NCBI RefSeq assembly: GCF_016654015.1
Contig: NZ_JAEPWM010000005.1
Location: 310,001 to 374,000 of the forward strand
DNA from: Ramlibacter ginsenosidimutans
Lineage (GTDB): Bacteria; Pseudomonadota; Gammaproteobacteria; Burkholderiales; Burkholderiaceae_C
Length of the DNA stretch: 64,000 nt
Reading direction: 5' to 3'
This document shows, in pieces, positions 1-64,000 of the stretch (positions are counted from its first letter, which is position 1; each line of letters starts with the position of its first letter). The notes under the pieces were generated by a model, which did not search any database, was not told the origin of the DNA, and was given only the letters and a program-made list of their open reading frames with translations. The position numbers and the translations under genes were made by a program.

Positions 1-307
1 CGCAGCGCGGGGAGAAGACCACGGTGGGTCATGACGTCTCCAGGTGTTTTTATGTCGCGATGCGAGTTATATCGGCGCGCTCCTCGACCGTGCTTGGTTT
101 GTTACAAATACTTTTTCATAACGCAGCCGGGCGATAGCAGTGCCGAGCAGGTGAACTGACCGCTGCCTGATGCCGGCGTTCGAAAGCGTTCGCGCCGGCG
201 AAGGCACCGAGGGCACGTGGCTCTGCGGCGCGGGCTCGCGCGCTCGCTCGCTTCGTCCTTGCTTTTCTGCTGAACTTCCTGGCTCAGGAAGTCGTTCAAG
301 GGCGTGG
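1..307. other. Left-edge intergenic region, no supported gene
   Basis: No convincing gene lies between the window edge and the Ku stop codon. An ATG on the minus strand at position 32, with a GGAG-like ribosome site just upstream, could be the first codons of a gene leaving the window to the left. Only about ten codons are visible, so I do not call it. A 65-codon minus-strand frame at 102-299 is Arg/Ser-rich and has no family character. The segment also holds the small hairpin listed at 274-292. Confidence 0.4.
274..292 (-). terminator. Possible terminator hairpin after the Ku operon
   Basis: A perfect 8-bp stem (ACTTCCTG / CAGGAAGT) with a 3-nt loop lies about 16 bp past the stop codon of the last Ku gene, on the transcribed minus strand. 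There is no T tract after it, so termination is inferred from position and symmetry only. Confidence 0.35.
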
Positions 308-1318
308 CTACGCCGCCTTGCGCCGCCGCGCCGCTTGCACGGCCTTCACCAGCGCGCCCTTGTCCATCTTGCTGCGGCCCGCGATCCCCAGGTCCGTCGC
401 CAGGCGGGCAAGCTGTTCGCGCGTCATGCTCGCGAGCTCGCCGCCCGAGTCCGCGTGACTCACGCGCGCATGCTTCGCCGCGGCGCCCGGCGTGGCCTTC
501 ACCTCTCCGCCCAGGCTGTTGCGCAGCAACTGGACCAGGTCGATGATCTGCGCCCCTCCTTCGTCGGGCTCTTCGTCTTCGGCCGTCTCCGGCAAGGTGA
601 CCACGTCCTTGTGCGCCTTCAGCTTGCTGCGCGCCAGTTGCTCCAGCGCTTCGGCGTCCCGGTCTTCCAGCTCGTGCAGGTCCAGGCGTTTTTCCAGCGC
701 GCGGTCGATCTCGCGGGTGAATTCCTCGACCTTCGCGGCGGTCACTCGCGTCGGCGCGGGCAGCCCGATGGCCTCCGGCGTGCGCAGTTCATCGACGTAC
801 CGCAGCGTCTCGGCGCGCAGTGCGCCGTGCTCGGCGATGATCGCGACGAGGTACTCGTGGCCGCGCATGACCAGGCGGCCGATGCCGGCCTTGCCGGTGC
901 GTTCCATGGTCTGGGCGAGCAGGGAATACGCCTTGCCGGCGCGCTGCGTGGGGGCGAGGAAATAAGGCCGCACGAAGCTCGCGGGCGGCACCTGCTGCAG
1001 CGGCACGAACCGCAGCAGGTCGATGTCGCGCGAGGTCTCGGGCGCAGCGCTTTCGAACTCCGCCTCCGTGATCACGACGGCCTTGCCGCTGTCGGTCTCG
1101 TAGCCGCGCACGATCTCGTCGTCGTCCAGCGGCTTGCCGTCGCTCGCGCTGGTGTAGCGCCGGCCCAGTGGATGCCCTTGCGCGTCGACCATCTTCATCG
1201 AGGTGTCGCGGGCGCGGGCGGCGGCATAGAAATCCACGGGGATGCTGACCAGCCCGAAGGTGATGGTGCCGGACCAGAAGGCGCGCACGGGCGCGGCAGG
1301 CGCGTGATGCTCAGGCAC
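308..1318 (-). CDS. ku: Ku DNA end-binding protein with C-terminal SAP-like tail
   Basis: Bacterial Ku homolog, 336 aa. It would bind DNA double-strand ends as a ring-shaped dimer and recruit LigD for non-homologous end joining. The Ku core begins at once (FWSGTITFGLVSIPVDFY, about residues 14-31) and includes the typical SRDIDLLRFVP segment. After the core comes a C-terminal extension whose last ~45 residues (MTREQLARLATDLGIAGRSK...) resemble a SAP/Rho_N DNA-binding helix-extended-loop-helix. The start is GTG and overlaps the stop of the upstream Ku gene by 8 bp, so the two are translationally coupled. No ligD is in view. The Ku assignment is secure; the role of the tail is inferred. Confidence 0.93.
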   Translation of the reverse strand: MPEHHAPAAPVRAFWSGTITFGLVSIPVDFYAAARARDTSMKMVDAQGHPLGRRYTSASDGKPLDDDEIVRGYETDSGKAVVITEAEFESAAPETSRDIDLLRFVPLQQVPPASFVRPYFLAPTQRAGKAYSLLAQTMERTGKAGIGRLVMRGHEYLVAIIAEHGALRAETLRYVDELRTPEAIGLPAPTRVTAAKVEEFTREIDRALEKRLDLHELEDRDAEALEQLARSKLKAHKDVVTLPETAEDEEPDEGGAQIIDLVQLLRNSLGGEVKATPGAAAKHARVSHADSGGELASMTREQLARLATDLGIAGRSKMDKGALVKAVQAARRRKAA

Positions 1319-2087
1319 GCTTGCGTCCTTGTCCGATGCTCGCGCGCAGCGCGTCCTCCAGGCTGGAGCTGGCCGCCGGCTCGCGCGGACGCAGCGGCGT
1401 CACCTTGCGGCCGTGGAGCTTGGCTTCGATGAGGGCGCTCAGGCGCTCGCGGTATTCGTCGTGCCATTGCGCGGGATCGAAGTCGCCGGAGATCGAGTCG
1501 ACCAGTTGCGTGGCGAGCTTCAGTTCGGCTTCCGAGGGCGCTTTGGACTTCGCCGGCTGGACCTCGGGCATGGCCATGACCTGCTCGGAGCGCCGCAAGG
1601 TGATCATCTGCAGGTAGTCGCCTTCGGCGCGCAGCGCGCCCAGGTAGCGCTTCTTGCGCATCACCCAGCGGGCGATGCCCTCCGCCTGCTTCTGCGCGAC
1701 GGCCCGGGCCAGCGCGAAATAGCGGTCCTCGTCCTCGTCGGGGCCCAACCAGTACGGCCGGTCGTACCACTGGTCCGAGAGCAGGCCGGCGGGGACGAAT
1801 CGGCACAGGTGGATGTCGCGGCTGGCCGGCGGCTCCAGCGAGGCCAGTTCCTCAGGCTGCAGGATCACGGCCTCGCCGTTCCCGAGCGGGAAGGCCTTGC
1901 GCCGCGCGTCCGGCTCCACCGGCTCGCCGGTGTCCTTGCGCACGATCTCCTGCTGCACGTGCGCGTGGTTCTTGCGGTCCAGGAGCTTGAAGTGCACCGT
2001 GCGGTCTTCCACCGCCGAATACATCTTGACCGTCACCTGGTGCCGGCCGACCAGCAACTGGCCTTTCCAGATCGCCCGCGCGCTCAT
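1311..2087 (-). CDS. ku: Ku DNA end-binding protein (second paralog)
   Basis: Second Ku, 258 aa, the usual length of a bacterial Ku core. It starts MSARAIWKGQLLVG and contains the SRDIHLCRFVP segment and a WVMRKKRYLGAL stretch typical of the family. It diverges clearly from its neighbour, so it is an old paralog rather than a recent duplication. It could form a heterodimer or be used under different conditions, as reported for multi-Ku species such as Sinorhizobium meliloti. The ATG at 2087 is chosen over a longer upstream frame because the family's N-terminus begins there and because it overlaps the stop of the small zinc-protein gene (ATGA). It lacks the SAP-like tail of the downstream paralog. 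Confidence 0.93.
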   Translation of the reverse strand: MSARAIWKGQLLVGRHQVTVKMYSAVEDRTVHFKLLDRKNHAHVQQEIVRKDTGEPVEPDARRKAFPLGNGEAVILQPEELASLEPPASRDIHLCRFVPAGLLSDQWYDRPYWLGPDEDEDRYFALARAVAQKQAEGIARWVMRKKRYLGALRAEGDYLQMITLRRSEQVMAMPEVQPAKSKAPSEAELKLATQLVDSISGDFDPAQWHDEYRERLSALIEAKLHGRKVTPLRPREPAASSSLEDALRASIGQGRKRA

Positions 2088-2281
2088 GGGTCGCCTTCGG
2101 GAGTGCACCCAGGACACAGCTGGTCCGCCTCGCCCAGGCAGTGGGCGCAACTGGGCGCGTCGCAGCCGGCGCAGCGGCGCTCGGCTTCGAGGTGGTAGCG
2201 CTGGCCGCAATGCGGGCACTCCTCGGTGCCGCCATGCAGCCACCAGGGCCTCGGTTTCGGGTCGGGTGAACGCTGTGGCAT
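2084..2281 (-). CDS. Small four-CxxC zinc-binding protein in the Ku operon
   Basis: A 65-aa protein with four CxxC knuckles (CPHC, CAGC, CAHC, CPGC) in about 40 residues, and a conserved-looking Tyr-His after the first. This spacing suits a two-zinc treble-clef or B-box-like fold. It begins with ATG at 2281 and its stop overlaps the start of the first Ku gene by 4 bp (ATGA), so it is the first gene of a three-gene operon. The cysteine spacing and coupling argue for a real gene although it is short. Function is unknown; a DNA- or protein-binding accessory to end joining is a guess from context. Confidence 0.75.
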   Translation of the reverse strand: MPQRSPDPKPRPWWLHGGTEECPHCGQRYHLEAERRCAGCDAPSCAHCLGEADQLCPGCTPEGDP

Positions 2282-2397
2282 CGCTCGTGAAGGGAAGGAC
2301 CGGCCGTTTCAGTTTACGTGCTTAGCGGCGCGCCGTGTGGGCTTGGGATCGTGAGCGGGGGTGCGCGGTAGTACGCGGGGGTGCTTTGTCGATAGAA

Positions 2398-2512
2398 GAA
2401 CGCAGAGTGCGCAGAGGTTACGCAGAGGACGCAAAGAAAACCGCTTCGAGAAATTCCTTTGAATGTCTTCTCTGCGTCCTCTGCGTAACCTTTGCGCCCT
2501 CTGCGTTCTCCT
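2398..2512. repeat. Dispersed inverted repeat, GCAGAGG family, copy 1
   Basis: Left arm (2398-2440) is built of reiterated CGCAGAGG-type units (GCGCAGAGGTTACGCAGAGG). The right arm (2468-2512) is its near reverse complement (CTCTGCGTCCTCTGCGTAAC). The whole element can fold into a long imperfect hairpin. A second copy with the same architecture lies at about 30085-30190. It sits between the convergent ends of the glucose dehydrogenase and the upstream region of the Ku operon. Confidence 0.85.
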
Positions 2513-2567
2513 GCCTCCATCAGCACGCAAGCTTCAAGCGGCCCCCGCTACGCGCCCGCCCCACCGC

Positions 2568-5177
2568 TCACCGCGGCAGCGCGTAGGCGATCACGCTGTC
2601 GCCCGCCTTGGTCTTGGTCGACCCGTGGCCGCCGGCAACCACCACCAGGAACTGGCGACCGTCGGAGCCCTCGTAGGTCATGGGCGTGGCCTGGCCGCCG
2701 GCCGGCAGCCGCGCGCGCCAGAGTTGCTTGCCGGTCGCCGCATCGTAGCCACGCACGTAGTAGTCCATCGTGCCGGAGAGGAACGCGACGCCACCGGCCG
2801 TGAGGATCGGGCCTCCGAGATTCGGCACGCCCATGCGGAACGGGACGGGCACGGGTGCGAGGTCGCGCACCGTGCCATTGCGATGCCGCCACACGACGTG
2901 ACCCGCAGTGAGGTCCACTCCGGCCACGTAGCCCCAGGGCGGCTGCTGGCAGGGAATGCCCAGGGGCGACTCGAAGGGGTGCAGGTCGACGCCATACGGC
3001 GCGCCGAAGTTCTCGTTCAGCGCGGGCAGGCTGCCCTGGGGCGGCGTCTTGTTCACGACAAGCGCCTGGCCGTCGGGCCGCGGCACCAGTTTCGAGACGA
3101 AGGCGAGGTAGGTCGGCGTGGTGAACGCCCAGCCATGCACCGGGTCCACCGCGATCGAGCCCCAGTTGAACACGCCGAAGTTGCCGGGATAGATCAGCGA
3201 GCCTTGCAGCGAAGGCGCCGTGAAGCGGCCGTCGTAGCGCAGCTTGTGGAACGCCACGCGGCACCACAGCTGGTCGAACATGGTGCCGCCCCACATCTGG
3301 CTGCCCGTGAGCGGCGGCGGGTCGAAGGAGATGCCGGAGCGCGGCTGCGTCGGCGCGGAGTGGTCGCCCTGGATGGCGTCCTGCGGCGCGCGCTCCTCGT
3401 TGACCGGGACGACCGGCTGGCCGGTGCGCCGGTCCAGCACGAAGAGTTCTCCCTGCTTGGTCGGCTGCACGAGCACGGGCACGGTGGTGCTGCCGATGCG
3501 CAGGTCCAGCAGGCTGGGCTGCGAAGGCACGTCGTAGTCCCAGAGGTCGTGGTGCACGGTCTGGAAGACCCAGCGCACCTTGCCGGTGTGCAGGTCGAGG
3601 GCGACGATGGACGACGAGTACTTCTCCACAGGCGCGCTGCGATTGGCGCCCCACTGGTCCGGCGGCTGGTTGCCCATCGGCACGTAGACCAGGCCGAGGT
3701 TCTCGTCCGCCGCGGAGATGCTCCAGCTGTTCGGCGAGTTCACGGTGTAGGTCTGGCCCGGGGCGATCGGCGCGGTCTGGTCCGGATTGCCCGAGTCCCA
3801 GTTCCACACCAGAGCGCCGGTGTCGCTGTCGAACGCCCGGATCACGCCTGACTGCTCGTGCGTGGAGACGTTGTCCAGCACCGTGCCGCCGACGATCACC
3901 AGGTTGCGCGTCACGACGACCGGCGACGTCGAGTAGTACGAACCGGGCCGGTAGTTGGGCATGCCCGCCCACAGGTCGATCTGGCCCGTGCCGCCGCCGA
4001 ACGAAGCGCAGACGTGGCCGTCTTCCGGGTTGAGTGCGATCAGGCGCCCGTCGGCCGTGGCGAAGAACAGCTTGGACGCGCAGGTCGCATCGGCAGCCGA
4101 AGTGGTCGCAGCGACCATGGGTGCGTGCGAAGGCGACACCACCGCGATCGGCGGTGTCCCGGGGACCTTGCCGGCCGGCACCGGTCCGGTGATCGAGAGT
4201 GCGCCGACCTGGCCCTGGCTGCGGGCCTGTGTGTCGGCGCCGGCCTCCGAGGCGGCGCTGGCCGCGGGCGATGGTGCGCTCGCGGCCGCTGAGGACGCGC
4301 CGGCCGCGGCCGCGACGGACTGCGCCGGCGCTGGCGCCGCGCTCGCGCTGCCACTGTTGCCCGTAGCGGGTCCCTGCCAGCTCAATCCGCGGCAGGTCAG
4401 GTGCTGCAATGCGAGCTTGTCCTGGATCTGGATCTGCGGATCGAAACGCCAGAGCTGCTGGCCCGTCGTCGCGTCGAGCGCGATCACGTTCTGGTGCGGC
4501 GTGCAGAGGATGAGGCGGTTGCCGATCTTCAGCGGCGTCACCTCGTACGTCGTTTCCACCGGGTCGCCGGGCCGGCCGCGCAGGTCGCCGGTGTGGTAGT
4601 GCCAGACCTCCTTCAGTTCGTGCACGTTGGCGGGCGTGATCTGGCGCAGCGCTGAATAGCGTTGCCCGAACGGCGAGCCGCCGTAAGCCGTCCAGTCGGC
4701 GGCGGCCACGCCGGCCGGCGGGGATGCCGCGGTGCTGGACGCCAGCGTGCCCGACAGGTCGTGCGGGTCGTGGATGCGCGTGACCAGCGCGACCAGCGCG
4801 AACGCACCAAGCGCGACCGCCACGGCCAGCCTGCCCGCGCCGGCGCGCGCGGCGCCGCGGCTGGCGGCAGGAATGAGCAGGAGCACCCCCAGCACGAACA
4901 GGACGTCCAGTCGCGCGGCGAGCGGCCACCAGTCGAGACCGGATTCCCACAGCGCCCAGAGGAGGGTCCCGGCGAAGATCGCGGCGAACAGGGGCAGCGC
5001 CCACGCGCTGCGGCGCCACAGCAGCACCGCATCCACGACGAGCAGCAAACCGGCGATGAGGTAGTAAGCCGAGCCGCCCTCGGCCACCAGCCACGCCCCG
5101 CCGAAGAGCAGGGCGAGCCCGCTGAGGGCGAGAAGCACCGCGAGGATGGTCGTGAAGAGGTGCCTGCGTTCAGTCAT
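2568..5177 (-). CDS. gcd: Membrane-bound PQQ-dependent glucose dehydrogenase
   Basis: An 869-aa quinoprotein of the glucose/quinate/shikimate dehydrogenase family. It would oxidise glucose in the periplasm to gluconolactone and pass electrons to ubiquinone. The first ~135 residues hold about five membrane helices, as in Gcd. The rest is a PQQ beta-propeller with repeated W-docking blades (DATTGQQLWRFDP, DLHTGKVRWVFQT, DAATGKQLWRARL) and the segment VHHDLWDYDVPSQPSL around the active site. E. coli Gcd is about 796 aa. The excess here is mainly an Ala/Ser/Pro-rich insertion at about residues 270-360. A quinate/shikimate dehydrogenase is the alternative. ATG start; it faces a divergent small gene across ~290 bp. 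Confidence 0.88.
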   Translation of the reverse strand: MTERRHLFTTILAVLLALSGLALLFGGAWLVAEGGSAYYLIAGLLLVVDAVLLWRRSAWALPLFAAIFAGTLLWALWESGLDWWPLAARLDVLFVLGVLLLIPAASRGAARAGAGRLAVAVALGAFALVALVTRIHDPHDLSGTLASSTAASPPAGVAAADWTAYGGSPFGQRYSALRQITPANVHELKEVWHYHTGDLRGRPGDPVETTYEVTPLKIGNRLILCTPHQNVIALDATTGQQLWRFDPQIQIQDKLALQHLTCRGLSWQGPATGNSGSASAAPAPAQSVAAAAGASSAAASAPSPAASAASEAGADTQARSQGQVGALSITGPVPAGKVPGTPPIAVVSPSHAPMVAATTSAADATCASKLFFATADGRLIALNPEDGHVCASFGGGTGQIDLWAGMPNYRPGSYYSTSPVVVTRNLVIVGGTVLDNVSTHEQSGVIRAFDSDTGALVWNWDSGNPDQTAPIAPGQTYTVNSPNSWSISAADENLGLVYVPMGNQPPDQWGANRSAPVEKYSSSIVALDLHTGKVRWVFQTVHHDLWDYDVPSQPSLLDLRIGSTTVPVLVQPTKQGELFVLDRRTGQPVVPVNEERAPQDAIQGDHSAPTQPRSGISFDPPPLTGSQMWGGTMFDQLWCRVAFHKLRYDGRFTAPSLQGSLIYPGNFGVFNWGSIAVDPVHGWAFTTPTYLAFVSKLVPRPDGQALVVNKTPPQGSLPALNENFGAPYGVDLHPFESPLGIPCQQPPWGYVAGVDLTAGHVVWRHRNGTVRDLAPVPVPFRMGVPNLGGPILTAGGVAFLSGTMDYYVRGYDAATGKQLWRARLPAGGQATPMTYEGSDGRQFLVVVAGGHGSTKTKAGDSVIAYALPR

Positions 5178-5202
5178 GAGCTGCTCCCTTGTTCCGTATT
5201 AC

Positions 5203-5329
5203 GTTTGGGACAAATATGCAGGCTTGGTTCCCTGGCCCGATCGGCGGGCGCGCCGATTGCGATTGTCGGGCTGCCGGCGCCCGGCAGGTGACCCCTTTTG
5301 CCACGGGGCACGATAGAATTTGGACAAAT
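5203..5329. promoter_or_regulatory. Two related ATTTG-CAAAT half-palindromes in a divergent promoter region
   Basis: GTTTGGGACAAAT (5203-5215) and ATTTGGACAAAT (5318-5329) are near-identical short inverted repeats placed at either side of the intergenic region between gcd and the gene at 5465. A TAGAAT hexamer at 5314-5319 could be a -10 element for the rightward gene. A shared regulator is possible but unproven. Confidence 0.3.
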
Positions 5330-5464
5330 GTAGTCGCGCGACGCACGCGTGCGAATTCGTCCGACACGCTGTGCGGCGGCTGCGCGCGAACCTTCTCGCA
5401 TTTCCATGCGACGCCGCGACCCCATCCTTGCCCCGTTGCGCTGCGCCAAGTCCGTGGAGGAACC

Positions 5465-5920
5465 ATGAGCCCGACCCGCATGCAATCCAGCGACCCCGCC
5501 AGCACCGTCGACATCCGCGCGTTCCGCGCACTGGCCGCGCTGGAGCTCTACGAGGCGCAGCTGAAAGTGCTGCTGCACGACCCCGCCGAGCCGGGCAGGC
5601 GTCACCGGCTGCGCGAACACATGGCGGAACTGCGCCGCTGCTGCGCGGGATGCGCGGGGCTGACCGTCCCCTGGCTGGATCTCATGATCTCGCACCACGA
5701 ACTGCTCGAACGGCTGGACGAGGGACCGCGGCCGCGCACCGATGACCACGAGCAAGCCCTCGCCCGGGCCACGCGGCGTCACCAGGCCTGCCTGCGCGAG
5801 CTCGCCGTGGCCTGCCGCCGCAAGATGCAGGCCCGCACGCTCGTGGGCACGCGCGAATCGGTGTCCCGGACGCGGCGCGCCGCGCAAGCCGATGCGGGCG
5901 ACGCCCGCAATGCATCCTGA
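5465..5920 (+). CDS. Hypothetical alpha-helical protein, 151 aa
   Basis: A soluble, Arg- and Leu-rich, probably all-helical protein with no signal peptide or membrane segment. Two CAGC-like cysteines lie near residue 60 (CCAGCAGL). The frame stays open upstream, but the ATG at 5465 has a strong ribosome site (GGAGG, 6 nt spacing) and the upstream part looks non-coding. No family is recognised. It is divergent from gcd and stands alone. Confidence 0.6.
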   Translation: MSPTRMQSSDPASTVDIRAFRALAALELYEAQLKVLLHDPAEPGRRHRLREHMAELRRCCAGCAGLTVPWLDLMISHHELLERLDEGPRPRTDDHEQALARATRRHQACLRELAVACRRKMQARTLVGTRESVSRTRRAAQADAGDARNAS

Positions 5921-6057
5921 AGATTGGACGCCGCCGGCTGGGGCGCTGCGTCGGCATGGCCACACGCTTGTAAAGAGAGCTGCCCGCGGCTCGGCAACGG
6001 GTGTACAGTCCGGGCAGATTGGATTGCCACAAATGCACGTGGCGCAGGTGAGGTCCC

Positions 6058-6942
6058 ATGGTCACCAACCTCGAAGCCGAAATCCGGGCGGAAAGCGACG
6101 ACCGCCCGTACGCGCCGCCCCGGCGCTCCGGCCGCCTGATCGGCCTGGCAGCGCTCGTCGTGGCTGCCGCCATCGCGGCGTGGCTGATGCGTGGGCCGCC
6201 GCAAGCGCCGGTCGCGCCCGGCGCCGCACCCGCTCCAGTCGCGGCGCAAGCGCCCGCTGCGCCAGCGCCGACGCCTGCGATCCAGTATCCAGTCCCCGCG
6301 CCCGAGGCGGCCCTGCGCGCAGACGATATCCCGCAGGCGCTCACGCAGCTGCTGGGCGCGGCTGCGGTCCGGACCTTCCTGCAGACCGTCGACTTTCCGC
6401 GCCGCGTGGCGGCGACCATCGACAGCCTCGGGCGCGAGCATGCGCCTGTCGCGGCCTGGCCGGTGCAGCCGATCCCCGGCGCCTTCAGCGTCGAGGAACG
6501 TCCCGATGGTCCGGTGATCGCGCCCGGCAATGCAGCAAGGTACACGCCCTTCGTGCAGTTCGTGGCGAGCATCGACGCGGACCGGGCGGTGGCGCTCTAC
6601 CGCCGCATGTACCCGCTGCTGCAGGGCGCCTATCGCGAACTGGGCTTCGGCGACCGCTACCTGAACGACCGCGTCATGACGGTCATCGACCTCATGCTCG
6701 CCGCGCCCGAGCCCGCCGAGCCGCCGCAGCTGCAGCTCACGGAAGTGAAGGGGCCCGTGCCATCGACGCACCCGTGGGTGCGCTACCAGTACGCCGACCC
6801 GCAACTGGAAAGCCTCGCCGCCGGCCAGAAGATCCTCGTGCGGGTCGGGCTTGCGAACGAGCGCACGCTCAAGGCCAAGCTGCGCCAGGTGCGCAAGCTG
6901 CTGGTGTCCGGAGCCGCAGCTGCCCCGCCGGCGACCCGATAA
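6058..6942 (+). CDS. DUF3014 family membrane-anchored protein
   Basis: A 294-aa protein with one N-terminal transmembrane helix (about residues 24-43, LIGLAALVVAAAIAAWL), then a Pro/Ala-rich linker and a globular domain that fits DUF3014 (QTVDFPRRVAATIDSL, YRELGFGDRYLNDRVM, HPWVRYQYADPQLESL). The topology suggests a single-pass protein with the domain in the periplasm. Function is not known. Start ATG at 6058 follows an AGGT ribosome site. A MarR regulator begins 9 bp downstream and is probably co-transcribed. Confidence 0.82.
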   Translation: MVTNLEAEIRAESDDRPYAPPRRSGRLIGLAALVVAAAIAAWLMRGPPQAPVAPGAAPAPVAAQAPAAPAPTPAIQYPVPAPEAALRADDIPQALTQLLGAAAVRTFLQTVDFPRRVAATIDSLGREHAPVAAWPVQPIPGAFSVEERPDGPVIAPGNAARYTPFVQFVASIDADRAVALYRRMYPLLQGAYRELGFGDRYLNDRVMTVIDLMLAAPEPAEPPQLQLTEVKGPVPSTHPWVRYQYADPQLESLAAGQKILVRVGLANERTLKAKLRQVRKLLVSGAAAAPPATR

Positions 6943-6951
6943 ACCGGGCAT

Positions 6952-7512
6952 ATGGGTACGCAGGCCAGGACCGCCCCTGCGCAGGCACGCGCTACCAGGC
7001 GGGCACGCGCGGCGCACCCGGCACCCGACAGCAAGTCAATGCAGCCCGCCCCCGTCGCCGAGCCTGCGCACAAGGTGCTGCGCCGCTTCCGTGTGGTGTT
7101 CAATTCGGTCAAGGCGCATTTGCGGGCGGTGGAGTCCGAAGCCGGCGTCTCGGGCGCGCAGCTGTGGGCACTGAGCGTCATCCGGCAGCAACCCGGGCTG
7201 GGCGTCAGCGATCTCGCCCACGCGATGCACGTGCACCAGTCCACCGCCAGCAACCTGCTGCGCTCGCTGGTGCAGTCGGACCTCGTGCACTCCCTGCGCG
7301 AGGAGGAGGACCGCCGCTCCGTGCAGCTGTACCTCACGCCGCGCGGACAGAAGGTGCTGGCGAAAGCGCCGGGCCCGTTCGAGGGCATCCTGCCGGACGC
7401 CCTGCGCAAGCTCGATCCCAAGGCCCTGGCGCGCCTGGACCGTGACCTGGCCAAGCTGATCGAGCTGCTGGGCCCGGAGGCGCAGGACAAGAACTTGCCT
7501 CTCGGTCACTAG
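6952..7512 (+). CDS. MarR family transcriptional regulator
   Basis: A 186-aa regulator with a basic, low-complexity N-terminus of ~35 residues and then a MarR winged helix: LWALSVIRQQPGLGVSDLA, the recognition helix VHQSTASNLLRSL, and the wing REEEDRRSVQLYLTPRG. It should bind a palindromic operator as a dimer and respond to a small ligand. The target is not obvious; it follows the DUF3014 gene closely. It is strikingly similar to the MarR protein at 42072-42683 (QVWAL..I, HQSTASNL, LGKAPTPF against LAKAPGPF), so the two are paralogs. Confidence 0.88.
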   Translation: MGTQARTAPAQARATRRARAAHPAPDSKSMQPAPVAEPAHKVLRRFRVVFNSVKAHLRAVESEAGVSGAQLWALSVIRQQPGLGVSDLAHAMHVHQSTASNLLRSLVQSDLVHSLREEEDRRSVQLYLTPRGQKVLAKAPGPFEGILPDALRKLDPKALARLDRDLAKLIELLGPEAQDKNLPLGH

Positions 7513-7680
7513 TGCATCCTGGGTGCGTGCGCGACGCTGTCGTTGCTCTCGCGCCCCGGCACGGCCATCGCCCCACGAGGGTGGCGCGGGGAAATGCATT
7601 GCGGCACATGTGTTCGAACAACGGGTGGCCTGGCGCCTCCTTCTACCGCGCAGCCAGGACCGCCCGCGTCCTCGTTCTTT

Positions 7681-8031
7681 TCACGACGCGCTCAGGTCCG
7701 TGCCGTCCATGCCGGACAGCACGTCGCGCGCGATCCGTTCCTGCCCTTCGTCGAGGCCCGCCGCCAGCAGCAGGACGGTGCCGCGCGCAACGGGCCGGTC
7801 GAAGTTGCCCTGGTAGGTCGTGCCATAGCCCGGACGCGCAGGATCGTTGAAGCCCGAATCGGTCGTCGCGCCGTTGCCGACGGCGAAGTTGCCGCTCACA
7901 GGGCCGGCCTCGTCCTCGCGCGCCCAGATGCGCAGCGCGTCCTTGGCGATGCCGGCTTCGGTGAGTGCCTGCACGGCGGTGTTGGCCTGCTCGAGGGTTG
8001 CGAACGATTGCTTGATGGTTGCGCTGCCCAT
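7681..8031 (-). CDS. Small soluble protein, possibly YflT-like stress protein
   Basis: A 116-aa protein beginning MGSATIKQSFATLEQANTAVQALTEAG (first part) followed by a Gly/Asn/Thr-rich middle and an ARGTVLLLAAGLDEGQ segment. An N-terminal ferredoxin-like 'tuning' of residues into a strand and helix, with a helix that counts 'EQANTAVQAL..AGIA', recalls the YflT/general-stress domain. That match is tentative. ATG at 8031 is preferred to a much longer open frame that runs antisense to cyoA. It is divergent from cyoA with 126 bp between them. Confidence 0.65.
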   Translation of the reverse strand: MGSATIKQSFATLEQANTAVQALTEAGIAKDALRIWAREDEAGPVSGNFAVGNGATTDSGFNDPARPGYGTTYQGNFDRPVARGTVLLLAAGLDEGQERIARDVLSGMDGTDLSAS

Positions 8032-8157
8032 GCGATCTCTCCCGGATGTGGCGTCCCGTTGCGGAACGGCTGGAAACATTCTTACAAATTCATCGCGCCT
8101 CCGGGCGCACGGCGCGAAGCCGCAGCGACAGAATTCATTTCGACACAAAGACCCTGC

Positions 8158-9096
8158 ATGAACGACCTCGACTGCGCATGCGCGAGGCTGCCCCGCCGGC
8201 CGGCGCGGTCCACGGCAGGCACGCGTCGCATCCCGTTCCTGCTGGCCCTGCTGCTCTCCGGCTGCGCCGGGGGCGTGCTGGACCCGCACGGCGTGGTGGG
8301 CGCTGCCGAGCGGGAGGTCACGCTGAATGCACTGGCGGTGATGCTGGTCATCGTGGTCCCCACCATTCTGGTCGCAGTGGCCTTCGCGTGGTGGTTCCGC
8401 GCCTCGAATCCGCGCGCACACCGGCGGCCGCAGTTCGCCTACTCGGGCCGCGTCGAGCTGATCGTCTGGTCCATTCCGCTGCTGGCCATCGTCTTCATCG
8501 GCGGGCTGATCTGGAGCGGCTCCCACCGGCTCGACCCGTTCGCGCCACTGCCGGGGCCGGCGCGGCCGCTGGAGGTGCAGGTGGTGTCGCTCGACTGGAA
8601 GTGGCTCTTCATCTATCCGGAGCAGGGCGTGGCGACCGTGAACCAGCTGGTCGTGCCCACGGGTGTGCCTGTCCATTTCTCGCTCACCTCCGGCAGCGTG
8701 ATGAACTCGTTCTGGGTTCCGCAGCTCGGGGGCATGGTCGCCACCATGAACCGCATGGCGACTCAGCTCTCGCTGCAGGCGGACGATGCCGGCGATTACT
8801 ACGGCCAGTCCGCGCAGTTCAGCGGCGACGGTTTTTCCGGGATGCATTTCCTCGTGCATGCCGTTGCCGCCGACAACTTCGCCCGCTGGCTGAACGCGAC
8901 GCGGCAGGCGGGGGGCGCGCTGGATGCCGCGAGCTATGCCGAGCTCGCGCGCCAGAGCCGCGACGTCCAGCCCTTCACCTACCGGTCCGTGCAGGCCGGA
9001 CTGTTCGACGCGGTCGTGCAGCAGCAGATCCCGCCCGCCGGCGGCCCCGAGGTGGGCCACGGGGGCGCGGCCGCCAATCCCCGCACCGGAAGCTGA
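8158..9096 (+). CDS. cyoA: Cytochrome bo3 ubiquinol oxidase subunit II
   Basis: A 312-aa lipoprotein-type subunit II. The signal ends in a lipobox (LLLSGC, Cys about residue 36). Two membrane helices follow, then a cupredoxin domain. The CuA cysteine ligands found in cytochrome c oxidases are absent and the segment reads [13 protein letters not shown], as in quinol oxidases, so electrons should come from ubiquinol. The [17 protein letters not shown] stretch is typical of CyoA. ATG at 8158 is chosen because the signal peptide starts there. It is the first gene of cyoABCD. Confidence 0.95.
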
Positions 9097-9097
9097 G

Positions 9098-11107
9098 ATG
9101 TTCGGAAAACTGACCTGGAACGCCATCCCCTGGGACCAGCCCATCCCGCTCGCCGCGGGCGCGACCGTGCTGGTCATCCTGATCGCCGTCATTGCGTGGG
9201 TGGTCATCAAGGGCCACCTTCCCTACCTCTGGCGCGAGTGGATCACCAGCGTCGACCACAAGCGCATCGGCGTGATGTACACGCTGCTGGGCATCCTCAT
9301 GCTGCTGCGCGGCTTCGTCGACGCCGTGATGATGCGCTCGCAGCAGGCCCTGGCCTTCCGTGCGCCCGGCTTCCTGCCGCCCGAGCACTACAACCAGGTC
9401 TTCACCGCGCACGGAACCATCATGATCTTCTTCGCGGCCATGCCGCTCATGATCGGCCTGATGAACTTCGTCGTGCCGCTGCAGCTGGGCGTGCGCGACG
9501 TCGCCTTCCCCACGCTCAACTCCACCGGCTTCTGGCTCACCGCCACGGGCGCGCTGCTGATCAACGTGTCGCTGGTCGTGGGCGAGTTCGCGCGCACCGG
9601 CTGGGTCGCCTACCCGCCGCTGTCCGAGCTGCCGTATTCGCCCGGTGTCGGCGTCGACTACTACCTGTGGTCGTTGCTGATCTCGGGCGTGGGCACGCTG
9701 ATCAACGGCATCAACCTGGTCACCACCATCCTCAAGACCCGCGCGCCGGGCATGCGCTACACGCGCATGCCCATGTTCACCTGGACCGCGCTCGCCGCCA
9801 ACCTGCTCATCGTCGCCGCCTTCCCCGTGCTCACCGCCACGCTCGCGATGCTGGCGCTGGACCGCTACCTCGGCTTCCATTTCTTCACCAACACGGCCGG
9901 CGGCAACATGATGATGTTCATCAACCTGATCTGGGCCTGGGGCCATCCGGAGGTGTACATCCTGGCGCTGCCGGCCTTCGGCATCTTCTCCGAGATCTTC
10001 TCGACCTTCTCCCGCAAGCCGCTGTTCGGCTACCGCTCCATGGTGATCGCGACGATGGCGATCTGCCTGATCTCCTTCACCGTCTGGCTGCACCACTTCT
10101 TCACCATGGGCGCAGGCGCCGACGTCAACGCCATCTTCGGCATCGCGACCAGCCTGATCGCCGTGGCCACCGGCGTGAAGGTCTACAACTGGATCTTCAC
10201 CATGTACGGCGGCAGCATCCGCTTCGACACGCCGATGCTGTGGGCGCTCGGCTTCATCGTCACCTTCGTCATCGGCGGCATGACGGGCGTGCTGCTGGCC
10301 GTCCCGCCCGCCGACTTCCAGCTGCACGACAGCCTGTTCCTGGTGGCGCACTTCCACAACGTGATCGTGGGTGGCGTGCTGTTCGCCGCCTTCGCGGGCA
10401 TCACGTTCTGGTTCCCCAAGGCGTTCGGCTTTCGCCTGCACGAAGGCTGGGGCAAGGCCGCGTTCTGGCTGGGCCTCGCCGGCTTCTACATCGTCTTCAT
10501 GCCGCTCTACGTGGTGGGCCTGCTGGGCATGACGCGGCGGCTGCAGCACTACGACGTCGCCGCATGGCGGCCGTGGGTGCTCATCGCCGGTGCCGGCATC
10601 ATCGTCATGGCCGCGGGCGCGGCCTGCCAGGTGTTCCAGCTCGCCTACAGCATCCGGCATCGCGACTCGCTGCGCGACCTCACCGGCGACCCCTGGCATG
10701 GCCGCTCGCTCGAATGGGCGACGTCTTCGCCGCCGCCGTCCTTCAATTTCGCCGTGCTGCCGCGCGTGCATGGCACCGAGCCCTACTGGGAGATCAAGCG
10801 CCGCGCCATCGAGACGCAGCAGTTGCCCAAGGAGCCCGACTACGCACCGATCGAGCTGCCCCGCAACAGCCCCACCGGCTTCATCTGCGCGTTCTTCGCT
10901 ACGCTCACCGGCTTCGCGCTGATCTGGCACATCTGGTGGCTGGTGATCGTCGGGCTGGTGGCCGCCTATGCCGTGTTCGTCTGGTTCGCGTGGCGCGACG
11001 TGTCCGAGAAGATCGTGCCGGCCACGGTGGTCGCGCGGATCGACCGCGAGCGGCGCCGCGCCCGCGCGGACTGGCTGGCCCGCAACGCGGGCGGGGAGCC
11101 GGCATGA
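9098..11107 (+). CDS. cyoB: Cytochrome bo3 ubiquinol oxidase subunit I
   Basis: The catalytic haem-copper subunit, 669 aa (E. coli CyoB is 663). It carries the quinol-oxidase N-terminal helix and then the 12-helix core. Visible signatures are the CuB His-Tyr motif [12 protein letters not shown], the paired histidines WLHHFFTMG, and the haem-ligand region [12 protein letters not shown]. It reduces O2 to water and pumps protons. It starts 1 bp after the cyoA stop and overlaps cyoC by 4 bp (ATGA). Confidence 0.97.
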
Positions 11108-11778
11108 GCGCGACCGCTCCATTCGCCGAAGGTGGCTTCGATCCGTACAGGGTTGGTCATCGCCACGGCGAGGCCGGGCACTCCGTGGCCACGGGCCGCG
11201 GCGAGGGCGGGCCGGCCTCCAAGACCGTGATCGTCGGGTACGGCTTCTGGCTGTTCCTGCTCAGCGACGTCGTCATGTTCTCGTGCTTCTTCGCCGCGCA
11301 CGCGGTGCTCCAGACCGAGACCGCGGGCGGACCCTCGGGCCGCGAGCTGTTCGACCCCAGCCGGGTCGCCATCGAGACCGCCTGCCTGCTGCTCTCCAGC
11401 TTCACCTGCGGGCTGGCCGGCGTGTCGGCGCAGATGGGAAGGCAGCTCTGGACGCAGCTGGCGCTGCTGGTCACCGGCCTGCTCGGCGTCGCCTTCCTCG
11501 GCCTGGAAGCGTCCGAGTTCGCCGGGATGATCGCCAGCGGCGCGGGTCCGCAGCGCAGTGCCTTCCTCTCCTCGTTCTTCGCGCTGGTGGGCTGCCACGG
11601 CCTGCATGTGCTCGCCGGCCTGCTGTGGCTCGGGACCATGATGGCCCAGTTCCTCGCGAAGGGCTTCCGCGCCGACATCATGCGTCGCATGCTGTGCTTC
11701 AACCTGTTCTGGCACACGCTCGACATCATCTGGGTCGCGCTGTTCACGATGGTGTACCTGATCGGAGAAGGACGATGA
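11104..11778 (+). CDS. cyoC: Cytochrome bo3 ubiquinol oxidase subunit III
   Basis: A 224-aa, five-helix subunit III with the family's hydrophilic N-terminus, then [35 protein letters not shown] and [17 protein letters not shown]. It stabilises subunit I and contains no redox centre. Translational coupling on both sides (ATGA with cyoB and with cyoD) shows one operon. Confidence 0.95.
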
Positions 11779-12179
11779 GCGAGCACGACCACCTCGCGGC
11801 GCCGGCGCACGACGAGGACGACATCGGCCCGGGACTCGCGACCCCCGGGGTGAATCCGAAGGCGGCGATCGGCAGCTATGCGCTGGGGCTGGTGCTGTCC
11901 GCGCTGCTCACGGCGGCATCCTTCTACGCGGTGCGCACACACCTGATCTGGGGCCCGGCCATCCCGGCGGCCCTGATCGTGCTGGCCATCGCGCAGATCG
12001 GCATCCACCTGGTGTTCTTCCTGCACATGACCACCGCGCCGGACAACACCAACAACGTGCTGGCGCTCGCCTTCGGCATCCTCATCGTCGCCTTGATCGT
12101 GGGCGGCTCGCTGTGGATCATGGCGCACCTCGATCACAACATGCTGCCCATGAGCGAGGTCCTCAAGCGGCAGCGCTGA
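11775..12179 (+). CDS. cyoD: Cytochrome bo3 ubiquinol oxidase subunit IV
   Basis: A 134-aa, three-helix subunit IV. A hydrophilic, His/Asp-rich N-terminus precedes IGSYALGLVLSALLTAASF, a middle helix, and IHLVFFLHMTTA...NN, which is diagnostic for CyoD. It assists assembly of the CuB site. It is the last gene of the operon: no cyoE (haem O synthase) follows. A dispersed palindromic repeat begins 70 bp downstream. Confidence 0.95.
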   Translation: MSEHDHLAAPAHDEDDIGPGLATPGVNPKAAIGSYALGLVLSALLTAASFYAVRTHLIWGPAIPAALIVLAIAQIGIHLVFFLHMTTAPDNTNNVLALAFGILIVALIVGGSLWIMAHLDHNMLPMSEVLKRQR

Positions 12180-12248
12180 GGCAGCGCGCAGCGCGCGGGT
12201 CGCAGCCTGGGGCCTTCGCGCAGGTTGGCAGTGAGTCTTCGTAGTCTT

Positions 12249-12333
12249 CGTAGGCTGGGGTGAGCCACGCGAACCCCAGCATTCCAGTTCTGCCGCAAGC
12301 TGGGGTTCGCCTGCGGCTCACCGCCAGCCTACG
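12249..12333. repeat. Dispersed palindromic repeat, GTAGGCTGG family, copy 1
   Basis: An ~85-bp imperfect palindrome. It opens CGTAGGCTGGGGTGAGCCAC, carries GCGAACCCCAGC, and closes with the complementary GCTGGGGTTCGC and GGCTCACCGCCAGCCTACG. Four members occur in the window (also about 14189, 21661 and 51935), all intergenic. This copy lies between cyoD and a convergent small gene. Confidence 0.9.
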
Positions 12334-12361
12334 ATTTGCGCTTCGCCTTCCGCCCGGCTTG

Positions 12362-12613
12362 TCAGCGCAGCACGGCCCTGGAGAGATCGAGCACGCGAGC
12401 GCGGGCTGCGTGGGCGACCTCGCGCAGGCGCAGCGTCTCGGCGCCGAGCGGGCAGGGCGCTTCGCCTCCGGGCGCGCGCAGCGCCTCGGTCCACAGTCGC
12501 ACTTCGCAGTCCGCGAGTTCGGCTTCGGCATGGCGCCATTGCTCGTACAACGCTTCGTACTCCTGAAGCGCCATGCGATCGCCAGGGGTCACTGAATACG
12601 TCATCGAGGCCAT
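12362..12613 (-). CDS. Small hypothetical alpha-helical protein
   Basis: About 83 aa from the ATG at 12613, or 97 aa if a GTG at 12655 is used; neither has a clear ribosome site. The body (ALQEYEALYEQWRHAEAELA, LRLREVAHAARARVLDLSRA) is charged and predicted to form two helices, perhaps a coiled coil. No signal peptide and no family recognised. It is a plausible but unproven gene. Confidence 0.5.
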   Translation of the reverse strand: MASMTYSVTPGDRMALQEYEALYEQWRHAEAELADCEVRLWTEALRAPGGEAPCPLGAETLRLREVAHAARARVLDLSRAVLR

Positions 12614-12726
12614 GCGCGTATTCCAGCGCAAGCCGCCCCGCACGATTTGCCTCACGTCAAGGAAGTGACGGGCGCCGCATGCGCCGCGTCAAGCAGGCAG
12701 GGGGCGGCCGTGCCTTCGCTCGCGGC

Positions 12727-13173
12727 TTACCGCGTCGTGACCTGCGAGCGGATCTCGCCGCCCGGATGCGCGCGCGTGTGCACGTTGACGTACCAGCGGC
12801 CCGCCAGCAGGTCGGCGGCCTGCGCATCGGTCAGCGTCGCCTCGCCCTTGATGGGGCTCGCCGCATTGGCGAACGGGACGATGACGCCGGCGTTCGTCCC
12901 GGGCGCGGCCGGCCCGTGGAAGTGCGCCGCCGTCGCCGGCCCGCTCAGGCCCGAGTAGGTCACGGTGTACTCCAGCTTGTGCGACGTCTTGTCGTAGCTG
13001 GCGTCGAGCGTGCCCGTGCCGGCCGAGGTCACCGGCGGCACCTCCTGGGCGCCGGTCAGCGTGCCACCGAGGTGCGTGGCACCGTTGTGCGTGGAGCTCC
13101 AGGGCATCTCGGCACAGGCGGCGAGCGTGAGCGCCGCAACGGCGGCAAGGACCAGTTTCGGGGCAGGGCGCAT
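12727..13173 (-). CDS. CHRD domain lipoprotein
   Basis: A 148-aa exported protein. The N-terminus is a lipoprotein signal (KLVLAAVAALTLAACAE, Cys about residue 20). The rest is one CHRD domain: LGGTLTGAQEVPPVTSAGTG, AAHFHGPAAPGTNAG and WYVNVHTRAHPGGEIRSQV. CHRD domains are named after chordin and are common in bacterial envelope proteins, where the role is unclear. ATG at 13173 has a GAGG ribosome site and gives the signal peptide directly. Confidence 0.88.
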   Translation of the reverse strand: MRPAPKLVLAAVAALTLAACAEMPWSSTHNGATHLGGTLTGAQEVPPVTSAGTGTLDASYDKTSHKLEYTVTYSGLSGPATAAHFHGPAAPGTNAGVIVPFANAASPIKGEATLTDAQAADLLAGRWYVNVHTRAHPGGEIRSQVTTR

Positions 13174-13258
13174 GGGGCATCCTCGGTTCGCATCGGCAAC
13201 AGTGCCGGCCCGCAGATTGCCACGCGCGACGGCCGCCGGGGTACAGGGATTCCCGTAC

Positions 13259-14032
13259 TCAGGCAGGCGGATGGGCGGCGGGATCGGTGACGTCCCAGGA
13301 GTGGAAGACCTCGCGCGGGCTGCGCGTCTCGGGGAGCACATACACGATCGCGCCGGACTGGCGCACGGTCGGGCTCAGCACCTGTTCGTAGAACGGGATG
13401 GGGAGGTTGATGCACCCGAAGGAGATGCGCCGGTCCGCCGCGTTGGGCGAAGCAAGCCGTTCGGGGCGCCGTTCGGCACGCACCTTGTCGATGACGCGGT
13501 GCATGGCGACCGCGCCGGCGTAGTCGATCCAGACGACGTCCACACCGGAGTCGTCCCAGCCCGGCACGGCGACGAAGCGGCCGGCGGGCGTGGTCTTCTC
13601 GTCGTCGCGCACTTCCGCAAGCGGCTTGTCCCCGACGCCGGGCGCCGTGTCGTCACCGACGGTCAGTCCCACCAGCGCCGGTGCGCTGGCCACCAGCTTG
13701 CCGCGCGCATCGAAGGCGTAGACGGTGGCGGCCTGCTTGTCCAGGATCACGACGGCGCGGCCCTGGTTGTCGCCGGTGTAGAAGGCCCAGTTCGCCACCT
13801 CGCGCACGCCGGCGGAGACCGGCGTGCCGCCGAAGTCCGCGAGCCGCCGGGGCTGCAGCGCAGCGGACGGGCTTTTGGCCGGGAAGCGATGCGCTGCGAC
13901 CGGCGTCGCCGTCGCCGTTGCGGCCGCGACGCTCTCCGCATGCACTGCAGGGCCGGCCAGCACGCCCGCTGCCAGCCATGCGGCGGCCAGGAGGTGCTGG
14001 ACGGATAGCGGGCGGCTGCAGCGGTTGCGCAT
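13259..14032 (-). CDS. L,D-transpeptidase (YkuD family), exported
   Basis: A 257-aa protein with a signal peptide (residues ~1-30, cleavage near AVHA) and a C-terminal YkuD-type catalytic domain. The catalytic signature is spread over HRVIDKVRAERRPERL...RRISFGCINLP, with Cys as nucleophile and Phe in place of the usual His before Gly-Cys. Such enzymes make 3-3 peptidoglycan cross-links or attach proteins to the wall. Upstream of the catalytic site, GRAVVILDKQAATVYAFD is the typical start of the domain. ATG at 14032 has a GGAAG site immediately upstream and begins the signal peptide. Confidence 0.85.
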   Translation of the reverse strand: MRNRCSRPLSVQHLLAAAWLAAGVLAGPAVHAESVAAATATATPVAAHRFPAKSPSAALQPRRLADFGGTPVSAGVREVANWAFYTGDNQGRAVVILDKQAATVYAFDARGKLVASAPALVGLTVGDDTAPGVGDKPLAEVRDDEKTTPAGRFVAVPGWDDSGVDVVWIDYAGAVAMHRVIDKVRAERRPERLASPNAADRRISFGCINLPIPFYEQVLSPTVRQSGAIVYVLPETRSPREVFHSWDVTDPAAHPPA

Positions 14033-14188
14033 CTTCCAAGGTCGTCGGTGGCGGATGCGATCAGCATAGGCAAGCAGGGTGCGCCGCGCGTTTCGGCTGC
14101 GTTGCGCCTCGTCGTAGGAAGGCGCCGCATGCAAGTGGGGGGCCGGGTGAGATTGCTACGAAGTCGCCAAGTCCCGTCCCGGAAAGGC

Positions 14189-14256
14189 GTAGGCTGGCGG
14201 TGAGCCGCAGGCGAACCCCAGCTTACCGCGCTTCACCGAATCGCTGAGGTTCGCGC
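14189..14256. repeat. Dispersed palindromic repeat, GTAGGCTGG family, degenerate copy 2
   Basis: The left arm (CGTAGGCTGGCGGTGAGCCG then CAGGCGAACCCCAGC) is intact. The right arm is reduced to CGCTGAGGTTCGCGC and lacks the closing half. GTCCCGTCCCGG lies just left, and a very similar GTCCCGTCCCG lies beside copy 3. It sits upstream of the response regulator at 14413. Confidence 0.8.
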
Positions 14257-14412
14257 GCCTTAGCTACGAAACCCCGTCGCGGGTCTCGGAGCGAACAGCT
14301 CGAGCGGAGACCGGCTCTCCCCATCGCCGGCGATCTCCCGGACCGGGGATCCGCACGCGGCACGGGCGTCCGACGCGATAATGATTCGTCCAAACGTACC
14401 TTCCCTCCCGCC

Positions 14413-14799
14413 GTGACCCCCATCCGTGTCTTCCTCGTCGAGGATCTCGCGTCGATGCGAGACCTGCTCAACGAGCTGTTCGCATCGTCGAAGAAGTTCC
14501 GCCTCGAAGGCATTGCCACGACGGAAGCGGAAGCCAAGCTCTGGCTCGACGACAACCCGCACGGCTGGGACCTCGCGATCGTGGACCTGATCCTGGCGCA
14601 GGGCAGCGGCTTCAGCGTGATCGAGCGGGCGCGGCAAGTGGCGGCGCATGCGCCCATCGTGGTGTTCAGCGGCTATGCGAGTGCGGGCGTGGCGCAGCGC
14701 TGCAAGAGCCTCGGAGCGACGGCGGTCATCGACAAGGCCGAAGGCGACGCCTTGCTCAAGTGGCTCGACGCGTACTTGCCGGACAGTCCGGCGGCGTGA
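14413..14799 (+). CDS. Single-domain response regulator (CheY-like)
   Basis: A 128-aa stand-alone receiver domain. Conserved residues are the acidic pair Glu10/Asp11, phospho-acceptor Asp58 (LAIVDLILAQGSG), Ser86 (VVFSGYAS) and Lys108 (AVIDKAEG). No output domain follows, so it must act through a partner. GTG start at 14413. No kinase is adjacent. It is clearly paralogous to the regulator at 32442-32828 (same length, same GSGF and VVFS motifs, AGVAQRC against PAVAERC), which lies beside a PAS histidine kinase. Confidence 0.9.
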   Translation: MTPIRVFLVEDLASMRDLLNELFASSKKFRLEGIATTEAEAKLWLDDNPHGWDLAIVDLILAQGSGFSVIERARQVAAHAPIVVFSGYASAGVAQRCKSLGATAVIDKAEGDALLKWLDAYLPDSPAA

Positions 14800-15011
14800 G
14801 AATGGCGACTGCGCACGGCGGCCGTTCTGCGATCCGCAATCGCCCCGAATAGCACTTCCCGGTTAAGCAAACAACGTCATCCCGGCGCAGGGACTCGGCG
14901 TTAAGCTTGAGTTGTCGCAGCAGCGACACTGGGCCACGCCAATGTCGTGGCGGGTCGGATCGGCGGCTTGGATATTGGGCGGGCCATGCACCCGCGTACC
15001 AGGAGTTGGGG

Positions 15012-15422
15012 GTGAGCAAGAGATTGATCGACCGGTGCATCCAGGCGAGCGAGCTGTGCGCGCTGGCCTGCGAGGCCGCGCTCGCGACGGACAACGCGTA
15101 CACCAGTCCGGGCACCGACCCGTACAGCAGGCCGCACCTCGCGATGGTCTCGTGCGCGTCCGTTTGCGGACTCGTGTCGCGCGCCTTGCGCGAGGGCGAC
15201 GCCGACCTGGAACTCCTGCGCTGGTGCGCCGAGATGTGCATGGCGTGCGCGACGCCGCAGATGCCGCCGGGCGTGAACAGCGCGGCGTGGAGCCTGGTCG
15301 TGCGGGTCTGCCGCCGCTGTGCCATGGAATGCAATGCGCTCATCGATGCGGTCACGAGCTCGGCCCGCACGGCCATCGACGCCACGCGCGATTCCGGCTT
15401 CCAGGTGCTGGCCGACGAATAA
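15012..15422 (+). CDS. Cys-rich four-helix-bundle, copper-binding type protein
   Basis: A 136-aa protein with eleven cysteines arranged mostly as CxxxC or CxxC on predicted helices (CIQASELCALAC, MVSCASVC, WCAEMCMAC, VCRRCAMEC). This is the pattern of the DUF326/copper-storage-protein family, whose four-helix bundles are filled with Cu(I). There is no signal peptide, so it would act in the cytosol. GTG at 15012 is chosen for its AGGAG site at ideal spacing. CopD and CopC lie ~0.4 kb downstream on the other strand, which supports a copper role. Confidence 0.78.
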   Translation: MSKRLIDRCIQASELCALACEAALATDNAYTSPGTDPYSRPHLAMVSCASVCGLVSRALREGDADLELLRWCAEMCMACATPQMPPGVNSAAWSLVVRVCRRCAMECNALIDAVTSSARTAIDATRDSGFQVLADE

Positions 15423-15556
15423 ACCGGCGTCGGCCGCGCGGGCTGTCGCATTTGGCGCAATGCACACGTCGGTGTTTGCATGCGCGCCACACTTCACTGG
15501 CGAGGGCACGCGCACGCCGGTATAACAGTGGCGAGAGCATTGCAGTGGAGGATGCC

Positions 15557-15751
15557 ATGGCACAAGCAACCGACTCGGAACAGTTCCCGGAAGAGAACGC
15601 AGCGAACTACGTCAACGGCCGCTTCGACCCGAAGGGCGCCGAGGCGCTGCGCGAAAGCTTTCGCCGGCAGGCCGAGGTGCAGGCCAAGCTGAGTGCGGAA
15701 AGCCGCACGCAGGCGCAGCGGCATCGGCCGCAGCCCGGTAACGCACGGTAA
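15557..15751 (+). CDS. Small hydrophilic hypothetical protein, 64 aa
   Basis: A short, highly charged protein (FDPKGAEALRESFRRQAEVQ) that looks helical and soluble, with no Cys and no membrane segment. The start has an excellent ribosome site (GGAGGATGCC then ATG), which is the main reason to accept it. No family is recognised. It is convergent with copD. Confidence 0.55.
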   Translation: MAQATDSEQFPEENAANYVNGRFDPKGAEALRESFRRQAEVQAKLSAESRTQAQRHRPQPGNAR

Positions 15752-15820
15752 GAGGCTGCGGCCACCCGCCTCGCGCAGGCGAGGCGATGCGAGCTTCCGG
15801 CCGCGGAGCCTCCGTGCACG

Positions 15821-16795
15821 TCACTCGGGCATGCGAGCGCCCATGTGGTCCTGCATGGCACCGGGCCCGTCGTCCCGGTGCGCCGGCGGTTCGCTGCCTG
15901 CGAGCACGCCGACGATGCCGAAGATGGCCGCGCCCAGCACCAGCTCCGCTGCCACGGTCCGCCAGAGCCGCCGCGCGGCGACGAGCCTGTGCGCAGGATC
16001 GGAGGCGAGCAGCGGGGTCAGGCGCAGCCGGTTGTTCGCGGCCAGTGCGAGCAGGACTGCGAACAGGACGATCTTTGCCAGGATGAGCCGTCCGTAGCCG
16101 GTGTCCACCAGCGCCTGCAGGCTGCCCACCATCATGCGGCCGTTGAGGAAGCCGCTGACCGCGAGGACGGCCACGGCCAGCACGCCCATGCCGGTGAATC
16201 CGCGTGCCGCCGCCAGCGCCAGCGCATCCCATGGCGCTGCGCCCGCGCGCGCGCGGGCCAGGACGAACAACAGCGGGGGCAGGCAGCCGATCCAGACGGC
16301 GGCGGCGGCCAGGTGCAGTGCGTCGGCCACGACGTGCGAGGCCGGTGCGGCCGTGGCGTGTCCCGCGAACACCTGCGAAACGAGCAACGCCGCAGCGAGC
16401 GCGAGACCGATGGCATCGCGGCCGCTCGCGCGCGCAGCGCGGGGCCGCGTCCAGGCCAGCCAGCCTGCGAGCAGCAGCAGGAGCGCGCAGCGAACGAGCC
16501 AGACGTGGCCGAAGCGTGTCTGCGCCAGCACGAGTTCGAGCACGCCGGGCCGCAGCGCTTGCGCCATGCCGAGTCCGCTCATGGCCATGGCCACGGGCGC
16601 CAGCCAGGCCAGCCAGGTCGCGAGTGCGACCCAGGTCGCGTAAAGGCGCAGGCGCGCGAGCCAGTCCGACAGCGCCGCGTGCTGCGGCTGCGGAACCCGG
16701 CGCAGCGGCAGGACCAGCAAGGGGAAGGCCAATCCGCCGATGAGGACGGCTACGGCGCCGAGGTGCAGCGCGCGGACGAGCGCGATCAGGTCCAA
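15821..16795 (-). CDS. copD: Copper resistance protein CopD, inner-membrane
   Basis: A 324-aa polytopic protein with about eight membrane helices. Histidines typical of CopD/PcoD lie in membrane segments (LVRALHLGAVAVLIGG, FAGHATAAPASHVVADALHLAAAAVWIG). It is thought to move copper across the inner membrane in partnership with CopC. The only start that keeps the first helix is TTG at 16795, 30 bp after the copC stop; no ATG or GTG lies in that gap in frame. The C-terminus carries a short His/Asp/Met tail (AHRDDGPGAMQDHMGARMP). Confidence 0.85.
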   Translation of the reverse strand: MDLIALVRALHLGAVAVLIGGLAFPLLVLPLRRVPQPQHAALSDWLARLRLYATWVALATWLAWLAPVAMAMSGLGMAQALRPGVLELVLAQTRFGHVWLVRCALLLLLAGWLAWTRPRAARASGRDAIGLALAAALLVSQVFAGHATAAPASHVVADALHLAAAAVWIGCLPPLLFVLARARAGAAPWDALALAAARGFTGMGVLAVAVLAVSGFLNGRMMVGSLQALVDTGYGRLILAKIVLFAVLLALAANNRLRLTPLLASDPAHRLVAARRLWRTVAAELVLGAAIFGIVGVLAGSEPPAHRDDGPGAMQDHMGARMPE

Positions 16796-16825
16796 GCCGT
16801 GCCCCTGTTCACTGCGGCGCCGGGC

Positions 16826-17179
16826 TCAGGGGCCGACGCGAAACACGAAGTCGCCCTGCGTGACGTGCGTGTCGATCGAGACCGCGCGCCAGTGCACGGT
16901 GTACACGCCCGGCGCGAGGGGCGGCAGCGAGACGCGCAGCAGCGCCTTGTTGTGCGCATCCAGGTGCGCGTCGGCGCGGTCCACGCGCCGGCCGCTGGCG
17001 TCGAGCACCGTGAGCGTGCTGAACGCGATCTCGAGCGGCTCGTTGAACCACAGCTTCACCTCCGCGGGCGCGGCTTGCACCTGCGAGCCGACGCGCGGCT
17101 CGGCGCGCTCCAGGAAGCCATGCGCATGGGCAGCGACGGCCAGCAGCGCCATGCACGCGCCCGCGATGCAGCGTCGCAT
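16826..17179 (-). CDS. copC: Periplasmic copper-binding protein CopC
   Basis: A 117-aa cupredoxin-like copper chaperone with a signal peptide of ~22 residues (MRRCIAGACMALLAVAAHA). Cleavage would expose His as residue 1 (HGFLERAEPRVGS), and SIDTHVTQGDFVFRV near the C-terminus supplies the Asp-x-His pair. Together these form the known Cu(II) site of CopC. It sits directly upstream of copD and 5 bp downstream of an outer-membrane protein gene, suggesting one operon. Confidence 0.9.
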   Translation of the reverse strand: MRRCIAGACMALLAVAAHAHGFLERAEPRVGSQVQAAPAEVKLWFNEPLEIAFSTLTVLDASGRRVDRADAHLDAHNKALLRVSLPPLAPGVYTVHWRAVSIDTHVTQGDFVFRVGP

Positions 17180-17184
17180 CGTGT

Positions 17185-18228
17185 TCACCTGGCCCCTCCC
17201 GCCATCGGATGGCCGAAGGTGCCCGGGAACAGGTCGTCGAGGAAGAAATGCAGTTGCGCGAGCACGCCGACCCCATGACCGCTGCGGCTGTTCATCGGGA
17301 TGACGGCCTCCAGTCCCAGTTGCACCTGCCGGCCGGCCCACAGCACGCCGGGGTTGATGGTGCCCGTCGTGCGGCGATCGTCGACGCGGTCGAGCGGCCT
17401 GGACATCGTGAACTCCACGATAGGAACCATGCGGTCGAAGGGCGCAGCCAGGCCCACGTCCTTCACCGCCGACTGCAGGTAGGGCACGCTGTATTCCACT
17501 GCGAACCCGAACTGCAGGACATGCGGATGGTGTTCGACCTCGCTCGTGGCCAGTCCCGTGTCGGGGTCCACGCCGGTCGTCGTGGTGCTGGCGCGCGACG
17601 GGATCCCCACGCCCACCGTGCCCGTCACCGCGAAGGGCCGCAGCGCGGGCGTCGCGAGGTCGCCGAAGCCCTTGCCGAAGTACACCGTGGGGGTGATGGT
17701 GCTGAAACGCTCGGCGCCCACCGAACTGCTGCCGGTGCCGCCCACGTCCCAGTCGGCGCCGATCGACAGGATCGTTTCGTGCGGCGCGTTGGTGTACAGC
17801 TGGTACTTGGCGCCGATCGAGACGTTGTCCCAGCCGGAGGCCGTCGGCTGCCCGTCCGGCGCGATGCGCAGACGGCTGGCGCCGAACGCGAGCCCGAAGT
17901 CCGGCGTGATGCGCCGGGCGAAATCGATCGCGGCGGACGTCTGCCGGGTGCCCGGAGTGTCACCTTGCGCACTGCTGCGGGTCGAGGTGATGGTGGGGAA
18001 GGACAGTTCGTCCGCCACGAACGGGTCGTCGGTCGCGAGCGTGGCCGGGAAGAAGCGCTGGCCGACCAAGCCGTGGGCCTGCGCCAGCGCGGGGAGCAGG
18101 GCGGCGGTCGTGACCAGCGGAAGCAGCATCGGCCGGGCCGAGCGGCAGACCGAGCGCAGCACGGAAGCACGAAGGCCGGTACCGCCGGCGCGGCTGCATG
18201 CCTCGAACGGGCGCGAGCTTTCTTTCAT
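17185..18228 (-). CDS. Outer-membrane beta-barrel-like protein, first gene of the copCD operon
   Basis: About 347 aa. After a signal peptide ending near ALLPALAQA the chain consists of alternating hydrophobic strands and Gly/Ser/Thr-rich turns (DNVSIGAKYQLYTNAPHETI, VLQFGFAVEYSVPYLQ, VQLGLEAVIPMNSRSGHGVG) that end near the C-terminus, as in transporter-type barrels. The true start is uncertain: ATG at 18228 is used, ATG at 18255 is also open, and a GTG nearer the signal peptide is possible. Its stop is only 5 bp from the copC start, so a role in copper or organic-solute passage across the outer membrane is inferred. Confidence 0.7.
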   Translation of the reverse strand: MKESSRPFEACSRAGGTGLRASVLRSVCRSARPMLLPLVTTAALLPALAQAHGLVGQRFFPATLATDDPFVADELSFPTITSTRSSAQGDTPGTRQTSAAIDFARRITPDFGLAFGASRLRIAPDGQPTASGWDNVSIGAKYQLYTNAPHETILSIGADWDVGGTGSSSVGAERFSTITPTVYFGKGFGDLATPALRPFAVTGTVGVGIPSRASTTTTGVDPDTGLATSEVEHHPHVLQFGFAVEYSVPYLQSAVKDVGLAAPFDRMVPIVEFTMSRPLDRVDDRRTTGTINPGVLWAGRQVQLGLEAVIPMNSRSGHGVGVLAQLHFFLDDLFPGTFGHPMAGGAR

Positions 18229-18321
18229 TGCGGGTGTCTTCTGGTGGGCCGCCATTCTCGCCGGAATGCGGCGGACGGGTCGTTGCGCGTCGGACGCAGC
18301 GCCAGCGCCGGCTCGCCCTGC

Positions 18322-19263
18322 TCAGTCCAGCGTCTGGACCCGCACCTGCGGCAGCAGCCGCTGCACATCGTCCGGCCGGCACAGAGCCGTGCCGCTCGTG
18401 AGCAATGCCGCGGCCGACGCGGCGATGCCCTGCGCGAGGGCAGCGGCGAAGGCCTCACCGCGCGAGATGGCGAGGACCAGCCCGGCCAGGATGCTGTCGC
18501 CCGCGCCGATCGTGCTGGCGACGGTCACGGGGAGCGCGGGCGCGAACCACGCATGCTGCGCGGTGACGAGCAGTGCGCCGCCGGCACCGAGCGACAGCGC
18601 GATCACCTCGGCGCGTCCGGCCTCGACGATGCGGCGGCACGCCGCGAGTTGCTGCTCGCGCGTGTCCAGGGCAGCGCCGCTGAATTCGGCGAGCTCGCGC
18701 AGGCTGGGCTTGGCGAGGAACACGCCGGCCTCCAGCGCCCGTGCCAGTGCGGGTCCCGAGCTGTCGACGGCCAGCCGCACGCCGCCCCGCGCGAGCCGCG
18801 TCGCCAGCCGCGCGTAGAAGTCCTCCGGCACGCCGGGCGGCAGGCTGCCGCTCGCGACGGCGAGGCCGCACTGCACCGGCACGGTCGCAGCCGCATCCAG
18901 GCAGGCTTGCCACTCGGCTTGCGCGAGCGTGGGTCCGGGCAACACGAAGCGCCAGTCGAGACCGGTGGCCGTCTCGTGCACGGCGAAGCTCTCGCGCGTC
19001 TCGCCTGCGATGGCGATCGCCTGCGTGGAGACCCCTTCGGCCTGCAGCAGCGACTGCAGCTGCGCGCCCGTGACGCCACCGGCCGGATGCAATGCCAGCA
19101 CGTCCGCGCCATGGCGCGCCAGCACGCGAGCGACGTTGATGCCGCCGCCGCCCGGGTGCACGACCGGGGAGGCGCAGCGCAGCTTGTGCGTGGGCTGGAC
19201 CCGCTCCACCGTGGTGAAGAGGTCCAGCGCCGGATTCATCGTGACGGTGAGGATGCCGGTCAT
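18322..19263 (-). CDS. pfkB: PfkB-family hexose/phosphofructo-kinase
   Basis: A 313-aa ribokinase-fold sugar kinase. N-terminal MTGILTVTMNPALDLFTTVE and HPGGGGINVARVLARHGAD are typical of the 1-phosphofructokinase/6-phosphofructokinase-II branch. The C-terminal GAGDSILAGLVLAI supplies the catalytic Asp. Which phosphosugar it uses (fructose-6-P, fructose-1-P or tagatose-6-P) cannot be told from sequence here. A small acidic-protein gene ends 29 bp upstream. No PTS or fru genes are adjacent, so the 6-phosphofructokinase assignment is only the more likely one. Confidence 0.85.
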   Translation of the reverse strand: MTGILTVTMNPALDLFTTVERVQPTHKLRCASPVVHPGGGGINVARVLARHGADVLALHPAGGVTGAQLQSLLQAEGVSTQAIAIAGETRESFAVHETATGLDWRFVLPGPTLAQAEWQACLDAAATVPVQCGLAVASGSLPPGVPEDFYARLATRLARGGVRLAVDSSGPALARALEAGVFLAKPSLRELAEFSGAALDTREQQLAACRRIVEAGRAEVIALSLGAGGALLVTAQHAWFAPALPVTVASTIGAGDSILAGLVLAISRGEAFAAALAQGIAASAAALLTSGTALCRPDDVQRLLPQVRVQTLD

Positions 19264-19292
19264 GGGAGGGCAGTCCGCTCCCTGGCTAGGAC

Positions 19293-19526
19293 CTACTCAC
19301 GCTCGATGTGCGGCGGCGACTGGCCTTCGGCCGGCTCGCCCGTGTCGGGGTCCAGCCACTCGTTGATGCCGATCTCTTCTTCGGCTTCGCGCAGCGTCTC
19401 CGCAGGGTCCAGGCTTTCGGCGTCGGCAAGCTCGCCCGCGTCGACTTCCGGCGCGGCGGGGTGGCGCGGTGGGACGGGTGACTTCTTCGGCTGGCGCCGG
19501 GCTGGCTGCTTGCGCTTGTCTGTCAT
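19293..19526 (-). CDS. Small acidic hypothetical protein, 77 aa
   Basis: It begins with a basic, Pro-rich stretch (MTDKRKQPARRQPKKSPVPP) and turns strongly acidic (ELADAESLDPAETLREAEEE), ending DPDTGEPAEGQSPPHIERE. It appears largely disordered. ATG at 19526 gives the only convincing frame; it lies 29 bp upstream of pfkB on the same strand and may be co-transcribed. No family recognised. Confidence 0.6.
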   Translation of the reverse strand: MTDKRKQPARRQPKKSPVPPRHPAAPEVDAGELADAESLDPAETLREAEEEIGINEWLDPDTGEPAEGQSPPHIERE

Positions 19527-19664
19527 GGTGCCTCACGATCGAGCACAGCATGCGCGTGCCGCTTGAGCCGCGTCAAGGGCGGTGCAGGCAAAGGGCGACT
19601 GGCGGTACACCTGCCGCCGCTGCGGGGGATGCGCTCGACCGGCCGGACACCTGGCGCCCGCAGC

Positions 19665-20621
19665 TCAGGGCTGCTGCGGATAAGCGCGCGCGAACGCCGC
19701 CAGGAAGGCATCGAGCCGGTCCGCGGGCAGGTGGTCGATGCCGGCGGCGGCCGCCCGGCCGCTGCCGCCGAACAAGCGGCACAGCGTGTCGGCGTCGCGC
19801 GGCTGCGTGCGCGGCGCGCGTACGCTCACCATCCAGCCGCCGGCCTGCGCAGCGCGCAGCACAGCATGCGCCCGCTCCGGCTCGCGCTGGCTCAGCACGT
19901 TGGCAAAAGACCCGGAGACGCGGCGGGCCCACGCCGCGTCGGGCAACTTCCAGGCACCGGGTTGCGGCAGGCGGATGGCGTGCGCATCGGCGCAGGCGAG
20001 GTCCTCGCCGCAGCGCGCAACGAGAGCGGCCGCCACCGGCTCGCGCGCCAGGAACTCCAGCGGCTCGGCGTAGGGCTGCAGGCGTACGAACAGCTCAGCG
20101 GGCGGCAGCAGCACGTCGTGCAGGTCGTCCCCGTAGGCGTTGTAGTTGATGGCCTCGCCGAGCCGGCGCAATGCCTGCACGTCCTCCGCCGCCAGCCCCA
20201 GCGTCTGCGCCAGCGTGCCGGCCGGCTCGGGCAGGTTGTCGCCGAAAGCGCCGACGATGGCCCAGGCGCGTTGCCGGCCGGCCAGCTGGCGATCGACGAT
20301 CAGGCTGGTGCAGGTTCCGGACTCCGTGGCGATGGTCGCATGCAGCCGCGGATGCGAGGGCAGCTCGCCCGCATGGTGGTGGTCGAAATATTCCACGTCC
20401 ACCTCGCGAGCCAGCAGCGCCAGCAGCGCGGCGCGGTTGCGATCGAGGGAGACGTCCAGAACCGTCACGGTGTCGCCGGCCTGCGCCGGCACGCGCGCGA
20501 GCAGCCCGATGTCGCGCTTGACGCCGGTGACCAGCGTGGCCGTGCGGGGCTGCACGAGCCGCAGCTGCTGCAGCGCGCAGATCCCGTCGGCATCGCCGTT
20601 GAACACGTCGAAGTGGGCCAC
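19665..20621 (-). CDS. DHH-family phosphoesterase-like protein
   Basis: A 318-aa protein with the DHH signature at its start: FNGDADGICALQQ (residues 7-19), DVSLD (56-60) and FDHHHAG (79-85). These supply the Asp/His metal ligands of DHH phosphoesterases, which cleave nucleotides, oligonucleotides or pyrophosphate. The C-terminal part contains GGWMVSVRAP and a Gly-rich GGSGRAAAAGIDHLP, matching the DHHA1 substrate-binding region. GTG at 20621 is preferred over a longer frame because the domain begins at once. Substrate unknown. It is divergent from the flavodoxin gene. Confidence 0.85.
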   Translation of the reverse strand: MAHFDVFNGDADGICALQQLRLVQPRTATLVTGVKRDIGLLARVPAQAGDTVTVLDVSLDRNRAALLALLAREVDVEYFDHHHAGELPSHPRLHATIATESGTCTSLIVDRQLAGRQRAWAIVGAFGDNLPEPAGTLAQTLGLAAEDVQALRRLGEAINYNAYGDDLHDVLLPPAELFVRLQPYAEPLEFLAREPVAAALVARCGEDLACADAHAIRLPQPGAWKLPDAAWARRVSGSFANVLSQREPERAHAVLRAAQAGGWMVSVRAPRTQPRDADTLCRLFGGSGRAAAAGIDHLPADRLDAFLAAFARAYPQQP

Positions 20622-20713
20622 GCCCGCATTCTCGCGTGCCGTCCCTTGATCTGCATCATCTCGCCGTTCCGGCTGCTGCCTACGCTGCGGAAAAGCCAGC
20701 AAGGAGCCCTCTC

Positions 20714-21226
20714 ATGGACAGCATGCTCGTCGTCTGCTACTCGTACACCGGCACGGCGCGCCGCGTCGCGCAGTTGCTCGCCTCGCATCGCGGCTGGCCG
20801 CTGGGCGAGGTGATCGACCCGCAGCCGCGCGGCCTCCTGCGCTGCGTGCTCGATTCGGTGCTGCGGCGCCATCCGCCCGTCACCTACCGCGGCCCCGATC
20901 CGGGCGACTTCCGCTGTGTGGTGCTGGTCGCGCCGGTCTGGATCGGCCGGCTGCCCGGGCCCATGCGCAGCTTCCTGGTGCAGCACCGGCAGCACCTGCA
21001 TCGCGTCGCGGTGATCGTGGCGCAGCACGCAAGCGGGGCGGACAAGGTGTTTGCCGAGGTCACGCGCATCCTGGGCCATGCGCCGATTGCCAAGGCCGCG
21101 TTCCTGCAACGGGAGATCGAGGACGGATCGGCGACCGGCGCGTTGCTCGCGTTCGGCAACGCGCTGCAGCCGCCCTCGGCGGTGCGGCCGCTGCAAGGCG
21201 TGCCGCGCACCGCGTCGGCGGCCTGA
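20714..21226 (+). CDS. Flavodoxin-like protein
   Basis: A 170-aa protein of the flavodoxin fold. The FMN phosphate-binding loop is YSYTGTARRVAQLLAS near the N-terminus, and VVLVAPVWIGRLPGPMRSFL matches the second flavin loop. It may be an electron carrier or, as in related proteins, an NAD(P)H-quinone reductase-like enzyme. Start ATG at 20714 has an AAGGAG site. It stands alone, convergent with a phasin-like gene. Confidence 0.82.
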   Translation: MDSMLVVCYSYTGTARRVAQLLASHRGWPLGEVIDPQPRGLLRCVLDSVLRRHPPVTYRGPDPGDFRCVVLVAPVWIGRLPGPMRSFLVQHRQHLHRVAVIVAQHASGADKVFAEVTRILGHAPIAKAAFLQREIEDGSATGALLAFGNALQPPSAVRPLQGVPRTASAA

Positions 21227-21232
21227 AGCGCT

Positions 21233-21646
21233 TCAGGCGTGCAGCGAGCGCACTGCGGCGAACACGTCTTCCGTGTTCACCAGGTGCTCGCCGCAGGCCA
21301 TCATTTCTCCCTGCATTTCGGCGGCGGCGCCGGCCAGGTCCATCCAGCAGCGCAGGCCGCGTTCCCAGGCGAAGCGCAACCCGTCCACCTGGGTCTCCAT
21401 GAGCTGGATGGGATCGGGCTGGCGCTGCAGCCGCTCGGCCGCGGGCGACTGGTGCCCCAGCATGTCGTGCAGCGCATCCATCTGCAGCCGGTTCATCTGC
21501 TGCATGCCCCGCGACAGCACGCCCGCAGCCTCGGTGCCGACCGACATCCATTGGCGGCCGAAGTCGAACACCGGACCCAGGGCCACCGAGGGCGCGGGGC
21601 TCTCCTGGGCGTTGGGGGCGGCGGGCTTGGTGCGTGCGCGGGTCAT
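21233..21646 (-). CDS. Phasin-like protein
   Basis: A 137-aa, mostly helical, amphipathic protein (FDFGRQWMSVGTEAAGVLSR, MDLAGAAAEMQGEMMACGEH) after a basic Pro-rich N-terminus. Length, composition and the single helical domain match phasins, which coat polyhydroxyalkanoate granules. There is no motif that proves it, and no pha genes are in view. Its start lies 15 bp from a dispersed palindromic repeat. Confidence 0.6.
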   Translation of the reverse strand: MTRARTKPAAPNAQESPAPSVALGPVFDFGRQWMSVGTEAAGVLSRGMQQMNRLQMDALHDMLGHQSPAAERLQRQPDPIQLMETQVDGLRFAWERGLRCWMDLAGAAAEMQGEMMACGEHLVNTEDVFAAVRSLHA

Positions 21647-21660
21647 GACTGTTCTCCGGA

Positions 21661-21747
21661 GTAGGCTGGCGGTGAGCCGCAGGCGAACCCCGGCTTGCGG
21701 TGCTTCACCGGGTCGCTGGGGTTCGCGCTGCTCACCGCCAGCCTACG
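21661..21747. repeat. Dispersed palindromic repeat, GTAGGCTGG family, copy 3
   Basis: A complete ~87-bp palindrome: GTAGGCTGGCGGTGAGCCGC ... GCGAACCCCGGC on the left, CGCTGGGGTTCGC ... GCTCACCGCCAGCCTACG on the right. It is followed by GGTCCCGTCCCGAGG, similar to the flank of copy 2, and by a stray GCGTAGGCTG at ~21779. It lies between the phasin-like gene and hsp20. Confidence 0.9.
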
Positions 21748-21820
21748 CGAGGTCCCGTCCCGAGGTTGAAACCGAATGCGTAGGCTGCAGCGCTCGGGCC
21801 GCCGCCCGCAAGCCGGCGCC

Positions 21821-22249
21821 TTACTGGATGGCGATGCGGCGGCTGTCGGCCGTCGCGGCCTTGGGCAGCTCGAGCGACAGCACGCCGTCGGCGTACTTCG
21901 CCTGGACCTTGGACGCATCGACCTCCTGGCCGAGCGAGAAGCTGCGGGCGATCGTGCCGTAGTAGCGCTCGCTGCGCAGCACCTTGCCACCTTCGCCCTT
22001 CTCCTCCTTCTCGCTCCTGGTCTGGGCTTCGATGCTCACCAGGTTGCCCTCGACGCGGACGTTGATGTCTTCCTTCTTCACGCCGGGGAGGTCGGCCTTG
22101 ACGCTGTAGGCCTTGTCGCTCTCGCTGACGTCGATGCGCATCTTCAGCTGCGGCTGGTCGGTCTCGAACACGGAGGGGGAGAAGAAGCGGCGCAGCGCAG
22201 TCTCGAAGCTGTCCCCGAAGCTCGGGTCCAGCAGGCGAAGGTTGCTCAT
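21821..22249 (-). CDS. Small heat-shock protein, Hsp20/alpha-crystallin family
   Basis: A 142-aa chaperone with the alpha-crystallin domain in the middle and C-terminal half: DVSESDKAYSVKADLPGVKK, DINVRVEGNLVSIEAQ, ERYYGTIARSFSLGQEVD and the ADGVLSLELPKA strand. The C-terminal IAI resembles the I-x-I/V anchor. It would hold unfolding proteins in soluble oligomers during stress. ATG at 22249. Single gene. Confidence 0.93.
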   Translation of the reverse strand: MSNLRLLDPSFGDSFETALRRFFSPSVFETDQPQLKMRIDVSESDKAYSVKADLPGVKKEDINVRVEGNLVSIEAQTRSEKEEKGEGGKVLRSERYYGTIARSFSLGQEVDASKVQAKYADGVLSLELPKAATADSRRIAIQ

Positions 22250-22372
22250 GATGAAGTCCTCACTGGGTGATGGGTGAACGTGGCGATGGAGCCGCCACTG
22301 CGTCCAATGTAGGAAGGGGACCTCGCGCGTGCCTTGACGTGGCGCAAGTGCGATGGCACCACGCGGCTGGCG

Positions 22373-23338
22373 CTAGCGTCGCCGCCAGAACATCACGCAG
22401 CCCAGCGCGGCAGCCACCAGCACGATGCCGGCCCATTGCCAGCCGGAGAGCACCTCGCCGAGCAGTCCCATGCCCGCCGCGATGCCGACCACCGGCACAC
22501 CGAGGCTGAAGGGTGCGACGCGGTTCGCCGGGTGCTTCTTGAGCAGCGCGGTCCACATGCCGTAGGCGGCGATGGTTGCCACCCAGCCGAGGTAGGCCAC
22601 GGCCGCCCAGCTCCAGGCGTCCGCCTGCAACCAGTGCCAGCGCGCGTCGGGCGCATCCAGCCAGAGCGACAGGCCCATGAACGGCAGCACCGGGACCACG
22701 CTTGCCCACACCACCAGGCTCAGCGGATCGAAGCCGGTGCTGGCGGCTTGCGCCTTGCGCGCGACGATGTTGGACGCGCCCCAGCACGCGGCCGAGCACA
22801 GGTTCAATACCAGCCCGACCGCGGTGACGGACCCGGCCGCGGCGACCGCGTGCGGCAGCAGATACGGCAGCGCGAAGCAGGCCAGCGCCGCGGCGGCGAG
22901 CGCGAGCCCGACCTGCAGCGGGCGCGCGGGCCGCTCGCGCAGCAGCACGAAGCCGAAGATCGCGGTGAAGAACACCTGCGTCTGCATCAGCACCGACGCG
23001 AGCGAGGCCGTCATCCCCGCACGCAGGGCCGTGAACAGGAACCCGAACTGGCCCAGGCCCTGCGTGAGGCCATAGAGGACGACCCATTTCCAGTGCAGTC
23101 GCGGCGGCCGCACGAAGAACAGCAGCGGCAGCACGGCGAACAGGTATCGGCCCGCGCCGAGCTGCAAGGGCGTGAAGTGGCGCAGCGCCGTCTTCATGAC
23201 GACGAAGTTCGTGCCCCAGATCACGACGATCGCCAGGGCGGAGAGCAGTTCGCCGCGGGTGAAGGGGCGCGCGGCCGACGCGGCATGCGCGCTCGACCTT
23301 GCTGTGCTTGCGGGTGTGGGTGCGGGCTGGGCGGACAT
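22373..23338 (-). CDS. EamA/DMT-superfamily transporter
   Basis: A 321-aa protein with ten predicted membrane helices in two EamA repeats (IVVIWGTNFVVMKTALRHF in the first; WGASNIVARKAQAA in the second). Such proteins export amino acids or other metabolites; the layout is closest to O-acetylserine/cysteine exporters. ATG at 23338 follows a region of low coding quality and is preferred to a longer frame that would run into a pseudogene remnant. A second DMT transporter with a His tail lies at 35354. Confidence 0.85.
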   Translation of the reverse strand: MSAQPAPTPASTARSSAHAASAARPFTRGELLSALAIVVIWGTNFVVMKTALRHFTPLQLGAGRYLFAVLPLLFFVRPPRLHWKWVVLYGLTQGLGQFGFLFTALRAGMTASLASVLMQTQVFFTAIFGFVLLRERPARPLQVGLALAAAALACFALPYLLPHAVAAAGSVTAVGLVLNLCSAACWGASNIVARKAQAASTGFDPLSLVVWASVVPVLPFMGLSLWLDAPDARWHWLQADAWSWAAVAYLGWVATIAAYGMWTALLKKHPANRVAPFSLGVPVVGIAAGMGLLGEVLSGWQWAGIVLVAAALGCVMFWRRR

Positions 23339-23415
23339 CTGGATCCGTCGCCGATCGGGCGACGACGGGCCCAGCATAACCGCCGCCGCGCCAGGCTGGA
23401 GAGCGCGCGGCGCGC

Positions 23416-23484
23416 TTACGGCGCCAGCCCCGCCTGCCGCACCACTGCACTCCACTTCTGTGCTTCGTCGCGCACGTAACCCCT
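23416..23484 (-). pseudogene. C-terminal remnant of a Bug/TctC solute-binding protein gene
   Basis: On the minus strand, a frame ending in TAA at 23416 reads YVRDEAQKWSAVVRQAGLA and then Pro. This matches the ends of Bug proteins (compare AYIRSETTKWAKVIHQANIK at the end of the gene at 26723-27697). Upstream in that frame the family similarity stops after about 22 codons, where the ABC ATPase gene ends. It therefore looks like the tail of a gene that has been lost by deletion. Confidence 0.65.
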
Positions 23485-23543
23485 CGCAGAAGGGCCACAC
23501 CTTGATGCTGGCTTGCCGCATCTGCACGCAGGACGTGCCGCGA

Positions 23544-24872
23544 TCAGCCGGTCGCTTCCGCTTCGATCGTCTCGTCCGGCAGCTTCAGCACGCCGGCGTT
23601 GAAGTCGTACTCGAACACTTCGCCGTAGCGACCCCATTCGATCGCGATCTCCAGCGTGCGCTCGGCTTCCTCGGCTTCGAGGGCCTCTTCCAGCAGCTGG
23701 ATGAAGCGTTCTTCCTTCAGCGTGCCCGACGGCTCCGCCTCCAGGTCCTTGCGGATGCGCGCGGCAAGCGGCACGTGCGTGAGCAACTGCTGCCCGAAGA
23801 TCTCCTGGCGCAGCGCCTGCCCGGCTTCGGCGAAACGCTGGCCGAGCGGGGTCAGGGCGATGTCGCCCTTCTCGACCTGCGCGAGTCCCAGCAGGCCGAG
23901 CGCTTCGTACGTGGGGAACAGTTCCTCGTCGGGCAGTTCCGCCTCGTCCGCGAGCTTTGGCAGGTCCGCACGGCCGAGGAAGGGCGGGTCGGCCAGCAGC
24001 TCCAGCACGGCCTCGATGCGACCGACGTCCGTATCCGGCAGCCGGTAGTCCACCTGCGGTGCGACGGTCGCCAGCACGGCGGGCGCCGGGGCCGGCCGCA
24101 TGGTCATGAGGCCGTACACCTCGTCGATCAGCGTGCGCACCTGCGCCGAGTCCACGTTGCGCGGCCGCGGCACATCGATGACGTACTCGCTGCGGATGCG
24201 ACCCGGGTCGCTGGAGAGGATGATGATGCGGTCGGCCATCATCACCGCCTCCTCGATGTTGTGCGAGACCACCAGGATGCCCCGGGTCGGGATGCTCCCG
24301 CTGTCCCACAGCTCGAGGATGTCGGTGCGCAGCCCTTCGCCCGTGAGCACGTCGAGTGCGGAGAAGGCTTCGTCCATCAGCAGCACGTCGGGGTTCGTGA
24401 CCAGCGCCCGCGCGATGCCCACGCGCTGGCGCATGCCGCCCGACAGCTCGCGCGGCAGCGCGCCGCCGAAGCCGCCGAGGCCCATGAGTTCGAGCATCGC
24501 GTCGGCGCGCTGCTGTCGCTCGTCCGCCGCGACGCCTTGCGCTTCCAGTCCGAGCTCCACGTTCTGCTGCACGGTCAGCCAGGGGAAGAGCGCGAAGGAC
24601 TGGAACACCATGGCCACGCCGTCCACCGGTTCCACGATGGAGCGGCCGCGGTAGCTCACGCTGCCGCCATCCGCAGGAATCAGTCCGGCCATGATGCGCA
24701 GCAGCGTCGACTTGCCGGAACCCGACTTGCCCAGCAGCGCGACGATCTCGCCTTCCACCAGCGTGAAGTTCACGCCATCGAGCACCCGGCGGGGCGCACC
24801 GTCGGCCGTGCGGAACGACTTCGACACGCCCTGCAGGTCGAGCAGGGACTTCTTCATCGACGGTTGCTTCAT
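23544..24872 (-). CDS. ABC transporter ATP-binding protein, NitT/TauT type with AAA-associated C-terminal domain
   Basis: A 442-aa ATPase. Walker A is GKSGSGKST (residues 48-56), the signature LSGGMRQR and Walker B VLLMDEAFSALD follow. After the ~260-residue nucleotide-binding domain comes a ~150-residue C-terminal domain of the 'AAA-associated' type (ADLPKLADEAELPDEELFPT...). ATG at 24872 overlaps the permease stop by 4 bp (ATGA). This architecture is typical of nitrate/sulfonate/bicarbonate-type importers, but the substrate is unknown. No solute-binding protein of that family is next to it. Confidence 0.9.
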   Translation of the reverse strand: MKQPSMKKSLLDLQGVSKSFRTADGAPRRVLDGVNFTLVEGEIVALLGKSGSGKSTLLRIMAGLIPADGGSVSYRGRSIVEPVDGVAMVFQSFALFPWLTVQQNVELGLEAQGVAADERQQRADAMLELMGLGGFGGALPRELSGGMRQRVGIARALVTNPDVLLMDEAFSALDVLTGEGLRTDILELWDSGSIPTRGILVVSHNIEEAVMMADRIIILSSDPGRIRSEYVIDVPRPRNVDSAQVRTLIDEVYGLMTMRPAPAPAVLATVAPQVDYRLPDTDVGRIEAVLELLADPPFLGRADLPKLADEAELPDEELFPTYEALGLLGLAQVEKGDIALTPLGQRFAEAGQALRQEIFGQQLLTHVPLAARIRKDLEAEPSGTLKEERFIQLLEEALEAEEAERTLEIAIEWGRYGEVFEYDFNAGVLKLPDETIEAEATG

Positions 24873-26605
24873 CGGCTGCGATCCTCGGCCAGCAGGTACA
24901 GGCGCCGCCAGAAGAAGCGGTTCAACAGCATGACGAACACGCACATGACCCCGATCCCCAGGGCCGTGCGATGGAAGTCACCGGCATCGGTCATCTGCTT
25001 GATGTAGCTGCCCAGGCCGTCCGCCACCAGCGAAGTCTTGCCCCAGGTCACGTATTCCGCAACGATACTCGCGTTCCACGAACCGCCGCTGGCGGTGATC
25101 GCGCCCGTCACGAAGCTCGGGAACACCGCCGGCAGGTAGATGCGTTTCCATTTCAGCCAGCCCCTCACCCCGAGGTTGTCGGCCGCGAGCCGCAGCTCGT
25201 TGGGCAGGGTCGACGCGCCCGCAACCACGTTGAACAGGATGTACCACTGCGTGCCGAACACCATCAGCGGGCTCAGCCAGATGTTGGGGTTGAGGCGGTA
25301 CGTGACCAGCACATAGACCACCAGCGGGAACATCAGGTTCACCGGGAACGCGGCCAGGAACTGCGCGAGCGCCTGCACCTTCTGCGAGTACGCCGGGCGC
25401 AGGCCGATCCACACCGAGATCGGCACCCACAGCACCGAAGCCAGCGCGATCAGCACGAGCACGCGCGCGAGGGTGATGAAGCCCAGGCCGATCACGTGGA
25501 AGGTCTCGCCCCAGCCGACGACGCCGTGCACGTAGAGAAAGAAGGCCAGGCCGGTGGCCACGGCGATCAGCAGGAGGGCGAAGTCCCACATGCGGCTCCA
25601 GACGAGGCTGGCGGCCGCCTGCGGCGCGGCCACTGGCGCGTCCTGCCTGCGCGGCGCGCTGAACCAGCCCAGGGCGCGGCGCATGCGGGCCCAGAAGCGG
25701 TCGGTGATGGCGCGCACGAGGGCGCTGCGGCGACCCCAGTCCAGCAGCCACGAGTTCTGGGCCGTGTCGCCCTGCGACTCCTCGAAGCGGAACTTGTCGG
25801 CCCACGCCAGCAGGGGCCGGAAGAACAGCTGGTCGTACAGCAGGATGCCGGCCAGCATCGCGACTATCGCCCACAGGATGGCGCGGCCGTCCTCGTGCGC
25901 GATCGCCACCGCGATGTAGGCGCCGATGCCGGGCAGCTTGATGTCCTGGTTGGCCACCGAGACGGCTTCGGCCGCGACCAGGAAGAACCAGCCGCCGGAC
26001 ATCGACATCATCATGTTCCACAGCAGGCCGGGGGTGGCGAAAGGCAGCTCCAGACGCCAGAACCGCTGCCAGCCGGAGAGCCGGAACACCCGCGCCGCCT
26101 CGTTCAGCTCCGGCGGGATGGTCTTGATCGACTGGTACATGCTGAACGCCATGTTCCAGGCCTGCGAAGTGAAGATCGCGAAGATCGCGGCGCATTCCAC
26201 ACCCAGCAGGTTGCCGGGGAACAGCGCGATGAAGGGCGCGATGGCGATGGCCTGGAAGCCGAGGATGGGCACCGACTGCAGCACGTCCAGCAGCGGGATC
26301 AGCATCTTCTCCGCAGCGCGGTACTTGGCGGCGAGCGTGGCGAACACGAAGCTGAAGAGCAGCGAGCACGTCAGCGCCATGAACATGCGCAGGATCGTCC
26401 GCAGCAGGTAGTAGGGAAGTTGCACCGGATTTAGCGAGATCGGCGTCGGCTGGCCCAGGACGAAGGGCCGCGTCATCTGCGCCGCGCCGAACGCCAGCGC
26501 CGCGAACACGCACAACACGATGGGCAGCAGCGCCCAGTCCCACCGGTTGGGCGTCGTCGCGAACAGGGAAGTGCCGGTGCGGCGGGAAGAAAAGATGGTG
26601 AACAT
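24869..26605 (-). CDS. ABC transporter permease with two fused membrane domains
   Basis: A 578-aa permease holding two BPD_transp_1 domains in one chain, each with its EAA loop (ELNEAARVFRLSGWQRFWRL and ELRLAADNLGVRGWLKWKRI). About twelve membrane helices are predicted. Fusion means a single chain supplies the whole membrane half of the importer. ATG at 26605 fixes a compact N-terminus; the frame stays open far upstream but there runs antisense to the Bug gene. It is divergent from that gene with ~117 bp between. Confidence 0.9.
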   Translation of the reverse strand: MFTIFSSRRTGTSLFATTPNRWDWALLPIVLCVFAALAFGAAQMTRPFVLGQPTPISLNPVQLPYYLLRTILRMFMALTCSLLFSFVFATLAAKYRAAEKMLIPLLDVLQSVPILGFQAIAIAPFIALFPGNLLGVECAAIFAIFTSQAWNMAFSMYQSIKTIPPELNEAARVFRLSGWQRFWRLELPFATPGLLWNMMMSMSGGWFFLVAAEAVSVANQDIKLPGIGAYIAVAIAHEDGRAILWAIVAMLAGILLYDQLFFRPLLAWADKFRFEESQGDTAQNSWLLDWGRRSALVRAITDRFWARMRRALGWFSAPRRQDAPVAAPQAAASLVWSRMWDFALLLIAVATGLAFFLYVHGVVGWGETFHVIGLGFITLARVLVLIALASVLWVPISVWIGLRPAYSQKVQALAQFLAAFPVNLMFPLVVYVLVTYRLNPNIWLSPLMVFGTQWYILFNVVAGASTLPNELRLAADNLGVRGWLKWKRIYLPAVFPSFVTGAITASGGSWNASIVAEYVTWGKTSLVADGLGSYIKQMTDAGDFHRTALGIGVMCVFVMLLNRFFWRRLYLLAEDRSR

Positions 26606-26722
26606 GCTGGCGCCCGGATCTTGCACCAAGTGCCTGACGCCGCGCCTTCGCAGGCGATCGTGGAATGTCCGCATTGCCGGGTGCACGCGCGTCCGCTCCA
26701 ATGCGCCCACAAGGAGACATGC

Positions 26723-27697
26723 ATGCGAACACTCGCGCGCGCCGCCGCCGCCCTCGTGCTGGCGGGGCTCACCATGGCCGTTGCGGCCCAGACCACCGAC
26801 CTCCCGCACCAACCCGTGCGCATGGTGGTGACCTTTCCACCCGGAGGCAGCGCCGATGCGGTGGTGCGCATGATCGTGCCGCGCCTGACCGAGAAGCTCG
26901 GCCAGCAGGTGATCGTCGACAACCGGCCGGGTGCGGGTGGCAACGTCGGCCTCTCGCTGGTGGCCAAGGCGCCGGCCGACGGATATACGCTTGGCGTCGG
27001 CGCGGCCGGTGCACTGTCGGCCAACAGCAGCCTGTATGCGCAGATGCCCTTCGATCCGCTGAAGGACTTCCAGGCGGTGTCGGGGCTCGCGGCGATTCCG
27101 TTCGTGCTGGTGGGCAGTCCGACCCTGCCCGCGCACACGCTGAAGGACCTGCTCGCGCTGGCCAAGGCGCAGCCGGACAAGTTCTCCATCGCGCACGGCG
27201 GCAACGGCACGGCAATGCATCTCTCGGCCGCGCTGCTGGCGCAGATGGCCGACGTCAAGCTCGTGCAGGTGCCGTACAAGGGCTCGGGTCCGGCGGCGCT
27301 CGCCGTGCTCGCGGGCAACGTGCAGCTCGCAGTGGTGGACCTGCCGGCGGCACTGCAACAGATCCGCGCGGGCAAGCTGGTCGCGTACGCCGTCACCAGC
27401 CCGCGCCGCCTGCCGCAACTGCCCGACGTGCCCACCGCGTCCGAGGCGGGGCTCGCCGGCTACGAGTCGATCGGCTGGTTCGGCGTGGTCGCGCCCGCGG
27501 GCACGCCGCCTGCCGTGGTGCAGCGGCTCAATGCGGAGATCACGGGCGCCCTCAACGACGAGGCGATCCGCACGCACATGCGCGACCTCGGCGTCGAGCC
27601 CATGCCAACGACGCCGGAAGCCTTCGAGGCCTACATCCGTTCCGAGACGACAAAGTGGGCCAAGGTGATCCACCAGGCCAACATCAAATTGGACTGA
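26723..27697 (+). CDS. Bug/TctC-family periplasmic solute-binding protein
   Basis: A 324-aa tripartite-tricarboxylate receptor (Bug) protein. Signal peptide of ~24 residues (MRTLARAAAALVLAGLTM), then hallmark motifs PVRMVVTFPPGGSADAVVRM, VDNRPGAGGNVG and ADGYTLGVG. It would bind a carboxylate ligand in the periplasm; such proteins are massively expanded in Burkholderiales and most have no cognate TctAB nearby, as here. ATG at 26723 has an AAGGAGA site. It is 4 bp upstream of a FAD monooxygenase and so probably co-transcribed with it. Confidence 0.92.
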   Translation: MRTLARAAAALVLAGLTMAVAAQTTDLPHQPVRMVVTFPPGGSADAVVRMIVPRLTEKLGQQVIVDNRPGAGGNVGLSLVAKAPADGYTLGVGAAGALSANSSLYAQMPFDPLKDFQAVSGLAAIPFVLVGSPTLPAHTLKDLLALAKAQPDKFSIAHGGNGTAMHLSAALLAQMADVKLVQVPYKGSGPAALAVLAGNVQLAVVDLPAALQQIRAGKLVAYAVTSPRRLPQLPDVPTASEAGLAGYESIGWFGVVAPAGTPPAVVQRLNAEITGALNDEAIRTHMRDLGVEPMPTTPEAFEAYIRSETTKWAKVIHQANIKLD

Positions 27698-27701
27698 GCC
27701 C

Positions 27702-29351
27702 ATGAATGTGCTGGACACCGACGTCCTGGTGGTGGGCGCTGGCCCCGTGGGCCTGACGCTTGCGATGGACCTCGCCGCGCGCGGCGTGCAGGTAGTGATC
27801 GCCGAGATCCGCCGGTACGCCGAGCCGCCCAATGTGAAGTGCAACCACGTCGCGGCGCGCACCATGGAGCGCTTCCGCCGGCTCGGCGTGGCGGAGAAGC
27901 TGCGCGATGCGGGGCTGCCGGCGGACTATCCCAACGACGTGGTATTCCGCACCAGCGTCACCGGCACCGAGCTCACGCGCATTCCCATCCCGTGCCGCGC
28001 CGATCGCTACACGTCCAGGGAAGGCCCGGATACCTGGTGGCCAACGCCGGAGCCGCCGCACCGCATCAACCAGCTGTTCCTGGAGCCCATCCTGCTGGAA
28101 CACACGGCGGCGCTGCAAGGCGTGACGCTGTTGAACCGCACGCAGCTCACATTGTTCGCGCAGCGCGAGGGCGGCGTCGAAGCGACGGCGCTGGACCTGG
28201 ACACCGGCGCCGAGCGGCGCATCCGCTGCCGCTACATGGTCGGCTGCGATGGCGGCAGTTCCACCGTGCGCAAGGCGATCGGTGCGAAGCTGGAAGGCAC
28301 GCCCGTGATCCAGCGCGTGCAGTCCACCTACATCCGCGCGCCGCAGTTGCGCGCCATGATTCCGGGCAAGCCCGCGTGGTCGTATTACTCGGTGAACCCG
28401 CGCCGCTGCGGCACGGTGTTCGCCATCGACGGGCACGAGACCTGGCTGGTGCACAACCACCTCAATCCCGACGAGCCGGACTTCGACACGATCGACCGCG
28501 ACTGGGCCATCCGCCAGATCCTCGGCGTCGGTCCCGATTTCCAGTACGAGGTGCTGTCGAAGGAGGACTGGGTGGGCCGCCGCCTCGTGGCCGACCGCTT
28601 CCGCGACCGCAACGTGTTCATCGCCGGCGATGCGGCGCACCTTTGGGTGCCCTATGCAGGCTACGGCATGAACGCGGGCATCGCCGACGCGCTCAACCTC
28701 TCGTGGCTGCTCGCGGCACGCCTGCAGGGCTGGGGCGACGAAGCCATCCTGGATGCGTACGAGGCCGAACGGCAGCCGATCACCATGCAGGTGTCGAACT
28801 TCGCCATGGACCACGCCGCCAAGATGATCAAGGCGCGGCGCGCGGTGCCCGCGAACATCGAGGCCCAGGACGCGGCCGGTGCGCAGGCGCGGCGCGAGGT
28901 GGGCGAGGAGGCGTATGCGCTCAACGTGCAGCAGTTCTGCTGTGCGGGGCTCAACTTCGGCTACTTCTACCAGGGCTCGCCCATCATCGCCGGCGACGGC
29001 GAGACGCCACCCGCGTACACGATGGGCGACTTCACGGAATCGACGGTGCCGGGTTGCCGCGCGCCGCACTTCTGGCTGGCGGACGGCCGCTCGCTGTACG
29101 ACGCGTTCGGGGCCGGCTACACCTTGCTGCGCTTCGACGTGCGCGCGGACGTGGCGCCGCTGCAATCGGCGGCGCGCGAGCGCGGCATGCCCTTGACGAT
29201 CGTCGACGTCGCCGGCGTCGAGCCACCCGCCGCGTACCGGCACGCCCTGCTGCTTTGCCGCGACGACCAGCATGTGGCCTGGCGCGGCGATGCGCTGCCG
29301 GCGCACGCGAGCGGGCTGGTGGCGATGCTGTGCGGGGCAGGGCGCAGCTAG
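27702..29351 (+). CDS. FAD-dependent aromatic-ring monooxygenase
   Basis: A 549-aa group-A flavoprotein hydroxylase related to MhpA/PheA/TfdB. It has the FAD-binding GAGPVGLTLAMDLAARG (residues ~13-29), the CDGGSSTVRKAIG motif, and RDRNVFIAGDAAHLWVPYAGYGMNAG with the GD motif that binds FAD ribityl. A C-terminal ~150-residue thioredoxin-like extension is present as in phenol hydroxylases. It should add oxygen to a phenolic substrate using NAD(P)H; the substrate is not fixed by sequence. Its stop overlaps the stop of the convergent STAS gene. Confidence 0.88.
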   Translation: MNVLDTDVLVVGAGPVGLTLAMDLAARGVQVVIAEIRRYAEPPNVKCNHVAARTMERFRRLGVAEKLRDAGLPADYPNDVVFRTSVTGTELTRIPIPCRADRYTSREGPDTWWPTPEPPHRINQLFLEPILLEHTAALQGVTLLNRTQLTLFAQREGGVEATALDLDTGAERRIRCRYMVGCDGGSSTVRKAIGAKLEGTPVIQRVQSTYIRAPQLRAMIPGKPAWSYYSVNPRRCGTVFAIDGHETWLVHNHLNPDEPDFDTIDRDWAIRQILGVGPDFQYEVLSKEDWVGRRLVADRFRDRNVFIAGDAAHLWVPYAGYGMNAGIADALNLSWLLAARLQGWGDEAILDAYEAERQPITMQVSNFAMDHAAKMIKARRAVPANIEAQDAAGAQARREVGEEAYALNVQQFCCAGLNFGYFYQGSPIIAGDGETPPAYTMGDFTESTVPGCRAPHFWLADGRSLYDAFGAGYTLLRFDVRADVAPLQSAARERGMPLTIVDVAGVEPPAAYRHALLLCRDDQHVAWRGDALPAHASGLVAMLCGAGRS

Positions 29352-29710
29352 TCGCGCCCCAGCAGCCACTCCACGGCGGCGGGTTCGTCCACGAATACCG
29401 CCAGGTTCACCCCGGCGCCTTGCGCTTCCTTCCGGCTGATGCCGGTGGCACGGTCCGGCAGGACCAGCGACGCGATCCGGTCCATGTGCGCGAGGTGGCG
29501 GGCGACGGCCTGGCCGATCGCCACGTGGTCGGTGACCGATTTCAGCGTCGAGATCTCCCGCAGATCGAACAGTCCGCGCGCGACCGGCCAGGACCTTGTC
29601 TCGGGGCCCATGAGCTCGACGAAGGAGAGGAACTGGCCGAGCGACGGGTCGCCCTGCAGCGACACCAGGGAGTAGCCGCTGCGGTGCTCGATGCGGTGGT
29701 GCAGGGACAT
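29348..29710 (-). CDS. SpoIIAA/STAS-like domain protein
   Basis: A 120-aa protein whose strand-helix pattern and motifs (YSLVSLQGDPSLGQFLSF, GLFDLREISTL, VLPDRATGISRKEA) match the SpoIIAA-like STAS fold (PF11964 type). Proteins of this group are small cytosolic partners, often of unknown role. It sits 0.5 kb from the RsbQ-like hydrolase/PAS-kinase pair, which in Bacillus belong to a STAS-based stress pathway; the link here is only positional. Convergent with the monooxygenase, stops overlapping by 4 bp. Confidence 0.72.
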   Translation of the reverse strand: MSLHHRIEHRSGYSLVSLQGDPSLGQFLSFVELMGPETRSWPVARGLFDLREISTLKSVTDHVAIGQAVARHLAHMDRIASLVLPDRATGISRKEAQGAGVNLAVFVDEPAAVEWLLGRD

Positions 29711-29744
29711 CAGCGCATTCTGGCGGGGATCCAGGAGGGTTCCT

Positions 29745-29957
29745 TCAGCGGTTTGCCGGCTTCGGGAAGGCGCGTTCGTAAGCGGCGGTGCACAGCTCGC
29801 GTGTCGTGAGCAGATGCTGCCGCTCCTGCTGGAGCTGGTCCGCCGGCACTTCGCCGTGCACCGCGCGCATCGCCAGGTCGGTGAAAGCCGTCTCCAGCTC
29901 CATCAGTTCGCGGTGGATCTGCAGCCACTCCTGGACGTGTTCGGTTTGCTGGCTCAT
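29745..29957 (-). CDS. Small helical hypothetical protein, 70 aa
   Basis: From the ATG at 29957 the protein starts MSQQTEHVQEWLQIHRELME and is amphipathic throughout (LMELETAFTDLAMRAVHGEV). It looks like a two-helix hairpin. An in-frame ATG at 29969 is an alternative start; neither has a clear ribosome site. It lies upstream of the STAS gene on the same strand. No family recognised. Confidence 0.55.
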   Translation of the reverse strand: MSQQTEHVQEWLQIHRELMELETAFTDLAMRAVHGEVPADQLQQERQHLLTTRELCTAAYERAFPKPANR

Positions 29958-30084
29958 GGGCAGAATCATATTGCGGCAGCCAACGCGGCCGAACACGACA
30001 CGAAAGCGTTCATCGCGCAGGTTTGCTCCTGCTGCCGCGCCGCGGTGCAAGCTGGACACGAAGGCTGGCGCGTGATCAGGCCAG

Positions 30085-30190
30085 GAGAACGCAGAATGCG
30101 CAGAGGTTACGCAGAGGACGCACGGAAAACCATCTTGAATGTCTTCCCTGCGTCCTCTGCGCGACCTTTGCGTCCTCTGCGTTGACTTCT
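30085..30190. repeat. Dispersed inverted repeat, GCAGAGG family, copy 2
   Basis: Same design as the element at 2398-2512: GAGAACGCAGAATGCGCAGA on the left, GCGTCCTCTGCGCGACCTTT on the right. It can form a long hairpin. It lies in the short gap between a 70-aa gene and the end of the histidine kinase gene. Confidence 0.85.
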
Positions 30191-30207
30191 CCGATCAGCC
30201 ACCCTGC

Positions 30208-31347
30208 CTATCCGCGGGGCAACTCGATCGTGAACGCGGTCCCGCTCTCGTCCGAGCGGACCCGCACCATGCCGCCATGGCCGCGGGCGATCTCGCGCAC
30301 GATGAACAGGCCGAGGCCCACGCCCTGGCTCGCCCCCGGCGCCGCGCCACGCACCATGGGTTCGAACAGCTGCGGCAGGATGTCCGGCGGAATCGGCTTG
30401 CCCTGGTTGTGCACGGTCACGCAGAAGCGGCTCTCGCCGAACTCGCTGCGCACGGTGATCAGCTCGCCCTTGGCCCCGTGGTTCGCGGCGTTCGCGACCA
30501 GGTTGCCGACCGCCTGCACGATCCGCTCCGGGTCGGCCTCGATGTCCCCTTCGCCCTGCCGCTCATGCCGCAGGCTGTGGTCGGGGAAGGCGATGGCGAG
30601 CTCCAGCACGCCGTCCGCGATCGCCTGCTGGAGGTCGCATTGGCGCTTGCGGATGGACAGGCCGCGCCCGAGCCGCGCCTGCGAAAAATCGAGCAAGTCC
30701 GAGATCAGGTGCTGCATGCGGGCGACGGCCCGCTTGATGCGGTCGACCACCTGCTGCTGCTGCTCGGGCGAGATGCCCCGCTCCAGCAGGATGGTGCTCA
30801 TGTGGACCACGGACAGGGGATTGCGGATGTCGTGGCTCACGACACCCACGAGCTGCTCCGCGAACGTCGCGCGATCCTCCGCTTCCGAGCGGGCGTCGAC
30901 GATGTTCTGCTGGTCGCGCGCGTGCTGGGCGGAGAGCTCTTCGGCCCGCTTGCGCTGCAGCAGCAGCTCGCGCTCGTACTTGTGGCGGTCCTCGGCGACG
31001 AAGATCGCGATGTGCAGCAGCTTCGCGCCGTTCGCGCCCTGCCTGGCGATGTTCACCATCACGGGCAGCGGCGCGGCGTCGGGACGCCGCAGTTCGAGTT
31101 TCACCTCCGCCACGGAAGGCTGCATCTGCAGCAAGGGCTGCAGGTGCGTGTGCCAGAACATCCGGCCGCCGACGGTCAGCAGGTCCTGGAAGCGTTTGCG
31201 CCCGGCGAGGTCCTCGCGCGAGCAGCGCAGCCAGGTGCACAGCGTCCGGTTGGCGGCAATCACCTGCCCGTCCGGCTCTGCCAGCAGCAAGCCGCAAGGG
31301 GCCGAATCGTAGAGTTCCTCGGCACCGGGGAGGGATCCCGCGTGCAT
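30208..31347 (-). CDS. PAS-domain sensor histidine kinase
   Basis: A 379-aa soluble kinase with no membrane segment. A PAS domain fills residues ~10-115 (LYDSAPCGLLLAEPDGQVI), followed by a coiled-coil linker, the HisKA helix pair with phospho-acceptor His172 (VVSHDIRNPLSVV), and an HATPase domain with N box NLVANAANHGA and G2 box GVGLGLFIVREIARGHGG. ATG at 31347 lies 2 bp after the stop of the RsbQ-like hydrolase gene, so the two are almost certainly co-translated. The response regulator at 32442 is the obvious partner candidate. Confidence 0.9.
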   Translation of the reverse strand: MHAGSLPGAEELYDSAPCGLLLAEPDGQVIAANRTLCTWLRCSREDLAGRKRFQDLLTVGGRMFWHTHLQPLLQMQPSVAEVKLELRRPDAAPLPVMVNIARQGANGAKLLHIAIFVAEDRHKYERELLLQRKRAEELSAQHARDQQNIVDARSEAEDRATFAEQLVGVVSHDIRNPLSVVHMSTILLERGISPEQQQQVVDRIKRAVARMQHLISDLLDFSQARLGRGLSIRKRQCDLQQAIADGVLELAIAFPDHSLRHERQGEGDIEADPERIVQAVGNLVANAANHGAKGELITVRSEFGESRFCVTVHNQGKPIPPDILPQLFEPMVRGAAPGASQGVGLGLFIVREIARGHGGMVRVRSDESGTAFTIELPRG

Positions 31348-31349
31348 GG

Positions 31350-32144
31350 CTAGAGCCGGGCGATGAACTGTTCCATCGCGGCGGTACTCGCACTCGGTGC
31401 GCTGAGGTGCGGGCAGTGGCCCACGTTCTCGATGATCCGCAGCGTGCAATCGGGAATGCGCTTCTGCATGTACTCGCCGACGCTCCGCGGGGCGATCACG
31501 TCCTCGCTGCATTGCAGGATCAAGGTGGGCGCCTGCAGCTTGGGCAGCTCGGAGCGCAGGTCGGACAGGAAGGTCACGCGCGCGAACTGCTTGGCGATCT
31601 CCGGGTCGGTGCGGCAGAAGCTGCTGGTGAGCTCGCGGGCGAGTTCCGGCTGGTCGGGCGCGCCCATGATCGCCGGGGCCATGTTGCTGGACCAGCCGAG
31701 ATAGTTGCTCTCCAGCGTCTCGAGCAGGCCCTCGATATCCTCGCGTTCGAAGCCGCCGACATAGTCGCCGTCGTTGATGTAGCAGGGCGACGGACCGACC
31801 ATCACCTGCGCAAGGAAGGCATCGGGACAGCGCAGGTTGGCGAGCAGCCCGATCATCGCGCTCACGGAATGACCGACGCAGATGGCGGGCGCGGTCGTCA
31901 CCTCCGCCAGCACCTCGCACACGTCGGCGGCATAGCCGTCCAGCGTGGCGTACTTCGCCGGCGAATACGCCGACAGGTCCGATCCGCCGCTGCCCACGAG
32001 GTCCACGAGGATGCACGTGAAGCTCTCGGAGAAGTGGGGCGCCATCAGGCGCCACATGTTCTGGTCGCAGCCGAAGCCGTGCAGGAACAGCATGGGGGGC
32101 CCTGAGCCGACCAGCTTGACGTTGTTGCGATTCAGGACGGACAT
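31350..32144 (-). CDS. RsbQ-like alpha/beta hydrolase
   Basis: A 264-aa alpha/beta-hydrolase of the RsbQ/KAI2/D14 group. Motifs: oxyanion region FLHGFGCDQNMWR, nucleophile elbow GHSVSAMIGLL, Asp in LQCSEDVIAP and His in VGHCPHLSAP. In Bacillus, RsbQ makes or hydrolyses a small cofactor needed by the PAS domain of RsbP. Here the very next gene, 2 bp downstream, encodes a PAS histidine kinase, so a comparable hydrolase-to-PAS relay is likely. Catalytic triad is intact. ATG at 32144. Confidence 0.88.
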   Translation of the reverse strand: MSVLNRNNVKLVGSGPPMLFLHGFGCDQNMWRLMAPHFSESFTCILVDLVGSGGSDLSAYSPAKYATLDGYAADVCEVLAEVTTAPAICVGHSVSAMIGLLANLRCPDAFLAQVMVGPSPCYINDGDYVGGFEREDIEGLLETLESNYLGWSSNMAPAIMGAPDQPELARELTSSFCRTDPEIAKQFARVTFLSDLRSELPKLQAPTLILQCSEDVIAPRSVGEYMQKRIPDCTLRIIENVGHCPHLSAPSASTAAMEQFIARL

Positions 32145-32441
32145 GGTTCTCGGGTCGGGGGCAAGGCGGCAGTCTGTATCCGCAGCGCTGCCTTGTATGT
32201 AGGCCCGGGCCGACTGTGCCGAAGGGCTGCAGCACGCGGGGTGCCCGAGCCGGGTGTAGGCGACGTACTACGGCGGAAGCAGCCCGGTCCCACAACGACC
32301 GCCCGCCTATGCGCATCGAATGTGCGTCTTGGGTGCGGTGGGCGCACCCCCGGCAGGTCGTACGCCGGAGGTGCACAGCCGGTACTCTGCTCCGGTCCGG
32401 TTTGCCGCGTGGCTTGACAAGCGAAGCGAGGACTCCCGCGC

Positions 32442-32828
32442 GTGGCGCTCACCATCTTCATCGCTGAAGACAACAAGCTAGCCCTCGACTCCCTCGCCGA
32501 GTTGCTGGTGACGATCGCCGACGTGGAGATCGTGGGCTCGGCGAACTCCGAAATGGCGGCGGCGGACTGGCTGGTTTCGCAGCAGCGGACCTGGGACGTG
32601 CTGATCACCGACCTGCTGCTGCTGCCCGGCGGCTCGGGTTTCGGGCTGATTCGCCACGCGAAGTCGTTCGGCGCCTTCACCCGGGTGGTCGTGTTCAGCG
32701 ACTTCGTGACGCCCGCCGTCGCCGAACGATGCGTCGCGCTCGGCGCGGACGCCGTGTTCAAGAAATCGGATCTCGCGCAGATGCTGGATTACGTGCGCGG
32801 CCTGGCCGGCGACGCCGCGGCCGGCTGA
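32442..32828 (+). CDS. Single-domain response regulator (CheY-like)
   Basis: A 128-aa stand-alone receiver with Glu9/Asp10, phospho-acceptor Asp57 (DVLITDLLLLPGGSGF), Ser86 (VVFSDFVT) and a Lys near 107 (AVFKKSD). GTG start at 32442. It is divergent from the RsbQ-hydrolase/PAS-kinase pair with a ~297-bp gap, and is the likely target of that kinase. It is a paralog of the regulator at 14413-14799. Confidence 0.9.
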   Translation: MALTIFIAEDNKLALDSLAELLVTIADVEIVGSANSEMAAADWLVSQQRTWDVLITDLLLLPGGSGFGLIRHAKSFGAFTRVVVFSDFVTPAVAERCVALGADAVFKKSDLAQMLDYVRGLAGDAAAG

Positions 32829-32856
32829 GGGCTGCGAACGCCGCCGGTGCACGCCC

Positions 32857-33966
32857 TCACGCGTGGCGTGCCGCGCGCTCGGCGATCTCCAGCGCCTTCG
32901 CGGCATCGACGGCAGCGCGATCGTGCGCCAGTCGTGCAGGCACCGTGAAGTCGTGTTGCGAGTTCCCGTCCGTCTGCGTGGACATCGCGCTCGGCGTCCA
33001 CATGCTTTCCTGGCGCGACTGCGACTGCGACTGGGACTGCGGCTGCGGGCCGGCGGGCAATCCCGTCTCGCGCGGCACGCGCGCCCGGTTCGATGTGATG
33101 CTGCCGGTCAGGTACAAGGCGGCCAGCGCCCGGGCCAGCCGCTCGGCGACCAGTCCGGTTCTTTGCTGCAACTCCGCGAACCGTCCCGGGCCGAGGAACA
33201 GCTCGCGCATCACGAGCAGGTGCTCGTCACCGAGCAGGCGTTGATCGAGCTTGGGCGGACGGCGGTAGTACAGCGGCCTCGTGCGGTAGTGGGCAGGCAG
33301 GAGGTCGTCGTGCGTGCGCAGCGCAAAGGACCAGAGCACCTCCGAGATCGTCGTGCGCTGGAAATTGGCCGGGATGTAGGCGGCCGACGAGGGACGCGCC
33401 AGCCACTGGCCGCGTTCGAGTTGCTCCGCGTTCACGCCCGGCATCAGCCCGATCTCGCCAGTGCGGTCGATCACCGCCAGCAGCCGCCCGCCGCCGACGA
33501 TGTGGTAGATCCGTTGCGACAGCGCGCCTTCGGCCTCGATCAGCCGGGCGGCGATCCACAGGCGCGCTGCCGTGCCGGCAAGCCACTGCGACTCCATGGC
33601 CGAGAGCATGGCGGCCATGCTCGCGGGATCCTCGGTGCGGAACGTGTACGTCGGCTCGAAGTCACGGCTGGCCACCGGTTGCGAGAATGCGACCGGACGC
33701 TGCACCTGCGCGAGCGACAGGCGCACGGAGCGACCACCGGGCTCGCCCGGGCCGATGCGCACGCTGCCGTCCCCGAGCAGTTGCACCCGCGCGCCGCAGG
33801 CCCACCATGCGTCGGCTTCCGCGAGTTCGCCGAAGCGCCATTGGACGGCCGGGGGCCCGCGCGTGTCGAGGACGCGCTGCACTTCGGCCGCCGCATCCCG
33901 CGTGAACCCGATCAGGCCGAGGATGAGAGTGGGACGATGGGGCTGGAACTGATGCTCGACTTGCAT
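32857..33966 (-). CDS. Hypothetical protein, 369 aa, with Gln-Ser tract
   Basis: A large soluble protein of unknown family. The N-terminal half has strand-rich character and Trp-rich segments (VQWRFGELAEADAWWACGAR). The middle contains IYHIVGGGRLLAVIDRTGEIG and YYRRPPKLDQRLLGDEHLLVM, the latter looking like a winged-helix-style C-terminal region (RTGLVAERLARALAALYLTG). A Gln-Ser repeat tract (PQPQSQSQSQSRQES) lies near residue 315. ATG at 33966. It may be a regulator linked to the divergent response regulator, but no domain is secure. Confidence 0.65.
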   Translation of the reverse strand: MQVEHQFQPHRPTLILGLIGFTRDAAAEVQRVLDTRGPPAVQWRFGELAEADAWWACGARVQLLGDGSVRIGPGEPGGRSVRLSLAQVQRPVAFSQPVASRDFEPTYTFRTEDPASMAAMLSAMESQWLAGTAARLWIAARLIEAEGALSQRIYHIVGGGRLLAVIDRTGEIGLMPGVNAEQLERGQWLARPSSAAYIPANFQRTTISEVLWSFALRTHDDLLPAHYRTRPLYYRRPPKLDQRLLGDEHLLVMRELFLGPGRFAELQQRTGLVAERLARALAALYLTGSITSNRARVPRETGLPAGPQPQSQSQSQSRQESMWTPSAMSTQTDGNSQHDFTVPARLAHDRAAVDAAKALEIAERAARHA

Positions 33967-34159
33967 GGGTGCGGACGGACTGCAGCCGATTGGCGCATAT
34001 CTGCAGAGCCTGGACTGTAGGACATTCCCTGCACGAACGGAGCCCTCGCGACGCGTCCACACGGGTTAGTTGCGCAGCGTACGCTGCAAGCGGTTGTTTG
34101 TCGTAACCAGTAAGTATGCGTTTCGATTTGCGTGTCGTTCGCGTTTTTGCCGCTGCCGG

Positions 34160-35212
34160 TCAGGCGCGCTCCAGTCGTGCACGCACCGCTGCCACCATAG
34201 GCACTATCGCGGACGGTGGGAACGGCGCCACGCTGCTGGCGTTGATCTCGCAGAGCACGAAGCGTTCGTCGCCGTCCGGGCCCCGTTCACCGAACAGGAA
34301 ATCGCAATCCCACAGCAAGGGCAGCTGCTCGCGCGGCAACCCGACGCGCGCTCGCAGCAGCTCGACCCACTCGGTTTCCAGCCGCCGCCGCAGGCCCTGG
34401 AAGGCCGGCAGCTCCGGTCCGTGATAGAGCCGCGGCCCGGGCTGCGGCGCGGGCTGGCCTGGCGACGCGGGGAACAGCGCGTTGATCGCCTGGTGCCCGA
34501 AGCCGGCAACGCGGTCTTCCACCAGGTAGGCCCGCACCATGCCGTCGACGAGCCGGGGCTGCCAGGCCTGGTCGATCATGTGGCCGCCGTTGGCCGGGTC
34601 GAAGTAGGGCGCGAGCTTGTCCAGCAGCGCGGGGAGAGCGAGCCGTTCTTCCTCGCTGCCTCGCTGTGCATGCCGCACGCGCAGCAGCGGTGGCGACGAG
34701 TCGGCATCCGCGAGTTCGACGCGCCAGATGCCCGCGCCGCTCTGGCCGCGATGCTGCTTCAGCACGCGCGCGCCGATGCGCAGGCGCGCAGGCAATTCCC
34801 GTTCGAGCTGCGCGAGGCTGTCGACCCGTTGCACATCGCTGCCGAAGGGCAGGTCGCGCGTGTCGAACAGCACGTCCTTGGTCCCGAGCTTGAGGATGGC
34901 GTCGGGATGCGCGCTGACCACGGTGCCGGCTGCGGCGAGGCGGCGCAGCATCGCATCGAGCCGGTCGCGGCGCCGCCCGCCTTCGATCGGGTTGCACCAC
35001 ACCAGCACCACGCGGACGCCGCGCAATTGCGCCTCGACCTCCTCTGCGAAATCGTCGTGGTAGACGGCGGGCGCCGCAGCCATGCCGGCGGCAGCGAAGG
35101 CCTCGAACAGCGGGGCGAACCGGCTTGCGGCCGGGTCGGAGCGATCGCGCGTGGCGCGGTCGCCGGGATAGAGCAGGGCAACAGGGGAAGTGGACAAGGT
35201 CGCGCTCCTCAT
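34160..35212 (-). CDS. Cj0069-family protein with ATP-grasp-like fold
   Basis: A 350-aa cytosolic protein. Segments VLVWCNPIEGGRRRDRLDAM, LKLGTKDVLFDTRDLPFGSD, ARVLKQHRGQSGAGIWRVE and LLWDCDFLFGERGPDGDE...FVLCEINASSVAPFPPSA match the Cj0069 family. The last has the E-x-N metal-binding motif seen in ATP-grasp ligases. It would be expected to join a carboxylate to an amine or thiol, but no substrate is known. ATG at 35212. Ligase activity is inferred from the fold, not shown. Confidence 0.78.
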   Translation of the reverse strand: MRSATLSTSPVALLYPGDRATRDRSDPAASRFAPLFEAFAAAGMAAAPAVYHDDFAEEVEAQLRGVRVVLVWCNPIEGGRRRDRLDAMLRRLAAAGTVVSAHPDAILKLGTKDVLFDTRDLPFGSDVQRVDSLAQLERELPARLRIGARVLKQHRGQSGAGIWRVELADADSSPPLLRVRHAQRGSEEERLALPALLDKLAPYFDPANGGHMIDQAWQPRLVDGMVRAYLVEDRVAGFGHQAINALFPASPGQPAPQPGPRLYHGPELPAFQGLRRRLETEWVELLRARVGLPREQLPLLWDCDFLFGERGPDGDERFVLCEINASSVAPFPPSAIVPMVAAVRARLERA

Positions 35213-35353
35213 TGGGCCGATGCGGCCCGTTCAGGAGCAGAGCTTGGAGGCGCGAGCCTCTTGCGGATGCGGGGAGCCTGCTCGTGACCCCACGCAGGCA
35301 TTCTAGCGAGGAGCAGCTCAGATTGCGAGCGGGGCGCACGCCAGCGCCCCGCC

Positions 35354-36412
35354 TCAATGCCGGTGCGTGTGATGCGCGTCGGGCACGTGCGGATGGCTGT
35401 GCTGCGTCGGCTCGTGGCGATGCAGGTGGCTGTGCTCGCCCGCCGGTGGCACGTCGTGCACGTGGTCGTGGTGACCGTCGTCGTGCCTGTGCGCGTGTTC
35501 ATGCACCAGCGCCTCGTGCACGTGCGCGTGCTCGTGGCGCTCGCGCAGGTGCAGCACCACGCCCGCCAGCATGACGACCCCGCCCGCAGCCGTGCCCCAG
35601 TCCAGCGCGCCTTCGCCCAGCGCGGCGGCCACCAGGGCGCCGATGAAGGGTGCGAACGCGAATACGGAGCCGGTGCGCGCGGCGCCGAAGGCGCGCTGCG
35701 CCAGCAGGTACAGCCTGAGGCTCAGGCCATAGCCGCTCGCGCCGATCAGCAGCAGCGCGAGCGCCTGGGGCGCACGCGGCATCGCCTCGCCCCAGGCCAG
35801 CGCCAGCAGCAGGGCGGCGGGCGCGCCGAGCGCGGCCTTCACCAGCACCACCTGCGCCGGGTCGCGTTCGGCAAGCGCGCGCGAGAGCGTGTTGTCGATG
35901 CCCCAGGCTGCGGTCGCGAGCAGGACCGCGAGCAAGCCGGCGATCTGCGTCTGTCCCGCCGAACTGCGATCGAGCACGAGCACGATGCCGCCGGCCAGCA
36001 GCAGCGCCATCGCGAACCGCACGCGGCGATCCATGGACTCGCCGTAGAGAACGCGCGCCAGCAGCGCGGTGAACAAGGCCTCGAGCGACAGCATCAGCGA
36101 TGCGCTCGTGCCGCTGGTGTGCTGCAGTCCCCAGGCGAGCGCCACCGGACCGGCGACGGCGCCGAAGGCCGCCATCGCGAGCAGCCGCGGCAGGTCCGTG
36201 CGGCGGACCTGCGCCTCGCGTTCCGGCGCGCGGCGCAACAGCGCACCGAGCAGGGCCGCGCCGGCATAGAGCAGGGCTGCGGTCATGAAGGGGCCCAGCC
36301 CGGTGCCGGCACGCTGAACCAGCGGCGTGCTGATGCCGAACAGCGTGGCGGCCAGCACGGCCAGCCACGCACCGCGTTGCGCGGGCTGGCGCGCCGGGAC
36401 AGTGTCGTTCAT
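35354..36412 (-). CDS. EamA/DMT transporter with His-rich cytoplasmic tail
   Basis: A 352-aa protein: ten predicted membrane helices in two EamA repeats (first with LAATLFGISTPLVQRAGTG, second with AAWGIDNTLSRALAERDPAQ) and then a ~65-residue tail rich in His (HEHAHVHEALVHEHAHRHDD onwards, about two dozen His). Such tails bind Zn, Ni or Co, so metal export or sensing is plausible; the transport family otherwise handles organic molecules. ATG at 36412. The tail is coding: it is in frame and ends in a stop at 35354. Confidence 0.85.
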   Translation of the reverse strand: MNDTVPARQPAQRGAWLAVLAATLFGISTPLVQRAGTGLGPFMTAALLYAGAALLGALLRRAPEREAQVRRTDLPRLLAMAAFGAVAGPVALAWGLQHTSGTSASLMLSLEALFTALLARVLYGESMDRRVRFAMALLLAGGIVLVLDRSSAGQTQIAGLLAVLLATAAWGIDNTLSRALAERDPAQVVLVKAALGAPAALLLALAWGEAMPRAPQALALLLIGASGYGLSLRLYLLAQRAFGAARTGSVFAFAPFIGALVAAALGEGALDWGTAAGGVVMLAGVVLHLRERHEHAHVHEALVHEHAHRHDDGHHDHVHDVPPAGEHSHLHRHEPTQHSHPHVPDAHHTHRH

Positions 36413-36505
36413 GTGGCGCGAAGCATAGCCCGCGCCGCAGCCTTACTGGCTGTACGCCACCGTGGACATCAACGCGAGGGCCGCCTGCTCGCGCGCTGAA
36501 GTCGT

Positions 36506-37495
36506 TCAGCGCCGGCGCAGGCTCCACGCCAGCGCCGCCGCGAGCGCGCCCAGCGCCAGCGCCGCGCGATTGCGATCGGCCCAGGTCTGCACGCTGTGCG
36601 CGTGGGCCAGCGCATCGAAGCGGCCGTGCGCGCCGTGGTCGCCGGCCACGGGCTGCCAGAGGTTGTCCTGGCGGCCGGGCGGCAGTGGCTCGTCGGTGTG
36701 CTGACCGTCCACGGCCGTGCGACCGAGCATGCGATCGAGGAATCCCGGCACCACGCGCTGGCCCAGGATGGCCTGCACCGCGGGCCAGCCCACCCACCAC
36801 TCGCGGCGCTGGTGCGTGGCGGCGTGGTACACCGCGCGCGCGGCGACCTCCGGCTGGAAGATCTTGCCCATCGGGCGCGGCCGCTTCGCCAGCGTCGTGC
36901 GGCCCCACTCGAACTGAGGCGTGTTGAAGGCCGACAGGTGGACCATCGTGATGTGCACGTTGCTGCGGTCGTGATCGAGCTCGCAGCGGATGGAATCGGT
37001 GAAGCCACGCATCGCGGCCTTGGCGCCGCAGTAGGGCGCCTGCAGCGGGATCGAGCGGTAGGCGAGCGCGGAGCCGATCTGCACGATGGTGCCGCGGTCG
37101 CGTGGCTTCATGCGCCGCAGTGCCGCCAGCGTGCCCCACACCGCGCCCAGGTAGGTGACCTCCGTCGCCCGCTTGAAGTCGGCCGGCGCGATCGACAGCG
37201 CGTCGGAGAAGATGGTCGCCATCGCGTCGTTGACCCACACGTCGATCGCACCCCAGCGTGCCTCCACCTGCGCCGCTGCGGCTTCCACCGCGTCGGCGTC
37301 GGCGACGTCGGTGGGCAGGACCAGCGCTTCGCCGCCCAGGCGTTCCACGTCCGCGCGGGCGCCCTGGAGTCCGTCTTCGCCGCGCGCGAGCAGCGCGACG
37401 CGCCAGCCATGCGATGCGAACTCGCACGCGGTCGCGCGTCCCACGCCCGCCGATGCCCCCGTGATCACGACGACGCGGCGCTGCTGTGCATTCAT
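36506..37495 (-). CDS. Short-chain dehydrogenase/reductase
   Basis: A 329-aa classical SDR with TGASAGVG (residues 12-19), VNDAMATIFSDAL and the YCGAK catalytic pair. It is longer than most classical SDRs because of a C-terminal extension (residues ~250-329) ending in a hydrophobic helix (ALALGALAAALAWSL) that may anchor it to the membrane. It is the last gene after a subunit-3/GMC/cytochrome c operon on the same strand and may act on the same sugar or alcohol, although the 60-bp gap leaves co-transcription unproven. Confidence 0.88.
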   Translation of the reverse strand: MNAQQRRVVVITGASAGVGRATACEFASHGWRVALLARGEDGLQGARADVERLGGEALVLPTDVADADAVEAAAAQVEARWGAIDVWVNDAMATIFSDALSIAPADFKRATEVTYLGAVWGTLAALRRMKPRDRGTIVQIGSALAYRSIPLQAPYCGAKAAMRGFTDSIRCELDHDRSNVHITMVHLSAFNTPQFEWGRTTLAKRPRPMGKIFQPEVAARAVYHAATHQRREWWVGWPAVQAILGQRVVPGFLDRMLGRTAVDGQHTDEPLPPGRQDNLWQPVAGDHGAHGRFDALAHAHSVQTWADRNRAALALGALAAALAWSLRRR

Positions 37496-37555
37496 GCGTT
37501 CTCCTTCGTGGCAGCGGCCAGCGAAGGCGCGCCCGTTGCTTGGCTCGCGATCGCC

Positions 37556-39226
37556 TCAGCCCGGACCCGGGCTCGGCACGCCGGCCGGATGGCCGCCTTG
37601 CTGCTGCTTCGCACCACCGCCGCCGGCGCCGGCGCCGCCCGACGTGCCCGACGTGCCGCTGCCGGAGGTGCCGCCACCCGAGGTGCTGCCGCCACCCGCG
37701 GTGCTGCCGCCACCCGAGGTGCTGCCCGCGCCCGAGGTTCCACCGCCGGTGGCCGGATTGCCGCCGCCCGCCGCACTCGCAGCGTCGCTGGCATGCGTGG
37801 CGGGAATCAGCGCTGTGTTCGTGGCGGCGCGCCCCGCATTCGGCGTGCCGTTGTCGCGGCTGTCGGTGCCGGCGCGGCCGAGGGTCTCGGGTCCCGGATG
37901 CGCGAGCGGGTTGCCGCCCGCTGCGCTGGTGTCGGCCTGCGCCGGCGTGCCCTGCGGACGCGGCAACTGCTTGCGCAGCTTGTCCACCTGCTCCGCGGTG
38001 ACCGGCGAAGCGCGATTGCCCCAGCTGTTGCGCACGAAGGTGGCGACGGCCGCGATCTGCTGGTCACCGAGCTTCCAGTCGTACGCCGGCATAGCCAGGG
38101 GCGTAGCCGCGCGATCGGTCGGCACCTTGCGCGTGCCCGCCAGGATGAAGTGCAGCACGGAGGTCGGGTCCGACTGCTGCAGGTTGGCGTCCTGCTGCAG
38201 CGGCGGGAAGAAGCGCGGCACGCCCTGGCCGTCCATGCGGTGGCAGGCCGAGCAGGTGTCCTGGAAGATGGCTTCGCCCTGCTTCATCACGGCCTGGTCG
38301 GGTTGCTTGACTTCGGGCTCGGGCGACGCCGGCAGGCCGCGCAGGTAGGTGATCACGGCCTGCAGGTCATCGTCGTTCATCTGCGAAGTCGAGAAGGCCA
38401 CCACCTCACCCATTTCACCGGAGGCCGCGCTGTGCACGTTCGTGCCCTGGCGCAGGAACTCGCGCAGCGCGTCGTCGGTCCAGCCGCCGATGCCCGAGCG
38501 CCGGTTGCCGGTGATGTCGGGCGCGTACCAGGTGCCGAAGGTGCCGCCGCGGAACGCCTGGTCGTGCTTGGGCGCCCCGAGGAAGTTCTTGGCCGTGTGG
38601 CACGCCTCGCAGTGGCCCAGCGTCTGGACCAGGTAGGCCCCGCGATTCCACTGCGGCGACTTGCTTGGGTTGGCCTGGTAGGGACCCTTGTCCAGGAACA
38701 GCGCGTTCCAGAAGGTGAGCAGCCAGCGCTGGTTGAACGGGAAGGGCAGCTGGTTGCGCTCGAAGTCGTGCCGCACCGCGGGGATGCTCTTCATGTACGC
38801 GAGCATCGCGTCCGAGTCCTCGCGCGTGATGCCGGTGTAGTAGTTGTAAGGGAAGGCCGGATAGAGGTGGTGGCCTTCGTCGTCGATGCCTTCGTGCAGT
38901 GCGCGGTAGAACTGGTCGGCGGTCCAGTCGCCGATGCCGGTGTCCTTGTCGGGCGTGATGTTCGCGCTGTAGATCGTGCCGAACGGCGTCTGCACGGCCC
39001 GGCCGCCGGCGAAGCGCGCGCCGCCCTGCTGCGTGTGGCAGGCGACGCAGTCGCCCAGCGCCACCAGGTATTTGCCGCGCTGCACCTGCACGTCGGAGGT
39101 ACCCGTGGGTGGCTGCACGGACGGCGCGGGCTGCTGCGGCGCGCTCTTGGGTTGGGCGAACACCAGGGTGGTGGCGACGACCGCCGCGGCCAGCCCGCCG
39201 ACGATGAGGATGGAGGATGTGCGCAT
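37556..39226 (-). CDS. Triheme cytochrome c subunit of a gluconate-type dehydrogenase
   Basis: A 556-aa exported cytochrome with three haem-binding motifs: CVACH (60-64), CEACH (206-210) and CSACH (325-329). N-terminal signal/anchor at residues 4-24. This triheme plan is that of membrane-bound alcohol and gluconate dehydrogenases, which pass electrons to ubiquinone. Residues ~487-540 form a Gly/Ser/Thr low-complexity tail encoded by an 18-bp tandem repeat. It is the third gene of an operon, 10 bp from the GMC flavoprotein gene. Confidence 0.88.
   Translation of the reverse strand: MRTSSILIVGGLAAAVVATTLVFAQPKSAPQQPAPSVQPPTGTSDVQVQRGKYLVALGDCVACHTQQGGARFAGGRAVQTPFGTIYSANITPDKDTGIGDWTADQFYRALHEGIDDEGHHLYPAFPYNYYTGITREDSDAMLAYMKSIPAVRHDFERNQLPFPFNQRWLLTFWNALFLDKGPYQANPSKSPQWNRGAYLVQTLGHCEACHTAKNFLGAPKHDQAFRGGTFGTWYAPDITGNRRSGIGGWTDDALREFLRQGTNVHSAASGEMGEVVAFSTSQMNDDDLQAVITYLRGLPASPEPEVKQPDQAVMKQGEAIFQDTCSACHRMDGQGVPRFFPPLQQDANLQQSDPTSVLHFILAGTRKVPTDRAATPLAMPAYDWKLGDQQIAAVATFVRNSWGNRASPVTAEQVDKLRKQLPRPQGTPAQADTSAAGGNPLAHPGPETLGRAGTDSRDNGTPNAGRAATNTALIPATHASDAASAAGGGNPATGGGTSGAGSTSGGGSTAGGGSTSGGGTSGSGTSGTSGGAGAGGGGAKQQQGGHPAGVPSPGPG
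37673..37744 (-). repeat. 18-bp tandem repeat coding a Gly/Ser/Thr tail
   Basis: About four imperfect copies of an 18-bp unit, CCACCCGAGGTGCTGCCG on the plus strand, lie inside the cytochrome gene. They encode GGGSTS/GGGSTA hexapeptides (minus strand). Unit-length changes would alter the tail by six residues without breaking the frame. Confidence 0.8.
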
Positions 39227-39236
39227 GTCGCCTCCT

Positions 39237-40997
39237 TCAGGCCAGAGGACCCGGCGCCTTGAGGTAGCGCGTGCGGATCGCTTCGGCCGCCCAGTAGGTC
39301 AGCGCGCCGACCGTGCCCGTCGGGTTGTAGCCGGGGTTCTGCGGGAAGGCGCTGGCCCCGAACACGAACAGATTGGGCACGTCCCAGCTCTGGAGGTAGC
39401 GGTTGACGGCGCTGGTGGCCGGGTCCGTGCCCATGATCGCGCCGCCGGTGTTGTGCGTCGTCTGGTAGGGCACGACGTCCCAGCTGCCCTTGCGCTTGTT
39501 CACCTTGATCTCGCGCGGCTTCATCGCCCGCGCGATCTCCGCCGCCTTGTCGGTGAGGTAGTCGGACATGCGGTGCTCGTTGTCCGTGAAGTCGAAGGTC
39601 ATGCGCATCAGCGGCCGGCCGTAGACATCGCGGTAGGTCGGATCGAGGTCCAGGTAGTTGGTGCGGTGGCTCATCACCGCGCCGTGCGTGGCCACGCTGG
39701 TGGACTTCAGGTAGTTCTGCGCCACCGCCTTCTTCCAGGCAGACCCCCAGTGCGGCGTGCCGTCGGGCACCGGGTGCGTCTCGATCGGTCGCGCACCGGT
39801 CTGCACGATGCCGATGAAGCCGCCGCCGATGAAGCCCAGGCCCGAGTGGTCGAAGTTGTCGCCGTTGAATTCGTCGACCAGCATCCCGTGCGCGCCCGCG
39901 CCGATGAAGGGATTGAGGATCTTGTCGTCGTAGAAGACGTTCACCGACGACGTGATCTGGTAGGCGTAGTTCTTGCCGATCACGCCCTGGCCGCTCACCG
40001 GGTCATACGGCTTGCCGATGCCGGAGACGAGCAGCAGGCGCACGTTGTGCAGGATGTAGGCCGTGAGCAGGATCAGGTCGGCCGGCTGCTCGTACTCCTT
40101 GCCGGACGCGTCGACATAGCTGACGCTGACTGCGCGCTTGCCGGTGGAGTCGAGATTGATCTTGATCACCTCCGACTCCGTGCGCAGCGTGAAGTTGGGC
40201 TTGCGCATCAGCACCGGCAGGATGGTCGTCTGGGCACTCGCCTTCGAGTAGTTGCCGCAGGCGAACTTCTCGCAGAAGCCGCAGTAGGTGCACGGCCCCA
40301 GCTGCACGCCCAGCGGGTTCGTGTACGCGCGCGACATGTTGGCCGAAGGCTGCGGGAACGGGTGGTAGCCCAGCGAGCGGGCGGCCTCGGCGAACAGCGT
40401 CGGCGGCAGCGTCATGGCCATCGGCGGGTTGGGGTACTCGCGCTTGCGCGGGCCCTCGAACGGGTTGCCGCCCTCCTGGATGGCGCCGTTCAGGTTGCCC
40501 GCCTTGCCCGAGATGCCGCACAGGTATTCGAAGCGGTCGTAGTGCGGTTCGAGCTCGTCGTACGTGACGCCCCAGTCCTGGATCGTCATGTCGGCCGGCA
40601 GGGCGGAGGCGCCGTAGCGCTGCAGGTTGTGGCTGCGCGCGACGAAGTCCGACGGCAGGAAGCGCCAGGTCTGCCCGTTCCAGTGCACGCCGGCACCGCC
40701 GACGTTGGTGCCGGGGAGGAACGATCCCAGGCGCCGCATCGGCAGCGCCGTCTGCCCCGGGTTGTTGCGGATCGTGAGCGTCTCGTGCGCGAGCTTCTCG
40801 AACAGCGCGTGGCGAAAGTAGTAGCGCAGCTCGTCCTGCGCGAAGGTGGGCGCGAAGTCGGTCGGCGTGTCGCGCCAGGCGCCGCGTTCGAGCGCCAGCA
40901 CGTTCAGGCCGGCGTCGGTGAGCTCCTGGGCCATGATGGCGCCGGTCCAGCCGAAGCCGATCACGACTGCATCGACGGGAGGAAGACGTTGGGCCAT
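39237..40997 (-). CDS. GMC-family flavoprotein, gluconate-dehydrogenase large subunit type
   Basis: A 586-aa flavoenzyme. Its N-terminal FAD motif is VVIGFGWTGAIMAQELTDAG and its C-terminal block is VPNLFVFGASAFPQNPGYNP, as in GMC oxidoreductases. A Cys-rich segment CTYCGFCEKFACGNY is typical of the bacterial gluconate/sorbitol dehydrogenase branch. With the adjacent subunit 3 and triheme cytochrome it should form a membrane-bound dehydrogenase for gluconate or a similar polyol or sugar acid. Order and 4-10 bp gaps show one operon. Confidence 0.88.
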   Translation of the reverse strand: MAQRLPPVDAVVIGFGWTGAIMAQELTDAGLNVLALERGAWRDTPTDFAPTFAQDELRYYFRHALFEKLAHETLTIRNNPGQTALPMRRLGSFLPGTNVGGAGVHWNGQTWRFLPSDFVARSHNLQRYGASALPADMTIQDWGVTYDELEPHYDRFEYLCGISGKAGNLNGAIQEGGNPFEGPRKREYPNPPMAMTLPPTLFAEAARSLGYHPFPQPSANMSRAYTNPLGVQLGPCTYCGFCEKFACGNYSKASAQTTILPVLMRKPNFTLRTESEVIKINLDSTGKRAVSVSYVDASGKEYEQPADLILLTAYILHNVRLLLVSGIGKPYDPVSGQGVIGKNYAYQITSSVNVFYDDKILNPFIGAGAHGMLVDEFNGDNFDHSGLGFIGGGFIGIVQTGARPIETHPVPDGTPHWGSAWKKAVAQNYLKSTSVATHGAVMSHRTNYLDLDPTYRDVYGRPLMRMTFDFTDNEHRMSDYLTDKAAEIARAMKPREIKVNKRKGSWDVVPYQTTHNTGGAIMGTDPATSAVNRYLQSWDVPNLFVFGASAFPQNPGYNPTGTVGALTYWAAEAIRTRYLKAPGPLA

Positions 40998-41001
40998 TGC
41001 G

Positions 41002-41766
41002 TTACCCCTTCGACCATTCCGGCCGGCCCGAAATGGCCACGGGCGGCAGGGGATAGCGCTGGTTGTGCTTCGTCACGAAGGGACTGTGGTCGTAGCGCGC
41101 GCCCGGGAAGCCGATCAGCTTCCAGCCGACCATGTCCTTGTTGCCGCCGTAGATGGGATCGGCCCAGAAGCCTTCCAGCGTGTTCTGCATCAGCATCTGG
41201 AAGAAGCTCTTCGCGTCGGCGGTGGCCAGTTGCGCCTTGCCTTCCTCCAGCTGCTTCAGCCAGCGGTCCTGGTCGTCCGCGCCGAGCTTGGCGAAGGTGC
41301 CGGCGCGCCCCTCCTTGTTGACGGCGTCGTCGATCTCGCGGATGGCGATGCGGTACAGCGACGCGGGCGTGAGGCGGGTCTGGTAGCCCTGCGTGGGTTC
41401 GCCTTCGCCCCAGGGCCCTTGCATGTACCAGTCCTGTCCGCGCCCATAGTCACCGGCGAGCTGCCGGTCGATGAAGGTGGGCACGCCCGCTTCGAGCGCG
41501 CCGGCGCCGAGGTCGTCCTTGGGAATCAGGCGGGCGACCGCGGCCTCGACGAAGACGCCCTCTGCGGCCGCGAAGAAGAGGTAGCCGCTCTGCGCTGGCC
41601 CGTGGGTGGCGGCCGGCGGTGCCGCAGCCTCGCTTTCCTGCCAGGGCATGTCGCCCTGGATCACGCGCGCGGCAGCGGCTCCGGTGACCGGCACGATCAC
41701 GCCGGCGGTCAGCAGGCGGCGGCGCGTCAGCGCCGGCCCGCGGGATTCAGGGTCGGTGGGTTTCAT
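41002..41766 (-). CDS. Gluconate 2-dehydrogenase subunit 3 family protein
   Basis: A 254-aa subunit with a twin-arginine signal (TRRRLLTAGVIVPVTGAAAA) near the N-terminus and the family body: EAAVARLIPKDDLGAGALEA, VPTFIDRQLAGDYG, SLYRIAIREIDDAV and FFQMLMQNTLEGFWADPIYG. It acts as the small, Tat-exported partner that carries the flavoprotein out. ATG at 41766 is the only start in front of the Tat signal with a GGGAGT ribosome site. First gene of the operon. Confidence 0.9.
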   Translation of the reverse strand: MKPTDPESRGPALTRRRLLTAGVIVPVTGAAAARVIQGDMPWQESEAAAPPAATHGPAQSGYLFFAAAEGVFVEAAVARLIPKDDLGAGALEAGVPTFIDRQLAGDYGRGQDWYMQGPWGEGEPTQGYQTRLTPASLYRIAIREIDDAVNKEGRAGTFAKLGADDQDRWLKQLEEGKAQLATADAKSFFQMLMQNTLEGFWADPIYGGNKDMVGWKLIGFPGARYDHSPFVTKHNQRYPLPPVAISGRPEWSKG

Positions 41767-42071
41767 GGGGACTCCCTTCGAATGCACGGGTGCGCGACCC
41801 GGCTCGTCGGCCGTCCGCCGTGCCGGTCGCACGTGCGCAGGCCCTGCAGCCGCGTTGTCTGGCTGGACAAGACCAGTCACCGACTTGCAGCCGCTCGCTC
41901 GGAAACGGATCGCGCGGCACAGCTAGCTCTCGCTTGTATTTGGCGGCAATGTATCACCGCACTCCTCGGCCATGGGGTGCTCGCGCGCGTGTTTGTGCTC
42001 GGCGGCGCGAAGTCGTGCGTGGGCATCGCCTGCACAGCCCGCAGGACGCCTGGTCCGTGCGATCATGCGGC
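41767..42071. other. Divergent intergenic region
   Basis: The ~305 bp between the subunit-3 gene and the MarR gene must hold both promoters. I see an AT-richer patch around 41935-41955 (CTTGTATTTGGCGGCAATG) but no hexamer pair with proper spacing and no clear palindrome. Confidence 0.3.
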
Positions 42072-42683
42072 GTGGCAAACAGCGAGCGCCCGAGAACTTC
42101 CGCGAAGAAGTCCGTGCCCAGGCCTGCGGCCCGCTCGCGCGCGGACTCCGCGGCGCGGACGCAGGCGCGTGCGACGGCCCGGCCTGCGGCCGTGCGCGCG
42201 CCGCGCAAGACCGCGGCACGTCCCGATCCCGCCGGCCAGGTGCTGCGGCGCTTCCGTGCGGTCTTCAATGCCGTGCGCAACCATTTCCGCAGCGTCGAGC
42301 AGGTCGCCGGTATCTCCGGCGCCCAGGTCTGGGCCCTGAGCGAGATCGCCGCGCACCCCGGCATCGGCGTCGGTGCGCTGGCCCGCTCCATGGACATTCA
42401 CCAGTCCACCGCGAGCAACCTGGTGCGCGCGCTGCTCGAGTCGCGGCTGGTCGCTTCGGAACGCGGCGCGGAGGACCAGCGCGCCGTGCACCTGCGTGCG
42501 ACGGCGCGCGGGCTGAAGGTGCTCGGCAAGGCGCCGACCCCTTTTGTCGGCCTGCTCCCCGACGTGCTGCGCCGGCTGGACGAGGCGACGCTGAAGCGGC
42601 TGGACCGCGACCTGGAGCGGCTGATCCGTGAACTGCGCACCGATCCGCGCGGCGCGCAGACCCTGATCGGTGCCGACGACTGA
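42072..42683 (+). CDS. MarR family transcriptional regulator (paralog)
   Basis: A 203-aa regulator with a long basic, Ala/Arg/Pro-rich N-terminus (~55 residues) before the winged helix: QVWALSEIAAHPGIGVGALA, MDIHQSTASNLVRALLESRL, EDQRAVHLRATARGLKVLGK. GTG at 42072 is the most likely start but no strong ribosome site is present. It is the close paralog of the protein at 6952-7512. Likely targets are the divergent dehydrogenase operon or the convergent Rieske oxygenase/Bug operon. Confidence 0.85.
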   Translation: MANSERPRTSAKKSVPRPAARSRADSAARTQARATARPAAVRAPRKTAARPDPAGQVLRRFRAVFNAVRNHFRSVEQVAGISGAQVWALSEIAAHPGIGVGALARSMDIHQSTASNLVRALLESRLVASERGAEDQRAVHLRATARGLKVLGKAPTPFVGLLPDVLRRLDEATLKRLDRDLERLIRELRTDPRGAQTLIGADD

Positions 42684-42707
42684 AGCCGTCGATGCGCCAG
42701 GCCGCCT

Positions 42708-43901
42708 TCAATCCTCGAGGAAATTCCCCGCGTCGAAGAACACTGGCGGCGCCTGCGGATCGAAGCTCACGCCGGCCGGGTCCTCGCCCCGCTGCACGGC
42801 CTCGACCTGCTGCTGCAGGTAGCGCCGCACCATGACCACGCCGCGATCGGTGGTGGCGAGGTGCTCTTCGGAATGCCCGGCGATCGGGCCCTGGCTCACC
42901 ATCGCCTCGTAGTCGCCGGGCGAGCGCTGGTGCTCCTCTTCGCTCAGCTCCTCCCACAGCTTGCCGTTCTGGCGCGAGCGCATCTTCGCCAGCTCGCCCG
43001 GCTCGGACACGCGGCCCACCACGTAGATGCGGAAGTGCGTGTCGTCGATCGGCAGGATCCAGCCGATCGACTCCACGCGCCCGTACTTGCCCACGCGCGG
43101 GCTCGGGATGACGCGCAGCGTCGGCACGCCGGCCTGGCTGATGCGGCGGAAGGTCTTGCCGTCGGGAAACTTGCGGATCGAGGTCGTGCGCACGCCCAGT
43201 TCCACCGTGTCCCAGCGGACCTCGGGCATCACGGCCATCTGCTCGACGAATTGCGTGCCGCTGAACGTGGAGTGCAGGACGACGACATGGAAGGGATCGA
43301 CGAGGTTCTCGTAGTGCTGCAGCCAGTTGCAGTCGATGACCTGCGGGCCGCCGCCGCCGATGCTGCGGTCGTTGGCCTCCAGCATCTCGCCGGGGTCCAG
43401 GTTTTCCAGGCACTCGTAGCGGGGCAGCACCGGCTTGCGGTCCGGTGGGCCCAGGTATGCGAAGACCAGTCCGTACTGTTCCTGCACCGGGTACCAGGGC
43501 TGGCGCACCTTGTCGCGGGCGCGGCCGCCCTGCGGCTCGCACGGCTGCTCCACGCAGTGGCCCTGCACGTCGAACATCCAGCCGTGGTAGCAGCAGCGGA
43601 TGCCGCGCTCCTCCACGCGACCGTAGAACAGCGACGTGCCGCGGTGCGCGCAGTGCGGATAGACCAGGCCCGGGCGGCCGCTCTTGTCCCGGAACAGGAT
43701 CAGGTCCTCGCCCAGCACGCGCACCTTGCGCGGCGTGTCGGTGGCGTCGCCGGCGAGCGCGATCGGGTGCCAGTAGCGGCGCAGCAGTTCGCCCATCGGC
43801 GTGCCGGGGCCGACTTCGGTCAGCTCCTTGCGGTACGTGGGCGCCGGCTTGCCGTACGCGGTGCCGGTGTCCGGCGCGACGGGAAGGTGTCGCGCGTTCA
43901 T
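42708..43901 (-). CDS. Rieske aromatic ring-hydroxylating oxygenase, alpha-subunit type
   Basis: A 397-aa oxygenase. The Rieske [2Fe-2S] ligands are in CAHRGTSLFYG and CCYHGWMFDVQGHC (C-x-H and C-x2-H). The mononuclear iron region is HYENLVDPFHVVVLHS, with the Asp-His facial motif. It fits the phthalate/vanillate-demethylase (VanA/Pobs) style of single-component-like alpha subunits, which need a separate reductase. None is adjacent. ATG at 43901 overlaps the Bug gene stop by 4 bp (ATGA), so the two form an operon. Confidence 0.9.
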   Translation of the reverse strand: MNARHLPVAPDTGTAYGKPAPTYRKELTEVGPGTPMGELLRRYWHPIALAGDATDTPRKVRVLGEDLILFRDKSGRPGLVYPHCAHRGTSLFYGRVEERGIRCCYHGWMFDVQGHCVEQPCEPQGGRARDKVRQPWYPVQEQYGLVFAYLGPPDRKPVLPRYECLENLDPGEMLEANDRSIGGGGPQVIDCNWLQHYENLVDPFHVVVLHSTFSGTQFVEQMAVMPEVRWDTVELGVRTTSIRKFPDGKTFRRISQAGVPTLRVIPSPRVGKYGRVESIGWILPIDDTHFRIYVVGRVSEPGELAKMRSRQNGKLWEELSEEEHQRSPGDYEAMVSQGPIAGHSEEHLATTDRGVVMVRRYLQQQVEAVQRGEDPAGVSFDPQAPPVFFDAGNFLED

Positions 43902-44896
43902 TCGGCCGTCACTCCCGCAGCCTTGATCAGTTCGGCGGTGCGCGGATAGTCGACCCGGAAGCGCTCGACGAACTGCGCGGGCGTGTTGCCCAGCGGCTCG
44001 AAGCCATAGCCGACCAGGCGGGCCGCGACATCCGGCATCGCGGTGATGTCGCGCAGTGCCGAAACCCACGTGTCCACCACGTTCTGCGGCGTCTTCGCCG
44101 GGGCGAACCAGCCGATCCAGCTGTCGATGTCGAAGCCCTGGAAGCCCTGCTCGGTGAAGGTCGGCACGTTGGGCAGGATCGTGAGCCGGCGCGTCCCGGC
44201 GACGGCCAGCGCCTTCATCTTGCCGCCCTGGATCTGCGCGCGCGCGGTCGCTGGGTTGGCCCAGGCGAAGTCGAGGGCGCCCCCGAACATGTCGCTGTGC
44301 GCCTGCGCCTCGCCCTTGTAGGGCGCGTGGATCAGGTTGGCGCCGGTCTCGCGCTTGAGCAGTTCGCCGAACAGGTGCGCCGCCGACCCGGTGCCCCAGG
44401 TGCCGTAGGTCAGTCCCTTCGGCTGCTTCTTCGCGAAGGCGATGAACTCCTGAAGGTTGTTGTAGGGCGCATCGGCGCGCGCGACGAGCATGGGGCCGCC
44501 GGTGCCGATCATGGACAGTGGCGTGAAGTCCTTGACCGGGTCGTACGGCAGCTTAGCTTGCAGGATCGCGTTGTTGATGTGCGTGAGCGGCAGCGTGACC
44601 ATCACCGTGTAGCCGTCCGGTGCGGCCTTCGCGACCGCGTCGGCGGCGATGATGCCGCTCGCGCCGGGCTTGGGCTCGACCACCATGGGCTGCGCCCAGC
44701 GCTGTTGCAGCTTGTCGCCGTAGATCCGTGCGATGGTGTCGATGGGACCGCCGCCGGTGCCGAAGGGAATGATGCGCACCGGCCGCGACGGAAACCCGTC
44801 GGCGCGCGCGGGCAGGGTGCTGGCCAGGGCCAGGCCGCCGAGGGCGACGAGGGCCGAGCGGCGGCCGACGGCGCCGGGTTCATGGAAAGAGCGCAT
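43898..44896 (-). CDS. Bug/TctC-family periplasmic solute-binding protein
   Basis: A 332-aa Bug receptor with a signal peptide of ~30 residues, Tat-like at the start (GRRSALVALGGLALASTLPA). Hallmarks: PVRIIPFGTGGGPIDTIARI, VVEPKPGASGIIAAD and APDGYTVMVTLPL. It precedes and overlaps a Rieske oxygenase gene, so it may deliver that enzyme's substrate. The C-terminus IKAAGVTAE is typical. Confidence 0.92.
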   Translation of the reverse strand: MRSFHEPGAVGRRSALVALGGLALASTLPARADGFPSRPVRIIPFGTGGGPIDTIARIYGDKLQQRWAQPMVVEPKPGASGIIAADAVAKAAPDGYTVMVTLPLTHINNAILQAKLPYDPVKDFTPLSMIGTGGPMLVARADAPYNNLQEFIAFAKKQPKGLTYGTWGTGSAAHLFGELLKRETGANLIHAPYKGEAQAHSDMFGGALDFAWANPATARAQIQGGKMKALAVAGTRRLTILPNVPTFTEQGFQGFDIDSWIGWFAPAKTPQNVVDTWVSALRDITAMPDVAARLVGYGFEPLGNTPAQFVERFRVDYPRTAELIKAAGVTAE

Positions 44897-45333
44897 GCGG
44901 GTCTCCGGGTGCTGCGCGAATTATGCGGCGCTGCCGCTGGGGGCCTCGCCGGCACGCTCAGGGCCGCCGATGGGCTGCAATCCGGGCGGTCCGGCTCCAT
45001 CGCCGCGCGTCGAAACGATGCCACGGGCTTCGCATCGGGTGCATTTGGAAATGCGAAGTTACGGGATGTATCGGAGTTGGGACGATCGCTCCAGGCACTG
45101 GAGCGATGACGCCGCGTCGCCAATGGGGAAACGGGAGGTGAAGCGCACTCGCACGTTATCGTTTCGTGTTAACGGCGCAGGCGAATGTGTTAAGCCGTAT
45201 CCCTAGGTGTCAGCGATCTGCAAGCCAGTCGCGCCACTGACCCACAAGCTTCGACCGACCATCTGAGCAGCAGGAGAACGAGCGCCGGGCTCCGCTACAG
45301 TCCGGTCCGTCGCAACCCACTGCTACAAAAAAA
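44897..45333. other. Long intergenic region with a perfect hairpin
   Basis: 437 bp upstream of both the leftward Bug/oxygenase operon and the rightward pilus operon. It contains a perfect 10-bp inverted repeat at 45085-45107 (listed separately) and the AT-richer stretch GTTATCGTTTCGTGTTAACG around 45155-45175. No protein-coding frame with family character was seen, and no sigma-54 style -24/-12 pair was recognised. Confidence 0.4.
45085..45107. promoter_or_regulatory. Perfect 10-bp inverted repeat, possible operator or RNA hairpin
   Basis: ATCGCTCCAG and CTGGAGCGAT flank a 3-nt GCA spacer. It lies 189 bp upstream of the Bug gene start. No T tract follows on either strand, so an operator or leader hairpin is as likely as a terminator. 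Confidence 0.4.
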
Positions 45334-45720
45334 ATGAGGATCCGGGGACGAGGTTTCACGCTGATCGAATTGATGGTCGCCTGCGCGGTGGTCGCCATCC
45401 TGGCGTCCGTCGCGTATCCATCCTACCTGTCGCACGTGCGCAAGTCGGCGCGCGCCTCGGCGAAGGCGCAGATGATGGACATCGCCAACCGCGAGCAGCA
45501 GTTCCTGCTCGCCAACCGCAACTTCGTTTCCGCCACGCAGCTCCAGGCCAGCGGCTACGCGCTGCCGCCGGATGTCAGTGCGAAGTACACGTATTCGATC
45601 GCGGTCGCCAGCGCACCGCCTTCCTTCACGGTGACCTTCACCCCCATCGGCAGCCAGGTCAAGGACGGTCCGCTGGTGCTCTCGAGCGACGGCACCAAGA
45701 GCCCCGCGGACAAGTGGTAG
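45334..45720 (+). CDS. pilE: Type IV pilin PilE-like protein
   Basis: A 128-aa pilin with a short leader (MRIRGRG), then the class-III cleavage motif G|FTLIELMVACAVVAILASVA with Glu5, and a long N-terminal helix. The globular part is small and has few Cys. It is the first gene of the pilin operon. The gene order (PilE first, FimT last) differs from the more common FimT-first arrangement. ATG is preceded by an A-run (CTACAAAAAAA) rather than a normal ribosome site. It could be the main pilin or a minor pilin. Confidence 0.88.
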   Translation: MRIRGRGFTLIELMVACAVVAILASVAYPSYLSHVRKSARASAKAQMMDIANREQQFLLANRNFVSATQLQASGYALPPDVSAKYTYSIAVASAPPSFTVTFTPIGSQVKDGPLVLSSDGTKSPADKW

Positions 45721-45728
45721 GAGAGCGC

Positions 45729-46295
45729 ATGTCGAACACCGCACGCCAACGTGGCGCCACCCTGATCGAAGTCCTGATCACGCTCGTGATCGTCGCCTTC
45801 GGCCTGCTGGGCATGGCCGGACTCCAGGTGCGCATGCAGTCCACGGAGATGGAGTCCTACCAGCGCAGCCAGGCGCTGCTGCTGCTCAACGAGATGGCCA
45901 CGCACATCGCGACGAACCGCGCGAACGCCGCTGCCTACGTGACCGGCACCAGCTCGCCGCTGGGCACCGGCTTCGATTGCAGCGGCATGGCGAGCACCTC
46001 GATCGCGCAGGCGGACCTGAAGGCGTGGTGCAACGCTTTGCAGGGCTCCTCGGAGACCACCGGCACGGGCGCGAGCGCGCTGCGCCAGGGCGCAATGATC
46101 GACGCGCGCGGCTGTGTCCAGCTCTCCGCCGACGGCGACTACCTCGTGACCGTCACGTGGCAGGGGCTCGCGCCCATCGTCGCGCCGCCGACCTCCCTGG
46201 CCTGCGGGGCCAGCCAGTACGACGGGGGCAGTTGCACCAACGACCTGTGCCGGCGCGCGGCCACCACCGTCGTCCGCATCGCGAACCTGATATGA
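45729..46295 (+). CDS. pilV: Minor pilin PilV
   Basis: A 188-aa minor pilin. Class-III leader MSNTARQRG then ATLIEVLITLVIVAFGLLGMAGLQ, typical of PilV. The body has several Cys (CSGMAST, CGAS...CTNDLCRR) that could form disulfides. It starts 8 bp after pilE and overlaps pilW by 4 bp (ATGA). With PilW, PilX and FimT it should prime pilus assembly. Confidence 0.9.
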   Translation: MSNTARQRGATLIEVLITLVIVAFGLLGMAGLQVRMQSTEMESYQRSQALLLLNEMATHIATNRANAAAYVTGTSSPLGTGFDCSGMASTSIAQADLKAWCNALQGSSETTGTGASALRQGAMIDARGCVQLSADGDYLVTVTWQGLAPIVAPPTSLACGASQYDGGSCTNDLCRRAATTVVRIANLI

Positions 46296-47527
46296 ACCGC
46301 ACCCTCGCCGGCTTCCGCACGCGGACCCTGCAACGCGGCCTGACCCTCGTCGAACTGATGGTGGGGGTGGCGCTGTCGCTGCTCGTGATCCTGGCGATGC
46401 TCACCTTGCTGATGAACGTGAACCGCAACAGCACGGAGCTCGCGCGGACCAACTCGGTCATCGACAACGGCCGGATGGCGCAGCAGCTGATCGAGGCGGA
46501 CCTCACGCACGCGGGCTTCTGGGGCGGCTACGTGCCGACCTTCGACGACCTGAGCGTGTCCGGAGCGGTCGGCGCCGTGAACGACGCCATGACCGTCGCC
46601 TTTCCCACCGCCTTGCCCGATCCCTGCGCGGCCGTCGCCACCTGGAACACCGACTACCGCGCCCAGCTGATCGGCCTGCCGCTGCAGGTGTACCAGGTGT
46701 CCTCGTCCGGCGCTTCGCCGGTGTGCTCTTCGATCATCACGGCCGCCGAGGCGCAACCGGACAGCGACGTGCTGATCGTGCGGCACGCGGCGCCCTGCGT
46801 GGCGAACGCTTCCGCGAGCGAGACGGACTGCCTGAACACCGCGGGCAACATGTTCTTCCAGCTTTCGCGCTGCCCGACGGACGCCGCCCGCTTCGCGCTC
46901 AGCGCCACGCCGGCCGATCTGGTGCTGAAGAACGGCACCTGCTCGGCGACCGCCCCCTTGTACCGGTTCCTGTCCACGATCTATTGGGTGCGCAACTACT
47001 TCATGACGCCGGGCGACAACGTGCCGACGCTCGTGCGCACCCGCTTCCAGCTGCAGGGCGGCGTGCTGGCGCACCAGCAGACCGAGGCGCTCGTCGACGG
47101 CATCCAGGCCTTGCGCATCCAGCTGGGGGTGGACAACGTCAGCAAGCCCACGGTGGCTGGCGGGACCGGTGCGACCCTCACCACGGCGAAGTTCCAGCAG
47201 GACGTGGGCTGGGCCAGCACCACCGACACCTACACGCCGACCAAGCGCGGTGACGGCAACGTCGATGCGTACCTCGCCTGTGCCGCCGCGGGTTCGCCCT
47301 GCAGCGATCCGGTGCAGGGGCCGTTCAACCTGGCGAACACCGTCGCGGTGACGGTGGGGGTGCTGGCGCGCGCATCGAGCGCCACCCCGGGGTACGTCGA
47401 CGTCAAGAACTATTCGATCGCGGGCAGCAGCATCGGCCCGTTCAACGACGCGTACAAGCGGCACGTGTACGCGGAAACCGTGAGACTGAACAACGTCTCC
47501 ATGCGCCGCGAGGTACCCCCGCCATGA
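46292..47527 (+). CDS. pilW: Minor pilin PilW
   Basis: A 411-aa minor pilin with the leader QRG and the helix LTLVELMVGVALSLLVILAM. The globular region is large, as usual for PilW (about 350 residues), with Cys pairs (CAAVATW, CSSIITA, CVANASASETDC, CSATAPLY). It overlaps pilV and pilX by 4 bp on each side, so it is within one operon. Confidence 0.9.
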   Translation: MNRTLAGFRTRTLQRGLTLVELMVGVALSLLVILAMLTLLMNVNRNSTELARTNSVIDNGRMAQQLIEADLTHAGFWGGYVPTFDDLSVSGAVGAVNDAMTVAFPTALPDPCAAVATWNTDYRAQLIGLPLQVYQVSSSGASPVCSSIITAAEAQPDSDVLIVRHAAPCVANASASETDCLNTAGNMFFQLSRCPTDAARFALSATPADLVLKNGTCSATAPLYRFLSTIYWVRNYFMTPGDNVPTLVRTRFQLQGGVLAHQQTEALVDGIQALRIQLGVDNVSKPTVAGGTGATLTTAKFQQDVGWASTTDTYTPTKRGDGNVDAYLACAAAGSPCSDPVQGPFNLANTVAVTVGVLARASSATPGYVDVKNYSIAGSSIGPFNDAYKRHVYAETVRLNNVSMRREVPPP

Positions 47528-48048
47528 ACCGGCATTCCCTCCAATCCCTGCAGCGGGGCGCCGTGATGGTGGTCGCCTTGATCCTGCTGATGATCATTTC
47601 CGTGATCGTGATCGGCGGTTACCTGCTCAGCTCCTCGGACCTGCGCTCGGTCGGCAACGTGCAGTTCCGGGAAGAGGCGCTCGCCTCCGCGAACCGCGCC
47701 CTCGAACAGGTCGTGAGCGGCTCGTTCCTCACGGCGCTGAACACCACCGTCAATTCGACCGTCGACATCAACAAGGACGGCGTGCCCGACTACTCCGTCA
47801 CCATCAGCATTCCGCAGTGCCCCGTGCGCGCGGCGCGCGTCGCGCTGGACGCCCCCAGCGGCTACGAGACCAGCGACGGCGGCACCAGCGCCGGCAGCTA
47901 CATCGTGGACTGGGAACTCATCGCGACCGTGTCGGACGTCAGCACGGGCGCTGCGGTCGTCATCCACCACGGTGTGCGGCTGCCCATGCAGCAGTCCGAC
48001 TACCAGACTTATGTCGTGCCCTGCGGGCTGACCGTGTTCTCTTCCTGA
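47524..48048 (+). CDS. pilX: Minor pilin-like protein PilX
   Basis: A 174-aa minor pilin-like protein. The leader QRGAVMVVALILLMIISVIVIG is the PilX type, where the canonical Glu5 is missing. It has a Cys pair (IPQCPVR ... VPCGLTV). Its start overlaps pilW (ATGA). PilY1 follows after 15 bp. Confidence 0.88.
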   Translation: MNRHSLQSLQRGAVMVVALILLMIISVIVIGGYLLSSSDLRSVGNVQFREEALASANRALEQVVSGSFLTALNTTVNSTVDINKDGVPDYSVTISIPQCPVRAARVALDAPSGYETSDGGTSAGSYIVDWELIATVSDVSTGAAVVIHHGVRLPMQQSDYQTYVVPCGLTVFSS

Positions 48049-48063
48049 TTGCCTGGAGCAACG

Positions 48064-51000
48064 ATGACCATCAAGCGACTCCTGCAGGTGCTCGCCACCA
48101 TCGCGCTGCCGGCGTGCGTGCACCTGGCTGCCTTCGCCGAGGACACGGACCTGTTTGCCTCGCCCAACACCGCTGCCGCGGCCAACATCCTCGTGGTGTT
48201 CGACAACGGCGCGAGCTTCGATGCCAATTCGTCGCAGAGCTGCAGCATCGATTCGCTCGGCACCGTGAAAGTGGACGGCACGGGCACCAGCAACACGGCC
48301 CTCAGTGGTTCGGCCGGCGGCGTGGAGCAGTGCGCGCTCTATGCGGCCCTGGCAGCCTTGCCCGCCAACGACACGCCCCTCTTCAACGTGGGCTTCATGA
48401 TGTTCAACGCCACGGGCCTGCAGAAGTTCGACCCGACGAACACGACGGGCAACCCCTTCTCCGCGTGCCCGAGCAGCGGCGTCGGCGGCTGCAACATCGT
48501 GCCCGTGGTGGGCTACACGCCCACCGTCAAGACGAACCTGCTCAACTGGGTGAAGAACTGGAAGAGCAGCGGCAACAGCGGCTACAACATCAAGAGCAAC
48601 TCGCTCGCGAGCGGCGCCATCATGCAGGAGGCCTGGGCGCTGTACCAGGGCAAGCAGGGCATTTCCGGCACCACCTATGCCGCCCCCTCGACGGGGTGCG
48701 GCAAGAACTACGTCATCTACGTCGGGGACGCCTACCGCAACAACACGAGCCCGAACGACCAGACGGGCAGCAAGGGGCCGAGACAGTACCTGTACAGCGG
48801 CTCCGACACGGCGACCGGCATGTACGCCAACCCGAAGCCCACCACCGCGCAGCTGACCTCGTTCACGGACACGGTCAGCGCGAAGTACGGGCTCGGTACC
48901 AGCCAGATCGTCTGCACGTCCGGCAACAGCTCCAGCTACACCTTCCCCGGCGACAACGAGAACTCGGGCAGCTGGGGCCTGAACTGGTCGGAGTACATGT
49001 GGGGCCAGGCCGGCATCAAGACCACCAGCATCGGCCTGCTCGGCGCGTCCTGCCTGCCCAGTTATTCCGCCTGGCTGCAACGGCTCGCCGAGGTGGGTGG
49101 CGGGGACTTCTACGCCACCAGCGACTACGCCACGCTGGTGAACGCGTTCAAGGCTTCGTTCGGCAACATCATCTCCGTCAACAGCGTGTTCGCTTCCGTG
49201 TCCCTGCCGGTGAGCGTCAACACGCAGGGCTCCTACCTGAACCAGATCTTCGTGGGCATGTTCCGGCCCGACTCCGGCTTCCTGCCGCGGTGGCTGGGCA
49301 ACCTGAAGCAGTACCAGCTGGGGTTCACGAGCAACGGCAACCTGCAGACCAACGATGCGGACGGCAACGCAGCCATCAACAACAACACGGGCTTCATCAC
49401 CTCGTGCGCGCGCAGCTTCTGGACGCCGAACACCACCACCAACCAGCAGTACTGGGCGCTGTCGCCCAGCGGCGGCTGCCTGACGGTCACGAATTCGGCG
49501 GCCTCGGATTACCCCGACGGCAACATCGTGGAGAAGGGGGCGCAAGCCTACGGCTTGCGCCAGGTGACGCCGTCGGCGCGCGTGGTGAAGACCTGCGGCA
49601 GCACGCTCGCGAGCTGCACCGGCTGGAGCGACTACAAGTCGTCCAGCCCGCCCAGCGCCAGCCTGTTCGGCACCGGACTCACCAGCACCGACGCGGCCAC
49701 GCTGGTGGACTGGTCGCGCGGCCTGAACACGCAGAACGAGCTGCTCAAGGGCGCCACGGTCATGCGGCCTTCGGTGCACGGTGACGTGATGCACTCCCGG
49801 CCGGTGGCGCTCAACTACGGCACCGACACGGCGCCGCAGGTGGTCGTGTACTACGGCGCCAACGACGGCATGCTGCACGCCGTCAACGGCAACCAGACGG
49901 GCTCGCTGACCTCGAATGGAACCACCTATGCCGCCGGTGCGGAGCTGTGGACCTTCATGCCGCCGGAGTTCTACGGCCAGATCAAGCGCCTGTACGACAA
50001 CACGACGCCCGTGTACTACAAGGGCGCGGCCGACACCAGCGCGCTGCCCAAGCCCTATGGCATGGATGGCCCGGTCACCGCATTCCGCGGCACGATCAAC
50101 GGCTCGGCCAAGACCTACCTGTACGCCACGATGCGCCGCGGCGGCCGCGCGGTCTATGCCTTCGACGTGACCACGCCCGGCAATCCTTCCTTCCTCTGGA
50201 AGATCGGCTGTTCCAGCGTGGACCTCACCTCCACGGACTGCGGCAGCACCAGCGGCACCAGCAACTACATCAACATCGGCCAGACCTGGAGCAGCCCGAA
50301 GGTGATCCAGGCCAGTGGCTACAGCAATCCGCTGCTGATCATGGGCGGTGGCTACGACACCTGCGAGGACAACGACACCGGCACCGGCGGCGCCAACAAC
50401 AGCTGCACCGGCTCGCCCAAGGGCAGCCGCGTGTACGTGATCGACGGCACGGACGGTCACATCGTCGCGCAGTTCCCGACCGTGGCTCCGTTCACCGGCG
50501 GCGCTCCGCGCAGCGTCATCGGCGATGCGACCGTGGTGAATGCCAACGGCGTGGCCAAGTACGCGTACATCGCCGACATGGGCGGCGTGGTGTACCGGCT
50601 GGACTTCACGGCGACAACGGTCGCTGGCTGGACGATGACCCCGATCGCGAAGGTGGGCTGCGATTCGCTCACCGCCTGCACGGCGAACCGCAAGTTCATG
50701 TTCCAGCCTAGCGTCGTGAGCACGGACGGCACGACCTTCGACATCCTGCTGGGCACGGGCGACCGCGAGAAGCCGACCCGGCAGTACGGCGCGTCCAACG
50801 GCGTGCAGAACTACTTCTTCATGCTGCAGGACCAGCCGGGCAGCACCACCTTCCTGCAGGACCAGTGCGGCAGCGGCAACAACTTCCTGTGCCTGAACTC
50901 GCTGCAGGCCATCACCGCGGGCACGACGCCCAGCGCCTCGGCGCTGGCGGCCAAGAAGGGCTGGTATCTCGCGCTCGCCTCCACCGAGCAGGTGGTGACC

Positions 51001-51336
51001 TCCGCCATCACGCAGTTCGGCATCACCACGTTCAGCACGCACCAGCCCGCGGTGGCCACGAATTCCTGCGGCAACAACCTGGGCAAGAGCCTGGTCTACA
51101 ACCTCAGCTACGCCAACGCAGGCGCCGTCAACGGCAGCAGCAACATCTACGCCGAGATCGCGGGCGACGGCCTGCCGCCCTCGCCGGTGGCGGGCTCGGT
51201 GTTGATCAACGGCAACCCGGTGTCCTTCTGCATCGGCTGCTCGGCGGACTCGCCGCTGCAGGGCCGCAAGGCGCAGCAGAACGGCAGCGTGTCGCGCGCC
51301 AAGAACCGCCTGTACTGGTACGTGGAGAAGAAATGA
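48064..51336 (+). CDS. pilY1: Type IV pilus tip adhesin PilY1
   Basis: A 1090-aa exported protein with a 25-residue signal peptide (MTIKRLLQVLATIALPACVH). The N-terminal half resembles a VWA-like/adhesive region (NILVVFDNGASFDANSSQSC). The C-terminal half is the PilY1 beta-propeller: HSRPVALNYG, VYYGANDGMLHAVNG, WTFMPPEFYGQIKRLYDN, RGGRAVYAFDVTTPGNPSFL. A calcium-loop-like stretch is DTCEDNDTGTGGANNSCTG (approx. residue 770). PilY1 sits at the pilus tip and promotes extension and adhesion. It ends by overlapping the fimT-like gene. Confidence 0.93.
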   Translation: MTIKRLLQVLATIALPACVHLAAFAEDTDLFASPNTAAAANILVVFDNGASFDANSSQSCSIDSLGTVKVDGTGTSNTALSGSAGGVEQCALYAALAALPANDTPLFNVGFMMFNATGLQKFDPTNTTGNPFSACPSSGVGGCNIVPVVGYTPTVKTNLLNWVKNWKSSGNSGYNIKSNSLASGAIMQEAWALYQGKQGISGTTYAAPSTGCGKNYVIYVGDAYRNNTSPNDQTGSKGPRQYLYSGSDTATGMYANPKPTTAQLTSFTDTVSAKYGLGTSQIVCTSGNSSSYTFPGDNENSGSWGLNWSEYMWGQAGIKTTSIGLLGASCLPSYSAWLQRLAEVGGGDFYATSDYATLVNAFKASFGNIISVNSVFASVSLPVSVNTQGSYLNQIFVGMFRPDSGFLPRWLGNLKQYQLGFTSNGNLQTNDADGNAAINNNTGFITSCARSFWTPNTTTNQQYWALSPSGGCLTVTNSAASDYPDGNIVEKGAQAYGLRQVTPSARVVKTCGSTLASCTGWSDYKSSSPPSASLFGTGLTSTDAATLVDWSRGLNTQNELLKGATVMRPSVHGDVMHSRPVALNYGTDTAPQVVVYYGANDGMLHAVNGNQTGSLTSNGTTYAAGAELWTFMPPEFYGQIKRLYDNTTPVYYKGAADTSALPKPYGMDGPVTAFRGTINGSAKTYLYATMRRGGRAVYAFDVTTPGNPSFLWKIGCSSVDLTSTDCGSTSGTSNYINIGQTWSSPKVIQASGYSNPLLIMGGGYDTCEDNDTGTGGANNSCTGSPKGSRVYVIDGTDGHIVAQFPTVAPFTGGAPRSVIGDATVVNANGVAKYAYIADMGGVVYRLDFTATTVAGWTMTPIAKVGCDSLTACTANRKFMFQPSVVSTDGTTFDILLGTGDREKPTRQYGASNGVQNYFFMLQDQPGSTTFLQDQCGSGNNFLCLNSLQAITAGTTPSASALAAKKGWYLALASTEQVVTSAITQFGITTFSTHQPAVATNSCGNNLGKSLVYNLSYANAGAVNGSSNIYAEIAGDGLPPSPVAGSVLINGNPVSFCIGCSADSPLQGRKAQQNGSVSRAKNRLYWYVEKK

Positions 51337-51884
51337 TGCGTACCAGGCTTCGTCCGCAAGGGGGCTTCACGCTCATCGAGCTGCTGGTCACGCTGGTCGT
51401 GCTCGGCATCCTCACGCGGCTGGCGGTGCCTTCGTTCGCACAGGCCATGCTGACCAGCCGGCTCGCGTCGTACTCCAACAGCTTCATCGGCAGCGCGCAG
51501 TACGCCCGCAGCGAGGCGCTCAAGCGCAACGTCGCGCTCACCATGTGCGCCTCTTCCGACGGCGCGACCTGCACGTCCGGCGCGACCTGGGCGCAGGGCT
51601 GGATCATCACCTGCCCCGCGAACGCGTCGACCGACACGATGTGCAACGCCGGAGGGGGCGCGACGCTCGTGCTGCGCAAGCAGCCGGCGCTCTCCTCCGA
51701 TTACCACTTTGCCGGCGGGACCGGCAGCTACAGCATCAACTTCCCGGCCAGCGGCATCGGCGCCACGCAGGTGAGCCTGACCTTGTGCCGCTGGGCCCCC
51801 GCCGGCAACCAGGAGCGCCAGGTCGCCGTCACGGCAACGGGGCGGCCCGCCGTGGCCGTCACGCACAACGGCACCTGCGCCTGA
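51333..51884 (+). CDS. fimT: FimT/GspH-family pseudopilin
   Basis: A 183-aa pseudopilin. Leader RPQGG then FTLIELLVTLVVLGILTRLA with Glu5, and the GspH/FimT motif FIGSAQYARSEALKRNVALTM. Start ATG at 51333 overlaps the pilY1 stop. FimT binds DNA in some Gammaproteobacteria and helps uptake; here the role is only inferred. Last gene of the operon; a palindromic repeat follows. Confidence 0.88.
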   Translation: MMRTRLRPQGGFTLIELLVTLVVLGILTRLAVPSFAQAMLTSRLASYSNSFIGSAQYARSEALKRNVALTMCASSDGATCTSGATWAQGWIITCPANASTDTMCNAGGGATLVLRKQPALSSDYHFAGGTGSYSINFPASGIGATQVSLTLCRWAPAGNQERQVAVTATGRPAVAVTHNGTCA

Positions 51885-51934
51885 GGCGGGACGATCATCC
51901 CCGCTGGCGACGCGGACGGCCCCGTGACCGGACT

Positions 51935-52022
51935 CGTAGGCTGGCGGTGAGCAACGCGAACCCCAGCGATCCAGCGTGGCGCAGCAAGCTGGGGTTCGCC
52001 TGCGGCTCACCGCCAGCCTACG
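51935..52022. repeat. Dispersed palindromic repeat, GTAGGCTGG family, copy 4
   Basis: A complete ~88-bp palindrome: CGTAGGCTGGCGGTGAGCAA, CGCGAACCCCAGC, and the closing GCTGGGGTTCGC and GGCTCACCGCCAGCCTACG. It lies between the pilus operon and a MATE transporter gene on the opposite strand. Confidence 0.9.
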
Positions 52023-52035
52023 CATCCGCCCCGCT

Positions 52036-53478
52036 TCACGCAGCGCTTGCGCGCGGCGTCCAGTCCGCGAAGTGGATCGCCGCCGCGAGCGTGAGGCCCA
52101 TCGCCGACAGGCTGAACGCGATCACGCCGAACAGCGTCTCGGGTGGCGCGGCGGCGACGTGCACGGCCGCATAGCCGCCGAGCGCGACGATCAGCAGGCG
52201 CACCGTGCTGGCCAGCAGCGGCCAGGCGAGCCGGCTCGCACCCTGCGATGCGAAGAAGAGAGCCAGCCCCAGTCCGAAGAAGCCATAGCAGCCACCGACG
52301 ATGCGCAGGTAGCTGCTGCCGACGGCGCGCACCACCGGATCCGCCGTGAAGAGCGTCATCCAGGCCTGCGGCCACAGCGCAGCCCACAGGCCGATGAGCC
52401 CGGTCACGGCCCAGACCATCGCGGCGCCGGTCCAGGCAACGCGCTTGGCCCGGGCGGGCTGGCGCGCACCGAGGTTGGTGGCCACCATGGCCGTGAGCGC
52501 ACCGCCGAAACCGAAGGCGATCGGCACCAGGATGTATTCCAGGCGCGCCGCGATCCCGTAGGCGGCGACGGCGAGACTGCCGAAGCCCGCGATATAGGCG
52601 GTCGCCAGCGCGATGGAGCCGTTGCTCAGGATCGGACTCAGCGCCGAGGGCAGCGCGAGTTGCAGCACCCGCCGGAACGTGGCCCGCTGCCACTGCCAGC
52701 CCGGACCGAGCACGCGAACGGGCTGCCCGCGGCGCGAGAGCCAGGCGAGCAGCGCGAGCGCCGACAGCGCATTGCAGGTCACCGTGCTCGTCGCTGCGCC
52801 GGCCACGCCCAGCGGCGGTACGGGGCCTGCGCCGAACACCAGCAGCGGGCACAGCGTCAGGTGCATCGCCGTCGTCGCAATGAGGGCCAGGGCCGCGGCG
52901 CCCATCTGGCCGGTACCGCGTGCCACGCCGGCGAGGACGTTCACCGACCAGATCGCCGCGGCGCCGGAGAAGAGCACCCCCGCGTAGCCGGCGGCCTGCG
53001 CCAGCACCCCTGCGCGCGCGGCGAGCAGCACGTAGGGCGCGGGCGTGGAGAAGAGGAGCGTGAACAGCAGCGAGGCCGCCAGGCCCAGCACCAGCGCATG
53101 GCGTGCGAGCCGCGTCGCCTCGTGCGTGTCGCCGGCGCCGAGAGCGCGCGCCACCACCGCGGTGGTGCTGCCGCCCAGGCCACCGGCGGACATCTGCAGC
53201 ATCAGCATCGCCAGGGGCAGCACGACGGCGACGCCCGCGAGCGCTTCGGCCCCGAGCCGGCCGACGATGTAGCCGTCGAAGCCGATCACCACGGTGTTGG
53301 CGAACAGGCCCAGCACGTTGGGCGTGGCGAGCCGCAGCAGCGTGGGCAGCACCGGACCGCGCAGCATGCGCTGCGTGGCGTCCGAAGCCGGCGAAGCGGC
53401 CGCGCTGCTCACTGCGCTGGCCTCCGCGCTGCGCGTGGTGCGCGGCGCGATGCGCGTCGGGGCGGCGGCGGTGCTCAT
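52036..53478 (-). CDS. MATE-family multidrug efflux transporter
   Basis: A 480-aa protein with twelve predicted membrane helices in two related halves. Motifs such as LRLATPNVLGLFANTVVIGF in the first half and LALPSALSPILSNGSIALA in the second are MATE-like. It should export cationic drugs or metabolites using an H+ or Na+ gradient. Its start overlaps the stop of an SDR gene by 4 bp, so it shares that gene's promoter, which contains a TetR-type operator. Confidence 0.9.
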   Translation of the reverse strand: MSTAAAPTRIAPRTTRSAEASAVSSAAASPASDATQRMLRGPVLPTLLRLATPNVLGLFANTVVIGFDGYIVGRLGAEALAGVAVVLPLAMLMLQMSAGGLGGSTTAVVARALGAGDTHEATRLARHALVLGLAASLLFTLLFSTPAPYVLLAARAGVLAQAAGYAGVLFSGAAAIWSVNVLAGVARGTGQMGAAALALIATTAMHLTLCPLLVFGAGPVPPLGVAGAATSTVTCNALSALALLAWLSRRGQPVRVLGPGWQWQRATFRRVLQLALPSALSPILSNGSIALATAYIAGFGSLAVAAYGIAARLEYILVPIAFGFGGALTAMVATNLGARQPARAKRVAWTGAAMVWAVTGLIGLWAALWPQAWMTLFTADPVVRAVGSSYLRIVGGCYGFFGLGLALFFASQGASRLAWPLLASTVRLLIVALGGYAAVHVAAAPPETLFGVIAFSLSAMGLTLAAAIHFADWTPRASAA

Positions 53479-54176
53479 GCCGCCGCCAGGTAGGCCGCCG
53501 CCGCGCTGGCGAGCGATGCCTTCACCTGCCGTGTCAGTTCGTCGGCCAGCACCTCGGGCAGGCCGGCCTCGAGCCCGTCGAAGGCGGCGCGCACGATCGC
53601 ATCGGGCGTGGACTTCACGCCCTCGATGCCGCGCGTGAGGTCGGTGTCGACGAAGCCCATGTGCAGTGCGGTGACCTGCGTGCCTTGCGCGCGCAATTCG
53701 TGCCGCAGCCCGTTCGTGAGCGCCCAGGCCGCGGACTTGGTCGCGCCATAGCTCCCCAGCAGCGGCCGGTTGATCCAGCTGGCGATCGACAGCACGTTGA
53801 GCATGGCTCCGCCGCCGTTCGCGGCCAGCACCGGCGCGAAGGCCTGCGCCATGCGCAGCACGCCGAAGAAGTTGGTCTCCAGCTGGCGCCGCGTGGACTC
53901 CAGGGTGGCGTCCTGCAGGAAGCCGCCGGTGGTGGCGATGCCCGCGTTGTTCACGAGCACCGTGACGTCACGGCACTCGCGCGCAACGCGCTCGACCTGC
54001 GAGGCATCGGTCACGTCCAGCGCCAGCGGCTGCACGCCGCGCAGGGTGACGCTCGCGGGGTCGCGGGCGGCGGCGTAGACGCGCCGGGCGCCGCGCGCGA
54101 GCGCTTCCCGGGCGAAGGCCAGGCCGATGCCGCGATTGGCACCGGTGATCAGGACGACGGCGTTGGCGAGTTGCAT
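53475..54176 (-). CDS. Short-chain dehydrogenase/reductase in the MATE operon
   Basis: A 233-aa classical SDR. NAD(P)-binding motif ITGANRGIGLAFAREALARG, NNAG loop VLVNNAGIAT and catalytic YGATKSA. It may modify the compound that the MATE pump exports. ATG at 54176 has a GGAG site 4-8 nt upstream (AGGAGCTTCC). A near-perfect operator lies 15 bp upstream of the start. Confidence 0.92.
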   Translation of the reverse strand: MQLANAVVLITGANRGIGLAFAREALARGARRVYAAARDPASVTLRGVQPLALDVTDASQVERVARECRDVTVLVNNAGIATTGGFLQDATLESTRRQLETNFFGVLRMAQAFAPVLAANGGGAMLNVLSIASWINRPLLGSYGATKSAAWALTNGLRHELRAQGTQVTALHMGFVDTDLTRGIEGVKSTPDAIVRAAFDGLEAGLPEVLADELTRQVKASLASAAAAYLAAA

Positions 54177-54190
54177 GGAAGCTCCTGGTG

Positions 54191-54210
54191 AATATGATGG
54201 CCGTCATATT
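54191..54210. promoter_or_regulatory. Operator O1 for the TetR repressor, in front of SDR-MATE
   Basis: AATATGATGGCCGTCATATT, a 20-bp inverted repeat with one mismatched pair. It lies 15 bp upstream of the SDR start codon and matches the site at 54870-54887 in front of the tetR gene, so a shared repressor is the simplest reading. Confidence 0.85.
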
Positions 54211-54249
54211 TCGGCCCGGTGGAACAAGGCGCGCGAAGCGCGCGCCATC

Positions 54250-54849
54250 TCAGGTTGCGGGGCTGCCCCCGGGTTCGAATTGCTCGAGCAGGAAGCGGCG
54301 CGAAGCCGCCAGGTGACGCCGGCCGCGGGCGTTGTCGCCCAGCGTCCGAGCCAGTTGCAAGGCGCCGGCGAGCTGGCTCGCGATCACCGCGGCGGCCTCT
54401 GGCTCCGCCCCGGCGGGCAGGCACGCCTGCACGCTGGCGACGAGGGACTGCACGCGCTCGGCCGCGGCCTCGCGGACGGCGTCCGACTGGCGCGGCATCT
54501 CCGAAGCGAGCGCCGCCACGGGGCAGCCCGCTTCCGGCGCTTTCAGGTGGCGGTCCGAGAGGTAGTTCTCCACGAGGGAGCGGAAGCGGCTGAAGCCGCG
54601 CGCCTCGCCCAGCGCAATCGACTTCTGCAGCCGCAACTGGCTGTCCTGGCCGGCGCGCTGCAGGGCTTCCACCAGCAGCGCATCCCGCGAAGGAAAGTGC
54701 GCATAGAAGCCGCCGTGGGTGAGGCCGACCTTCTTCATGATGTCGGCGACGCCCACGTTGTAGAAGCCGGAGTCGCGCAGCGCGCGGGCGGCCGCATCGA
54801 GGATGCGGTCGTGCGTCTGCTGCTTGCGGCTCGCGGGGGCGGTGTCCAT
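54250..54849 (-). CDS. TetR-family transcriptional repressor
   Basis: A 199-aa regulator. The helix-turn-helix is at residues ~10-55 (THDRILDAAARALRDSGFYN, VADIMKKVGLTHGGFYAHF), and the C-terminal part fits a TetR ligand-binding domain with a CPVAALASE stretch. It matches YfnF/PsrA-type regulators with a conserved LTHGGFYAHFPSRDALL. Palindromic operators are visible both 21 bp upstream of its own start and upstream of the neighbouring SDR-MATE operon, so it should repress both. ATG at 54849. Confidence 0.9.
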   Translation of the reverse strand: MDTAPASRKQQTHDRILDAAARALRDSGFYNVGVADIMKKVGLTHGGFYAHFPSRDALLVEALQRAGQDSQLRLQKSIALGEARGFSRFRSLVENYLSDRHLKAPEAGCPVAALASEMPRQSDAVREAAAERVQSLVASVQACLPAGAEPEAAAVIASQLAGALQLARTLGDNARGRRHLAASRRFLLEQFEPGGSPAT

Positions 54850-54869
54850 GCCTCGCACTGTAGCCGAAA

Positions 54870-54887
54870 ATATGATGGCCATCATAT
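54870..54887. promoter_or_regulatory. Operator O2 for the TetR repressor, autoregulatory
   Basis: ATATGATGGCCATCATAT is a perfect 18-bp palindrome 21 bp upstream of the TetR start codon. It shares ATATGATGGCC with the operator at 54191, and so predicts autorepression. Confidence 0.88.
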
Positions 54888-54899
54888 GGCCATGGGTTT

Positions 54900-54924
54900 G
54901 GGGCGCCTGCGCGGCAGGCGCCCC
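54900..54924 (-). terminator. Hairpin terminator after the OmpA-like gene
   Basis: An 11-bp perfect stem (GGGGCGCCTGC / GCAGGCGCCCC) with a 3-nt loop begins 6 bp past the OmpA-family stop codon on the minus strand. No T tract follows, but strength and position favour a terminator; it also separates this gene from the tetR promoter. Confidence 0.6.
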
Positions 54925-54929
54925 GAGGC

Positions 54930-56093
54930 TCAGCGGGTGCCGTGCACTTCGATCTCGACCCGGCGATCGGGTTGCAGGCAGGAGATGAGCGCAGCCGTCG
55001 GTGCGGTGCCGCGGCAATCGCCCGCCTTCGTGACCGGCGCCGTTTCACCCGCGCCGCTGGCCGTCACCTTGTCGCGCGCGATCCCGCCGGAGCTCACCAG
55101 GTAAGCGGTCACGGCGCGCGCACGCCGGGTGGACAAGGCCTCGTTGTAGGCGGCGCTGCCCAGGCGATCCGTGTAGCCGGTGACCCGGATCGCGTCGTAC
55201 TGCACGCCGCGCAGGTCGGCCGCCAGCTGGTCGAGGGCCGTCTTGCCGCGCGCATTCACGACGGAACTGTCGAACCCGAACAGCGAATCGGCGGCCAGGT
55301 TCACGCGTTTCACCACCACGGGCTGCGCTGCCGGCATGGGTGCGGGGGCGGGGGCGGGCTGCACCACCACGGGCGCGGGTGCGACGTAGGGCTGCGGTGT
55401 GGGCTCAGACGCAAGCGCCACGGGGCGCGCTGCGGCCGCCGGCGCGCCGAAGCGGTAGACCAGCCCGACGGACACCATGTCGACGTCGCCGTGGTTGCCC
55501 ACCGAGTCCTTGATGCGATAGCGCTCGGCTTCCAGCCGCATCGACAGGGCATCGGTGAAGGCGTAGGCCACGCCCGCGCCCCACTTCGCGTCGGTGAACC
55601 GTTCGCTCGTGTGCGTGCTGGCATACGGCACCCGGGCCGCACCGGTTGCGCTGAAAGCGCCTTCGGTCCGACCGGATATCACGCCGACGCGGCCGAGCAC
55701 GGAGAAGCGGTCCGTGATCGGGTACGAGCCGACCAGGTCGAGGTCCAGGCCCTTCACCGTGATGTCGCCCGTGAGGCTGCCCGCCGGCGTGGTGTGCGCC
55801 GTGTAGCCGAACTTGCCGAGATCGAAGAAGCCGGCCTCGACGCCGAAGTAGCGGTTCAACTGGTAGCCGCCGAACAGCTTGAAGGCGGCGTGGCGCTCGC
55901 GGTCATCGATGCTGCTGGTCGCAAGGCCCTGGCCGGCCAGGCCGTTCTGGATGCGCTGGTCGTCGATGGTGGCGCGGGCGCCGCCGACGGATCCGCCCGC
56001 GTACCAGCCCGTGGCCTGCGCCATGGCTGCCGGCGCGGCGAGCGCGGTGAAGACCGCGATGCCGAGCAGGGTCGGCTTGGTGGTGAGTTTCAT
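54930..56093 (-). CDS. OmpA-family outer-membrane protein
   Basis: A 387-aa protein. Signal peptide of ~26 residues (LGIAVFTALAAPAAMAQA), an eight-strand beta-barrel of ~190 residues, a Pro-rich linker (PAPVVVQPAPAPAPMPAAQP), and a C-terminal OmpA peptidoglycan-binding domain (VNLAADSLFGFDSSVV, IRVTGYTDRLGSAAYN, LSTRRARAVTAYLVSSG). It ties the outer membrane to the wall. ATG at 56093 is chosen over 56099 because it has an AAGGA site at proper spacing. A hairpin terminator follows. Confidence 0.92.
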   Translation of the reverse strand: MKLTTKPTLLGIAVFTALAAPAAMAQATGWYAGGSVGGARATIDDQRIQNGLAGQGLATSSIDDRERHAAFKLFGGYQLNRYFGVEAGFFDLGKFGYTAHTTPAGSLTGDITVKGLDLDLVGSYPITDRFSVLGRVGVISGRTEGAFSATGAARVPYASTHTSERFTDAKWGAGVAYAFTDALSMRLEAERYRIKDSVGNHGDVDMVSVGLVYRFGAPAAAARPVALASEPTPQPYVAPAPVVVQPAPAPAPMPAAQPVVVKRVNLAADSLFGFDSSVVNARGKTALDQLAADLRGVQYDAIRVTGYTDRLGSAAYNEALSTRRARAVTAYLVSSGGIARDKVTASGAGETAPVTKAGDCRGTAPTAALISCLQPDRRVEIEVHGTR

Positions 56094-56119
56094 GTTCATC
56101 CTTGTTGTTGGTCCGGGGC

Positions 56120-57064
56120 TCAGGGCAGGTTGATCACGGTGTTGACCATCGTCACCGAGGCGTTCAGCGACAGCACGCGGCCGTCGATGGTGACCAGCGC
56201 GACGTTGCCGGGCGTCGAAATCGCGGCGCCGGACTGCGTGATGACGGTTCCCTTGAAGGTGCCGCCGCCGCCCGCGTTGATGGTGGCCGCGCTGCCGACT
56301 TGCCAATAGACGTTCTTGGCCTGGGCGCCATTGGTGAGGATCACGTTGGCGGGGAAGGCCGCGCCGGGACCGCCGACGGTGAGCGAGGTCGCCATCTGGA
56401 ACACCCACACGGCATTGGCATCGCCCTGCGCGTCGAGCGTCAGGTCACCGCCCTGGATGCGGAAGGTGCCGGCCGCCGCGGTATAGACGCCGGGGGCGAG
56501 CGTGAGGCTGGCCAGGTTGCCGGCGCCCGGATCCGGACCGAGCGGCTTGGCGACCAGGGCGTTGTAGGCGATGAGCGCATCCGCGCGGGCGTTAGCGGCC
56601 GTCGTGGCGGTCAGTGACGTGCCGCCGATGCAGCCTGCAGCACTGGTCCCCACGGGCGGCGGCGGCGCGGTGTACACGCGGTTCGTGCCCGGCAAGGTGC
56701 CGATGTTGAGCCCGGTTTCGGTGTAGTCGCACTTGTTCACGCCGGCGACACCGTCATGGAAACCCGTGACCGTGGTGGCGACGGCGGTGGTGCCGAGGTC
56801 CGCGTTCACGACGGTGTTGATGCCCTGGTTGGTCACGCCGGCGGAGCCGCCGAAGACGCCGAAGGTGGTGGCCGCGCCGAGCGGGACGGCCACGCCACCG
56901 ACCAGGGGCACCTTGGGCGCGACCACGGGAGCCCCCGCGGCGGGTGAGCCGGCCTGCGCGCCGTCGAAGCCGAGAACGCGGTCCTGCCCGCCGCCGCAAG
57001 CGGCGAGCGTGGCAAGGAGCGCGACTGCGGCCCAGGGGCGCAGCGAAAGGGGGAGGAGCGTCAT
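56120..57064 (-). CDS. DUF3494 (ice-binding-like) lipoprotein
   Basis: A 314-aa exported protein. The lipobox is LLATLAACGGG (Cys about residue 23). The body is a DUF3494 domain, the beta-helical fold of bacterial ice-binding proteins, with FGVFGGSAGVTNQGINTVVN, LTLAPGVYTAAAGTFRIQGG, ANAVWVFQMATSLTVG and KNVYWQVGSAATINAGGGGT. Most DUF3494 proteins in non-polar bacteria have no proven ice activity and may be adhesins. ATG at 57064 has an AAAGG site; a TTG six codons upstream is less likely. It is 26 bp upstream of the OmpA gene on the same strand. Confidence 0.88.
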   Translation of the reverse strand: MTLLPLSLRPWAAVALLATLAACGGGQDRVLGFDGAQAGSPAAGAPVVAPKVPLVGGVAVPLGAATTFGVFGGSAGVTNQGINTVVNADLGTTAVATTVTGFHDGVAGVNKCDYTETGLNIGTLPGTNRVYTAPPPPVGTSAAGCIGGTSLTATTAANARADALIAYNALVAKPLGPDPGAGNLASLTLAPGVYTAAAGTFRIQGGDLTLDAQGDANAVWVFQMATSLTVGGPGAAFPANVILTNGAQAKNVYWQVGSAATINAGGGGTFKGTVITQSGAAISTPGNVALVTIDGRVLSLNASVTMVNTVINLP

Positions 57065-57096
57065 GGAAGGAAGCCTTTTCAAGATGGAGGTCGGGA

Positions 57097-57930
57097 TCAG
57101 ATGCGCGGCTCGCCGTTGGCGTTCACCGTGACCGTGCGGCCGGGAGCCGAGGACATCTGCATGCGGTGCTGCTGGCCCCGGAAGTCGTAGGTCACGTCCC
57201 AGTACGCGGGGACTGCCTGCACGGGGTTGGAATCGCAGTGGCGCACCTCCTGCGCGACGGCCTGCGGGGCAGGGGCATCGGCGCGGCCGTATTGCGAGCC
57301 GAGCGCAGCGCCACCCAGGGCACCGCCGACGGTGGCGATCTGCTTGCCCGTGCCGCCGCCGACCTGGTGGCCCAGGATGCCGCCGATCAGCGCCCCGACT
57401 GCGGCGCCGGGGAGATTCAGGTTGTCCGTCCGCCCTGCCGGCGCCGGTTGCGGCACCTGCGAGCTTTCCATCCAGCAGCGCTGCCCGGGCGTGCCCAGCA
57501 CGGCGTGCGACGAGGTCACGTCGGCGTCGTACAGGCGTTCGTTGCGGCGGCGATGAAAGTCCTGCGCCACCTGCGGCAGCGGTGCGTAGTCGGACTCTGC
57601 CACGTGCTCGCGGGCGGCGAGCGGCCGCAGCGAGGACACGCGTTCCTGCAGGCCCATGGCCTGCGGGTCGGCGTAACGGCCGGGACGCAGCACCATGCAG
57701 TTGCCGGACAGGCGCGTGTCGTCGCAGGCTTGCCAGCGCGCGGAGCCCGAGACCACGATCGAGGAGGCGCGTTCGCGGTAACCCGAACGTTCCAGGTTCG
57801 TCGTGCGCGCCGTCGCCGTGGCCGAGCGCCCCTGGAAATGCTCGCCTTCGTAATAGGTGACCTGGGCCGCGGCGTGGACGCCGAACGCGAGGAGGGTGGT
57901 GCCCAGAAGGGCGTGAATGGTGGATGTCAT
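57097..57930 (-). CDS. Beta/gamma-crystallin plus glycine-zipper envelope protein
   Basis: A 277-aa exported protein with a signal peptide of ~22 residues. A beta/gamma-crystallin motif pair follows (VTYYEGEHFQGRSATATART, WQACDDTRLSGNCMVLRPGR), and the middle has a glycine-zipper 2TM segment (AAVGALIGGILGHQVGGGTG, GGALGGAALGSQYG) as in 17-kDa surface antigens. The C-terminal YWDVTYDFRGQQHRMQMSS block matches that family. Its job in the envelope is unknown. It heads a leftward group with the DUF3494 and OmpA genes. Confidence 0.82.
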   Translation of the reverse strand: MTSTIHALLGTTLLAFGVHAAAQVTYYEGEHFQGRSATATARTTNLERSGYRERASSIVVSGSARWQACDDTRLSGNCMVLRPGRYADPQAMGLQERVSSLRPLAAREHVAESDYAPLPQVAQDFHRRRNERLYDADVTSSHAVLGTPGQRCWMESSQVPQPAPAGRTDNLNLPGAAVGALIGGILGHQVGGGTGKQIATVGGALGGAALGSQYGRADAPAPQAVAQEVRHCDSNPVQAVPAYWDVTYDFRGQQHRMQMSSAPGRTVTVNANGEPRI

Positions 57931-58011
57931 GGGACCTCTTTCAGGTCCGCACAGTAAGGGAGCGGCAGAGCTTCGTCTGTCCGCTGGCGTACCGGCGAAT
58001 ACACTCCAGTC

Positions 58012-58749
58012 ATGCAACGCAGTACGCCTTCGGGCAAGGCGCCAGAGCCGCGCGACAACTTTCTCCTCGCCGCGCTCGCGGATGCACAGCGCGACCGCTG
58101 GGTCCCCGGCCTCGAACTGGTGGACCTGCCGCTGGCCAAGGTGCTGATCGCCCCCGGCGGCAATACCACCCACGTGTACTTCCCCACGACCGCGATCGTG
58201 TCCCTCCTCTACGTGATGGAGAACGGCGCGTCGGCGGAGATCGCGGTGGTCGGCAACGAAGGCCTGGTGGGCATTTCGCTGTTCATGGGCGGCCAGTCCA
58301 CCTCCAGTTCGGCGGTGGTGCAGGCGGCGGGCCAGGCCTGGCGGCTGCGGGCGGACCTGCTGATGGAGGAATTCAACCGCGGCGGGCCGGTGCTGCACCT
58401 GCTGCTTCGCTACACGCAGGCGCTCATCACGCAGATGGCGCAGACCTCGGTGTGCAACCGGCACCACGCGCTGGACCAGCAGTTCTGCCGCTGGCTGCTG
58501 CTCACGCTCGACCGGCTGCGGGCCAGCGACATCGTCATGACCCAGGAACTGCTGTCCAACATCCTGGGAGTGCGCCGCGCCAGCGTCACCGAGGTCGCCG
58601 GCAAGCTGCAGAAGGACGGACTGATCCGCTACGAGCGCGGACACATCCAGGTGCTCGACCGGCCGGGCCTGGAGCGCCGCTCGTGCGAGTGCTATGCGGT
58701 GGTCAAGAAGGAATACGACCGCCTGCTGCCGGACATCAAGGCGACCTGA
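58012..58749 (+). CDS. Crp/Fnr-family transcriptional regulator
   Basis: A 245-aa regulator. The N-terminal cNMP-type beta-roll (LAKVLIAPGGNTTHVYFPTT, AEIAVVGNEGLVGISLFMGG) is joined by a long helix to a C-terminal winged helix (LLSNILGVRRASVTEVAGKL, IRYERGHIQVLDRPGLER). No cysteines in the N-terminal region suggest an Fe-S cluster, so it is not an FNR oxygen sensor. Divergent from the crystallin-like gene (81 bp), which is a likely target. Confidence 0.88.
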   Translation: MQRSTPSGKAPEPRDNFLLAALADAQRDRWVPGLELVDLPLAKVLIAPGGNTTHVYFPTTAIVSLLYVMENGASAEIAVVGNEGLVGISLFMGGQSTSSSAVVQAAGQAWRLRADLLMEEFNRGGPVLHLLLRYTQALITQMAQTSVCNRHHALDQQFCRWLLLTLDRLRASDIVMTQELLSNILGVRRASVTEVAGKLQKDGLIRYERGHIQVLDRPGLERRSCECYAVVKKEYDRLLPDIKAT

Positions 58750-58910
58750 GGGCGCGGCGCGCTGCCGCAGCGCGGCGCGAAACGGACTTTTTGTTCCCGC
58801 TCCGTACTCTAGCGGACAGACGAGCCAGCGTGGCGCGGGCATTCTTGCGCTGTTGACCCACAGTCATCGCGCTTCGGCCACCCCGGCCGGACGTCTACCG
58901 GAAGAACTCC

Positions 58911-59222
58911 ATGACCCGTTTCACCACCCTGTCCGTCCTCGTCGCCGCCATCGCCCTCACCACGCTGGGCGGCTGTGCCTCCACCTGGAACCACGAAAGC
59001 ACCGGCCAGTACGTCGACGACACCACGATCACCACCAAGGTGAAGAGCGCGATCCTCAACGAGCCGACGCTGAAGTCCGCCGAGATCAACGTCGAGACCT
59101 ACAAGGGCCGCGTGCAGTTGAGCGGGTTCGTCTCCAGCCGCGCCAGCATCGACCGCGCCGTGCAGGTCACGCAAGCCGTGCCGGGCGTGAGCTCGGTGAC
59201 CAACGACATGCGCGTCAAGTAA
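58911..59222 (+). CDS. BON-domain lipoprotein
   Basis: A 103-aa lipoprotein (OsmY/Dolp-like). The lipobox is TLGGCAST, followed by a BON domain (DDTTITTKVKSAILNEPTLK, INVETYKGRVQLSGFVSSRA). BON proteins bind phospholipid and guard the envelope under stress. ATG at 58911 follows a GGAAG ribosome site. It is the first gene in a short rightward group. Confidence 0.9.
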   Translation: MTRFTTLSVLVAAIALTTLGGCASTWNHESTGQYVDDTTITTKVKSAILNEPTLKSAEINVETYKGRVQLSGFVSSRASIDRAVQVTQAVPGVSSVTNDMRVK

Positions 59223-59242
59223 GCAGCGCAGCGCTCTCCGCC

Positions 59243-59653
59243 ATGGCCATCGACCACCGTCCCCCTGCCGGCGAGCGCCACGGCTGGAGCAACTTCAGCC
59301 GCGCCGTGCACGCGGTGCCGCCCTCCGTCCTGCAGGGCTTGATGGCGGCGGCGCTGTTGTGTGTCCTGCTGCCGGTCATCGCGAAGGCGCTGCACCCGGC
59401 GTCGTGGTTCGCGGCCCCGCAGCGCGTCGCAGCACCGCTGGCCGAGGCGGCGGACCTGCCGCGCTCGCACTGCGAGCGCTGTGGCGTGGTCATGGGCATC
59501 CGCGCCCTGGACCTCGTCGCCGGCGCACCTGCCTCGTACGAATTCACGGTCCGCCTGCACGACGGCTCCCTGCGGACCAGCACCACGGCAGGCAAGGCCT
59601 CCTGGCGCGTCGGCGACAACATCCTCCTCGTCGGCGGCCCCGCCGGCCTTTGA
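59243..59653 (+). CDS. Membrane-anchored protein, C-terminal part related to 17-kDa surface antigens
   Basis: A 136-aa protein. One membrane helix (GLMAAALLCVLLPVIAKAL) is followed by a C-terminal region with CERCGVVMGIRALDL and YEFTVRLHDGSLRTSTTAGK, which resembles the glycine-zipper family without the zipper. ATG at 59243 lies 20 bp after the BON gene. Role unknown. Confidence 0.72.
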   Translation: MAIDHRPPAGERHGWSNFSRAVHAVPPSVLQGLMAAALLCVLLPVIAKALHPASWFAAPQRVAAPLAEAADLPRSHCERCGVVMGIRALDLVAGAPASYEFTVRLHDGSLRTSTTAGKASWRVGDNILLVGGPAGL

Positions 59654-59667
59654 ACCAGGGAAGCACC

Positions 59668-59817
59668 ATGCTCTACACCCTCGCCATCGTCCTCGTCCTG
59701 CTGTGGGCGCTCGGCCTCGTCACCTCCGTCACCGCGGGCGGCCTGATCCACGTGCTGCTCGTGGTCGCCATCGTCGTCGTGCTGCTGCGAGTGATCAGCG
59801 GCCGGCGCGCGCTCTGA
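59668..59817 (+). CDS. Small hydrophobic Lmo0937-family membrane protein
   Basis: A 49-aa protein that is two membrane helices and little else (MLYTLAIVLVLLWALGLVTS, LIHVLLVVAIVVVLLRVIS). Length, TSVTAGGLIHVLL and the final RxxSGRR match the lmo0937 family of small membrane proteins. ATG at 59668 is 14 bp after the previous stop and has an AGGGAA site. Confidence 0.82.
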   Translation: MLYTLAIVLVLLWALGLVTSVTAGGLIHVLLVVAIVVVLLRVISGRRAL

Positions 59818-59840
59818 CCGGAAGCGCCTTCGCCTGATCC

Positions 59841-59874
59841 GCCCGCCGCGTCGCACGTTGATGCGGCGGCGGGC
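59841..59874 (+). terminator. Hairpin terminator after the BON/Lmo0937 group
   Basis: A 9-bp perfect outer stem (GCCCGCCGC / GCGGCGGGC) continues after a small bulge as CGCA/TGCG, closing a 6-nt loop. It lies 23 bp past the last stop. No T tract is present. Confidence 0.5.
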
Positions 59875-60066
59875 ACCGCCACCGCCGTCGCCAGCCATTT
59901 CCTTCATCGGCCGAAAGACAGAAGACGGAAGCTCGCCGCCGTCGTTCAATGGGTGTCCCGGCGGCTCGCGGGCAGCGGCGGTCGCGGGGCGGGCACCGGT
60001 GGCGCGACTGCGGACACCTCGGCCCGATCCGGTGCAACGCGCTGCCGGACTCACAGGAGCGAGGCC

Positions 60067-60888
60067 ATGACATCGACCCATCACACTGCGGACTTCACCG
60101 ACACGGGCCTGCGCCGCCGCAGGGCTTCGGCGCACGGCGGCTACGGCTGGGTGCGCGACCTGCCGGACGAGCGCGACTTCTTCTACTCGGCACCCCTCAC
60201 CCGCACCGGCCCGTTGCCGGAGAAGGTCGACCTGCGGCCCGGCTGCCCGGCGGTGTACGACCAGGGGCAGCTCGGGAGCTGCACGGCCAACGGCGTCGGG
60301 GCGGCGGTCGAATTCGACCAGATGAAGCAGGGCGTAAAGACCTTCGTGCCCTCGCGCCTGTTCATCTACTACAACGAGCGCGCGATCGAAGGCCACGTCA
60401 ACCAGGACTCCGGCGCGCAGATCCGCGACGGCGTGAAGGTCGTGTCCACGCTGGGCGCGCCGCCGGAGACGGCGTGGCCCTATGCGATCGACAAGTTCAC
60501 CCAGAAGCCGCCGCAGGCCGCGTACGCGGAGGCGAAGAAGGACCTGGTCACCCGGTACGAACGCGTCCCGCAAAGCCTCACGCAGTTCCAGGGCTGCCTG
60601 GCCGAGGGCTTCCCGTTCGTGTTCGGCTTCACCGTCTACGAGAGATTCGAGAGCGACCAGGTCGCCAAGACGGGCCTCGTCCCCATGCCCAAGCCGGGCG
60701 AGGCGATCCTCGGCGGCCACTGCGTGGTCGCGGTGGGCTACGACAACGCGAAGCGGCACATGATCATCCGCAACTCCTGGGGCGTGAAGTGGGGCCTGGC
60801 CGGCTACTGCCTGATGCCCTACGAGTACGTGATCAACCCGCAGCTCTCCTCCGACTTCTGGACACTCCGCTCGGTGAAGGAGAAGTAG
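60067..60888 (+). CDS. Papain-family (C1) cysteine peptidase
   Basis: A 273-aa peptidase without a signal peptide or pro-region. Catalytic Cys72 lies in YDQGQLGSCTANGVGAAVEF, the His in GGHCVVAVGYDNAK and the Asn in MIIRNSWGVKWGLAGYC. This is the compact bacterial C1A type and likely acts in the cytoplasm or is released by an unknown route. ATG at 60067 has an AGGAG site. It begins the peptide-processing-like group at the right end of the window. Confidence 0.88.
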   Translation: MTSTHHTADFTDTGLRRRRASAHGGYGWVRDLPDERDFFYSAPLTRTGPLPEKVDLRPGCPAVYDQGQLGSCTANGVGAAVEFDQMKQGVKTFVPSRLFIYYNERAIEGHVNQDSGAQIRDGVKVVSTLGAPPETAWPYAIDKFTQKPPQAAYAEAKKDLVTRYERVPQSLTQFQGCLAEGFPFVFGFTVYERFESDQVAKTGLVPMPKPGEAILGGHCVVAVGYDNAKRHMIIRNSWGVKWGLAGYCLMPYEYVINPQLSSDFWTLRSVKEK

Positions 60889-61021
60889 CGGCAGCCTGCG
60901 CGGGTGCCGCCGTGCGTCACCCCGCGCTGGTCGCGGGCCCGGGCCTTGCCCGAATCCCCAGTGCGCTTGCCGCAGGGGGGCGCGCAGAATTCCCCTGCGT
61001 CACGGCGCGAGGAGGACCACC

Positions 61022-61426
61022 ATGCTGCAGCGGCGGCGTTTCCTGTCCGGTGTCCCGGCGGCGGCAGTCGCTGCGGCGCTGGCGGCGCGCGTAAGCGGCG
61101 CGTGGGCGCAGCGGCCGGCGCAGCCGATCGCGCGGCCGCCCGGCCAACGCCTGCCGGGCGCGCTCGTGGCGGGCCGCTTCGATGCGAGCGGCGGCAGCGG
61201 CAGCGGCGCGTCGCCGGGCGTCTATGGGGTCGTGGCCGTCGACACGCGCGCCGACCTGCTGCAGCTGCGCGATGCCGACGGACGCACCGCCTCCGTGCAC
61301 GTGAACGACCACACCTTCGACCTGGCCACGCTGAAGCCGGGCGACGAGGTGGAGGTGGACTTCGCCGTCCCGGAGCCGGGCAGCACCGTGCTGCAGGCCG
61401 GCGGGATCTGGAAAGTGCAGCGCTGA
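61022..61426 (+). CDS. Exported hypothetical protein with twin-arginine-like signal
   Basis: A 134-aa protein. MLQRRRFLSGVPAAAVAAAL reads as a Tat-type signal, with cleavage near SGAWA. The mature part has a Gly/Ser-rich spacer and then a small beta-rich region (GVYGVVAVDTRADLLQLRDA, LATLKPGDEVEVDFAVPEPG) that could be an OB- or SH3-like barrel. ATG at 61022 has a GAGGAGG site. No family recognised. Between a cysteine peptidase and a serine hydrolase. Confidence 0.65.
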   Translation: MLQRRRFLSGVPAAAVAAALAARVSGAWAQRPAQPIARPPGQRLPGALVAGRFDASGGSGSGASPGVYGVVAVDTRADLLQLRDADGRTASVHVNDHTFDLATLKPGDEVEVDFAVPEPGSTVLQAGGIWKVQR

Positions 61427-61621
61427 CGCCGCAGAGCTGAGACAGCGACCCCGTCGTGCCGGCGGGCGGCAGCCCGGCGCGCCGCCGTGCGCGCGAGGCT
61501 GCGTTGCCGCTCACCTTTGGTGTTCGTCCGACGCGGGGCGCCCGCGTGCCGCCCCACCATCTGCCGAAGAAAGACGGGAAGCTTCTTCCCCAACCTCAGC
61601 GGCAGGAGACCCTACACAGCC

Positions 61622-62458
61622 ATGGCAGAGCCCACGCTTCGCGACACCGTCCTGCGGATCGGCGAAGAGGCCAACGCGGCCGCCGTCGCGGTCGCGGCCT
61701 ACGACTTCGAGCACCACACGGCGTGGTCGCTCAATGCCGCGCGCTGGTTCCATGCCGCGAGCACGATCAAGGTGCCGGTGCTGCTGGCCGTGTACGACGC
61801 CATCGAGCAGCACCGCTTCGAGCCGCATTCGCGCGTGCACGTGCGCAACCGCTTCCTCGGCCTGGTCGACGGCCGGCCGTTCCGCGTCGGGACCGGCAGC
61901 GAAGCGAACGCCGAGGTGCACGCGGCGGTCGGGCGCATGCTGACCGTGCACGAGCTGGCCGAGCACATGATCGTGACCAGCAGCAACCTGGCCACCAACC
62001 TGTTGCTCGATCTCGTCGGCATCGAGGCCGCGCGCGCGTCGCTGGCGCGCCTGCACCTGGGCGGCATAGACCTGCAGCGCGGCGTCGAGGACGAGGTCGC
62101 GTGGGAAGCGGGCATCAACAACCGGGTGACGGCCGCGGGGCTCTGCGACGCGTTGAGGCTGATCGAGGAGGGCAAGGCGATCTCGGCCGAGGCTTCCCAG
62201 GCGATGCTGGACATCCTGCACCAGCAGCGCTTTCGCAGCGGCATCCCGGCCGGGCTGCCGGAGGATGCGCGCGTCGCCCACAAGACCGGCGAGATCTCCA
62301 CGGTCGCGCATGACGCGGGCATCGTCTATCTCAACGGGCGCGATGCGTACGTCGTCGTCATCCTCACCGAGTGGGCGCCGGAGGTGAACGGGCGGCAGGA
62401 GACGATCGCGCGCATCTCGCGCGCGGTGTACGAGTACATGACGGGGCAGCAGCAATGA
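61622..62458 (+). CDS. Class A beta-lactamase-like serine hydrolase
   Basis: A 278-aa penicillin-recognising serine hydrolase. Catalytic tetrad Ser47-x-x-Lys50 (STIK), SSN in place of SDN (VTSSNLATNLLLD) and KTG (HKTGEISTVAHDAG). No signal peptide is visible, unusual for a beta-lactamase, so a cytosolic peptidase or amidase role is more likely. Its stop overlaps the next start (ATGA). Start ATG at 61622. Confidence 0.88.
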   Translation: MAEPTLRDTVLRIGEEANAAAVAVAAYDFEHHTAWSLNAARWFHAASTIKVPVLLAVYDAIEQHRFEPHSRVHVRNRFLGLVDGRPFRVGTGSEANAEVHAAVGRMLTVHELAEHMIVTSSNLATNLLLDLVGIEAARASLARLHLGGIDLQRGVEDEVAWEAGINNRVTAAGLCDALRLIEEGKAISAEASQAMLDILHQQRFRSGIPAGLPEDARVAHKTGEISTVAHDAGIVYLNGRDAYVVVILTEWAPEVNGRQETIARISRAVYEYMTGQQQ

Positions 62459-63066
62459 GTGCGCTGCCGCTGCCCGTCGTCTTCGCCGACGACCTGCCCG
62501 ACGACGTGCGGCAGGTGCTGCGGCCCGGCGAACCGCTGCGTGACCGCGAGGGCATCGCGCATGTCCTGCCCGCGTCCTTCCTGCGCGTGGACTCGTGGAA
62601 GCAGGCGATGGAAACGCCGCTCACTGCGCACTTCTGCCTGTCGGAGCTGATGGCCGTGGACGTGCGCGAGGCCGCGCGCATGCGCTCGTTCCCGCGCTAC
62701 GTGCCCTGCGCGATCGTGCTGCTCGCCGCCGCACTCGAGCTGTTCCGCATCGAGGTGGGCACCTATGTGCACGTGGCCGCCAACGGCGGCTACCGCTCGC
62801 CGGGACACGCGCTGAGCCGATACGCCTCGCGCCACTGCTGGGGCACGGCCGCCAACATCTACCGCATCGGCGACAGCTATCTCGACACGCGGGAAGAGAT
62901 CGAGAAGTACGCCGCCATCGCGCGCCGCGTGATCCCCGGTGCGTGGGTGCGCCCCTTCGGCCCGGCAGACGGTGAGACCGACGATCACCTGCACATCGAC
63001 ATCGGCTACACGGTGTTCGATCCGGTGGACGCGGGCGACCGTCGCCCGGGCAGGGAAGGCAGCTGA
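62455..63066 (+). CDS. Peptidase M15-like protein
   Basis: A 203-aa protein. The M15 pattern S-x-H-x2-G-x-A-x-D appears as SRHCWGTAAN, with Asn134 in place of the Asp zinc ligand, and the second metal motif is ETDDHLHIDIGY (His178, His180). GGYRSPGHALSRYAS is also typical. M15 enzymes cleave peptidoglycan stem peptides; the Asn change may weaken zinc binding. No signal peptide. Its start overlaps the serine-hydrolase stop, and its stop overlaps the next start (TGATG), so the three genes are translationally coupled. Confidence 0.75.
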   Translation: MSALPLPVVFADDLPDDVRQVLRPGEPLRDREGIAHVLPASFLRVDSWKQAMETPLTAHFCLSELMAVDVREAARMRSFPRYVPCAIVLLAAALELFRIEVGTYVHVAANGGYRSPGHALSRYASRHCWGTAANIYRIGDSYLDTREEIEKYAAIARRVIPGAWVRPFGPADGETDDHLHIDIGYTVFDPVDAGDRRPGREGS

Positions 63067-64000
63067 TGGCGAGCACGAAGAAGCGGGAGCATGCATCCGC
63101 GACCGAGCGTTTGCGGCTGGCCGCCATGGGGATGGAGGCGGAGTGCTCGCTGGTGCTGGACGACGAGCCGACGCGGCCGGAGGCCTTGTTCGGCAGCCCG
63201 CGCGATTTCATCCGCGGCGAGCTGATGCATCGGCAGGGCACCTCGTACCAGCTGCCCACCGGGGGCGCCGTCTACTTCGACACGGGCGTGATCGAGGTCG
63301 CGACGCCGGTGGTGGAGATCGAGCGCGGTTGCGCGGCGTGCGCGGGGCGCCTGCTGTGGGAATCGCTGCAGTTCCTGCGCGGTGAGCTCGACGCGTGGGA
63401 CGCGGCGCACGCGCGCAAGACGCGGCTGGTCGGCTTCAGTGCGCACTACAACGTGTCCTTCGCGCTGCCGTCCGGCCAGCCGGCGAAGGGCCGCACGATC
63501 GAACAGCTGGCGCTGCTGCTCACGTACATCCTGCCCGCGCCGGTGATGCTGCTCGCGGCCAACCGGCGCTCCACCGGCGTGGGCGTGCGGCCGCGCGAGG
63601 ACCGCATCGAGATCACGTGCGATTTCACGCCGAGTCCGTCACTGATGATCGCCACGGCGGCCCTGATCGCCGGTGTGGTGCGCGAGGTGATGACCTGGCC
63701 GACGTATGAGCTGGACGAGCTGGCGAAGCACGGTATCCCCGTGATCAGCGGCTTCCGGCCGATGCCGCACACCTCACGCAAGGGCTGGCTGGCGCGCTTC
63801 ACCTGCTATCCGAAGAACCCGTTCACCTGCGACGTCGACACGGAGCCGTGGCCCACGCAGCGGCATGGCGCGCTCAGCCTGCGCGCGATCGCTGAGCAGA
63901 CGGTGCGCCGGTTCTGGAGGCCGATCCGCCGCATGTGCGATCCCTTCACCTTCCGGCTGATCGCTGCCGTGCTGCGTGGGCGCAGTCCCTCGCTGCTGGA
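63066..64000 (+). CDS. Glutamine-synthetase-fold ligase-like protein (partial, runs off the window)
   Basis: At least 311 aa with no stop before the window ends. Near its N-terminus it has GMEAECSLVL (residues 22-31), LPTGGAVYFDTGVIEVATP (63-81) and GFSAHYNVSFALP (123-135). The E-x-E, E-x-T-P and G-x-H-x-N pattern fits the GS-fold carboxylate-amine ligases (glutamate-cysteine ligase and 'amidoligase' relatives), which make peptide or isopeptide bonds with ATP. The assignment rests on motifs only. It is translationally coupled to the M15-like gene and is a candidate core enzyme of this cluster. Confidence 0.7.
   Translation, partial: MASTKKREHASATERLRLAAMGMEAECSLVLDDEPTRPEALFGSPRDFIRGELMHRQGTSYQLPTGGAVYFDTGVIEVATPVVEIERGCAACAGRLLWESLQFLRGELDAWDAAHARKTRLVGFSAHYNVSFALPSGQPAKGRTIEQLALLLTYILPAPVMLLAANRRSTGVGVRPREDRIEITCDFTPSPSLMIATAALIAGVVREVMTWPTYELDELAKHGIPVISGFRPMPHTSRKGWLARFTCYPKNPFTCDVDTEPWPTQRHGALSLRAIAEQTVRRFWRPIRRMCDPFTFRLIAAVLRGRSPSLL

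Follow-up and report, generated by a model that had tools for sequence, protein, structure and literature searches.

Three genes at the end of the window, the 64,000-nucleotide stretch of DNA analysed here, constitute a block that is conserved in soil bacteria of three phyla and that encodes a serine hydrolase (SER), an M15-like protein and a protein resembling carboxylate-amine ligases (LIG). The block probably serves cell-wall peptide recycling rather than protein tagging, and we hold with about even confidence that the three proteins act as one cytoplasmic module which handles peptidoglycan stem peptides returning to synthesis. Active-site residues are kept in all three proteins, the sole exception being an Asp-to-Asn replacement in the M15-like protein. 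The unit is nameless in Pfam and NCBIfam, where neither LIG nor the M15-like protein matches any model with confidence, and, if LIG acts on gamma-glutamyl and diaminopimelate units of wall peptides, it would represent a wall-peptide pathway without an earlier name.

Organization, conservation and origin of the block

Reading of the sequence revealed five genes on one strand, all as the original prediction had described them, running from position 60067 to beyond the window end (Table 1). LIG comprises 401 amino acids, 311 of which are encoded inside the window, its stop being located at contig position 374271, which is 271 bases past the window, where 272 bases are left to the contig end. The two short overlaps that had been proposed to couple the last three genes translationally are both present in the sequence and support such coupling. 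A crude hydropathy scan detected no export signal on SER, the M15-like protein or LIG, in line with that part of the earlier picture which concerns a GS-fold enzyme coupled to hydrolase-fold proteins without an evident export signal.

Table 1. Positions of genes, overlaps and active-site motifs (window numbering).
Feature	Position	Strand	Evidence
C1 peptidase gene	60067-60888	+	PF00112, E 2.7e-12
Small exported-looking protein gene	61022-61426	+	no family above cut-off
SER, serine hydrolase, 278 aa	61622..62458	+	PF13354, E 1e-48
SER nucleophile motif S47-x-x-K50	61760-61771
Overlap ATGA, SER stop / M15-like start	62455..62458	+	sequence
M15-like protein (putative Hedgehog / DD-peptidase fold), 203 aa	62455..63066	+	site residues conserved; profile and fold matches weak
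M15-like His127	62833-62835
M15-like Asn134, codon aac	62854-62856
M15-like His180	62992-62994
Overlap TGATG, M15-like stop / LIG start	63064..63068	+	sequence
LIG, GS-fold carboxylate-amine ligase-like, PafA/Dop-like	63066..64000 in window	+	Foldseek matches to PafA/Dop
LIG motif E24-x-E26	63135-63143
LIG motif Y70-x-D72-x4-E77	63273-63296

The conserved unit consists of the last three genes only. SER, the M15-like gene and LIG follow one another in this order and on one strand at 56 of the 60 loci that carry LIG, the four exceptions being two loci cut by contig ends and two lone paralogues in Acidobacteriota. Neither the C1 peptidase nor the exported protein lies beside the block at the nine loci obtained by a contig scan, and they are therefore not considered block members; the scan was run with a single protein and six short patterns, which makes nine a lower bound. 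A lone C1 peptidase gene near one relative (locus L008) is 29% identical and has the opposite orientation; we regard its presence as coincidental. Accordingly, of the five-gene cluster originally envisaged, the part comprising SER, the M15-like protein and LIG is conserved together and the part comprising the other two is not, so that the expected conservation of the neighbourhood, checked in relatives, holds for three genes of five, with connections to wall peptides.

The block was found in 46 of 395 Gemmatimonadota genomes and in 4 of 247 Acidobacteriota genomes searched. In the LIG tree, in which deep branches are weakly supported and from which L134 was left out, the Comamonadaceae clade is nested among Gemmatimonadota, and this position suggests that the block reached Comamonadaceae by transfer. 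A plasmid origin was rejected, as neither P0006 nor P0004 matched in plasmids, and so was a phage origin, there being no P0006 match in phages and no LIG on viral contigs. Viral contigs yielded a single short M15-motif match of 46 residues. Also set aside were a weak match in G112 (57 residues, one internal stop) and weak matches of 66-80 residues in five Pseudomonadota genomes (E 9e-5 to 9e-4).

Peptidoglycan-related context

A gene for Mpl (TIGR01081) is located within about 3.2 kb of the block at 14 of the 46 Gemmatimonadota loci (7 of the 19 first seen and 7 of the 27 fetched later as a test), in both convergent and divergent layouts. No mpl gene was found near the block at the remaining 32 Gemmatimonadota loci, the 4 Acidobacteriota loci or the 8 Comamonadaceae loci, and none was seen within 6.5 kb at the window's own locus. 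At the genome level, Mpl-like genes scoring above 300 bits, a line between Mpl and MurC that is approximate, our own and set after the scores had been seen, were found in 15 of the 17 Gemmatimonadota that bear the block and in none of the 20 that lack it (Fisher 1.5e-8, uncorrected), the two block-bearing genomes in which none was found being G862 and G895. Eleven of these 15 scores exceed the curated cut-off of 388.7 and four lie at 309-374, while the top score reached by any of the 20 block-free genomes is 223.5 bits. The sample, which was also used for the S66 comparison below, comprised 17 of the 19 first-known block-bearing Gemmatimonadota (46 are known in all) together with 20 genomes from the 181 without the block. 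Corrected for relatedness by means of a MurC tree of 35 genomes (G813 and G898, which have no full MurC, were left out, and the rows of G914 and G725 form long branches and are probably in the wrong reading frame), the association has weak support, for it comes down to four independent pairs, of which 3.7 agree in direction and none runs counter to it (p 0.125). The link between block and Mpl may go back to a single linkage in an ancestor. Within the window's own family, mpl occurs both in a genome that carries the block and in one that lacks it (G000, G097), so that its presence is uninformative there.

Other neighbours also relate to peptides or to the cell wall. Genes for a peptide-type ABC binding protein and permease lie directly upstream on the same strand at 6 of the 46 Gemmatimonadota loci, all in one clade; in Acidobacteriota, aspartokinase, dapB, dapA and dapD are found upstream on the same strand at two of the four loci, and an SLT transglycosylase gene with an RlpA-like gene is found downstream at three of the four. 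With regard to the known route of murein tripeptide recycling through Mpl and LdcA, most of the block-bearing genomes examined have an Mpl gene, either next to the block or at another place, and LdcA-type S66 genes were detected in all 17 block-bearing Gemmatimonadota compared with 12 of the 20 block-free ones. Because every block-bearing genome examined keeps S66 genes, the idea that the block replaces LdcA was discarded. To our knowledge, none of the block proteins is a component of Mpl-based murein tripeptide recycling.

These contexts also bear on an alternative in which the block produces or salvages a small peptide that does not belong to the wall, be it a gamma-glutamyl metabolite or a modified amino-acid store, with the peptidoglycan neighbours reflecting inherited linkage. 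Such a role would suit the 32 Gemmatimonadota loci that have no mpl nearby and the Comamonadaceae copies, the window's included, none of which has a wall-related neighbour, and GS-fold ligases beside peptidases are known from contexts of this sort according to PMC2588565. We nevertheless consider it unlikely, given that independent wall-related contexts occur in two phyla alongside the co-distribution with Mpl, and that the likely folds of the two hydrolases are also found in DD-peptidases and muramoyl carboxypeptidases.

The ligase-like protein and its proposed reaction

Structure prediction supports the GS fold that had been anticipated for the product of the gene starting at 63066. A model of the L007 copy of LIG (pLDDT 73, pTM 0.68) gave as best Foldseek matches the Pup ligase PafA (4bjr, E 9.2e-11), with a TM of 0.56-0.58 normalised to the query length, and the depupylase Dop (7oyh, E 1.4e-9), these two enzymes accounting for 11 of the 15 matches at E <= 0.001, with an identity of about 11%. 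YbdK and the GCS2 glutamate-cysteine ligases have the superfamily fold and the ExE motif in common with LIG, although their fold matches are several orders of magnitude weaker (1tt4, E 6.2e-5; 1r8g, E 3.1e-4). The predicted fold together with the ExE metal site thus places LIG among the GS-fold carboxylate-amine ligases. No Pfam or NCBIfam family matches LIG, PF03136 (Pup_ligase) is absent among the Pfam matches with E up to 10 of all 33 LIG proteins searched, and a PDB sequence search with LIG found nothing.

Residues E24, E26, Y70, D72, E77, H127 and H235 are invariant in all 59 copies that have letters at these positions. The Mg ligands of Dop given in PMC8599861, namely Glu8, Glu10, Tyr92, Glu99, His155 and His241, would correspond to E24, E26, Y70, E77, H127 and H235 of LIG, a pairing that we made by motif and spacing and without residue-level structural alignment. 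On the same basis the catalytic Asp would correspond to D72, and the Y-x-D-x4-E spacing fits. LIG differs from PafA and Dop in having other gene partners, no Pup and no match to the Pup_ligase HMM.

The PafA and Dop fold matches are nearly equal and the partners of LIG have hydrolase folds, both of which would accommodate a Dop-like LIG, that is, an ATP/ADP-dependent amidase that splits either a gamma-glutamyl-diaminopimelate bond or an isopeptide cross-link between D-Ala and diaminopimelate; the block would then be purely degradative, with three different peptide-bond breakers. Few changes set PafA and Dop activities apart, according to PMC7947786. However, E26 and Y70 are 44 residues apart in LIG compared with 82 residues between Glu10 and Tyr92 in Dop. 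The LIG spacing is too short for the roughly 40-residue Dop-loop, so that LIG is PafA-like in this respect, and a Dop-like role appears distinctly unlikely, even if PMC7947786 also reports that the loop is not essential for catalysis.

In the preferred reading, that of wall-peptide recycling, SER and the M15-like protein would trim or cut peptides containing D-amino acids, and LIG would use ATP to activate a glutamyl, possibly gamma-glutamyl, carboxylate and couple it with an amine, as PafA and gamma-glutamyl ligases do. Being a carboxylated lysine, meso-diaminopimelate would be a PafA-like acceptor. LIG may then rejoin L-Ala-gamma-D-Glu to meso-diaminopimelate, yielding a tripeptide that would be attached to UDP-MurNAc by Mpl; this supply of Mpl through LIG is a guess, and a doubtful one. 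That LIG is a Pup-independent enzyme of the PafA/Dop type, linking (or cleaving) the gamma-glutamyl and diaminopimelate units in wall peptides, is on balance unlikely; if true, pupylation, with its gamma-glutamyl-lysine bond, would have a metabolic counterpart and possibly an ancestor in peptidoglycan salvage, and its origin would become testable outside Pup organisms. We know of no study on wall recycling in Gemmatimonadota and Acidobacteriota, and a literature search listed no paper that combines these terms; these phyla would gain a candidate pathway for this process if LIG acts on wall peptides.

The serine hydrolase and possible roles outside the wall

SER has the class A beta-lactamase/DD-peptidase fold, its best profile match among solved class A-like enzymes being 4ewf (E 2.4e-26). 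With hydrolases of this kind (4ewf, TLL2115) it has PF13354, SxxK and KTG in common, whereas the usual SDN of class A is SSN in SER, and no signal peptide is visible. The motifs S47-x-x-K50, S120-S121-N122 and K221-T222-G223 are kept in 52 of 52, 53 of 53 and 56 of 56 copies with letters there, and Glu156, whose spacing matches that of Glu166 in class A enzymes, is conserved in 54 of 55. SER scores far below every NCBIfam beta-lactamase name cut-off (best NF033103, 110.9 bits against a cut-off of 200).

The class A motifs, including the Glu at the Glu166 spacing, together with the peptide transporter upstream at six Gemmatimonadota loci and the patchy, transferred distribution of the block, might indicate protection against, or use of, external compounds resembling wall peptides, which would be imported by the transporter, opened by SER and the M15-like protein and modified by LIG. 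Gram-negative beta-lactamases act outside the cytoplasm, whereas the three block proteins carry no visible export signal, and linkage to diaminopimelate synthesis and Mpl suits a housekeeping role better, which renders this scenario very unlikely.

Tagging of proteins by a Pup-like system, which comes near the peptide tag originally suggested, would agree with the predicted PafA/Dop-like fold of LIG and is extremely improbable, since none of 28 block-bearing genomes contains a PF03136 match, LIG included (E 0.001; the Corynebacterium glutamicum control was positive), and no ORF ending in G-G/A-Q/E was found on the coding strand in the flanks of the block, scanned over 700 bases upstream and 900 downstream at 60 loci. 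Pieces of named neighbours were the only conserved small genes in these flanks.

The M15-like protein

The active site of the M15-like protein comprises His127, Asn134, Asp177 and His180, the zinc-binding Asp of M15 enzymes being replaced by Asn134, as had been noticed earlier. The His/Asp/His set of zinc ligands is therefore incomplete in the window copy, in which both His are kept. Profile searches gave no significant family match for this copy, the best PDB profile match being the zinc carboxypeptidase 1lbu (weak, E 0.97), and 8 of 31 homologues matched PF08291 (Peptidase_M15_3) at a level below certainty (best E 0.0024). The best fold matches of a predicted structure, whose active-site loop 111-128 has pLDDT <50, were Hedgehog, LysB4 and LdcB, all of them weak (best E 0.03). 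The layout NGGYRS...H..G.AA(N/D)...DxxH is common to the M15-like protein and the M15 carboxypeptidases and Hedgehog-fold proteins (1lbu, LdcB, VanY, LysB4).

Of 56 homologues, 48 have Asn at position 134 and 8 have Asp, and the other three site positions are invariant. Asn134 is consequently a family trait and not an error, and the non-catalytic role that had been suggested for the protein finds no support in the three invariant positions or in the homologues that keep Asp. The family provides a naturally occurring set of Asp-to-Asn substitutions at a zinc site of the M15 type.

Conservation and distribution of the block

The layout that the original prediction described at the window's right end, five genes on one strand with the last three overlapping, is present as noted, both overlaps being found in the sequence (see table). 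The five genes had been taken as one cluster, and of this the last three stood: in all nine loci recovered when a genome collection was scanned with the full GS-fold enzyme (LIG), namely seven in Comamonadaceae (Ramlibacter, Caenimonas and relatives), one in Gemmatimonadaceae and one in Acidobacteriota, the genes for a serine hydrolase (SER) and an M15-like protein lie 5' of LIG on the same strand, whereas the window's C1 peptidase and exported protein do not adjoin the block. One Ramlibacter locus (L008, 8091-9503, minus strand) has a papain-type C1 peptidase facing the block about 0.6 kb past LIG; this is a different protein, in the other orientation and 29% identical to the window's, which precedes the block.

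Features of the block in the window
Feature	Position	Strand	Basis
ATGA overlap, SER/M15-like	62455-62458	+	sequence
TGATG overlap, M15-like/LIG	63064-63068	+	sequence

HMM searches placed LIG in 46 of 395 Gemmatimonadota genomes (a draw that includes an earlier 19 of 200) and in 4 of 247 Acidobacteriota. None of the other 99 genomes searched from the window's family has it, and wider class and phylum draws returned only the window's own gene and short, weak matches. SER, M15-like protein and LIG follow in this order on one strand in 56 of 60 loci, the exceptions being two loci cut at contig ends (L113, L134) and second, lone LIG-like genes lacking SER and M15 in two Acidobacteriota genomes (L075, 6714-7883; L078, 3500-5263); SER is itself cut by a contig end in L015, L109 and L126. 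One gene away from the lone copy in L075 lies what we take, by motif, to resemble a membrane dipeptidase. Frames are broken, through decay or assembly error, in Ramlibacter montanisoli (L012, 8556-11202, SER and LIG) and in L133 (6845-8013, LIG split).

In the LIG tree all eight Comamonadaceae copies group in a single clade, next to which stand two Gemmatimonadota copies (L058, L119); this joint group has support of 100/99 and lies within the Gemmatimonadota set. The simplest reading is that the block was transferred into the Ramlibacter lineage. Among the genomes searched, one of the same genus (G097) is without it.

Fold, active site and family of LIG

Neither the part of LIG inside the window nor 33 homologues gave a confident Pfam or NCBIfam match, and no sequence match was found in the PDB. 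The GS fold originally predicted from motifs was supported by a structure model built for L007, whose LIG shares 80% identity with that of the window (mean pLDDT 73, pTM 0.68); for this model the best Foldseek matches were the Pup ligase PafA (4bjr, E 9.2e-11) and the depupylase Dop (7oyh, E 1.4e-9), followed by YbdK-type proteins (E 6.2e-5 and 3.1e-4) and glutamine synthetase (5.8e-4). The magnesium ligands given for Dop in PMC8599861 (Glu8, Glu10, Tyr92, Glu99, His155 and His241) have the LIG counterparts E24, E26, Y70, E77, H127 and H235, and D72 pairs with the Dop catalytic Asp, all matched by motif and spacing rather than by residue-level superposition; the Tyr-to-Glu spacing is seven in both proteins. 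These seven LIG residues are invariant in all 59 copies with letters there. LIG went undetected by the Pup_ligase HMM, so that, although its predicted fold and site residues suggest that it would work like the Pup ligase family, it is set outside the family as filed.

A peptide-tag system, which had also been suggested, is unlikely: Pup_ligase matched in 0 of 28 block-bearing genomes, with a working positive control, and the flanks scanned at 60 loci contained no ORF whose end is Pup-like. In the bacteria covered by a 2008 pupylation analysis, Pup is reported to adjoin PafA genes (PMC2588565).

In the Acidobacteriota copies of LIG (L015, 1070-2713; L074, L076, L077) the GS-like domain is set apart from the small C-terminal domain by a long insert of low complexity, so the C-terminal domain probably forms a module of its own.

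The two putative hydrolases

SER belongs to PF13354; it has the motifs SxxK, SSN and KTG, and a Glu spaced as for class A deacylation, but scores far under the NCBIfam beta-lactamase cut-offs. The M15 fold and family assignment of its partner is weak but consistent; the predicted protein retains His127, Asp177 and His180, and codon 134 (window 62854-62856), at the middle zinc ligand position, encodes Asn in 48 of 56 copies and Asp in 8, the Asp forms comprising all four Acidobacteriota and four Gemmatimonadota copies, i.e. two phyla. A crude scan found no hydrophobic N-terminal stretch in copies of SER, M15-like protein or LIG.

Cell wall-related neighbours and a proposed role

A gene scoring as Mpl, which attaches murein tripeptide to UDP-MurNAc, lies near the block in 7 of the first 19 Gemmatimonadota loci (three of the seven were scored with the curated model, all over its cut-off) and again in 7 of 27 loci fetched later as a test; by a hand estimate assuming one mpl per ~4 Mb genome and ~12 kb stretches, chance would give well under one case in 46. 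The gene is convergent with LIG in 10 loci and divergent from SER in 4, falling into four groups on the LIG tree; a single ancestral linkage may underlie them. Genome-wide, among the Gemmatimonadota examined, 15 of the 17 genomes with the block have an Mpl-like gene (over 300 bits, a line set by the analyst) and none of the 20 without it does (Fisher p 1.5e-8, uncorrected). A MurC tree covering 35 of these genomes shows about six changes of state for the block but only four supported independent pairs, across which mpl follows the block in 3.7 on average and does the opposite in none (p 0.125). LdcA-type (S66) genes are present in 17/17 block-bearing and 12/20 block-free genomes. Within the family to which the window belongs, mpl occurs whether or not the block is there.

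In one clade, six loci have genes for an ABC binding protein of the peptide type and a permease 5' of SER on the same strand, with scores under the curated name cut-offs; an ABC peptide transporter of Agrobacterium is reported to be a muropeptide importer (PMC9790009). In Acidobacteriota, aspartokinase, dapB, dapA and dapD lie upstream of the block in L074 (named via similarity) and L076 (via curated models), and in L015, L074 and L076 the gene for an SLT transglycosylase points towards LIG and is followed by one that is RlpA-like; L077 has neither set, and the upstream side of L015 is cut by a contig end.

From the conserved block, its active sites and its contexts, which are directly observed, we infer a substrate, a direction for the LIG reaction and an order of steps. 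The block would serve as a wall-peptide module in the cytoplasm, in which the hydrolases would trim the peptides and LIG would activate a glutamyl carboxylate with ATP and couple it to an amine, which may be the one on diaminopimelate, yielding a tripeptide that Mpl could reuse. No description of the block was found in the open literature searched; the 2009 amidoligase survey, the source likeliest to mention the family, lay outside it.

The contig end and a neighbouring gene

LIG extends past the window to contig position 374271, giving a product of 401 aa. Just beyond, the contig ends within the 3' end of a minus-strand open frame (own locus L004, 6447-6544; contig 374446-374543), which resembles the C-terminus of an IS110-type transposase, so an insertion element may be what breaks the assembly after LIG. 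Elsewhere in the window, 56120-57082 (minus strand) encodes a secreted protein that, judged by eye, resembles an ice-binding-like (DUF3494) protein.
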